Source of the DNA: Ammonifex sp. | Lineage (GTDB): Bacteria > Bacillota > Desulfotomaculia > Desulfotomaculales > DYER01 | Length of the DNA: 41,597 nt | NCBI GenBank assembly: GCA_020725605.1 | Contig: DYER01000081.1 | Location: forward strand, 1 to 41,597 | Direction of reading: 5' to 3' | Shown: piece after piece, positions 1 through 41,597 of the stretch | Layout: every line of letters begins with the position of its first letter | How positions within the stretch are numbered: the stretch's first letter is position 1 | Made by a program: the position numbers and the translations under genes | Notes under the pieces: model-generated | Database searches by the model: none | What the model was told of the DNA's origin: nothing | Seen by the model: the letters and a program-made list of their open reading frames with translations, nothing else

Positions 1-331
1 CCACTTCCTTGCCGAATTTGGCCTTGATTCTGTTGCGGGCCGCCTCCGGGTCCAGGGGGCACTGGGCCGTTTCGCGCGCCTTCATGACGCAGGTGCCCAG
101 ATGCACGACGTCCACGTCCCTTTCGTAGGCACGTGCCATGTCCAGAATAAGCCCCAGTTTCGGCATGATGAGGCCCGGACAGCCGCCGCAGTCTCCCATG
201 AAGACCACTTCGATGTCTTCGTAGCGGGCAAACTCACCCTGCCTCTGGGCTATGGCCTTGAAACACTTCAGGCAGGACACGCAGGTGATGTCCTTAATCT
301 TCTGGCAGCTGATAATGCCTATCCGGGGCAC
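1..331 (-). CDS. CGGC domain-containing protein (partial, C-terminus beyond window)
   Basis: Minus-strand translation from GTG at 331: VPRIGIISCQKIKDITCVSCLKCFKAIAQRQGEFARYEDIEVVFMGDCGGCPGLIMPKLGLILDMARAYERDVDVVHLGTCVMKARETAQCPLDPEAARNRIKAKFGKEV; contains CGGC and the HLGTC motif. Confidence 0.75.
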   Translation of the reverse strand, partial: MPRIGIISCQKIKDITCVSCLKCFKAIAQRQGEFARYEDIEVVFMGDCGGCPGLIMPKLGLILDMARAYERDVDVVHLGTCVMKARETAQCPLDPEAARNRIKAKFGKEV

Positions 332-350
332 GGAAAACCCTCCCGCACGG

Positions 351-1151
351 TTAGTCACAAACCTTTTCCAGCACCGGTTCCAATTTCGCCAGCAGGCCGT
401 CGTCGCAGAACTCCAGCCCGCCGGTATCGCTCCAGAAGGCCAGACGCGGGTCCAGCGGCAACCTGGCCAGCAGCGGTGCCAGGGTGCGGCCGGTGATCTG
501 CTGACTGTGGCTGTCCCCGAACAGTTTCACCTCCTCCCCGCAACGGGGGCAGACGGCGTAGGCCATGTTCTCCACCACGCCCACCACCGGCTTGTTGAGC
601 GCCATGGCCATCTTCACTGCCTTGCGCACGATCAGGGCGCTCAGGTCCTGGGGCAGGGTCACGACGATAAGGCCGTTGAGCGGGATGGACTGCATTACGG
701 TGAGCGGGACATCGCCGGTTCCGGGAGGGAGGTCGATCAGCAGGAAATCCACCCGTCCCCAGATGACGTCGGTCCAGAACTGGCGCACCGCGCCCGAAAG
801 GATGGGCCCCCGCCAGATGACGGGGTCGTCTTCGTGGGGCAAAAGCAAGTTCAGGGACATCACCTTAATACCGCCCCGCGTGTACACCGGAAAGAGACCG
901 TCTTCCATACCGACCGGTTTCACGTCCAGCCCGAACATTTTGGGGATGCTCGGCCCCGTGATGTCGCCGTCCAAAATGCCCACCTGGTAACCGCGCCGCC
1001 GCAGGGCGATGGCCAGCAGCCCCGTTACCAGGGACTTACCTACCCCTCCCTTGCCGCTCATCACGGCATAGACCCGTTTGATGTCGCTGTCGGCATGCGG
1101 AACGAGTATCTCCGGCTCCTGTTTTTTGCGCGCGCACTGCTGCTGCCCCAT
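351..1151 (-). CDS. Mrp/NBP35-type P-loop ATPase (Fe-S carrier family)
   Basis: Deviant Walker A SGKGGVGKS, DLPPGTGD, ENMAYAVCPRCGEE (CxxC). Confidence 0.9.
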   Translation of the reverse strand: MGQQQCARKKQEPEILVPHADSDIKRVYAVMSGKGGVGKSLVTGLLAIALRRRGYQVGILDGDITGPSIPKMFGLDVKPVGMEDGLFPVYTRGGIKVMSLNLLLPHEDDPVIWRGPILSGAVRQFWTDVIWGRVDFLLIDLPPGTGDVPLTVMQSIPLNGLIVVTLPQDLSALIVRKAVKMAMALNKPVVGVVENMAYAVCPRCGEEVKLFGDSHSQQITGRTLAPLLARLPLDPRLAFWSDTGGLEFCDDGLLAKLEPVLEKVCD

Positions 1152-1183
1152 GCCTTCGCTCCTTTCCTACCCGAAGTCAATCC

Positions 1184-2062
1184 CTATACCGGCTCGCAGG
1201 CCGTCGCCTCCACCACCAACCCCTTAATCTTGCGCCACATCTGGGCGCACATCAGGGCAAGTTTGGTCTGCATCAGGGCACACAAAGGCTTCTCGGCCAC
1301 CAGGGCCCGGCTCGCCTCCAGTACCGTCGGCAGTTCGCCCACCACCGGCAACCCGGCAGCCCGGCAGTAATCCAGGATGGCCGCCCGGAACTCCGGGTGC
1401 AGGTCGTATCGATTAATGCATACCGCCACCTGCACCCCAAAATGGTTGACGACATCCACGACGCGCTCCAGGTCGTGGAAGGCCGCCCTGGTGGGCTCGG
1501 TCACCACCAGGGCCAGGTCTACCCTGCTCACTGCGGCAATCACCGGGCACCCCGTCCCGGGCGGGCCGTCGATGATGGTCCACGCAATGCCGCCCCGCCC
1601 GGCCATTTCACGGGCCCGTTGCCGCACCGCGGTGACCAGCTTCCCCGAATTGCCGCGGCCGACGGACAGTTCGGCGTGGACCACCGGGCCATAGGGGCCC
1701 TCGGCGCCGTACAGGCATCCGTCCGGGCTGGGCTCCAGTACAATCGCCCCCACGGGGCAAACGTGGTAGCAAGCCCCGCACCCCTCACAAAGCAAGGGGT
1801 TCACCACACCGCCGGCGACGGCGCCGAAGCGGCAGACGTCCTCGCACGAGCCGCACAGGTTGCACTGTGCCGCATCGATCCGGGCCACCCGGCCGCCGTA
1901 GAAGGGTTCTTCCGTCACAATCCGGGGTTGTAGTAACAGCGCCAGGTTGGCCGCGTCCACGTCGGCATCTACCATGACGACCGGTGCTGCGTACACTCCC
2001 AGTAGCGCCGCCACGGTCGTTTTACCGGTGCCCCCCTTACCGCTGATGACCGCGATCTCCAC
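1184..2062 (-). CDS. MinD-superfamily P-loop ATPase with inserted ferredoxin domain
   Basis: SGKGGTGKTT, then CNLCGSCEDVC...CEGCGACYHVCPVGA, then DGPPGTGCPV. GTG start at 2062 preceded by GGAGGAG. Confidence 0.9.
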   Translation of the reverse strand: MEIAVISGKGGTGKTTVAALLGVYAAPVVMVDADVDAANLALLLQPRIVTEEPFYGGRVARIDAAQCNLCGSCEDVCRFGAVAGGVVNPLLCEGCGACYHVCPVGAIVLEPSPDGCLYGAEGPYGPVVHAELSVGRGNSGKLVTAVRQRAREMAGRGGIAWTIIDGPPGTGCPVIAAVSRVDLALVVTEPTRAAFHDLERVVDVVNHFGVQVAVCINRYDLHPEFRAAILDYCRAAGLPVVGELPTVLEASRALVAEKPLCALMQTKLALMCAQMWRKIKGLVVEATACEPV

Positions 2063-2897
2063 CGAGCATCTCCTCCACACGGCTCAGCAAAGCCGCCATC
2101 TGGGTTTTCCAGGACTCCAGGCGTGCGACGAAGGAAATTGCTTCCGCCCCCCAGCGGGCCACTTCCGGCAGGTAGGGTATCCTCAACAGCACCGGCAGAC
2201 CTTCTTCGCGGCAATAGCGCTCCACACGGTCGTCGCCCAGGTCGCACCGATTGATGATAACGCCGCACGCCAAGTTGAGGGCCCGGGCAACTTCCACCAT
2301 ACGCCGAAGGTCGTGGAGGCCGAAAGGAGTGGGTTCGCTCACAAGCAGACAGAAATCGCTGCCGCGTACCGCCTCCAGTACCGGGCAGGCCGTGCCCGGG
2401 GGAGCATCGATGATGCACGTGCCTTCCCAGTCCGGGTACATCTCTTTGACGGCACGAATGACCGGCGGCGCCATGGCCTCGCCGATGCCCAGTTCCCCGT
2501 GGGCAAAGGTAATTGCCCCGGCCCGCCCGGCTTCCACGTAGCCCGTTTCGTGGCTTGTCTCCCGGAGGGCCCCGGTGGGGCAAGCGATGGCGCAGGCCCC
2601 GCAACCGTGGCACATGTGCTTGAGCACCACCACGGTCTTGCCCAGGGCCAGCAGCGCGTGGTAGGCGCAAGCATCCACGCACCGCCCGCAAGAAGTGCAT
2701 GCTTCCTCATCCACCTCCGGCACGGGCCGGTAAACCGGGCGGCGCACGGTCAGTTCCGGCTTCAGGTAGAGGAACGCATTGGGTTCTTCCACGTCGCAGT
2801 CCAGGAAGAGCACCGGTCTTTCCGCCGCCAGGGCCAGGGCCGTGGCGATGGTGGTCTTGCCGGTGCCCCCCTTACCGCTGGCCACGGCGATGATCAA
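2037..2897 (-). CDS. MinD-superfamily P-loop ATPase with inserted ferredoxin domain (paralogue)
   Basis: MIIAVASGKGGTGKTT...CTSCGRCVDAC...CHGCGACAIACPTGAL...DAPPGTACPV. Confidence 0.9.
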   Translation of the reverse strand: MIIAVASGKGGTGKTTIATALALAAERPVLFLDCDVEEPNAFLYLKPELTVRRPVYRPVPEVDEEACTSCGRCVDACAYHALLALGKTVVVLKHMCHGCGACAIACPTGALRETSHETGYVEAGRAGAITFAHGELGIGEAMAPPVIRAVKEMYPDWEGTCIIDAPPGTACPVLEAVRGSDFCLLVSEPTPFGLHDLRRMVEVARALNLACGVIINRCDLGDDRVERYCREEGLPVLLRIPYLPEVARWGAEAISFVARLESWKTQMAALLSRVEEMLGGDRGHQR

Positions 2898-2953
2898 AGG
2901 CCATCACCCCTCGGGACGGTACGCCAGGTCAGGACTCGGTCCCCGGATTTTGC

Positions 2954-2999
2954 CGGCGGGGAATCTTGCCGGCCCTTTTCGAGGCAAATTTCTCCATCG
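2954..2999. repeat. diverged copy of the same inverted-repeat element
   Basis: CGGCGGGGAATCTTGCC 2954-2970 (15/17 to left arm) and GGCAAATTTCTCCATCG 2983-2999 (14/17 to right arm), same order, 12-nt spacer, in the gap between the MinD-like and NifX-like genes. Confidence 0.55.
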
Positions 3000-3038
3000 C
3001 CCTCCCCGTAATCCGGCGGGAATTCCGGGCACCACGGC

Positions 3039-3422
3039 TCACGACCCGTGGCAGCCGCCGTGACCGCAGCTCCCGTAGCCCCGGCTGGCGTCTTGGTGGT
3101 GGCACAGGCTTGGCCCCGTCTGGAGCCTCCCGGCCAGAAAGTCCTCGACCACCGTGCTCACCAAACCGCGCGCTCCCACGAGCGTGGTAATGCCCCGGGC
3201 CGCGAAGAGTTCCTGCGCCCGTGCGCCCATACCCCCGGCAATCACGTGGGTTACGCCCAGCCCGGCCAGGTATTCCGGCAGAAAACCGGGAGTGTGTCCG
3301 GGATTGGGAATGCTCACGCGGCTCTGGACTTTGCCGTCCGCGATTTCGAAAATGGTGTACTCCGGACAGTGTCCGAAGTGGGGCGCCACGTAGGCCCCTT
3401 CGGTCGCCACGGCTACCTTCAC
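3039..3422 (-). CDS. NifB/NifX-family (dinitrogenase Fe-Mo cofactor domain) protein with Cys/His-rich tail
   Basis: GTG start at 3422: VKVAVATEGAYVAPHFGHCPEYTIFEIADG...VIAGGMGARAQELFAARGITTLVGA...; tail CHHQDASRGYGSCGHGGCHGS. 4-nt overlap with upstream gene. Confidence 0.85.
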   Translation of the reverse strand: MKVAVATEGAYVAPHFGHCPEYTIFEIADGKVQSRVSIPNPGHTPGFLPEYLAGLGVTHVIAGGMGARAQELFAARGITTLVGARGLVSTVVEDFLAGRLQTGPSLCHHQDASRGYGSCGHGGCHGS

Positions 3423-3826
3423 AACTGACCCCTCCCCGTACCACGTCCGCCCCGGCCCGGGAACCCCTGGCCGCGGTGGGCCGGCACCGTGGCGCCATCG
3501 GGGGCCCTCAGGCCGCCGCGGCGGTACTGTGCCAGCGCCTCGGCCACGGTGCCCGAAGCGCCGGTGTGGACCGCGACGCCGGCGGCCCGCAGGGCCTGGA
3601 ACGCATTGGGACCCACGTCGCCGGTAATGACGGTCCTGACACCCCGCCGCACAAGTTCCTGTACCAGGGCCACGCCGGCTCCCCCCGGACTGGCAAGGGC
3701 CGGATTCTCGACGACCTCGCTCCCGCCGCCCTCGGTATCCACGATCACCAGGTACCGGCAGCGACCGAACCGGGGATCGACGGGGGCCTGCAAATCCCGG
3801 CCCGTGGCGGTAATGGCTATTTTCAT
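3419..3826 (-). CDS. NifB/NifX-family (dinitrogenase Fe-Mo cofactor domain) protein
   Basis: MKIAITATGRDLQAPVDPRFGRCRYLVIVDTEGG...VITGDVGPNAFQALRAAGVAVHTGASG. Confidence 0.85.
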   Translation of the reverse strand: MKIAITATGRDLQAPVDPRFGRCRYLVIVDTEGGGSEVVENPALASPGGAGVALVQELVRRGVRTVITGDVGPNAFQALRAAGVAVHTGASGTVAEALAQYRRGGLRAPDGATVPAHRGQGFPGRGGRGTGRGQL

Positions 3827-3874
3827 GACGTCCTCCTCTCCCCAAGGACAGTGTAATCCGACGCGCCTGTTCCG

Positions 3875-4105
3875 CTACAGGGCCAGCCGGTGCGGCCCAG
3901 CGGACGGCAAGCTCCGCGGCCTCGCCTTCGCCGCCCCGGTGGCGGGTGCCCGCACCCCCACGTGCCGCGGAACCGGGGTCCGGCACGCGGGGCAGCGCAA
4001 CTCGGCGCCGTAGCGCACGGAGCCACACAGGGCTTCAAAGAAATGGCCGCAACGGGGACAGGTAAATCGTTTGAGTTCCGGTACGGCCAAGTCGCGCACC
4101 TCCAC
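3875..4105 (-). CDS. small zinc-ribbon-like protein
   Basis: FTCPRCGHFFEAL...LRCPACRTPV: two CPxC motifs; co-directional in cluster. Confidence 0.55.
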   Translation of the reverse strand: MEVRDLAVPELKRFTCPRCGHFFEALCGSVRYGAELRCPACRTPVPRHVGVRAPATGAAKARPRSLPSAGPHRLAL

Positions 4106-4256
4106 AGCCGGATACTCCCGGGCGGCCCTACGACCGCCCCGGTGGGCTACAATTAGACCCGGCTGACAATTCTGGTTAAGGCGAGGTGGCGGACCCCCAA
4201 ACCTTGCGCCGTCGTCTGCGGATGACGGCCTCTCGAGCCCGCGTGGCCGCGCGGGC

Positions 4257-4442
4257 TCAGGATCCTTCCAGGGCCGCCAGCTGCTCCTTCAGCCACGCCA
4301 GGTGGTCTTCCGCCATGCGGATCTGGGCCTTCAGCCAGGCGACCTGCCCCTCTTTTGGCATGGCGGCCCAGGGGCCTGCGGCGCCGGCAGGGCCCCACAG
4401 GCCGGCCCAGACCCAGCCCCACGGTCCCATACCCCACGGCAT
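4257..4442 (-). CDS. DUF5320-like small protein
   Basis: MPWGMGPWGWVWAGLWGPAG...AWLKAQIRMAEDHLAWLKEQLAALEGS: Gly/Trp-rich N-terminus plus C-terminal coiled coil. Confidence 0.6.
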   Translation of the reverse strand: MPWGMGPWGWVWAGLWGPAGAAGPWAAMPKEGQVAWLKAQIRMAEDHLAWLKEQLAALEGS

Positions 4443-4455
4443 AGGCACTCCCTCC

Positions 4456-4704
4456 TCACTTAACGTCAGGTTGCTTGGCGGGCCCGCCGAAGGGCGCCGG
4501 TCCGAAGGGCCCACCGTAGCTCCCGGCCCACCACCACCGGGGCAGCCACGGGAAGAACCGGCACCGGGGATAGGGGTTGCCGCGCCCGAACCACGGGCCG
4601 GGACCGAACCCCCTTGCGAACCACGGGCCAACGCCGAACCCGCGCCCCCGGCCGGGCCCCATCCTGCGCCCGCGTCCCATCCAAGGCATGTAACCCCAGA
4701 ACAT
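4456..4704 (-). CDS. Gly/Arg/aromatic-rich small protein (DUF5320-like)
   Basis: MFWGYMPWMGRGRRMGPGRGRGFGVGPWFARGFGPGPWFGRGNPYPRCRFFPWLPRWWW...; co-directional with neighbours. Confidence 0.6.
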   Translation of the reverse strand: MFWGYMPWMGRGRRMGPGRGRGFGVGPWFARGFGPGPWFGRGNPYPRCRFFPWLPRWWWAGSYGGPFGPAPFGGPAKQPDVK

Positions 4705-4779
4705 AGGCGGCCTCCTTTCTGAAATCGCGTCTCCTGCCGCAAACGGTCGGGGATCATATCCGCCAACCTCGCCTTCGCG

Positions 4780-5232
4780 TTAAAAGCCCCCGCGCCAGCG
4801 GCGGCACTGCCCGCGGCCGCGCCGGCACCGCACCGGCCCTGCCCGGGCGCTCCCGCACGCCGGACAGGCGACTTCACCCTCTCCCGCCCCTGCCGTTGAC
4901 TGCCACTCGTGGCCGCAGTTCACGCAGATCAACCGGAGCCCCGGCGCGCAGAAGTTGCCGCCCTCCACCCTGATGGCCTTGCCCGCCACCAGGGCTTCGG
5001 CCACCTTGGTCCGCGCGCCGGCGAGGATGCGCTGGAAGGTCGGTCGCGAGACGTCCATCCTGACCGCGCACTCCTCCTGCTCCAGGCCTTCCAGATCCTT
5101 GAGCCGCAGGGCCTCCAGTTCCTCCACGGTGAGCCGTACCTCTTCCAGGGCCGTGAGGGGTACCCCGGCCGGCTTGAAGTAGGTGACCTGGGGCAGGAAT
5201 TCAACCCTGCGGCATCTGGGCGGTCTGGCCAT
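4780..5232 (-). CDS. DUF134 (UPF0251) family DNA-binding protein
   Basis: [93 protein letters not shown]-terminal Cys-rich part. Confidence 0.88.
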
Positions 5233-5294
5233 CCCATACCTCCTCTAAGCGTGCCTCAGAGTCAACCACGACTATTGAGCGTATGCCCATTACC

Positions 5295-5323
5295 ATTATA
5301 GCCGCGTAATGAACATATGTCAA
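5295..5323 (-). promoter_or_regulatory. sigma-A promoter, TTGACA-N17-TATAAT, upstream of the DUF134 cluster
   Basis: Minus strand TTGACA(5323-5318) TATGTTCATTACGCGGC TATAAT(5300-5295): perfect consensus hexamers, 17-nt spacer. Confidence 0.85.
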
Positions 5324-5432
5324 GAATGGATCCGGAAAAAAACGGACGTCCGATAACTACCGGCCGCCCGAAAGATCGTTCCTTTCGGTCCGCAAGTTCT
5401 CGCGCCTCCCGGCCCGGCACCGCGCCGCCCCG

Positions 5433-6302
5433 CTACCCGGTGACCAGCTCGCAGTGCTCCACCACCATCACGCCCTTTCTCGCGCGCTTGGCCCTGGTGG
5501 AGGCCAGGCTCGCCAGATTGAATAACTCACTCACCACCGCCGCCACGTCCTCCAGTGCCCGGGGGCTGACCCGCCGCCCTCCTGCCACGCCAATGGATAC
5601 CGAGACGGACATGCCGTGCGGCCAATCAACGAGCGAGGTTCCTTCACACAGCAGGGTGGCCAGCGTACGGGCTTCACTCAAACGGCGCCGCGTTACCACC
5701 GCGAATTCATCGCCACCGTAGCGCCCCAGGAGGTCCTGGTCTTCGTCGAGCAACTGCCGCATGGCCACCGCCATTTTCTGTAACACCGCGTCCCCTATTA
5801 CATGTCCGTATTTCTTGTTGATGCGCCCGAAATTGTCTATATCCAGGAAGAGCACCGCGATCTCCGCCCCGGACTCCAGGAGGGCCATGGCCTTTTCTTT
5901 GAGAATTTCTCCCCTGTACAACCCGGTGAGGGGGTCCCGGTACTGGGCGAGGTACTGCCACAAACGCGCTTTGGTCACCAGGCCCAGTAGCCTTCCGTCC
6001 TGAACCACGAGCAATCGCTCGATCCCGTGTCTGACCAGTAACTCCCCGGCCTCCCACAAGAACGCGTCCGGTCCGACGACCACCGTTTGTCTGGTCATGG
6101 CATCGGCCACCAGGCGGTTAAAGTGTGCCGAGCGCACGTCCCGCGAAGTGACAACCCCCAGCAGCCTGCCGTTCTCCACCACCGGCAGGCACCCGAACCC
6201 GCCCTCCTCCATGATGGCCGCGGCCCGCCGGACGCTGACCCCCGGCTCAACGGTCACCACTTCGGTCGTCATTATGTCCCGGACGCGCATTTCACAGTTC
6301 AA
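5433..6302 (-). CDS. tandem CBS-domain diguanylate cyclase (GGDEF)
   Basis: Two CBS repeats (MRVRDIMTTEVVTVEPG..., LVADAMTRQTVVVGPD...) followed by DIDNFGRINKKYGHVIGD...GRYGGDEFAVV. Confidence 0.88.
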   Translation of the reverse strand: MNCEMRVRDIMTTEVVTVEPGVSVRRAAAIMEEGGFGCLPVVENGRLLGVVTSRDVRSAHFNRLVADAMTRQTVVVGPDAFLWEAGELLVRHGIERLLVVQDGRLLGLVTKARLWQYLAQYRDPLTGLYRGEILKEKAMALLESGAEIAVLFLDIDNFGRINKKYGHVIGDAVLQKMAVAMRQLLDEDQDLLGRYGGDEFAVVTRRRLSEARTLATLLCEGTSLVDWPHGMSVSVSIGVAGGRRVSPRALEDVAAVVSELFNLASLASTRAKRARKGVMVVEHCELVTG

Positions 6303-6636
6303 CCTCTCGGCTCACGTGGATGGTGATCCGCACCTGGGCCTTGATTACCGCTTCCTCACTCAAAATCGGGCTGACCTCCTCTAGAAGCAGGGGGATAAAC
6401 CTCTCCGGCGGCACCATGCGCAGGATGAATTTGCGCACCACAACGGCCTCCACCATCGGATGCTCCACGCGCACGATGTCGTACTGCTCGGGCGAAAGGG
6501 CGTCGATCATGCGCCGCGCCGCCTCCGGCCCGATGGCGGCCCGCCGCCCGACCAGGAGCACGTCCTGCATGGGCGGAATCTCGAATTCGGAAAAGCGGAT
6601 TGCTATTTCGGCCCTCCGTACCGAAGCTACCTCCAA
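6292..6636 (-). CDS. conserved hypothetical protein
   Basis: 114-aa ORF overlapping the start of the GGDEF gene; upstream promoter at 6675-6704. Confidence 0.6.
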   Translation of the reverse strand: MEVASVRRAEIAIRFSEFEIPPMQDVLLVGRRAAIGPEAARRMIDALSPEQYDIVRVEHPMVEAVVVRKFILRMVPPERFIPLLLEEVSPILSEEAVIKAQVRITIHVSREVEL

Positions 6637-6674
6637 AAATAACCCTCCCGGGCATTGTGGTGACTTACACCCTT

Positions 6675-6704
6675 AGTATAAAGAGATTCGTCCCGGGAAA
6701 TCAA
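6675..6704 (-). promoter_or_regulatory. sigma-A-like promoter TTGATT-N18-TATACT
   Basis: Read directly on the minus strand upstream of the 6636 ORF start. Confidence 0.6.
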
Positions 6705-6733
6705 TCTCCGCAGCACACCCAACCCGAATCCCG

Positions 6734-7789
6734 CTAATCCAGCAACCGCCATTCCACCCGCCGCGCCACGTCCTCCATCTCCTGGGTGCGCGTGCGGGTC
6801 ATGAGGTTTGCCACCGCGGCCCGCGGCGGCAGACCCTCGAAAAGCACCCGATAAATTTGCTCGGTGATGGGCATGGAGACCGAGTGCCGCGCCGCCAGCC
6901 GGTAGGCAGCCACGGTGGTACGCACCCCCTCCACCACCATGCGCACCTCCCCGAGGGCCTGCTCCAGCGTGGCCCCGCGGCCGATGGCCATCCCGGCCCG
7001 GCGGTTGCGGCTGTGCATGCTGGTGCACGTCACGATCAGGTCCCCGACGCCGGTGAGGCCGGCGAAGGTGAGGGGATTGGCCCCCAGGGCCACGCCCAGG
7101 CGCGTGATCTCGGCCAGGCCGCGCGTCATGAGGGCCGCCCGCGTGTTGTCGCCCAGTCCCAGGCCGTCGGCAATCCCCGTACCCAGGGCAATGATATTCT
7201 TCAGGGCGCCGCCCAGTTCCACGCCCACCAGGTCCGGGTTGGTGTAGACGCGGAAGAAAGCCGTCATGAAGAGTTCCTGCACGTACTCCGCCACGACGGG
7301 ATCCGGGCCGGCCACCACCACCGCCGTGGGCAACCGCCGGCCCACCTCCTCGGCGTGGCTGGGCCCGGAGAGCACCACGAACCGGGCCAGACGTCCGGGG
7401 CCGGCCACCTCGGCGAACACCTGGGAGAGCCTGGCGAGGCTGCCCTCCTCGAGCCCCTTGGCCGCGTTCACCACCACGGTCCCGGTCCCCAGGAGGGGAT
7501 TGGCGAGGCGCACCACCTCGCGAAAGGCGTGGGAAGGTACGGCCAGCACTACGACGCCGGCCCGGTGCAGGGCCTCCTGCAGGTCCGCGGTCACCCGCAC
7601 GCCCTCCGGCAACCAGACCCCGGGGAGGTAGCGGGTGTTTTCCCGGGCCTCCCTCAATCCCTCTATGAGACGCCGGTCGCGGCCCCACAGTGCCACATCG
7701 TAACCCTTCCCGGCCAGCAACACGGCCAGAGCCGTGCCCCAGCTCCCGGCCCCCAGGACCGCAATACGCGGCTCGCAAAACCCGCCCAT
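6734..7789 (-). CDS. gpsA: glycerol-3-phosphate dehydrogenase [NAD(P)+]
   Basis: [21 protein letters not shown]...[10 protein letters not shown]...[35 protein letters not shown]. Confidence 0.95.
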
Positions 7790-7807
7790 GGCTGCCTCCC
7801 CTGCGCA

Positions 7808-8398
7808 CTATTTCCACAGGCGCACCCGAAACTCGGTGCCCGTCCGCAGCCTGCGGATGTTCTCGGCGTGGCGGTACACCGCCAGGACCGCCATGACCAG
7901 CCCGAAGAGGAAGTACTCCCAGCCCCGGCCGGTGAGCAGCATTAGAAAGGGCACCGAGGCCGCGGCCACCATGGAGCCCAGGGACACGTAGCCGGTAAGG
8001 ACCACGGTGGCCACCCACACCCCCAGGCCAATCAGGGCCACCGCGGGCGCCAGGCTCAGAAGCACCCCCAGACTGGTGGCGATGATCTTGCCGCCGCGCC
8101 AGCCCAGAAACACGGACCAGCTGTGCCCCACCAGCACCGCCAGACCGGCCGCCAGCACCGTGCCCGTACCACCCAGGGCGCGCGCCAGGTACACGGCCAG
8201 CACGCCCTTGCCCACGTCCGCCAGAAGGACCACCGCCCCCGACACCGGTCCCAGCACCCGCCAGACGTTGGTGGCCCCTATGTTACCGCTGCCGTAGCCG
8301 CGGATGTCGATGCCGTGCACGTACCTGGCCACCAGGTATCCGAAGGGGACGGCCCCGATGAAGTAGGCCAGCACGCACGCCGCGACGGTTCCCAACAC
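7808..8398 (-). CDS. plsY: glycerol-3-phosphate acyltransferase PlsY
   Basis: FIGAVPFGYLVARYVHGIDIRGYGSGNIGATNVWRVLG...LVGHSWSVFLGWRGGKIIATSLG; start estimated at GTG 8398. Confidence 0.92.
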   Translation of the reverse strand: MLGTVAACVLAYFIGAVPFGYLVARYVHGIDIRGYGSGNIGATNVWRVLGPVSGAVVLLADVGKGVLAVYLARALGGTGTVLAAGLAVLVGHSWSVFLGWRGGKIIATSLGVLLSLAPAVALIGLGVWVATVVLTGYVSLGSMVAAASVPFLMLLTGRGWEYFLFGLVMAVLAVYRHAENIRRLRTGTEFRVRLWK

Positions 8399-8463
8399 CC
8401 CGGGTTCCTCCTTCCCTCCATATACCGCGTTATACGGGCGCCTCCCCTCCCCGGGCGCTCTCG

Positions 8464-9798
8464 CTACGAACTCCCCGGGCCGCGAGGCCTTTCCCGCAGG
8501 GCGAACCGCACCGGAGTCCCCTCCAGGCCGAAGGACTCGCGCAGGCGGTTTTCCAGGTAGCGCAGGTAACCCGCGGTGGCCAGCGCGGGGTCGTTCACGA
8601 AGAGCACGAACAGGGGCGGGCACCGGCCCCCCTGGCTGGCGTAATACACCTTGAGGCGGCGGGTGCCAACGGAGGGCGGCGGCATTACGCGCAGGGCCTC
8701 CCCTATGACACGGTTCAGGTCCGGCGTGGGCACCCGCCGGCCGTACTGCTCGGCCACCCGGTCCACGGTGGGAAGAACCGCCTCCAGCCCGTATCCGGTG
8801 CGGGCCGAGACGGGCAGTACCGGTACGTAGGCCATAAAGGCCAGCTCATGCCGTACCGTGGCGGTGTAGCGCTCCTCGAGGCCCCGCCCGCCGGGCAGGA
8901 GATCCCACTTGTTGACGAGCACCACCACGGCCCGGCCCTGCCGGTGCACGTAACCCGCGATGCGCTTGTCCTGGGCCGTGACCCCTTCCGGGGCCTCGAG
9001 CACCAGCAGCACCACGTCCGCCCTGGCCACGGCCCCCAGCGTCCGGGCCGCGGCGTACCGCTCGGTGGTTTCCTCTATGCGCGCTTTGCGTCGCAGCCCC
9101 GCCGTGTCGATGAGGGTGTACGTCTTGCCGTCGCGTACCAGCTGCGTATCCACGGCGTCCCGGGTCGTGCCCGGGACCGAGGTCACGACCACCCGCTCCT
9201 GACCGAGCAGCGCGTTTACCAGTGAGGACTTGCCCACGTTGGGCCGCCCCACCACGGCCACGCGCGGCCCGGCGGCGTCCTCGGAAGGGGCTTGCGCGAT
9301 GGCGGGCAACCTCGCGACCACCGCCTCCAGCAGTTCTCCTGTGTTCAGGCCCTGGGCCGCAGAAACCGGCACGGGTTCGCCCAACCCCAGGTCGTAGAAC
9401 TCGGCCGGAAACCAGCCGCGTGCAAAATCGTCCACCTTGTTGGCCACGGGTACCACGGGTTTATTGCTCCGGCGCACCAGTTCCGCGATCTCCAGATCCG
9501 CGGCCGTGAGTCCCTCCCGGGCGTCCAGCACCAGAAGCACCACGTCGGCCTCGGCGATGGCCACCAGGACCTGCTCGCGTACGCGGGCCGGGATCTCCCC
9601 GGCGGCCCGGGGCTCCAGGCCCCCGGTGTCCACCAGGCGAAAGGTCTGCCCGGCCCATTCCACCTTCCCGTAGAGGCGGTCCCGCGTCACCCCGGGCCGG
9701 CGCTCCACGATGGCCGGCCGCCCCCCCACCAGGCGGTTGAACAACGTGGACTTACCCACGTTGGGCCGGCCCACAATGGCCACCAGCGGCTCGGGCAA
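8464..9798 (-). CDS. der: ribosome biogenesis GTPase Der (EngA)
   Basis: Two G domains: VAIVGRPNVGKSTLFNRL and VAVVGRPNVGKSSLVNALLGQERVVVTSVPGTTRDAVDT; C-terminal KH-like domain. Confidence 0.96.
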   Translation of the reverse strand: MPEPLVAIVGRPNVGKSTLFNRLVGGRPAIVERRPGVTRDRLYGKVEWAGQTFRLVDTGGLEPRAAGEIPARVREQVLVAIAEADVVLLVLDAREGLTAADLEIAELVRRSNKPVVPVANKVDDFARGWFPAEFYDLGLGEPVPVSAAQGLNTGELLEAVVARLPAIAQAPSEDAAGPRVAVVGRPNVGKSSLVNALLGQERVVVTSVPGTTRDAVDTQLVRDGKTYTLIDTAGLRRKARIEETTERYAAARTLGAVARADVVLLVLEAPEGVTAQDKRIAGYVHRQGRAVVVLVNKWDLLPGGRGLEERYTATVRHELAFMAYVPVLPVSARTGYGLEAVLPTVDRVAEQYGRRVPTPDLNRVIGEALRVMPPPSVGTRRLKVYYASQGGRCPPLFVLFVNDPALATAGYLRYLENRLRESFGLEGTPVRFALRERPRGPGSS

Positions 9799-11113
9799 GG
9801 CGCGATCCCCCCCTCAGGCAGCTCGCAATTTCCGCCGGGTCGCGCACGGCCCGCACCGGCACCCCCAGCCGCGCGCCCAGGTCCGCCGGCGAGACCCCGT
9901 CCAGGAACAGGCCCGTTTGCTGGTGCACCGCGGTCCCGGGCACCAGGACCAGGTCCGGCCGGGGGAGGGCCAGGAGGGCCTCCCGCACGTCACGCCCGGT
10001 CAGCAGGCCCGCCACCGTGATGCCCCCGCCGAAGAAGCGGTTGGCCACCCGAACCGGTACGGCTTCCAGGTTTTCCACACCCTTCAGGGTTTCCATGACG
10101 GGGTCCATGGCCCGGACCCCGAGTTCGCCCGTCACCAGGGCCACCCGAGTGCGGGCCGGCAGCCGCCGCGGGAGCCGGCCCTTCGTCCTGCGCCACCGCT
10201 CCAGGAACCACCTCGTGAGCCCGATGCCGTTCTCCACCTGAGGAAAGTCCTCGTAGTGGCCCGCCGGCGGGAGCGGCCCGCCGGTCAGGAAGTAGAACTC
10301 GTCGGCCGCGAAGACCAGCCGGCTGCCGTGGCGGCGGCGAAACAGCCTCTGGTACCTGTCCACCAACTCAAGGACGGCCCCGGCCTCCCGGGCGCCGACC
10401 GGCCGCAAGGGGTAAAGCCCTTCCCGGAACCGGGTCAGCCCCACGGGAACGATCCCGACGGAGCGCACCGCCGGCCAGAGGCCGGCCAGGTCCTCCACGG
10501 TGCGCATCAGTTCAGGGCCGTCGTTTAGCCCGGGGCAAAGGACGATCTGGCAGTGAAAGGCGATGCCGCCGGCCGCCAGCTCCTTCAATACCGCCGCGAC
10601 CTCCGCGGCCCGGGGGTTACCCATCATGCGGGCCCGCAGGGCCGGGTTGGTGGTGTGCACCGAAATATAAAGGGGGCTCAGGCGCAAGCCCACGATGCGT
10701 CTCATATCGTGCCGGTTCAGGTTGGTGAGGGTTACGAAATTGCCTTCCCAGAAGGAGAGCCGGTAGTCGTCGTCTTTGACGTACAGGGAGGGCCTCAGGC
10801 CCGGCGGAAGCTGATCCACAAAGCAAAAAAGGCACCGGTTCCGGCAACGCCGCACGGGGCCGAAGGCGGCGTCCCCGAAGTCCAGCCCCAGGGGCTCGTC
10901 CCAGTCCTTGTCGACGGCGAGTTCCTCCTGGCGACCGTCGCGCTTAAGTACCCGCAGGCGAAGTTTCCGCTCCGCCGTAAAGAACTGATAGTCAAGGAAA
11001 TCGTGCAACGGGTGCCCGTTGACCGCCAGCAACCTGTCGCCCGCGGCGATACCCGCCCGTTCCGCCGGGCTGCCGGCGGCCACCGACGCGATGGTCAAGC
11101 CCCGAAGTATCAC
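9752..11113 (-). CDS. DUF512 family protein (PDZ plus radical-SAM-like)
   Basis: PDZ-like N-terminus (SVAAGSPAERAGIAAGDRLLAVNGHPLHDFLDYQFF) then CRNRCLFCFVDQLPPGLRPSLYVKDDDYRLSFWEGNFVTLTNL. Confidence 0.88.
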   Translation of the reverse strand: MILRGLTIASVAAGSPAERAGIAAGDRLLAVNGHPLHDFLDYQFFTAERKLRLRVLKRDGRQEELAVDKDWDEPLGLDFGDAAFGPVRRCRNRCLFCFVDQLPPGLRPSLYVKDDDYRLSFWEGNFVTLTNLNRHDMRRIVGLRLSPLYISVHTTNPALRARMMGNPRAAEVAAVLKELAAGGIAFHCQIVLCPGLNDGPELMRTVEDLAGLWPAVRSVGIVPVGLTRFREGLYPLRPVGAREAGAVLELVDRYQRLFRRRHGSRLVFAADEFYFLTGGPLPPAGHYEDFPQVENGIGLTRWFLERWRRTKGRLPRRLPARTRVALVTGELGVRAMDPVMETLKGVENLEAVPVRVANRFFGGGITVAGLLTGRDVREALLALPRPDLVLVPGTAVHQQTGLFLDGVSPADLGARLGVPVRAVRDPAEIASCLRGGSRLARAAGGHCGPAQRG

Positions 11114-11402
11114 TACGCCGTCCCGCCTTTACAATCGTCGATGGGTTTCCCTTGAAGGGCTATCGAACCACAAAAAGTCCGGCCGGCATTCAGTATGTTC
11201 GGCCCCATACCATTATCCAACACGCCGGAAATCCCGTCAAGGCGGACACCGGGCGCGTGCGGCAGACCGGGATCTTCCCCGGGTCGTCCTCCTCACGCCG
11301 CACCCCGTTACGGCTCACCTCACCGACAGATCACAGTCTACGGCACAGGCACGAATTTCTTCGCGAGACGCGCGAAAGACGGCTTGTCCCTGGAACAACC
11401 GG

Positions 11403-11594
11403 TCAATGGCGCACCACAATGAGGACCCCGTTCTCCAGGTCGTGGACCATACCGTTCAGGATACGGGCCAGGTAGGCCGCGATTTTCTGCTGTTCCTCGG
11501 CGTTACGCGCCAGAAACAGCGGCACTCCGGCCGCAAGTCCCGTGTCCCGAACCACCGCCGCCAGAATCAGGTTGTTGATGTTTACTTGCGGCAT
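11403..11594 (-). CDS. capping complex subunit for YIEGIA
   Basis: 63-aa MPQVNINNLILAAVVRDTGLAAGVPLFLARNAEEQQKIAAYLARILNGMVHDLENGVLIVVRH directly downstream of the YIEGIA-family gene. Confidence 0.75.
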   Translation of the reverse strand: MPQVNINNLILAAVVRDTGLAAGVPLFLARNAEEQQKIAAYLARILNGMVHDLENGVLIVVRH

Positions 11595-11606
11595 CGTTTT
11601 CTATCC

Positions 11607-12533
11607 TTATACCATACCGCGCGGGTACCTGCGCCGCCGGGCGGCCCGGCCCGCGCCGGTACGCAGGGGCCTGCTGCGCGCGCTTTCCAGGATGGGGGCG
11701 CGCCGCACGGCGGCCACCAGGGCCTCGGGGTCCCTGACAAAGGGTACGATGGCCAGCACCAGTTCCCCCGTATCGATGTTCTTGCGCACCACAGGGGTCA
11801 GCTCCGGGAGGTCGATCTCGTTCTTGGTGCCCAGGATCACGGCCGCCGTGTGGGCCACGGCCATGCGCTGGCCCAGGTCGTCCAGGGTGGCCCGGGCGTC
11901 GGCGTCCCGCGGCTTCAGGCACACGGCCAGCCCCTCCCGCAGGATCTTTTCCCGCATCTCCGGCGCGCCGACGTTGACCAGGGCCACGCCCGCCGCCGTC
12001 AGCACCGCCCCTCGGAACTCGAGGGGCACGGGTACCACGTCGCAGATGGCACCCACGGTCCGCCCGGCCATGAGCCGCCAGGAGGCCAGCAGGCTTATGA
12101 AGGCCGCCGCGGCGGCCCATTCGCGGCCCGCCCACTGGCAGGCCGCGGCCACCGCCAGGGCCGTGCCCATCGCAAGGTAGTTGCGGGCTTCGAACGTGCG
12201 GGCCATACCCTCGATGTAGTCCGGGCCCCTCTTGACCAGTTCCAGTTCCTCGAGCTTTTCCAGGGTCTTGCGCTCCATGTTGCGCACCTCGCGGAACTGC
12301 TGGGCCGCCAGGGCCAGAAAGGTCACCGCAGTAAAGTCGGGCTCGGCGATGGCCGGCACGGCCACGGCCCCCAGGGCCGCGGCAATGAAGCCCAGGGAGA
12401 GATGGATAACGTAGCCGTGCGGATAGCCCGGGTACTGGCGGTAGTCGTTGCGGAGCATGAGGAGGCGGGCCAGCGTGCCCGCCGCGGTACCAAAACCGAT
12501 GGTGGCCAGATGACCCTCCACCTTCAGTAACAC
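11607..12533 (-). CDS. YIEGIA-family membrane protein
   Basis: Hydrophobic protein with DYIEGMARTFEARNYLAMG (YIEGMA variant of the family motif). Confidence 0.82.
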   Translation of the reverse strand: MLLKVEGHLATIGFGTAAGTLARLLMLRNDYRQYPGYPHGYVIHLSLGFIAAALGAVAVPAIAEPDFTAVTFLALAAQQFREVRNMERKTLEKLEELELVKRGPDYIEGMARTFEARNYLAMGTALAVAAACQWAGREWAAAAAFISLLASWRLMAGRTVGAICDVVPVPLEFRGAVLTAAGVALVNVGAPEMREKILREGLAVCLKPRDADARATLDDLGQRMAVAHTAAVILGTKNEIDLPELTPVVRKNIDTGELVLAIVPFVRDPEALVAAVRRAPILESARSRPLRTGAGRAARRRRYPRGMV

Positions 12534-12629
12534 CGCCGCGAAACAAGGTATTCACGTGGACGGCGCCCCCCGGTGGTGCCTTGCGGAGTCCCGGCAGTGG
12601 CGGCCGGCAGCAAAGGAATGCCGCACCCG

Positions 12630-13811
12630 TTACTCACGGCGGTCGGGGCGCCGCGGCCGGGGCGAACGGAAGAACTCGCCGAACTCGACCCGCAGCAGGT
12701 CCCGGAAGCGCTCCCGGGCCTGCCGCAGGCCCCCGGCGCTGACGACCAGGAAGCTCGCGCCGGCCGCCAGCCCGACCAGGATCAGCAGGGCCAGCGCCCG
12801 CCACACGCCGGCCTGCCGGGCACCGGGATCCGTCACCGGCCTGAACCACTCGGGCTGGCCGGGCCGTTCCGCGGGCGCGGGCCCGACGCCCAGGACGTAG
12901 GGTATGGCCCCGGCGAAGAGGGCCACCCCGCGCTCGGCCTCCTCCCGCGTGCTGGTGTGGGTGCCCACCTCCAGCAGCAGGGCCGTAGGAAGCAGGTCCT
13001 GGTTGTAGTCCCCCGAGGCCAGCAGGATGCCCTTGACGATGCCGGGATGGAGGCGGTTGGCGTAGGCCATCATGCGGCGGGCGAAGTCCAGGTTGGCGTC
13101 CCGGCGCGGATTCTGGCGGCCCACGACGATGCGCACCTGACTGACCTCCTGGCCGCTCACCCGCTGGCGGTAAAAGTCCGCGTCCGGAATCCCGTCGCGG
13201 TGCACGTCCAGCATGGCCACCGGGTTGCCCTTCAAGAGGCGCACCGCCGTCTTGCGGGACCGCACGTAGGCGTTGTCATCGTGGGGGTCATGGGGCGTGC
13301 GGTCGTGGTTCACGCCGACACCCCGTGTCCTCAGGGCGTTGGTCAGCACCTCCCCAACCCTGTAGATGCCGCCGTTGAAGGGAATGAAGGCGCTCCCGTC
13401 GCTGGGCACGTAGGACTCGCTGCTGTGGGTGTGGTAGACGGCGACTTCCGGGGTCCGGCCGGCGGCCTGCACCGGTATCCCTCCGGTGACAAGCTCCTGG
13501 TCCCAGGCCAGCAGCCGCGCGTCCATGCCCAACAATTGGGCCACCGCCGTGTCTCCCCTTACCTCCCGCACCCGGTAGTGCCGGCCGTCGGCCGTGATTA
13601 CTTCGTCGCCGGGCACCAGGGCCCGGGCCATTTTGTCCACGATCCGCCCTCCGGGTTCCACGACCGTGATGCACCTTCCCGCGTGCTCCTCGGCCTCCCC
13701 GCCCGCCGGAGGGCCGAGGGTCCGCCGGGCATCCGAACGGAATCCGTACCAGGCCGCCACTCCCGCCAGCAGGAGCAAGGCTGCGAGCCATACCTTACTG
13801 CGGCGTCCCAT
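12630..13811 (-). CDS. spoIIP: stage II sporulation protein P
   Basis: N-terminal TM segment; VAVYHTHSSESYVP, VGVNHDRTPHD, LDVHRDGIPD, LLASGDYNQDLLPTALLLEVGTHTSTREEAERGVALFA. Confidence 0.92.
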   Translation of the reverse strand: MGRRSKVWLAALLLLAGVAAWYGFRSDARRTLGPPAGGEAEEHAGRCITVVEPGGRIVDKMARALVPGDEVITADGRHYRVREVRGDTAVAQLLGMDARLLAWDQELVTGGIPVQAAGRTPEVAVYHTHSSESYVPSDGSAFIPFNGGIYRVGEVLTNALRTRGVGVNHDRTPHDPHDDNAYVRSRKTAVRLLKGNPVAMLDVHRDGIPDADFYRQRVSGQEVSQVRIVVGRQNPRRDANLDFARRMMAYANRLHPGIVKGILLASGDYNQDLLPTALLLEVGTHTSTREEAERGVALFAGAIPYVLGVGPAPAERPGQPEWFRPVTDPGARQAGVWRALALLILVGLAAGASFLVVSAGGLRQARERFRDLLRVEFGEFFRSPRPRRPDRRE

Positions 13812-14520
13812 CCCGGTACCCCTCCTCCCGCCGTACCTCGGGCCGGCGCAGGTGCTGCAGCAGCTTCCGCGGCCGCCCGGCGAGGGCCGGGCCCCCGGCC
13901 AGACGCTCCCGTGTTTCGCCCACCACTTCGGCAAGAATAACGGCCAGCACCGCGGATAGCACCACCGCGTCCAGGGCCCCCGCCCCTCCGATGGCCACCA
14001 CACCCCGCACGCCGCTGAGTTTCAGCCACACCAGGTAGAAAACGTCGAAGAGGATTACCCCCAGGACGGCACCCACGCACGCCGCGCGCCGCGAGCGCCC
14101 CACCAGGTAGGCCACCGCGCCGGCCGCCAGGGGGTAGACGTACAGGGCGTCCAGCCACTGAAAGCGGCCGCCCGGCTCCACAAGGCCACGATTCAAGAGC
14201 GAACCCACGGCGTACCCCACCAGCGCGGTGGCGACCCCGGCCAGAATTCCCCGCCACCGCTCCAGGGGTGTACCGGCCCGCCAGATGAGGTATCCCGCCA
14301 GCCCCAGGGGTATGAGCCCGCCGCCGACGTTGACGGTCGCCGTCACCCCGGCCACCGGCAGCGGCAGGTCGATGAAGCTGCCCACGATCATGGCCACCAG
14401 CACGGCCAGGGCGGCCCGATCGTTCAAGCGCAGGCGGTCCAGGACGCGGTGCAGGACCCCCAGATATACCAGAAGCGAAAGCAGGACGAGCAGTACCAGC
14501 CCCAAGGGAAAACGCGTCAT
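13795..14520 (-). CDS. DUF1614 family membrane protein
   Basis: MTRFPLGLVLLVLLSLLVYLGVLHRVLDRLRL...VNVGGGLIPLGLAGYLIWRAG...GGAGALDAVVLSAVLAVILAE. Confidence 0.8.
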   Translation of the reverse strand: MTRFPLGLVLLVLLSLLVYLGVLHRVLDRLRLNDRAALAVLVAMIVGSFIDLPLPVAGVTATVNVGGGLIPLGLAGYLIWRAGTPLERWRGILAGVATALVGYAVGSLLNRGLVEPGGRFQWLDALYVYPLAAGAVAYLVGRSRRAACVGAVLGVILFDVFYLVWLKLSGVRGVVAIGGAGALDAVVLSAVLAVILAEVVGETRERLAGGPALAGRPRKLLQHLRRPEVRREEGYRDGTPQ

Positions 14521-14585
14521 GCCTCAGACCTCCCCGGGTTAGCCTGCCCGTCCCGCTCCCGAATTATGTACTTGACCAGTGTTAA

Positions 14586-14606
14586 GGCCCGGCTCTGTGC
14601 CGGGCC
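14586..14606 (-). terminator. GC-rich hairpin downstream of ispH-rpsA (candidate terminator)
   Basis: GGCCCGGC-ACAGA-GCCGGGCC just after the stop at 14611; 8-bp stem, weak U-tract. Confidence 0.5.
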
Positions 14607-14610
14607 CCAC

Positions 14611-16629
14611 CTACTTTTCGAAGATGTCGCCCACCACGTCCCCGATGGTCACTTCCCCGGATTCCTGATTGCGCGCCTGGTGGCTTCGTCTGGAGCGGCC
14701 TTCCCTTTCCCGTACCGCCTCGCGTACCGAAAGGCGCATGCGCTTTTCCTCCGGGTCCACGCTGAGCACCTTGACCTCGATTTCCTCCCCTTCGGAGACC
14801 ACGTCTTCCGGATGCACCACGTGCCGGTCCGAAAGGTGGGAAATGTGCACCAGCCCCTCCACACCCGGCTCCAGCTGCACGAAAGCCCCGAAGGGCGCCA
14901 GACGCACCACTTTGGCCCTCACGATACTGCCCACCGGGTATTTCTCCTTTGCCGTGGACCAGGGGTCGGGCAGCAGCTGCTTCAGGCTCAAGGAGACCTT
15001 TCCGCTCTCCCGATCGACCCGCAGAACCCTGAGGTCCAATTCCTCCCCCACCTGGACCGCCTCCGAAGGGTGGTTGACGCGGTACCAGGCCATTTCCGAA
15101 ATGTGCAGCAGGCCGTCCACCTCACCCAGGTCCACGAAGGCCCCGAAGGGGGTCAAACGCCGCACCACACCCCGCACCACCTGGCCCTCTTCCAGCGAAT
15201 CCAGCAATTCCTGGCGGCGCCGCGCCGCCTCTTCCTCCAGTACCGCTTTGCGGGAAAGGATGACCTTGCGCCGGCCCCGGTTCAGCTCGATGACGCGGGC
15301 GCTAATGGTCTGTCCCAGGTACTTGCTGAGGTCCTCGACGTAGCCCCGCTCTACCAGAGAGGCCGGCAGGAAGGCCCTCACGCCCACGTCCACGAGCAGG
15401 CCTCCCTTAACGACCTCCCGCACCACACCCTGAACGGGTTCCTGCCGCTCGAGGGCCTCACCCAGTCTCTTCCAGGCCCGCTCGGCGTCGGCCTTTTCTT
15501 TGGACAGTACCAGACGGCCCTCGTTGTCCTCCGCCTTCAGGACGCAAACCTCTATCTCATCCCCCACGCTGACCACTTCGCGGGGGGAGGAAACCTCACA
15601 GCAGGAGAGCTCCCGCAGGGGGATGACCCCTTCGGATTTCGCCCCCACGTCCACCAGGACCTCGTCCTCTCCCACGTGGACTACGACGCCGCGCACAATC
15701 TCGCCGTGGCGGAAGGTTTTAAAGGACATGGCTTCCTGCATCTCTTTCCTCGTTTCTTCTTCTTCCCTTGTTTCTTCTTGCCTCGTTTCTTCTTTCTGGA
15801 TGTCTTCCATCTTCCTTTTGACCTCCTCGATTACCCGGTCAGGTGTGGACGCACCCGCCGTCAGTCCCGCCTTGCGGACGCCCCGAAACCATGACGGATG
15901 CAGGTGTGCTGGCCCTTCTACGTGGTACGTGGGGACCCCGGTAGCCCGACACAGAGCCGCCAGTTCCCGGGTATTGGCGCTCGTGAGGCCTCCCACCACG
16001 ATCATGAGGTCGACCTCGCGCGCCAGTTCCAGGGCGGCCTGCTGGCGCCGTTGGGCGGCACGGCAAATGGTGTTGAACGTCCGCACCTCCAGCCCTTTCC
16101 TTTCAAGGGCCTCCGCCACGGCCTGCAATTCGGCCGCGTTCTTGGTGGTCTGCGCCACGACCCCCACCCGCGGCCCCAGGTCCAGTTCCCTCACTTCTGC
16201 CGGCTCACCAACCACTACCGCCCTGCCCTCAGCCCACCCGACAATGCCACGCACCTCAGGATGCTCTCTGTCCCCCACCACTACAACCGGTAACCCTTCC
16301 CGGGCTAGCTTATGTACCAGTTGCTGTACCTGACGCACGATGGGGCAGGTGGCGTCTATCACGTCCAGCCCCTTTTCCCGGGCGCGCGCCAGAACGTCGG
16401 GACCCACTCCGTGGGAACGAATGATCAGCGTGCCGCGTTCTACTTCGGCCACGTCCTGGACCGGCCTTATGTTTAAGGCCGCCAGTTCCGCGACCACCTG
16501 GGGATTGTGAATGAGCGGTCCCAGCGTGTAAACGGGCCCGGTCCGCTCAATGGCGGCCCGGCGGGCAAGATCCACCGCCCGCCGCACGCCGAAGCAAAAC
16601 CCGGCCCTGGCGGCTACCCGGACCTCCAT
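14611..16629 (-). CDS. ispH: bifunctional 4-hydroxy-3-methylbut-2-enyl diphosphate reductase / ribosomal protein S1 fusion
   Basis: N-terminus MEVRVAARAGFCFGVRRAVDLARR, HGVGPDV, DATCPIVRQVQ, TSANTRELAAL (IspH), followed by four S1 repeats (HGEIVRGVVVHV..., PVQGVVREV..., GQVVRGVVRRLTPFGAFVDL..., VGSIVRAKVVRLAPFGAFVQL...). Confidence 0.93.
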   Translation of the reverse strand: MEVRVAARAGFCFGVRRAVDLARRAAIERTGPVYTLGPLIHNPQVVAELAALNIRPVQDVAEVERGTLIIRSHGVGPDVLARAREKGLDVIDATCPIVRQVQQLVHKLAREGLPVVVVGDREHPEVRGIVGWAEGRAVVVGEPAEVRELDLGPRVGVVAQTTKNAAELQAVAEALERKGLEVRTFNTICRAAQRRQQAALELAREVDLMIVVGGLTSANTRELAALCRATGVPTYHVEGPAHLHPSWFRGVRKAGLTAGASTPDRVIEEVKRKMEDIQKEETRQEETREEEETRKEMQEAMSFKTFRHGEIVRGVVVHVGEDEVLVDVGAKSEGVIPLRELSCCEVSSPREVVSVGDEIEVCVLKAEDNEGRLVLSKEKADAERAWKRLGEALERQEPVQGVVREVVKGGLLVDVGVRAFLPASLVERGYVEDLSKYLGQTISARVIELNRGRRKVILSRKAVLEEEAARRRQELLDSLEEGQVVRGVVRRLTPFGAFVDLGEVDGLLHISEMAWYRVNHPSEAVQVGEELDLRVLRVDRESGKVSLSLKQLLPDPWSTAKEKYPVGSIVRAKVVRLAPFGAFVQLEPGVEGLVHISHLSDRHVVHPEDVVSEGEEIEVKVLSVDPEEKRMRLSVREAVREREGRSRRSHQARNQESGEVTIGDVVGDIFEK

Positions 16630-17212
16630 TCTCCAGTTCCTCACCCTCTTCCCGTAGGATTTCGATGGCCTGCATGATGGCCCTGCTCACGGCATCCAGG
16701 TCCTGCTCCCGACCGGCAAAGGCCATCGGCCGACCTATCCGCACGGAAACCCTCCCGATCAGGCCGCGGCTGCCCCGAATGTACACCGGCAAAACCGGCA
16801 CGCCCGTGCGTAAGGCAAGCACCGCGGCGCCGGACTGCGGCGGCAGGAGCCGGCCGGTACGGCTGCGCGTACCCTCGGGAAAGATGCCCACCGCCCGACC
16901 CTGACGCAGCAAAGTGAGTGCCGTACGGTAGGCCGCCCGGTCCGCCGCACCCCTGCGCACCGGAAAGGCACCCAGCCAGCGGATGACGCGGCCCAGGCCG
17001 GGTATGCGAAACAACTCTTCCTTGGCCATGAAAAAAACCTGCCGCCGCAACGCACAGCCCAGGATCACCGGGTCCCAGTAGCTCGTGTGGTTGGCGACCA
17101 CGATCAGGCCGCCGGCGCTTGCGACCGGCACCGCCTCCCTCACGGTCATGCGGCGTACGGTCCTCAGGAAAAGGCGGCAGATACACCAGGCAAAACGATA
17201 AAACGGCGTCAC
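16547..17212 (-). CDS. plsC: 1-acyl-sn-glycerol-3-phosphate acyltransferase
   Basis: NHTSYWDPVILG (HX4D), KEELFRIPGLGRVIRWLGAFPVRR, FPEGTRSRTG; GTG start at 17212 overlaps the cmk stop by 4 nt. Confidence 0.9.
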   Translation of the reverse strand: MTPFYRFAWCICRLFLRTVRRMTVREAVPVASAGGLIVVANHTSYWDPVILGCALRRQVFFMAKEELFRIPGLGRVIRWLGAFPVRRGAADRAAYRTALTLLRQGRAVGIFPEGTRSRTGRLLPPQSGAAVLALRTGVPVLPVYIRGSRGLIGRVSVRIGRPMAFAGREQDLDAVSRAIMQAIEILREEGEELENGGPGSRQGRVLLRRAAGGGSCPPGRH

Positions 17213-17883
17213 CGCGCCTCTCCTACCCGCGCTACTATGGCCTCCACCACTTCCTCCGGGGTCATGGCGGTGGTATCCAGGATGAAGGCATCGGGCGGAC
17301 ACACGAGCGGACCCACTTCCCGCGAGCTGTCAATGCGATCCCGCTCCCGGATTTCGGAACACACCTCTTCCAGGGTGGCCGGATAGCCCCGGCCCCGCAT
17401 TTCCCGATAACGGCGGTACGCCCGGACATCCTCGCGGGCGGTGAGGAAGAACTTCGCCGTGGCGCCGGGCAGTACCACCGTCCCGATGTCCCGTCCCTCC
17501 ATCACCACCCCGCCGGCGGCGGCCATGCTCTTCTGCCTTCTGACCAGTTCTTCCCGCACTCCCGCGGCCCTGGCAACCGCGGAAACGTGACGGGACACCT
17601 CCGGACTCCTTATGGCCGCCGTAACGTCTTCTCCGTCCAGGTAGACGCGAACCGCCCCGTCTTCGGCCGGGACCAGCTCGATGCGGATATCCGCCGCCAG
17701 GGCGGCCAGCGCCCCTTCGTCTTCGACGTCTATCCCGGCCCGCAGGGCCGCCAGTGTCACGGCGCGGTACATGGCGCCGGTATCGACGTACAGCAATCCC
17801 AACCTCCGGGCCACCATCCGGGCGACGGTACTCTTCCCCGCCCCCGCCGGCCCGTCAATGGCAATAACGGGTTTCCGCAGCAT
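17209..17883 (-). CDS. cmk: cytidylate kinase
   Basis: IAIDGPAGAGKSTVARMVARRLGLLYVDTGAMYRAVT...VMEGRDIGTVVLPGATAKFFLTA. Confidence 0.95.
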   Translation of the reverse strand: MLRKPVIAIDGPAGAGKSTVARMVARRLGLLYVDTGAMYRAVTLAALRAGIDVEDEGALAALAADIRIELVPAEDGAVRVYLDGEDVTAAIRSPEVSRHVSAVARAAGVREELVRRQKSMAAAGGVVMEGRDIGTVVLPGATAKFFLTAREDVRAYRRYREMRGRGYPATLEEVCSEIRERDRIDSSREVGPLVCPPDAFILDTTAMTPEEVVEAIVARVGEAR

Positions 17884-17959
17884 CTGGCTCCCCGAGGCAA
17901 CCGAAACGTCATTTAGCTATTCGACACGACACCGCGATTTCCTGCAACCGCTGGAAATA

Positions 17960-19249
17960 TTATTCTACCCTGAGCGAATGCAATATACCGCCGAAACCGG
18001 GGAAGGAAACCCCGATGGCCCGGGCCCCCCGCACCACCGTGGTCCCGCGGGCGACCAGACCGGCCACGGCCAGGGCCATGGCCACCCGGTGGTCGCCGTG
18101 GCCGTGGCATACGGCCCCCACCAGGGGGCGTCCACCGGCGATCTCCAGACCGTCGGGAAGCTCTTCCACCCGCGCCCCCAGACGGCGCAGCTCGCGGGCC
18201 ATGGCGGCCAGACGGTCGCTTTCCTTCACCTTCAGCTCGGCCGCGTCGCGGATCACGGTTTTGCCGCGGGCCACGGCGGCGGCCACGGCCAGGACCGGAA
18301 TCTCGTCCACCGCCCGCGGCACGAGGGAACCCTCGATCACCGTGCCGCGCAGTTCGGCGGCCCGCACGGTAATGTCCCCCACCGGCTCCCCGTTCCACTC
18401 TCCCTTGGGAACGACCCGTACGTCGCCGCCCATGGCCCGCAAAACGTCCACGACCCCGGTCCTTAAAGGGTTGAGACCCACGTCCCTGATGGTGACCTCC
18501 GAGTCGGGCACTATGCTGGCGGCCACCAGGAAAAAGGCCGCCGCGGAAATGTCCCCCGGCACCCGCAAAAATCGCCCCTGCAGGGGAGTAACGCCCCCCG
18601 GCACCGTTACCGCATTCCCGTCCACCTCCACCGGAACACCGAAGAACCGCAGCATGCGCTCCGTGTGGTCGCGGGTGGGCACGGGCTCCCGGACCACGGT
18701 GGGGCCTTGCGCGAACAGTCCGGCGAGCAACAGCGCGGACTTCACCTGGGCGCTTGCAACCGGCAGGCGGTAATCTATGCCCCGGAGCGACCCGCCCCTG
18801 ACGGCCAGGGGGGCCCGGGAACCCTCCCCGCGGCCCCAGACGGAGGCCCCCATGGCCCGCAGGGGCCCGGCCACCCGATCCATGGGACGGCGCCTGAGGG
18901 AACGGTCCCCGGTCAGGACCGCGAAAAAGGGGCAGGCCGCCAGCAGGCCCAGCAACAGCCGCATGGTGGTGCCCGAATTGCCGCAGTCGAGCACTCCGTC
19001 CGGTTCGCGCCAGGCCGCCAATCCCCGCCCGTGCACCGTCAGTGTTCCGTTGTCCCCTGTGATCTTCACCCCCAGGGCCTTCAGGCACCGCACCGTGGCC
19101 AGGCAGTCGGCCCCGAAGAGGAAATTCTCGATGACCGTGTCTCCCACCGCGCACGCCCCCACCAGGGCCGCGCGGTGGGAAATGGATTTGTCCCCGGGGA
19201 CCGTGATGGTTCCGGACAGCCGGCGCGGCGGCGTTACCACGAGTGCCAC
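17960..19249 (-). CDS. aroA: 3-phosphoshikimate 1-carboxyvinyltransferase
   Basis: LSGTITVPGDKSISHRAALVGA...GNSGTTMRLLLGLLA...KESDRLAAMARELRRLG...GDHRVAMALAVAG. Confidence 0.95.
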   Translation of the reverse strand: MALVVTPPRRLSGTITVPGDKSISHRAALVGACAVGDTVIENFLFGADCLATVRCLKALGVKITGDNGTLTVHGRGLAAWREPDGVLDCGNSGTTMRLLLGLLAACPFFAVLTGDRSLRRRPMDRVAGPLRAMGASVWGRGEGSRAPLAVRGGSLRGIDYRLPVASAQVKSALLLAGLFAQGPTVVREPVPTRDHTERMLRFFGVPVEVDGNAVTVPGGVTPLQGRFLRVPGDISAAAFFLVAASIVPDSEVTIRDVGLNPLRTGVVDVLRAMGGDVRVVPKGEWNGEPVGDITVRAAELRGTVIEGSLVPRAVDEIPVLAVAAAVARGKTVIRDAAELKVKESDRLAAMARELRRLGARVEELPDGLEIAGGRPLVGAVCHGHGDHRVAMALAVAGLVARGTTVVRGARAIGVSFPGFGGILHSLRVE

Positions 19250-19261
19250 CGGAATATCCCC

Positions 19262-20350
19262 CTAACGTTTCCTGGCCTGGATGCCGCGGGCCAGCAGGAC
19301 CTCAACGGCCCGCTCCTGGCTGGCGGCGTCGGCAAAGGCCAGCCGGATGGTACCCCCCTCCCCTTCCCGCACGCGCAGGATTTCGATATCGCTGATATTG
19401 ATTCCTGCGCGGCCGAGGTGGGTACCCACCTCCCCGATGATTCCCGGGCGGTCCGGCACCGTAATCACTACCTCGTACTGACAGGGGAGATAGCCCTTGG
19501 TACGGGCCGGCAATGCCGCCCGCACCGCGGCCGCATCCTCCAGATAGCGCCGCACGGCCAGCCCGTCGCCCTTACGGATGTACCCTTCGAGGAGGTCCAG
19601 CTCGGCCCGGAAAAGCCCCAGCATCTCGAGGAGCCGGGGGGCGTTGTACCTGAAAATATCCTCCCACAAAGGAGGATTGCTCCCCGCCACGCGCGTGGTG
19701 TCCCGGAAGCCGCCGGCGGCCAGGGCCAGCATCTCGTCGCGCTCCGGCCGGCGGCCCACGGTGCTCATCAGGGCCGCCGCCACCAGATGCGGCAGGTGGC
19801 TGACCGCGGCCATTAACCGGTCGTGGTGCCGGGGGTCCATGGTCACGACACGGGCCCCCACCCCCTCGGCCATCCCGGCCACCCTGGCGACGGCCCAATC
19901 GGGAGTCTCCGGGGTGGGCGTAATGATGTAATAGGCGTTTTCGAACAGGTAGCGGTCGGCCCCGACCATCCCCGCGTGCTCCGAACCGGCCATGGGGTGG
20001 CCTCCCACGAACCCCACCTCCGGGGGCAGGGCCCGGGAGGCCGCCTGCACCACCGGTCCCTTGACGCTGCCGGTATCCGTCACCACAGTGCCGGGGGCCA
20101 GGTGGGGCCGCAGCTCCTCGAGGACCCCGGGAATGGTACCCACCGGGGTGGCCACGACCACCACCTCGGCCCCGCGCGCCGCCTCCGGCCCCGCGGCCCG
20201 GTGGATGGCGCCGGCCTGCAGGGCCAGGCGCAGGTTCTCCTCGTTGGGGTCCACGCCCACGACCTCCCGGGCCAGCCGCCGCCCGCACAGGGCCAGCCCG
20301 AGGGACCCCCCGATGAGGCCCACGCCGACGATTACCACGCGCTCCGGCAT
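19262..20350 (-). CDS. tyrA: prephenate dehydrogenase with C-terminal ACT domain
   Basis: VVIVGVGLIGGSLGLAL...GGHPMAGSEHAG...LPHLVAAAL; C-terminal VVITVPDRPGIIGEVGTHLGRAGINISDIEI. Confidence 0.92.
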   Translation of the reverse strand: MPERVVIVGVGLIGGSLGLALCGRRLAREVVGVDPNEENLRLALQAGAIHRAAGPEAARGAEVVVVATPVGTIPGVLEELRPHLAPGTVVTDTGSVKGPVVQAASRALPPEVGFVGGHPMAGSEHAGMVGADRYLFENAYYIITPTPETPDWAVARVAGMAEGVGARVVTMDPRHHDRLMAAVSHLPHLVAAALMSTVGRRPERDEMLALAAGGFRDTTRVAGSNPPLWEDIFRYNAPRLLEMLGLFRAELDLLEGYIRKGDGLAVRRYLEDAAAVRAALPARTKGYLPCQYEVVITVPDRPGIIGEVGTHLGRAGINISDIEILRVREGEGGTIRLAFADAASQERAVEVLLARGIQARKR

Positions 20351-20359
20351 GGTTCTCCC

Positions 20360-21406
20360 TCAGCCCGCCAGGGCCACCGGAGCCTGCGGTTCGGCGATGC
20401 GCCGGCCCACGGCCGCGGCCACCCGGCGCAGGCGCTCCATCATGGCGGCAAAGTTTTCGGGAGTGAGGGATTGGGGCCCGTCACAGAGGGCCTCCATGGG
20501 ATCGGGGTGCACCTCCACCAGCAGTCCGTCCGCGCCCGCGGCCACGGCGGCCAGGGCCATGGGCGGCACGAAGCGCCACTTCCCGATGGCGTGGCTGGGG
20601 TCCACCACCACCGGCAGATGGGAGTGATGCTTGACCACCGGCACCGCGGTCAGGTCCAGGGTATTCCTGGTGTAGGAGTCGAACCCGCGGATCCCCCGCT
20701 CGCACAGGATGATGCGGTGGTTCCCGCCCAGCATAACGTACTCGGCCGCCATGAGCCACTCCTCGATGGTGGCCGAAGGACCGCGCTTCAGCAGCACGGG
20801 CTTGTCGACCCGGGCCACCTCCCGCAGCAGGCAGAAGTTCTGCATGTTGCGGGCCCCGATCTGCAGGATGTCCGCGTAGCGGGCCACCAGTTCCACCGTG
20901 CGCGGGTCCACCACTTCGGTGACCACCAGCAAGCCCGTCTCCTCCCGCGCCTCGGCCAGGATCTCCAGCCCCCTTTCCTCCAGACCCTGGAAGGAATAGG
21001 GCGAGGTGCGGGGCTTGTAGGCGCCGCCCCGCAGGATGGTGGCCCCGGCCGCCTTCACCGCCCGGGCCGCCGCCAGCAACTGCTCCCTGCTTTCCACGGC
21101 GCAGGGACCGGCCATCACGTGCACGGCCTCGCCCCCGATTTCCAGGTGACCCACCCGCACCACGCTGCCGTTCTCGTTGAAGGCCCTGCAAACCATCTTG
21201 TAGGGCTGCAGGATGGGCACCACGCGTTCCACACCCGGCATGGCCTCGAGGGCCATCTCGGCCACCCTCGTGCGGTCCCCCACCACCCCGATGATGGTGC
21301 GCTCCACGCCCCGCGAAACGTGGGCCTGAAAACCGGCCTGTTCCAGACGCGCCACCACGGCCGCAATCTGTTCCTCGCCGGCCCCGTAATTCATGACCAC
21401 GATCAT
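20360..21406 (-). CDS. aroF: 3-deoxy-7-phosphoheptulonate synthase with N-terminal ferredoxin-like regulatory domain
   Basis: [33 protein letters not shown]... regulatory domain; [15 protein letters not shown]...[26 protein letters not shown]...[10 protein letters not shown]. Confidence 0.94.
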
Positions 21407-21510
21407 GAATCCTTCCTCCCGGTAACCTTATTATGCTACGGTACCGCGGCACGACGGTACCGAGTCAATCGGGTAGCAGATGCCGATATCCCCGTGAACG
21501 CCGACCGTGA

Positions 21511-21564
21511 CTAAAATAGCAGGCACCCGCAAGGGGTGCCGTACAAAAGCAACAATAAGGCCAC
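21511..21564 (-). CDS. putative 17-aa leader peptide upstream of aroF
   Basis: GTG GCC TTA TTG TTG CTT TTG TAC GGC ACC CCT TGC GGG TGC CTG CTA TTT TAG = VALLLLLYGTPCGCLLF, preceded by GGGAGGGAG at good spacing. Confidence 0.4.
   Translation of the reverse strand: MALLLLLYGTPCGCLLF
21522..21540 (-). terminator. terminator/attenuator-like hairpin inside aroF leader mini-ORF
   Basis: GGCACCC-CTTGC-GGGTGCC followed by TGCTATTTTAG (minus strand). Confidence 0.45.
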
Positions 21565-21662
21565 CGGTCTCCCTCCCTTTCCGTCCTGCCGTCCTCCGAG
21601 GGTGCTGGTCCCGCCTGGCAAACTTTCGGCGCGGCGGGCGCCATCCTACCGTTCACGTCCTT

Positions 21663-21691
21663 ATTTTAGCACAAGGCGACCCCCTGCACAA
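21663..21691 (-). promoter_or_regulatory. putative aroF-operon promoter TTGTGC-N17-TAAAAT
   Basis: Minus strand TTGTGC(21691-21686)-17 nt-TAAAAT(21668-21663); predicts an approximately 250-nt aroF leader. Confidence 0.5.
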
Positions 21692-21935
21692 CCACCCGGT
21701 CCCCCCGCCGGCATCCGCCGCTCGCACGCGCGTACTCCGCTGCGTACCGATAAGACCGGACGTGGCTTCGAGGATCACCCCACGGTAATGGGCGTCCGGA
21801 CGCGCACGGCCAGCCTGAGCCTGCGCTCCACCTCGTCCCAGTGGACCACCCGCCACCAGGCCCGCACGTAGTCGCCGCGCCGGGCCGGCACAGCTCCGGC
21901 CCGGGCACGGGGTGCACTCCGCGGTGAAAATGCGG

Positions 21936-21964
21936 TTGACAGGGGACCGATCCCGTGGTAATAT
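21936..21964 (+). promoter_or_regulatory. trp operon promoter TTGACA-N17-TAATAT
   Basis: TTGACA 21936-21941, TAATAT 21959-21964, 17-nt spacer; probable TSS near A21971. Confidence 0.88.
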
Positions 21965-21977
21965 GTCACCAGTTGAA

Positions 21978-22027
21978 TAGCTACCAGCCGAGCAGAGCCG
22001 AGGCGAGACGAGCAGAGCTGAGATGAG
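21978..22027 (+). promoter_or_regulatory. TRAP (MtrB)-type RNA binding array in trpE leader
   Basis: Eight GAG triplets at exact 5-nt period starting 21990, 21995, 22000, 22005, 22010, 22015, 22020, 22025; preceded by CAG at 21985 (in phase) and UAG at 21978. Confidence 0.9.
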
Positions 22028-22049
22028 GGCGCCTTTTACCGGTCAAGAG

Positions 22050-22083
22050 CCGGCGCTCCGTCTGAGTGCCGGTTTTCGTTTTT
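22050..22083 (+). terminator. trp leader intrinsic terminator (attenuator)
   Basis: CCGGCGCUC-CGUCU-GAGUGCCGG (one G-U) then UUUUCGUUUUU, upstream of the probable trpE start at 22093; a competing antiterminator pairing is GGGCGCC(22027-22033) with GGCGCUC(22052-22058). Confidence 0.85.
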
Positions 22084-22092
22084 CCGCGGGGG

Positions 22093-23586
22093 GTGGCAAG
22101 GCTGTACTATCCCGGCGAGAAGGAATTCGCGGCCCTGGTCCGGTCAGGCTACAACCTGATACCGGTCTGGACCGAATGGACCGCGGACCTGGACACCCCC
22201 ATCTCCATCTACAAGAGGCTGGCGCCGCGCGCCCCTTCCTTTCTCCTGGAAAGCGTGGAGGGCGGCGCCTACCTGGCCCGCTACTCTTTCCTGGGCTGTG
22301 ATCCCTTCCTGGTCTTCCGTTACCGCTCCGGGCGGGCGGAGCTATCGGTCAACGGCGCGCGCCGCACGGTCTCCGGCAGGCCCCTGGAGCTGCTCCGCAC
22401 GAGCCTGGAGGGCTACCGCGTGCCGCCCCTGGAAGGGTTGCCCCGCTTCTGGGGCGGGGCGGTGGGATACCTGGGCTACGACGTGGTACGCTACCTGGAA
22501 AGGCTCCCCGCGCGGGCCGCGGACGACCTGAACCTCCCGGAGGCGGTCTTCGTTTTTCCCGGGGCCGTCCTGGTGTTCGACCATCTGTACCAGCAGGTGC
22601 GGGCCGTCGCCAACCTGCCGGTAACCGGGGAGCCGGAACGGGCCTACAGGCGGGCCGTGGCCTGCCTGGAGGCCCTGGTGACCGCGGCCCGCGACGGCCC
22701 ACCGCAGGCCTACGGGGTCCCCGCCGTGAGGCGGGCCTGCGCCGCGCTTGAGCCCCGCTCCAACGTGGGATACGATAGGTTCACCGCGGCCGTGCAGCGG
22801 GCCGGCGAGTACATCCGGGCCGGCGACGTCCTCCAGGTGGTCCTTTCCCAGCGGCTGGAGGTGCCCTTTGCCGGCAGCCCCTTCGAGGTCTACCGCCGGC
22901 TGCGGGCCCTGAATCCCTCCCCCTACATGTTCTACCTGGACCTGGGGGGGCCGGTACTCGTGGGCTCTTCTCCGGAGATGCTGGTGCGGGTGGAGGGCGG
23001 GGTGGCGGAAACCAGGCCCATCGCCGGCACGCGGCCGCGAGGGAAAGACGCCGCCGAGGACGAATTACTGGCGCGGGAGCTGTTCGAGGACCCGAAGGAA
23101 AGGGCCGAGCACGTGATGCTGGTGGACCTGGGGCGCAACGACCTGGGCCGGGTCTGCCGTCCGGGCTCGGTGACCGTGACCAGGTTCATGGTCACCGAAA
23201 GGTTCTCCCACGTCATGCACCTGGTGTCCCACGTGCGCGGAGAGCTGGCCCCGGGAAAATCGGCCTTCGACGCCCTGGCCGCCTGCTTTCCGGCCGGCAC
23301 GGTCTCCGGGGCGCCCAAGGTGCGGGCCATGGAGATCATCGAGGAACTGGAGCCCGTGCGCCGCGGCCCCTACGCCGGGGCCGTGGGCTACTTCAGCTTC
23401 GACGGCAACATGGACACCTGCATCACCATCCGCACCATCCTCATCCACGACGGGCGCGCCTACGTTCAGGCCGGGGCGGGCATCGTGGCCGATTCGGTGC
23501 CGGAACGGGAGTATTTCGAGACCCTGAACAAGGCGCGGGCACTCCTGGAAACCCTGGGGGGAAACGGGCATGGTGCTCATGATTGA
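22093..23586 (+). CDS. trpE: anthranilate synthase component I
   Basis: [25 protein letters not shown]...[18 protein letters not shown]...[46 protein letters not shown]...; start placed at GTG 22093 after the attenuator rather than 22066 inside it. Confidence 0.94.
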
Positions 23587-24139
23587 TAATTACGATTCCT
23601 TTACCTACAACCTGGTGCAGTACCTGGGCGAGCTGGGGCAGGAGGTGCTGGTGTACCGCAACGACAAAATCACCCTGGACCAGATCGCGGCCCTGAAGCC
23701 CTCCCACGTCATCCTATCGCCCGGGCCCTGCACCCCCAACGAGGCCGGGATCTGCCTGGACCTCATCCGGTACTTCGCCGGGCGGATTCCCATTCTGGGC
23801 GTGTGCCTCGGGCACCAGGCCATCGGCCAGGCCTTCGGCGGCCGGGTGGTGCGGGCGCCCCGCCTGATGCACGGCAAGACCTCGGCCATCCACCACGACG
23901 GCCGCACCATCTTCGCCGGCATCCCGAGCCCCTTCACCGCCACGCGCTACCACTCGCTCATCGTAGAAAAGGATAGCCTGCCCGACTGCCTGGAGGTTAC
24001 GGCCTGGACCGACATGGGCGAGATCATGGGCCTGCGCCACAGGGCGCTGCCGGTGGAGGGGGTGCAGTTCCACCCCGAATCCATCCTGACGGAGTACGGC
24101 CACGACCTGCTGGCCAACTTCCTGCGGCTGGGCCTTTGA
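23570..24139 (+). CDS. trpG: anthranilate synthase component II (glutamine amidotransferase)
   Basis: [20 protein letters not shown]...[14 protein letters not shown]...[15 protein letters not shown]...[14 protein letters not shown]. Confidence 0.95.
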
Positions 24140-24194
24140 GGGTGAGAAGGGGCGCGACTTACGAGACGAGCGGAGGCGAGACGAGCATGCTGAG
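24138..24194 (+). promoter_or_regulatory. second TRAP-type GAG array over the trpD ribosome-binding site
   Basis: Five GAG at exact 5-nt period (24163, 24168, 24173, 24178, 24183) plus flanking GAG at 24138, 24144 and 24192; spans SD GGAGG 24172-24176 and the ATG at 24187. Confidence 0.75.
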
Positions 24195-25221
24195 GGAAGC
24201 CATTGCCCGCGTGGTGGCGGGCGAGCACCTGGACGAGCGCACCGCGGAGGCGGTCATGGGGGCCATCATGCAAGGAAAGGCCACGCCGGCCCAGGTCGGG
24301 GCCCTGCTGGTGGGCCTGCGCATGAAGGGGGAGACGGTGGGTGAGATCACCGGTTTTGCCCGCGCCATGCGCTCCCACGCCCGGAGGGTCGATTTTCCCC
24401 ATCCCCTGCTGGCCGACACCTGCGGCACGGGCGGCGACGGGGCGGGCACCTTCAACATCTCCACCGGCGCGGCCCTGGTGGCCGCGGCCGCGGGGCTACC
24501 CGTGGCCAAGCACGGAAACCGGTCCGTTTCCAGCCGGTGCGGCAGCGCCGACGTACTGGAGGCCCTGGGGGTACCGGTCGAGATGGATCCGGCGCAGGCG
24601 CGGGCCTGCCTGGAGGCCACGGGCTTTACCTTTCTCTTCGCCCCCCTTTTCCACCCCGCCATGCGCCACGCCGCTGGCCCCCGCCGGGAGGTAGGGGTGC
24701 GCACGGTCTTCAACGTCCTCGGACCCCTGACCAACCCGGCCGGCGCCCGGGTCCAGGTCGTGGGGGTGTTTCATCCGCAGCTGGTCCGTCCCCTGGCCGA
24801 GGTGCTTCAGCACCTGGGCGTAAGGGAGGCCTTCGTGGTGCACGGGGCCGGCGGCACCGACGAGCTCACGCCGGCCGGTCCGGCCGTGTTCTGCCGGGCT
24901 GCGGACGGGCGGCTCGAGGAAGGGTACCTGGACCCCGCGGATTACGGCTTCGCGCGCGCGCCGCTGGAGGCCCTGGCGGGCGGCGACGCCGCCACCAACG
25001 CGCGCATCTTACGCGAGGTGCTGGAAGGCCGGCCCGGACCGCGACGCGACGCCGTGGTGCTGAACGCGGCCCTGGCCCTGGTGGCCGGTGGCCTGGCGGG
25101 CGACCTCAAGGAGGGCCTCCACCTGGCGCAGACCACCATCGATTCCGGGGCCGCCCTGGGCAAGCTCGAGGAAGTGGTATCCTTCGGCCGCCGCCTCGGA
25201 GGCCGGGACGGGGGCGTGTGA
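24187..25221 (+). CDS. trpD: anthranilate phosphoribosyltransferase
   Basis: MLREAIARVVAGEHLDERTAEAVMGAIMQG...DTCGTGGDGAGTFNISTGAALVAAAAGLPVAKHGNRSVSSRCGSADVLEALG. Confidence 0.95.
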   Translation: MLREAIARVVAGEHLDERTAEAVMGAIMQGKATPAQVGALLVGLRMKGETVGEITGFARAMRSHARRVDFPHPLLADTCGTGGDGAGTFNISTGAALVAAAAGLPVAKHGNRSVSSRCGSADVLEALGVPVEMDPAQARACLEATGFTFLFAPLFHPAMRHAAGPRREVGVRTVFNVLGPLTNPAGARVQVVGVFHPQLVRPLAEVLQHLGVREAFVVHGAGGTDELTPAGPAVFCRAADGRLEEGYLDPADYGFARAPLEALAGGDAATNARILREVLEGRPGPRRDAVVLNAALALVAGGLAGDLKEGLHLAQTTIDSGAALGKLEEVVSFGRRLGGRDGGV

Positions 25222-25222
25222 A

Positions 25223-26014
25223 GTGCTCCTGGACACCATCGTGGCCGCCCGCAGGACCTCCCTGGAGCGCGCCCGGGTCGCAACCCCCCTCGAGGCCGTG
25301 AGGCGGGCCGCGGCCGCCGCGCCGCCGGCCCGGCCCCTGGCCGCGCGCCTCAGGATCCCGGGAAAGGTGGCGGTCATCGCCGAGATCAAGCGGGCCTCGC
25401 CGGTCAAGGGCATCCTGCGGGAGGAGTTCGACCCCGTGGCCCTGGCCCGGGCCTACACCAGGGGGGGTGCGGCGGCCATTTCGGTGATTACCGAGGAGGA
25501 ATTCTTCCGGGGCAGCCCCGCCTTCCTGCCCGCCGTGCGCGGCGTCGCGCCCCTGCCCCTGCTCAGGAAGGACTTCATCTTCGACCCCTACCAGATTTAC
25601 GAGTCCCGGGCCCTGGGCGCGGACGCGGTGCTCCTGATCGCGGCCATCCTGGACCAGGTCCAGCTCGCCGGCCTTCTGACCCTGACCCGGGAGCTGGGCA
25701 TGGAGGCCCTGGTGGAGGTGCACACCGCGGAGGAGCTGCGGCGGGCCCTGGCCGCGGGCGCGCGGCTGATCGGCATAAACAACCGGGACTTGCGGTCCTT
25801 TCACACGGACCTGAACACCACCTTCGCTTTGCGTGGCCACATCCCGGACCCGGAGGTGACCGTGGTGAGCGAAAGCGGCATCCGCGCGCCGGAGGACCTC
25901 CGGCGCCTCGCCGCGGCCGGGGTCCACGCGGCCCTCATCGGCGAGGCCCTGGTGCGCGCCCCGGACCCGGAGGCACTCCTCAGGGAACTGGTGAAAGGCG
26001 GGTCCGGAGCATGA
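25223..26014 (+). CDS. trpC: indole-3-glycerol phosphate synthase
   Basis: VIAEIKRASPVKGILREEFDPVALARAYTRGGAAAISVITEEEFFRGS...LLRKDFIFDPYQIYESRALGADAVLLI...GINNRDLRSF. Confidence 0.95.
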   Translation: MLLDTIVAARRTSLERARVATPLEAVRRAAAAAPPARPLAARLRIPGKVAVIAEIKRASPVKGILREEFDPVALARAYTRGGAAAISVITEEEFFRGSPAFLPAVRGVAPLPLLRKDFIFDPYQIYESRALGADAVLLIAAILDQVQLAGLLTLTRELGMEALVEVHTAEELRRALAAGARLIGINNRDLRSFHTDLNTTFALRGHIPDPEVTVVSESGIRAPEDLRRLAAAGVHAALIGEALVRAPDPEALLRELVKGGSGA

Positions 26015-26700
26015 TCGGGGTGAAGATATGCGGCATAAGGGACCCGGAGGCCGCCCTGGCCGCCGTGGCGGCGGGAGCCGACGCCCTGGGCTTCGTCTTC
26101 GCGCCCGGCCGCCGCCGCGTCGCCCCCGGGGAGGCGCGGGCCATCGTCGCGGCCCTGCCGCCCTTCGTGCTGACCGTGGGAGTCTTCGTGGACGCGCCGC
26201 TTTCGCAAGTGCTGGAGATCGCGGACCTGTGCCGGCTCCACGCCGTGCAGCTCCACGGCCGGGAACCGCCGGAATACTGCCGCGCCGTGCCGAGGCCGGT
26301 GATCAGGGCCTTCCACCTGCCCGCGGCCGACGAACCCCTGGACGAAGACGAGGCCGCGTTGCGGGCCGAGGCCCTTCTGGCCGCCGTGAAGCGCTACGAC
26401 CCCTGCGCCGTGCTGCTGGACACCGGCACGCCGGACCGGCCCGGCGGCACCGGCCGGCCGGGGAACTGGACGGTGGCCCGGCTCGTGGCCGCGCGGCGAC
26501 CGGTCGTCCTGGCCGGGGGGCTTAACCCGGACAACGTGGCCGAGGCGGTGCGACACGTGCGGCCCTGCGGGGTGGACGTCAGCAGCGGCGTGGAAACCGA
26601 CGGCAAAAAAGACCCGGAGAAAATCCTGGCCTTCGTGGCCCGCGCGAAACAGGCCCTGTGTGCCACCGGGCAGCACGCAACGCCCGGACCCGCCCGGTAG
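26011..26700 (+). CDS. trpF: phosphoribosylanthranilate isomerase
   Basis: [34 protein letters not shown]...VQLHG...LAGGLNPDNVAEAV...GVDVSSGVET. Confidence 0.95.
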   Translation: MIGVKICGIRDPEAALAAVAAGADALGFVFAPGRRRVAPGEARAIVAALPPFVLTVGVFVDAPLSQVLEIADLCRLHAVQLHGREPPEYCRAVPRPVIRAFHLPAADEPLDEDEAALRAEALLAAVKRYDPCAVLLDTGTPDRPGGTGRPGNWTVARLVAARRPVVLAGGLNPDNVAEAVRHVRPCGVDVSSGVETDGKKDPEKILAFVARAKQALCATGQHATPGPAR

Positions 26701-26763
26701 CGGGGCGGCTGGGCCCGCGGCCGATACCACACACGGCCAGGATACCTTGAGGAGGCATGCACC

Positions 26764-27960
26764 GTGCACGCGGCAACACTACCCGACGCCCGGGGCTACT
26801 TCGGCCCCTACGGCGGGCGCTTCGTTCCGGAAACGCTGATGCCCGCCCTGGAAGAGCTGACCGCGGCCTACCGGGCGGCCCGGGAAGACGAGACCTTCCG
26901 CGAGGAACTGAATTACTACCTGCGGCACTACGTGGGGCGCCCCTCGCCCCTGTACTTCGCGGCCCGGCTTTCGGAAACCCTGGGTGGCGCACGCATCTAC
27001 CTGAAGCGCGAGGACCTGAACCACACCGGGGCCCACAAGATCAACAACACCATCGGCCAGATCCTGCTGGCCCGCCGCATGGGCAAGACCCGGGTCATTG
27101 CCGAGACCGGGGCCGGCCAGCACGGGGTGGCCACGGCCACCGCCGCGGCCCTCTTCGGCCTGGAATGCGCGGTCTACATGGGAGAGGAGGACATCCGGCG
27201 CCAGGCCCTGAACGTGTTCCGCATGCGCCTGCTGGGCGCCACCGTGGTGCCCGTGGCGGCCGGACAGAAAACCCTGAAGGACGCCATGAACGAGGCCATC
27301 CGCGACTGGGTCACCAACGTGCGCACGACCTACTACCTCATCGGCTCGGTGGCCGGGCCGCACCCCTACCCGGCCATGGTGCGCGACTTCCAGTCCGTCA
27401 TCGGCCACGAGGCGCGGCAGCAAATTCTCGAACAGGCCGGACGCCTCCCGGATTGCATCATCGCCTGCGTGGGCGGGGGCAGCAACGCCATGGGCATCTT
27501 CTACCCCTTCCTGGACGAGGACGTGGCCCTGGTGGGCGTGGAGGCCGGGGGCACGGGCACCGCGCCCGGAGAGCACGCCGCCACCCTCAATTACGGCCTG
27601 CCCGGGGTGCTGCACGGCTCCTACAGCTACCTGCTGCAGGACGAGGACGGCCAGGTGCTGCCCGTGCACTCCGTGGCCGCCGGCCTGGACTACCCGGGGG
27701 TGGGGCCGGAGCACAGCCTGCTCCGGGACACGGGTCGGGTGCGCTACACCACGGCCTCGGACCGCGAAGCCCTGGCGGCCTTCGAACTGCTGTGCCGCAC
27801 CGAAGGCATCATGCCGGCCCTGGAGAGCGCCCACGCCCTGGCCGAAGCGGTGCGCCTGGCGCCGACCATGGGCCGGGACCGCATCATTCTGGTCAACCTC
27901 TCCGGCCGCGGTGATAAGGACGTGCACACCGTGGCCGCCCACCTGGGGGTGCAACTGTGA
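26764..27960 (+). CDS. trpB: tryptophan synthase beta subunit
   Basis: [19 protein letters not shown]...[56 protein letters not shown]. Confidence 0.97.
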
Positions 27961-28775
27961 ACCGCCTGGCAACCTGCCTCAATGACCTGGCCTCCCGAGG
28001 GGAAAAGGGTCTCATCGCCTACCTCATGGCCGGGGACCCGTCGCCGGACGCCACGCCCCTGCTGGTGGAGGCCGTGGCCCGGGCCGGGGCCGACATCGTG
28101 GAACTGGGCATTCCCTTCTCGGACCCCCTGGCGGACGGCCCCGTAATCCAGGCCGCGGGCCAGCGGGCCCTGCGTTCCGGGACCACCATGGCCGGGGTGC
28201 TGTCCCTGGCGGCCCGCATCCGCGAGAAGATCCCCGTGCCCCTGGTGTTCATGACCTACTACAATCCAATCTTGCGCTACGGCCCGGAGCGCTTCGTGGC
28301 CGACGCGGCGCGGGCCGGTGCCGACGGGCTCATCGTCCCCGACCTGCCCGTGGAAGAAGCCGGTAGCTTGCGCGACCTGGCCGACGCCGCGGGCCTGGCC
28401 CTGGTCCCCCTCGTGGCCCCTACCACGCCGGACGAGCGGATCGGGACCATCGCGGCCTGCGCCCGGGGATTTATCTACTGCGTGTCCCTGACCGGCGTCA
28501 CGGGCGTGCGGGACCGGCTCCCGCCGGAGGTGGCGGAGTTCACGGCCCGCGTGCGCCGACACGCCCGCCTGCCCATCGCCCTGGGTTTCGGCATTTCCAA
28601 GCCCGAACACGTGGCCGCGGTGGCCCCCCTGGTGGACGCCGTCGTGGTCGGCAGCGCCCTGGTGAGGATGGTCGGTGAAAACGCAAAAGAGCCCGAGATA
28701 CTGGCGGACCGGCTGGCCGCCTTCGTCCGTGCCCTCAAGGAACCCCTCAGAAATGAGGCCGGCGCGAAGCCGTAA
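27957..28775 (+). CDS. trpA: tryptophan synthase alpha subunit
   Basis: [49 protein letters not shown]...[13 protein letters not shown]...[10 protein letters not shown]. Confidence 0.96.
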
Positions 28776-28907
28776 CGGGCCGCACGGTGCCGGCCGCGCC
28801 GGGTACCCCGGGCGGACCGCGGCGGCCCCGGATATGACGTCCGCCGCCGGCGCACCATTCACCAGGCCCGAACAAACCCCGCCGGCTCCCGGAGGTGAAC
28901 AGAGCCC

Positions 28908-29741
28908 ATGGAGGTCAAGTTCCGCCTGGCCGCACGCCACAACGCCCAGGCGCGGACCGCGGTGCAGATCGGCCCGGTAACCGTCGGCCGGGAGGACCTC
29001 GTCATTATGGCCGGCCCCTGCGCCGTGGAGGACTACGACCGCACCCTGGCCGCGGCCCTGGCCCTCAAAGAATACGGCGCTCACATTTTTCGCGGCGGTG
29101 CCTTCAAGCCCCGGACCTCGCCTTACTCCTTCCAGGGGTTAGGAAAGGAGGGCCTCGAGATCCTGGCCGCGGTGCGGGACGCCACCGGGCTGCCCGTGGT
29201 CACGGAGGTGCTGGACACCCGGGACGTGGAGCTGGTCTGCCGTTACGCCGACGTCATCCAGATCGGCAGCCGCAACATGCACAACTACGCCCTGCTGCGC
29301 GAGGTCGGGCGGGCCCGGAAGCCCGTGCTGCTGAAGCGGGGCCTGGCCGCGACCCTGGAGGAGTGGCTGCTGGCGGCCGAGTACGTCCTGGCCGAAGGGA
29401 ACGACCGGGTGATCCTGTGCGAGCGGGGTATCCGCACCTTCGAAACCCACACGCGCAACACCCTGGACGTGGGCGCCATCGCGGCGGCCAGGAACCTGAG
29501 CCACCTGCCGGTCATCGCGGACCCCAGCCACGCCGCGGGAAGGCGGGACCTGGTGGCGCCGCTGGCCCTGGCCGCCGTGGCGGCGGGTGCCGACGGGGTC
29601 ATGGTGGAGGTGCACCCCTGCCCGGGGGAGGCCCTGTGCGACGGGGACCAGTCCCTCGATCCCGCCGCCTTTGCCCGCCTGGTCCCCTTACTCCGGCAGG
29701 TGGCGCTCGCCCGCAACGGCCTGGCCGCCGCAGCGGGTTAA
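28908..29741 (+). CDS. aroF: 3-deoxy-7-phosphoheptulonate synthase, short form lacking the N-terminal regulatory domain
   Basis: [56 protein letters not shown]...[21 protein letters not shown]...ADPSHAAGRRDLV. Confidence 0.94.
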   Translation: MEVKFRLAARHNAQARTAVQIGPVTVGREDLVIMAGPCAVEDYDRTLAAALALKEYGAHIFRGGAFKPRTSPYSFQGLGKEGLEILAAVRDATGLPVVTEVLDTRDVELVCRYADVIQIGSRNMHNYALLREVGRARKPVLLKRGLAATLEEWLLAAEYVLAEGNDRVILCERGIRTFETHTRNTLDVGAIAAARNLSHLPVIADPSHAAGRRDLVAPLALAAVAAGADGVMVEVHPCPGEALCDGDQSLDPAAFARLVPLLRQVALARNGLAAAAG

Positions 29742-29819
29742 GCCCGAGGGCCGAGCGACCGGGTAGCCGGAAGCCTGAAGCCCGAAAACTCAGTGCGTCC
29801 CCTCCGAGGGGCGGCTCCG

Positions 29820-29858
29820 AGGGGCGGCCCGGACTTCCCGGCCGCCCCTGGCTTTTTT
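29820..29858 (+). terminator. strong intrinsic terminator of the trp/aroF operon
   Basis: AGGGGCGGCC-(10-nt loop)-GGCCGCCCCT-GGC-TTTTTT. Confidence 0.85.
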
Positions 29859-29902
29859 GGGCCCGTGGTCTCGATAAGGAATGCTCCCGCACCGGTCCCC
29901 TA

Positions 29903-29931
29903 TGGACAGCCGGCCCCGGCTCTGGTATACT
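29903..29931 (+). promoter_or_regulatory. putative promoter TGGACA-N17-TATACT upstream of DUF169 gene
   Basis: Hexamers read directly, 17-nt spacer, just after the trp-operon terminator. Confidence 0.6.
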
Positions 29932-30004
29932 CGACCTGAGGATAAAGTTAGGGTGCGAACGTTCAAGCACGCGCCCGCAAAACCGCTGGTCCGGAGGTGC
30001 CGCC

Positions 30005-30733
30005 GTGCAACCCTGGCAGGAATGGAGCCGCCGTCTCAAGGAAGTCCTGGGCCTGGACAGTGGCCCGGTGGCCGTGACCTACACCGACGTCCCGGCCACC
30101 AACGGCCGGGCAAAACGCGTTATGGCCTGCGCGGCCTTCCACCTGGCGCGCAAGGGTATGACCTTCAACTTAACCGCCGAACGGTCCGTTTGCCCCGGGG
30201 GAACCCGTCACCTGGGCCTGGCAGAGGACACCTCCTGGGAATCCTTTCAGGCCACCAAGCGTTTCCTGGTACACGGAGAGAAGTTTCGGAGCTGCTACGC
30301 CGCGTACTTCCGTTCGGGGGTCATGAACCCCGCCCGTCCCCCTTACTATCTGGCCGAATACGTCGTCGTCGGTCCCGCCGAAGAGGCCGAGCAGAAGCCG
30401 GACCTGTTCCTGATCTTCTGCGAGCCGGCCCAGGCCAGCCGCCTCGTGGTGCTGGCCACCTTTGAGAGCGGGCTACCCCTGAAGGTCCAGGTATCCGGTT
30501 CGACCTGCGGCAGCGCCGTGACCTACCCCCTGGCCACGGGCCGCATCAACGTCAGCTTCATCGATCCCAGCAGTCGCCATCTGGTCAAGGGCTTCAAGCC
30601 CGGCGAACTGATCTTCAGCGTACCGTACTTCTACATGCCCAGCATCATTGACGCCATCGACAGGTCCACGGCCGGCACCGCCGCGCCGGGCATGACCTTC
30701 GGCGAACTCCTGAGCGGCGTGAAAGGCCGGTGA
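30005..30733 (+). CDS. DUF169 domain-containing protein
   Basis: GTG start; VQPWQEWSRRLKEVLGLDSGPVAVTYTDVPATN...MACAAFHLARKGMTFNLTAERSVCPGGTRHLGL...EYVVVGPAEEAEQKPDLFLIFCEPAQASRLV. Confidence 0.82.
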   Translation: MQPWQEWSRRLKEVLGLDSGPVAVTYTDVPATNGRAKRVMACAAFHLARKGMTFNLTAERSVCPGGTRHLGLAEDTSWESFQATKRFLVHGEKFRSCYAAYFRSGVMNPARPPYYLAEYVVVGPAEEAEQKPDLFLIFCEPAQASRLVVLATFESGLPLKVQVSGSTCGSAVTYPLATGRINVSFIDPSSRHLVKGFKPGELIFSVPYFYMPSIIDAIDRSTAGTAAPGMTFGELLSGVKGR

Positions 30734-30739
30734 TGCCGG

Positions 30740-31708
30740 GTGGCCCTGGGACGGGCTCTGCAACTGCCGCGCGAACTCCTGGTCGTCGGTGCGGCCATGG
30801 AAACGGGCCTGCTGGACGCGTTGAAGGAGGCCCCGCGCAGCGCCGCGATCCTCGCCGCCGACCTCGGCCTGGACCCCCGCGCCACCCGGGTGGTGCTGGA
30901 GGCCCTGGTGGACCTGGGCTACTGCGTCCGGGAGGGAGAAAACTTCCGGTTGAGCGACGGGGCATACCGGATGCTCTACGGGGAGTCGGAGGCGCCGGAC
31001 ACCGGTTTCCCTTTCATGCACGCATACAACCTGCTGGCCTCCTGGCTGGCCCTGCCGGAGGTGCTGCGCTCCGGCCGGCCGGCCCCGCGCCGTCGCGACC
31101 CGGCCCGGCAGCGGCACTACGTCGCGGCCATGCGCCACCACGCGAAGGCCTACGCGCCGGCGGTGGTGGACCTCTGCCTGGCCGGGCTGCAACCGCCGGT
31201 GCGGGTGCTGGACGTAGGGGGCGGGCCCCTGACCTTCGCCGAGGAGTTCGCCCGGCGGGGGGCCGAGGTGGTGGTCCTGGACGTTCCCGAAGTGGTGGAG
31301 ATGATGGCGCCCCAGGCGGCCCGGGAGCCGCGCATCACCATGGTGGCCGGGGACTTCAACGTGGCCCTGCCGCCGGGGCCCTTCGACGTCGCCTACCTCG
31401 GCAACGTGACCCACATCTACGGCGAAGGCGAAAACCGCGCCCTCTTTTGCCGCGTGGCGGCGGTGCTGCGGCCCGGAGGCCGCATCGCCGTCACCGACTT
31501 CATAAGGGGCGTCAGCCCCGGAGCGGCCCTCTTTGCCGTCAACATGCTGGTCAACACCGAAAGGGGCGGCACCTGGACCCTGGGCCAGTACCGATCCTGG
31601 CTGCGCGACGCGGGGTTCTCGGAGCCGGAACTGCACGAGGCCGGCGGCCGTCACGTCCTCCTGGCCGCCAGACAAAACCGGCACACCTTGCGGGAGAGCG
31701 GAATATGA
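30740..31708 (+). CDS. SAM-dependent O-methyltransferase (dimerisation plus Rossmann domain, acetylserotonin O-methyltransferase-like)
   Basis: N-terminal winged-helix-like domain; VRVLDVGGGPLTFAEEFARRGAEVVVLDVPEVVEMM...ITMVAGDFNVALPPGPFDVAYLGNVTHIYGEGENRALFCRVAAVLRPGGRIAVTDF. Confidence 0.85.
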   Translation: MALGRALQLPRELLVVGAAMETGLLDALKEAPRSAAILAADLGLDPRATRVVLEALVDLGYCVREGENFRLSDGAYRMLYGESEAPDTGFPFMHAYNLLASWLALPEVLRSGRPAPRRRDPARQRHYVAAMRHHAKAYAPAVVDLCLAGLQPPVRVLDVGGGPLTFAEEFARRGAEVVVLDVPEVVEMMAPQAAREPRITMVAGDFNVALPPGPFDVAYLGNVTHIYGEGENRALFCRVAAVLRPGGRIAVTDFIRGVSPGAALFAVNMLVNTERGGTWTLGQYRSWLRDAGFSEPELHEAGGRHVLLAARQNRHTLRESGI

Positions 31709-32235
31709 GCGAGGAATTGCGGAACAAAGCCCGTCGCATCAGGGATCTGCTGCACGGTGTCACGCGCAACCTGCGGCGTTACATCTTTTCGGAAATCGCG
31801 GGTTGCGGCCTGACCGTGCCCCAGCTCTTTCTCGTCCAGGAACTCCAGACCCAACCGGGATTGACCCTGACCGAACTCAGCGAGCGCCTGGGCCTTTCCA
31901 AGAGTACGGTCAGCGGGATGGTGGACCGGCTGCTGCGCCAGGGGGTAATCACGCGAAGGCGCAGTGAAACCGATCGGCGGGTGGTACACCTGTACCTGGC
32001 TCCGGCCCTGCTGAAGCAAACCAGCCGCCTGACCGTGCTGAAGGAAAACTACCTGGCCCGACTGCTGGGCCGTCTGGAACCCGGTGAGGTGGACGAAATC
32101 ATCGCCGCCCTGGAGAAACTCGAACTGCTGGTCGATGCCGCATCGCCCGGGCTGCCCCTGGAGGGCCCCACCACGGCCCGCGAAATTCGGCCCGGGATGG
32201 GAATGAAAGCCGGAGGGGAGGAGGGTACCAGATGA
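31705..32235 (+). CDS. MarR-family transcriptional regulator
   Basis: LTLTELSERLGLSKSTVSGMVDRLLRQGVITRRRSETDRRVVHLYL; ATG at 31705. Confidence 0.88.
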   Translation: MSEELRNKARRIRDLLHGVTRNLRRYIFSEIAGCGLTVPQLFLVQELQTQPGLTLTELSERLGLSKSTVSGMVDRLLRQGVITRRRSETDRRVVHLYLAPALLKQTSRLTVLKENYLARLLGRLEPGEVDEIIAALEKLELLVDAASPGLPLEGPTTAREIRPGMGMKAGGEEGTR

Positions 32236-33680
32236 CGCCGGGGCCGGTCAAAACCGGCAAATGGCACGTCCTGGGCACCGTGGGGTTCGGGACCTTCGTC
32301 TCGGCCCTCAACGCCAGCATGATGAACCTCGCCCTGCCCTTCGTCGGTGCCCACTTCCAGGCCCGCATGCCGGTGGCCGAGTGGGTCATCATGGCCTTTC
32401 TGCTGACCATTTCCACGTTGCTGCTCGTTTTCGGCCGGCTGGGAGATACGTACGGTTTTCGGAAAGTCTATCTGCTGGGGACCGCCGTCTTCACCGTCGG
32501 TTCCGTGCTCTGCGGATTTGCCCCGTCCATCTACCACCTGATCGCCTTCCGGATCCTCCAGGGGCTGGGGGCGGCCATGATAATGGCCATCGGCCCGGCC
32601 ATCCTCACCGCGGCCTTTCCGCCCCAGGAACGGGGCAAGGCCCTGGGATTCCTGGGCGTCTTCGTGGCCTCGGCCCTGGCCTCCGGGCCCACCCTCGGCG
32701 GTCTGCTCCTGAAATACGCCGGCTGGGAGTTTATTTTTTTCATTAACGGGCCGCTGGGAGTGCTGATCATGGTCTGGACCTGGCTGGTGCTGGCGCCCAC
32801 GCCCCGGAGCCCCCAGCGCTTCGACCTGCCGGGAGCGGTCACCCTGTTCCTGGCCCTGGGGGCCCTGCTGCTGGCCCTCAGCCACGGGGAAGAGTGGGGG
32901 TGGGGGTCACGAGCCATCCGCACGCTGCTTCTCACCGCGGCCCTGTTCTTCCCCCTCTTCGTGTGGCGGGAACTCACCTGCCCGGCGCCCATGATGGAAC
33001 TGCGCCTCTTCAAGAACCGCCTTTTCTCCGCGGCCACCGCCAGCGCGGTGTGCAACTTCATAGTCCAGTACATGGTGGTCTTCATGCTGCCCTTTTACTT
33101 CAAGGACGTACTGCGCCTGGACGCGGCCCAGGCCGGCGTGCTGCTCTCTGCCTTTCCCCTCGTCATCCTGGTGGTGGCGCCCCTCAGCGGCACGCTCTCC
33201 GACCGCATCGGCTCCCGGGGCCTGAGTTCCCTCGGCATGGCCGTTTCGGCGGTGTCGCTGGCCCTCCTGAGCCGGCTTACCCCCGAGAGTGCCTGGCCGG
33301 AAATCGTATGGCCCCTGGTGCTCCTGGGCCTCGGCAACGGCATCTTCCAGTCACCCAACAGCAGCGCCCTGATGGGCAGTGTGCCCCGCACCCACCTGGG
33401 CGTGGCCGGTGGCATGCTGGCCACGGCGCGCAACGGCGGCATGGTCCTGGGCGTGGCCCTGGCAGGGGCCGTGTTCAACCATCGGCTCCCGTTACACCTG
33501 GCCGCCACGGGCTCCGGTACGGTCGAAGCGGCGCACCTGGCCTTCGCCGCCGCGCTTCACGACACCATGCTGGTGGGCGCAGGCGTGGCCCTGGTCGGCA
33601 TGGCCACCTCCCTGGTACGCGGTGCGCCGGCGGGCGGGCCCGCCCGCCGGCCCGGGCCGGAACGGCCGGAAATGGAATAA
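32232..33680 (+). CDS. MFS transporter, DHA2-type (EmrB/QacA-like) drug efflux family
   Basis: Multi-TM; FGTFVSALNASMMNLALPFVGAHF...LLLVFGRLGDTYGFRKVYLLG...GRALGFLGV-like GKALGFLGVFVASALASGPTLGGLLL. Confidence 0.9.
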   Translation: MTPGPVKTGKWHVLGTVGFGTFVSALNASMMNLALPFVGAHFQARMPVAEWVIMAFLLTISTLLLVFGRLGDTYGFRKVYLLGTAVFTVGSVLCGFAPSIYHLIAFRILQGLGAAMIMAIGPAILTAAFPPQERGKALGFLGVFVASALASGPTLGGLLLKYAGWEFIFFINGPLGVLIMVWTWLVLAPTPRSPQRFDLPGAVTLFLALGALLLALSHGEEWGWGSRAIRTLLLTAALFFPLFVWRELTCPAPMMELRLFKNRLFSAATASAVCNFIVQYMVVFMLPFYFKDVLRLDAAQAGVLLSAFPLVILVVAPLSGTLSDRIGSRGLSSLGMAVSAVSLALLSRLTPESAWPEIVWPLVLLGLGNGIFQSPNSSALMGSVPRTHLGVAGGMLATARNGGMVLGVALAGAVFNHRLPLHLAATGSGTVEAAHLAFAAALHDTMLVGAGVALVGMATSLVRGAPAGGPARRPGPERPEME

Positions 33681-33682
33681 GC

Positions 33683-35608
33683 CTAACTCTCCCACATCAC
33701 GCGGCCGCAATCCCGCAGGTCGTAGCCGCCGAGCGCGGCCACCCTTTCCCGGAACTCCGCCGAGTTGACGACGTCCATCACCCGCCGCACCACGGGCCGG
33801 TCCCAGTAGGCCTTGAGGAAGCACAGGTCGTAGCGTTCCTGGAGCACGGGGATGAACTCCAGGTTCAGGGCCCGCGCCGCGGCCAGAATCCCCAGGCCCG
33901 CGTCGGCCCGCCCGCTGGCCACGGCCACCGCCACGGCCATGTGGGTGAACTCCTCGTTCTCGTAGCCCCTGATCTGGTCCGGTGAAAGGCCCAGTTGCTT
34001 GAGCTTGTAGTCGAGGAGCACCCGGGTCCCGGCCCCCTTCTGGCGGTTCACAAAGCGCACCTCCGGTCGCGCCAGGTCCGAGATGTCGTGGATGCCTTTG
34101 GGGTTGCCCGGCCGCACCATCAGACCCTGCTCCCGGTAGGCCAGGTTGACCAGCACCACCGGCGTGCCGGGAAGGAGCCGCCGCAGGTAGGGCACGTTGT
34201 ACTCGCCGGTCTCCTCGTCCAGCAGGTGGGTCCCCGCCGCGTGGGCCTCGCCCCGCCTCAAAGCCAGCAGCCCGGCCATACTGCCCACGTGGGCCGACGA
34301 CAGCCCCGCCTCCGGGTACTTACGTTTCAGCAGGTCGGCCAGGACGTCCAGGGCCAGGTCGTGGCTGCCGATGACCACCACGGTCTGGGCGATCTCCTCC
34401 GGGGAGCGCAGGAGTTCCACCTCCACCCGCTGCCCGGCCTCCACCCCTTCTGCGGCGGCCGGAATCCTCAGGATGCCGTCGGCCCGGATGAGGGAAGTGA
34501 TGAGCCCGGCCCCCCGGGCCAGGGGCGTGGCGATGAGCTTCTCGCCCACCTGACCCAGTTTGACGCGCACGAACTCCTCCACGCCCATGGCCGACACCAG
34601 GCGCCGGGAAAGCACCGCGGCGGTCCGCGGCCGCGCCGGCGGCACCCGGCCCTGCAGGCGGAATACCACCGGTTTCAGGAACAGCTCCGCGGCCAGCACC
34701 GCCGAAACGGGATAGCCCGGTACGCCCATGACCGGCCGCCCGGCCACCTCCCCCAGCACCACCGGCTTACCGGGGCGGGTGGCCACCCCGTGCACCAGCA
34801 CGTTCCCCAGGGAGCGGAGCACCTCGGCCGTGAAATCCTCTCGACCGGCGGAAGAACCGGCGATGAGGGCCACCACCCGGTGGTCCGACACGGCCCGCCT
34901 GACCGCGGCCGCCAGGGCCTCGGGGTCGTCGCGCACGATCCCCATCCTGGTGGCCGTGCCGCCCCACTCCTCCACCAGGGCCGCCAGCACCCGCGAGTTG
35001 TAATCGACGACGTGGCCCGGCTCGAGCGCACTGCCGGGCTCCACCACCTCGTCGCCCGTGGCGATGACGGCCACCCGGGGCCGGGCCAGCACCGCCACCT
35101 CCGTGACGCCCCCGGCGAGCAGGCCCCCGATGTCCACCGGCCGCAACCGGTGGTGGGCCGGGAGGATCATCTCGGTGGCCACGATATCCTCCCCCACCAC
35201 CCTCACGTGCTGCCAGGGTACGGCCGGGGCCACGATTTCCACCACCCCCGGCTCCACAAAGTGCACGTCCTCGATCATGATCACGGCGTCGCAGCCGGGG
35301 GGCAGCGGATCGCCGGTGTCCACGGGGAAGGCCTCGGCGCCGAGGCGCAAACGCAGCGGGGTCACCTCGCTGGCGCCGAAGGTGGCCGCGGCCTGCACGG
35401 CCAGGCCGTCCATGGCCGCCGAGTGGTAGTGGGGGGACGAAAGGCGGGCAAAGACCGGCTCGGCCGTGACCCGGCCCACGGCCCGCTCCGCCGCCACGAC
35501 TTCCGGGGGCCCGGGCGCCAGGGCCCCCACCCCCTCCAGGTGCTCCAGCCAGCGCTCCAGGGCCTCGGGCCAGGGCCGGTCCTCCAGATAGACGTTGCGT
35601 TTGGGCAA
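33683..35608 (-). CDS. moeA: MoeA-family molybdopterin biosynthesis protein fused to a C-terminal periplasmic-binding-protein-like domain
   Basis: MoeA core (VDTGDPLPPGCDAVIMIEDV, VAVIATGDEVVEPGS, VDYNSRVLAALVEEWGG, GVPGYPVSA) plus C-terminal HDLALDVLADLLKRKYPEAGLSSAHVGSMAGLLALRRGEAHAAGTHLLDEETGEYN. Confidence 0.9.
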   Translation of the reverse strand: MPKRNVYLEDRPWPEALERWLEHLEGVGALAPGPPEVVAAERAVGRVTAEPVFARLSSPHYHSAAMDGLAVQAAATFGASEVTPLRLRLGAEAFPVDTGDPLPPGCDAVIMIEDVHFVEPGVVEIVAPAVPWQHVRVVGEDIVATEMILPAHHRLRPVDIGGLLAGGVTEVAVLARPRVAVIATGDEVVEPGSALEPGHVVDYNSRVLAALVEEWGGTATRMGIVRDDPEALAAAVRRAVSDHRVVALIAGSSAGREDFTAEVLRSLGNVLVHGVATRPGKPVVLGEVAGRPVMGVPGYPVSAVLAAELFLKPVVFRLQGRVPPARPRTAAVLSRRLVSAMGVEEFVRVKLGQVGEKLIATPLARGAGLITSLIRADGILRIPAAAEGVEAGQRVEVELLRSPEEIAQTVVVIGSHDLALDVLADLLKRKYPEAGLSSAHVGSMAGLLALRRGEAHAAGTHLLDEETGEYNVPYLRRLLPGTPVVLVNLAYREQGLMVRPGNPKGIHDISDLARPEVRFVNRQKGAGTRVLLDYKLKQLGLSPDQIRGYENEEFTHMAVAVAVASGRADAGLGILAAARALNLEFIPVLQERYDLCFLKAYWDRPVVRRVMDVVNSAEFRERVAALGGYDLRDCGRVMWES

Positions 35609-35611
35609 AAA

Positions 35612-36931
35612 TCACCCCTCCTTCGACGGGGAATTTTGCCTTCGGAAAGTCGTCCGGTTTTCGGGACCAATGGGTTGGCAAAATTCCCCGTCGCTCGTGA
35701 CGGGCCCCAGCAGCCGCACCGGGACCTCTTCCCCGGCCTCCACGCCCTCTTTTTCCGGTGGAATCCAGGCCAGACCGTTGCTCCGCACCATGGTGCCGAT
35801 GGCGCCGGACTTGCCCAGCACGGGATCCGCCAGAAGGCGTCCGCCGGCCCCGTAAACCCGCACCCTGACGAAGTCCTCCCGCCCCGGGGCCGAGCGTGTG
35901 CTGCGGGTGATGGCGGCCCGCACCGGGAACTCCGCCACCCTCTCGGCCCAGGGGTAGCCCCCGTAGAGCAGCAGGGGCTCCACCAGCAGCAGGTACACCA
36001 CCAGGGCCGAGACGGGATGGCCGGGCAGAACCACCAGCAGACTCCGATCCACCGCCACGGCGGCGGTGGGCTTGCCCGGACGTACGGCCAGTCCGTGGAA
36101 GAGCAGCCGCCCCATCTCCCTGGCGACCCCCAGTACCACGTCGCGGGTCCCCACCGAACTGCCACCCGAGACCAGCACCATGTCGCCGCCGGCGCACGCC
36201 CTTTCCAGCACGGCCCGCAGGCTCGCGCGGTCGTCCCGCACGGTACCGCAGAGCCGGGGCACCGCGCCGGTGGCGGCGACCAGGCCGTACAGGGTGCAGG
36301 AATTCACGTCCCGCACCCGGCCCCGGCCGGGCTTCTCCCCGGGGGCCACGATCTCGTCGCCGGTGGAGACGATGGCCACGCGCCACCGTCGGGACACGTC
36401 CACCTCCGTGATGCCCAGGGCCGCCAGGACGCCCGCGTCTTCGGCCCGCAGGCGCCTTCCCGGGGGCAAAACGGGGCTGCCGGCCGGGACGTCCTCACCG
36501 CGCCCCATCACGTTTTCCCCGGGCGCCACGGGCCGCGTGACGCCGAGTAGTTCATGGTCGATCTCCTCGGTGTGCTCCACCATCACCACGGCATCGGCGC
36601 CGGGGGGCAGCATGCCGCCGGTGGGAATCCGCCAGGCCGTACCGGGCGCGACGGTTCCCCCGGGGGCCGAACCGATCACCACTTCCCCGGTCACGCGCAG
36701 GAGGGCCGGCAGGGCCTCCGAGGCGCCGAAGGTGTCGGCGGCCCGCACGGCGTAGCCGTCCACGGTGGCCCGCGCAAAGGGCGGCAGGTCCTCGGGTGCG
36801 GCCACCCCCTGCGCCAGCAGGCACCCGTAAGACTCGAGGAGCCCCACCCTCACGGTTTCGGTCCCGGGGGGCCAGAACCCGGCCAGCAACTCCCGCGCCC
36901 GGGAGAGGCTCACCACGTTGAAGAATTCCAC
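35612..36931 (-). CDS. moeA: molybdopterin molybdotransferase MoeA
   Basis: DLPPFARATVDGYAVRAADTFGASE...IPTGGMLPPGADAVVMVEHTEEI...VAIVSTGDEIV...VRDVNSCTLYGLV...VVLPGHPVSALV. Confidence 0.93.
   Translation of the reverse strand: MEFFNVVSLSRARELLAGFWPPGTETVRVGLLESYGCLLAQGVAAPEDLPPFARATVDGYAVRAADTFGASEALPALLRVTGEVVIGSAPGGTVAPGTAWRIPTGGMLPPGADAVVMVEHTEEIDHELLGVTRPVAPGENVMGRGEDVPAGSPVLPPGRRLRAEDAGVLAALGITEVDVSRRWRVAIVSTGDEIVAPGEKPGRGRVRDVNSCTLYGLVAATGAVPRLCGTVRDDRASLRAVLERACAGGDMVLVSGGSSVGTRDVVLGVAREMGRLLFHGLAVRPGKPTAAVAVDRSLLVVLPGHPVSALVVYLLLVEPLLLYGGYPWAERVAEFPVRAAITRSTRSAPGREDFVRVRVYGAGGRLLADPVLGKSGAIGTMVRSNGLAWIPPEKEGVEAGEEVPVRLLGPVTSDGEFCQPIGPENRTTFRRQNSPSKEG
35625..35694. repeat. 17-bp perfect inverted repeat (36-nt loop) at the 3' end of moeA
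   Basis: CGACGGGGAATTTTGCC 35625-35641 and GGCAAAATTCCCCGTCG 35678-35694. Confidence 0.9.
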
Positions 36932-36943
36932 GTCATCACGTCC

Positions 36944-37138
36944 CTACGGAAAACAGCCCAGTTCGCAGGCGCAGATCTTGATACCCAGGCGGTCGCAGGC
37001 CTCCCCGACCGTGCGCACCGGCACCCCCAGTTCCGCGGCCAGCTCCCGCGCCCGGGGACACGAGATCCGGCCCTCTGGGGCCGCCCGCCGCAGGGCCTCC
37101 AGGACCCGCGCCGGAATTTCCGTTTCCCGCTCCACCAT
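36944..37138 (-). CDS. small HTH-like protein next to moeA
   Basis: MVERETEIPARVLEALRRAAPEGRISCPRARELAAELGVPVRTVGEACDRLGIKICACELGCFP; putative HTH and terminal CxCELGCF. Confidence 0.6.
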   Translation of the reverse strand: MVERETEIPARVLEALRRAAPEGRISCPRARELAAELGVPVRTVGEACDRLGIKICACELGCFP

Positions 37139-37222
37139 CTCCCTCCCTCGCCGCGCCTTCGCATATCTTGTTCGCCCCGGAGCGGGAGTATCCTCCCCGC
37201 GCGGCGCGTTCAAAATAACGGT

Positions 37223-37963
37223 ATGCGGGAACAGGAAATCCTCCAATTAGTTTTGCGGGCCCGTCAGGGTGACCTGCGGGCCCGGGAAGATTTGATAGAG
37301 GCGTGCAAACCCTTTATTGCGCGGGTGGCCGCCCGTATATGCGGGCGCTACCTGACCTGGGAAAACGACGACGAACTCAGCATCGCCCTGATTGCCTTCA
37401 ACGAGGCCATCGACGCCTACGACGTCCGGCACCGCCGGAAGGTCCCCTTTCTCACCTTCGCCCACCGCGTGATCCACCGGCGCCTCACGGACCACTTCCG
37501 GCGGGAAAGAAGGCACCGGCAGCGGGACCTGCTGCCCCTGGACCTCACCGTGGAGGAGGTCCTCCTGGCGGACCGGACCCGGGCCCTCACGGCCTTCCGC
37601 CGGGAGCAGGAAATCCAGGCCGTGGCGGAACTGCTTGACCGGCTGAAGGAGGCCCTGGCGGTCTACGGCATCGGCCTGGCCGAGCTGGCCGCCGCCACTC
37701 CCAGGCACCGGGACACCCGTGCGGTGCTCGCCCGCGTGGCCCGGGTCATAAGCGCCAGTCCCGCCCTGCGGGAGCACCTGGAGCGCTACGGAACCCTGCC
37801 CCTGCGGGCCCTGGTGCGCCAGACCGGCGTGAGCAGGCGGGTTCTGGAAAGGGGCCGGCGGTACATCATCGCCCTGGTGGTGATCCTCACCCACCCGGAC
37901 CTGACACCGTTGCGGCGCCTCCTTGGTGACCCCGACCGGAGCGACAAAAGGCACCTGCGGTAA
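37223..37963 (+). CDS. sigI: RNA polymerase sigma factor SigI
   Basis: FIARVAARICGRYLTWENDDELSIALIAFNEAIDAYDVRHRRKVPFLTFAHRVIHRRLTDHFRRE...LERYGTLPLRALVRQTGVSRRVLERGRRYIIALVVILT. Confidence 0.87.
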   Translation: MREQEILQLVLRARQGDLRAREDLIEACKPFIARVAARICGRYLTWENDDELSIALIAFNEAIDAYDVRHRRKVPFLTFAHRVIHRRLTDHFRRERRHRQRDLLPLDLTVEEVLLADRTRALTAFRREQEIQAVAELLDRLKEALAVYGIGLAELAAATPRHRDTRAVLARVARVISASPALREHLERYGTLPLRALVRQTGVSRRVLERGRRYIIALVVILTHPDLTPLRRLLGDPDRSDKRHLR

Positions 37964-38032
37964 TGCCCAACGACCGCAATGGTAACGGCTATTACGGCAA
38001 CACAAGAGCCCCTAGTTGAGGGGGCGGACGTG

Positions 38033-40735
38033 TCAGACCGCGGCCGCGGGGCCAGCCTTCTCCACCCGCACGGCGCAAACTTTGTACTCGGGAATCTTGG
38101 CCACGGGGTCGCGCGCCGGATTGGTGAGCCTGTTGATGGCCACGGCCGGGAAGTGGAAGGAGGTGAACACCAGTCCGGGCGGTACCACATCCGTCACGCG
38201 CGCCCGCACCTCTACCAGGCCCCGGCGCGAGGTCACCCGCACCAGGTCCCCGCTCTCGATCCCGAGCCGCGCGGCGTCCTCGGGGTTGACCTCCAGGTAT
38301 TCCTCAGGGTAGCGCACTTCCAGGGTCCCGGTGCGCAGGGTCATGGTGCCGGTGTGGTAGTGCAGCAGGCGCCGCCCGGTGCTCAGGACCATGGGATATT
38401 CCTCGTCGGGCATCTCGTCGGGCGGGATGTGCTCCACGGGGTGGAACTTGCCCAATCCGCGGGCGAATTTCCCCACGTGCAGGATGGGCGTGCCCGGGTG
38501 GTCCTCCGCCGGACAGGGCCAGTGCAGGCCGCCCCTGTCCAGGCGTTCGTACGTGATGCCGGCGTAGGAGGGCGTGAGGCGCCGGATCTCTTCCATTATT
38601 TCGGCCGGCGACGCATAGCCCATGGGGTAGCCCAGGGCCCGGGCCACCAGGCAGACGATCTCCCAGTCGGCCTTCGCCCGGCCGGGCGGCTCCACCGCCT
38701 TGCGCACCCGCTGCACGCGGCGCTCGGTGTTGGTAAAGGTCCCGTCCTTCTCGGCGAAGCAGGCCGCAGGGAGCACCACGTGGGCCAATTGGGCCGTCTC
38801 GGTCAGGAAGATGTCCTGGACCACCAGGAAGTCGAGCTTCTTCAGGGCCTCGGTAACGTGGCCCGCGTCGGGGTCCGAGAGGACCGGATTCTCGCCCATG
38901 ACGTACATGGCCCGGATGCGGCCCTCGCCCGCCGCCTCGATCATCTCCGTCACGGTGAGACCCGGCCGGGAGGGGATCTCCGCGCCCCAGGCCGCGCCGA
39001 ATTTCGCGCGCACCGCCTCGTCGGCCACGCTCTGGTAGCCCGTGAGGACGTTGGGGAGCGCGCCCATGTCGCAGGCGCCCTGGACGTTGTTCTGGCCCCG
39101 CAACGGATTCACGCCCGAGGATTCCTTGCCCACGTGCCCGCAGAGCATGGCCAGGTTGGCCACGGCTAGCACGTTGGCCGTGCCGCAGGCGTGCTGGGTC
39201 AGGCCCATGGTGTAGAGGATGCTGGCGCGGGAGGCCCGGGCGTAGCCGCGCGCCACGGCCCGGATGGTGTCCGCGGGCACCCCGGTGATCTCGGCCACCC
39301 GTTCCGGCGGATACGCGGCCAGGGTCTCCCTGAGGGCCTCGAAGCCCTCGGTGCGCGCGGCCACGAAGTCGCGGTCCCAGAGTTCCTCCGCCACGACCAC
39401 GTGGGCCAGCCCGTTAAGGAGCGCGACGTCGGTGCCGGGCCTGATCCTGAGGTGATGGTGGGCCAGACGGGCCAGTTCGGTATCGCGCGGGTCCACCACG
39501 GCGAGTACGGCCCCGCCGCGCAGCGCCTTCTTGACCTGGAGACCGATGACCGGATGGGCCTCGGTGGTGTTGGTGCCGATGGCCAGGATGAAGTCGGCCC
39601 CGCCGATCTCCCGGATGGTGTTGGTCATCGCCCCGCTGCCGAATGCTGCCGCCAGACCGGCGACGGTGGGGGCGTGTCAGAGGCGGGCGCAGTGGTCGAT
39701 GTGGTTGGTCCCGACCACCGCCCGGGCCAGCTTGCTCAGCAGGTAGTTCTCCTCGTTGGTGCAGCGGGCCGAACTCAGGAAGCCGATGGCCTCGCCGCCG
39801 TGGGCCTCCTTGATTTCCTTGAGCCTCGAGGCCACCAGTTCCAGGGCCTCTTCCCAGGAGGCCTCCACCAGCTCCCCGTTTTTCCGGACCAGGGGCGCCT
39901 GCAGCCGGTCCGGGTGGTGGATGAAGCCCATGCCGAAACGGCCCTTGGCGCACAGGGCCTTCCCGTTGACGTCCCCGTCCGGCGCCGAAGTGACGCCGAT
40001 GACCCGGCCGTCCTTGACGTTCAGCTCGATGGTGCAGCCCGTGCCGCAGTAGGGACAGATGGTGCGCACCTTCCGGACTTCCCAGCGCCGGCCCTTGCCC
40101 AGCATGGGCTTTTCCACCAGGGCCCCAACCGGGCAGTAGGCCACGCAGTTGCCGCAGAAGACGCACGTGGACTCGCCCAGGGGCACGTTCATGGCCGGCG
40201 TGATCCTGGTACCGAAGCCCCGGTAGGCGAAGTCCACCACGTGGCAGCCCTGGATCTCCTGGCACACCCGCACGCACTTGCCGCACAGGATGCACTTATT
40301 CATGTCGCGGACGATGAAGGGGTTTTCGTCCTCGACGGGGAGGGCGCGACGCTCGCCCGCGAACCCCGAGGCCCGCACCCCGTAATAGTAGGCGTAGTCC
40401 TGAAGCCGGCAATCGCCGTTCCTGTGGCAGGTCAGGCAGTCCTCGGGATGATTGGCCAGGAGCAACTCCAAAATCGTCTTCCGGGCCTCCAGCACCGGCG
40501 CCGAAGCGGTGTACACCACCATCCCCTCGGTCGCTTCGGTGACGCAGGAGGCCGGCAGGTTGCGCATGCCGGGGATCTCCACCACGCACAGCCGGCAGGC
40601 GCCCCAGGGGGAGAGGTCCGGGTCGTGGCACAGGGTGGGGATGAAGATCCCGGCCGCCTCCGCCGCCTCGAGTACCGAAGTGCCCCTGGGTACGGTCACC
40701 TGCCGCCCGTCGATCGTCAGCGTGACACTGGCCAC
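38033..40735 (-). CDS. fdhA: formate dehydrogenase catalytic subunit (selenocysteine-containing, NuoG-like N-terminus)
   Basis: GTG at 40735 with GGAGG; 2Fe-2S/4Fe-4S N-terminus ([47 protein letters not shown]), CPYCGTGC; reads [36 protein letters not shown] across the in-frame TGA at 39679-39677. The ORF track splits it into 39677..40951 and 38033..39628. Confidence 0.93.
39648..39679 (-). promoter_or_regulatory. bacterial SECIS element directly downstream of the Sec UGA
   Basis: UGA-CACGCCCCCACC-GUCGCC-GGUCU-GGCGGC: 6-bp stem (one U-G), apical loop GGUCU, 18 nt from the UGA to the loop. Confidence 0.88.
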
Positions 40736-40820
40736 CGATACAGCCTCCTTTCGTCGTGGAGGTAATGGGCCTGAGGGACCCGTCGGGTCGTGGCCCGCCG
40801 GTCCAAATCCGCAAACCTTA

Positions 40821-41597
40821 CTAACTGACCGCCACGGCCCCGAACTTGCACTTCTCCATGCAGGTCCCGCACCTGGTGCACTTGGCCGGATCGATGACGT
40901 GCGGCTTCTTCTTCTCGCCCGTGATGGCACCGGCCGGACACACCCGGGCACACCGGGTGCAGCCGTTGCACCTGTCCTCCAGGATGTAGTAAGTTATGAG
41001 GGCGCGGCAGCTGCGGGCCGGGCACTTCTTATCGAAGATATGGGCCTCGTACTCGTGCCGGAAGTACCTCAGGGTGGAAAGCACCGGGTTGGGGCAGGTC
41101 TGCCCCAGGCCGCACAGGGACGTGTTGCGCACCACGTTGCCCAACCGCTCCAGTACTTCCAGGTCCTCGGGCTTTCCCTGGCCTTCCGTGATCCTGGTCA
41201 GGATCTCGAGCATGCGCTTGGTGCCCTCGCGGCAGGGGGTGCACTTGCCGCACGACTCTTTTTGCGTGAAGCTCAGGAAGAAGCGCGCCACGTCCACCAT
41301 GCAGGTGTCCTCGTCCATGACCACCATGCCGCCCGAACCCATGATGGCCCCGGCGGCGGTCAGGGACTCGTAGTCCACCGGCAGGTCCAGCTTTTCCTCG
41401 GGCAGGCACCCTCCCGACGGGCCCCCGATCTGCACGGCCTTGTATTTCTTGCCCTCGCGGATGCCGCCGGCCAGGTCGAAGATGACCTCGCGCAGGGTGA
41501 TGCCCATCGGCACCTCCAAAAGTCCCGTCTTGCTCACCTTGCCCGTCAGGCAGAACACCTTGCTGCCCTTGCTCTTCTCCGTGCCCATCGACGCGAA
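40821..41597 (-). CDS. NuoF-like/HydB-like NADH-binding flavoprotein subunit, partial (5' end beyond window)
   Basis: [22 protein letters not shown]...[50 protein letters not shown]...[45 protein letters not shown]; frame open to the window end. Confidence 0.9.

Follow-up and report, generated by a model that had tools for sequence, protein, structure and literature searches.

Why should a row of regularly spaced GAG triplets, of the kind bound by the regulator TRAP, lie in the interior of a tryptophan operon and across the start of trpD? TRAP, a textbook example of a regulator that binds RNA, is known chiefly from Bacillus and has a short list of targets. The row in question is found on an Ammonifex sp. 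contig (DYER01000081.1), all 41,597 nt of which were analyzed and are hereafter called the window. Here, the trp genes follow the order trpE-G-D-C-F-B-A, and all features of the operon described below lie on the forward strand.

At the trpG/trpD junction, five contiguous GAG triplets starting at 24163, 24168, 24173, 24178, and 24183 are separated by 2-nt spacers, in keeping with the (G/U)AG triplets and 2–3-nt spacers of TRAP sites. The trpD ATG (24187–24189) sits between the fifth triplet and a sixth GAG (24192–24194), which comes after a 6-nt gap and belongs to the trpD coding start; together they form a TRAP-type array at 24163..24194 that is conserved in relatives. Two further GAGs (24138–24140 and 24144–24146; GAGggtGAG, 24138..24146) with a 3-nt spacer are located at the trpG stop, 16 nt away from the main array, and may offer additional TRAP contacts, although their contribution is uncertain. 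The junction holds eight GAGs in total; arrays in relatives have between 3 and about 9 triplets. Direct reading thus confirms the initial annotation, which had described five GAGs at an exact 5-nt period with three more flanking them next to the trpD ATG, as well as a GGAGG Shine-Dalgarno sequence (24172..24176) inside the array. This GGAGG, 10 nt upstream of the ATG, is the only strong Shine-Dalgarno sequence there, and the ATG itself is a conserved start, since alignments with relatives begin at residue 1–2. The array therefore overlaps both the Shine-Dalgarno and the start codon, as a site of translational repression by TRAP requires. Folding of the 151-nt trpD region is slightly weaker than that of shuffled sequences (z +1.38), yet the minimum free energy structure pairs part of the array.

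Such repeats are rare in this DNA. Five in-register KAGNN units occur in the 41.6-kb window only at the trpD junction and in the trp leader (21990–22027), and in none of 100 dinucleotide shuffles of the window. The draft genome (2.2 Mb, 85% complete) contains one further place with at least five exact repeats, C79:3297-3324(-). The fuller array there, C79:3289-3324(-), consists of six exact GAG repeats and a TAG, is followed by a G+C-rich hairpin, and has no evident target among the neighbouring genes, which include Xre-like regulators and one resembling a methyltransferase. Because GAG is identical when read backwards, a reversed-pattern control was unusable in the genome searches for exact repeats.

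An mtrB gene, for which the initial annotation had advised looking, is indeed encoded in the same genome, away from the trp operon (C64:4443-4646; Pfam TrpBP, E 6e-42). The product scores above the cut-off of the NCBIfam MtrB equivalog, and its close relatives in the PDB are all TRAP. Furthermore, its sequence (SEKLDKGE...AIKVRG) keeps RNA-binding residues: counterparts of E36-K37/D39 and K56/R58 can be read, among them residues that match the Lys/Lys/Arg (KKR) RNA-binding motif known from B. subtilis.

The operon begins with an ordinary TRAP attenuator. A sigma-70-like promoter (21936..21964; TTGACA-17-TAATAT, with a TG 5' of the second hexamer) is the sole promoter-like site detected within 21700–29500, and an array of one TAG and eight GAGs at an exact 5-nt period (21978..22027) lies about 5–15 nt 3' of the expected transcription start. 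Downstream of the array, a predicted antiterminator (22020..22062), in which the last repeats, GAGatGAGGGCGCC, pair with the 5' arm of the terminator, overlaps an intrinsic terminator (22046..22083). When folding was performed with and without the array blocked, masking of the array switched the prediction from the antiterminator to the terminator. Promoter, array, antiterminator, and terminator together make up a canonical TRAP attenuator layout. With its five contiguous triplets, the trpD array does not reach the length of the one in the leader. A comparison of 21300–34000 with Rfam detected neither a T-box nor any other relevant family, and the sole match, mir-598, is far under its gathering score; T-box or leader-peptide control would share with TRAP the Trp-responsive control of trp genes.

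The leader is followed by trpE (anthranilate synthase I, 22093..23586; Pfam Chorismate_bind and Anth_synt_I_N), with a likely GTG start at 22093 in a frame open from 22066. The start of trpG (23570..24139), the sole trpG-like gene in the draft genome at E<=1e-30, lies inside the end of trpE with a 17-nt overlap. Next come trpD (anthranilate phosphoribosyltransferase, 24187..25221), assigned by homologue match; trpC (25223..26014; Pfam IGPS), which starts 2 nt past the trpD stop; trpF (26011..26700; Pfam PRAI), which overlaps the trpC stop; trpB (26764..27960), an open frame that located trpB in relatives when used as tblastn query; and trpA (27957..28775; Pfam Trp_syntA), which overlaps the trpB stop.

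To place the trpD array in a wider context, the trp regions of 100 relatives (101 with the window) were compared, each covering about 19 kb around trpD with the trp genes placed by tblastn. Chains of (G/U)AG with 2–3-nt spacers were scored from -70 to +25 of each start, and a score of at least 4 was called an array. In TRAP-encoding genomes, 42 of the 95 scorable trpD starts (44%) carry an array, compared to none of 825 starts of non-trp genes in the same regions (Fisher p about 2e-46, a value uncorrected for shared ancestry among the relatives and thus overstating their independence). Leaders reach this score in 72% of cases, and starts of trpC, trpF, trpB, trpA, and trpG almost never do (0–2%). 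No array was found at the six trpD starts of genomes in which mtrB was not detected, a small group within the phylum, or at 54 trpD starts from outside Bacillota. At least one trpD array is present in 17 of 30 families. Within Halanaerobiales, both Halonatronum saccharophilum and a Halanaerobiaceae MAG have TRAP and a trpD array, and Desulfosporosinus fructosivorans has neither. This spread over families and into Halanaerobiales argues against a local accident. Conversely, about half of the TRAP-bearing relatives are without a trpD array.

The trpD starts with an array are mainly those that trpG does not overlap. Arrays are found at 35 of 49 trpD starts that follow trpG at a distance of at least 25 nt and at 1 of 26 that overlap trpG or nearly so, a dependence that is partly mechanical because an array requires space. 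Some trpD starts with a gap of at least 25 nt (those of family f14 and two of f17) are nevertheless among those without an array. A TRAP site at every gapped junction was ruled out, as the starts of trpC, trpF, trpB, and trpA have no arrays even at gaps of at least 25 nt; since these equally wide downstream junctions are free of arrays, the site is particular to trpD. By eye, trpG copy number and the trpD array did not show the obvious relation that might be expected if the array compensated for a single shared trpG. One family, f16 (loci L087, L088, L091, L082, and L110, and including Desulfotruncus alcoholivorax, L170), has a long trpE–trpG gap in which another promoter-like sequence accompanies a TRAP array and a terminator, and its trpGDCFBA genes seem to have a second attenuator of their own. 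Most f16 genomes with this second attenuator still retain the trpD array.

The composition of the arrays also points to TRAP. When 96 classes of triplet were compared, each permitting two letters at the first position and a single one at the second and third, [GT]AG yielded more period-5/6 arrays at trpD than any other, and TAG stands in for GAG in some relatives. In orthologues the triplets are kept and the spacers drift, as at a translational-repression site. Within 30 nt of the start, KAG columns have an identity of 0.92 compared to 0.52 for other columns in family f11, and of 0.70 compared to 0.40 in f16; in family f8 the values are 0.61 and 0.36, all of these contrasts being partly built in because KAG columns were picked on the same alignment. 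Arrays in relatives overlap the Shine-Dalgarno and often the trpD start codon too. Accordingly, trpD starts with GTG in 26 of 42 cases with an array and in 7 of 53 without, since the final GAG of an array and the start codon then share a G (GAGTG). The initial annotation had called for a comparison of trpG/trpD junctions in relatives; GAG periodicity does recur there in many families, with the remaining bases drifting.

We consider it probable, at roughly 0.87, that tryptophan-loaded TRAP covers the trpD ribosome-binding site and thereby forms a translational gate backing up attenuation at the leader. The mtrB gene and the conserved array support the earlier proposal that a TRAP-type site on trpD provides a second, translational layer of Trp feedback. 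At high tryptophan, TRAP would act first at the leader, where binding to the 21978–22027 array would free the terminator. Transcripts that got past this point would be bound at trpD, where TRAP would wrap the GAG repeats at the Shine-Dalgarno and start and block ribosome binding. Located 47 nt past trpG, trpD has its own ribosome-binding site. A block at trpD would be expected to lower the output of trpC and trpF too, because both follow trpD directly (2-nt spacing, then overlap). From sequence comparison we infer all four elements of this model, namely that TRAP binds at trpD, that it does so in a tryptophan-dependent way, that it represses trpD, and that trpC and trpF are lowered in turn. 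Studied TRAP sites of B. subtilis contain about 9–11 triplets; having only five contiguous ones, the trpD site may bind TRAP with modest affinity.

The repeats could alternatively be an extended or duplicated Shine-Dalgarno, or a purine-rich enhancer at an inefficient start, that involves no TRAP. The GGAGG within the array and the GAGGAG present in many trpD starts of relatives fit this explanation, and the Shine-Dalgarno-like part of the array is purine-rich in any case. Against it, none of the 825 other starts in the same regions reaches the array score, and the trpC, trpF, trpB, and trpA starts stay below it even with long gaps. On these grounds a plain Shine-Dalgarno effect was rejected. 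The complete lack of arrays at trpD homologues outside Bacillota, the top rank of (G/U)AG at period 5–6, and the acceptance of TAG for GAG also count against it, and we regard it as quite improbable. A slightly better case, though still an unlikely one, can be made for TRAP binding at trpD but acting on transcription or mRNA stability, for instance by freeing a stalled polymerase or promoting mRNA decay, and not on the access of ribosomes. The array does sit inside a transcribed operon, and one report (PMC3913778) describes attenuator-independent termination that TRAP induces at the leader of B. subtilis. Against this, no terminator-like hairpin lies directly 3' of the trpD array, unlike at the leader, a result that also led us to reject a transcription attenuator at trpD; moreover, the arrays of relatives extend over the Shine-Dalgarno and in many cases over the start codon as well.

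The comparable array at C79:3289-3324, which has no evident gene target, could be taken to mean that such repeats arise by chance, or at the trpG/trpD junction by coding constraint. Given the shuffles and the conservation, the array being found again in 17 families as well as in Halanaerobiales, a chance repeat was rejected, and we see hardly any likelihood in this explanation. Translational gating by TRAP at trpD remains our preferred reading.

How does the trpD site compare with known TRAP systems? At trpG, trpP (yhaG), and ycbK of B. subtilis, TRAP directly blocks ribosome binding (PMC11255114). The trpD site resembles these in its (G/U)AG triplets over the ribosome-binding site and start, in the regulator family, and in the direct ribosome block proposed here. 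It differs in its location: the three B. subtilis genes are not part of the trp operon, whereas the trpD site is inside it, downstream of an attenuator on the same transcript. The contiguous repeats at trpD are also fewer, and the final GAG in relatives often extends into a GTG start. The window leader is like that of B. subtilis trpEDCFBA in having an array, an antiterminator sharing its last repeats, and a terminator. In contrast to the B. subtilis trpE leader, the trpD site lacks a terminator and its array lies on the Shine-Dalgarno itself; in B. subtilis, trpE translation is repressed via a hairpin that sequesters the Shine-Dalgarno and not through TRAP covering it directly. The initial annotation knew of no described TRAP site within trpD, and we found no earlier report of one in the open-access literature searched. 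Within that literature, the trpD site appears to be a new variant of TRAP translational control. Beyond that annotation, the comparison reveals that the site is widespread and mainly on non-overlapped trpD, that similar arrays occur on trpB2, and that the leader holds a full attenuator.

The trpD site adds a recurrent intra-operonic target of TRAP across many families. It makes testable how one metabolite sensor could act at differing thresholds along one transcript, and why a checkpoint is placed at trpD. The natural variation in array length can furthermore be used to study how many triplets the 11-subunit ring needs. One tentative generalization, which we hold to be rather less likely than its opposite, is a punctuated TRAP operon, in which a leader attenuator is combined with a separate array for each independently starting cistron of the upstream half. 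In that case, compact arrays of 4–6 triplets joined directly to the start codon would form a class of their own, weaker than leader arrays and engaged at a different tryptophan level, allowing stepwise shut-off by one protein. Such a scheme would accommodate both the widespread trpD arrays and the trpG array found where trpE and trpG are far apart, as a second complete promoter–array–terminator unit.

Searches for six exact repeats in 60 genomes returned mostly Trp-related genes, several of the target names coming from reading of translations and not from family search. The targets include trpE leaders, trpD, trpB, trpB2, a TrpP-like transporter, and a TrpX-like binding protein, as well as an indolepyruvate oxidoreductase-like alpha subunit and a DctP-like binding protein. 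In the Ammonifex genome itself, trpB2 (NCBIfam TrpB-like; C44:4386-5753(-), L051) carries GAGttGAGccGAGgtGAG, with four GAGs, over its Shine-Dalgarno and GTG start. At the same position, most relatives (L280–L309) have 3–6 triplets; trpB2 is a likely second translational target of TRAP. Upstream of the window's trp operon, the divergent genes for DAHP synthase (20360–21406(-)) and prephenate dehydrogenase (19262–20350(-)) have no array scoring at least 4.5 (19262–21406). At three other loci (L262, L267, and L270), TRAP-type arrays of at least six repeats lie 5' of a gene identified, by eye only, as one for an indolepyruvate ferredoxin oxidoreductase alpha subunit, suggesting that TRAP may control aromatic amino acid catabolism. 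TRAP-type arrays also lie 5' of a gene for a DctP-like solute-binding protein, likewise identified by eye only, in three species of family f8 (L271, L272, and L273).
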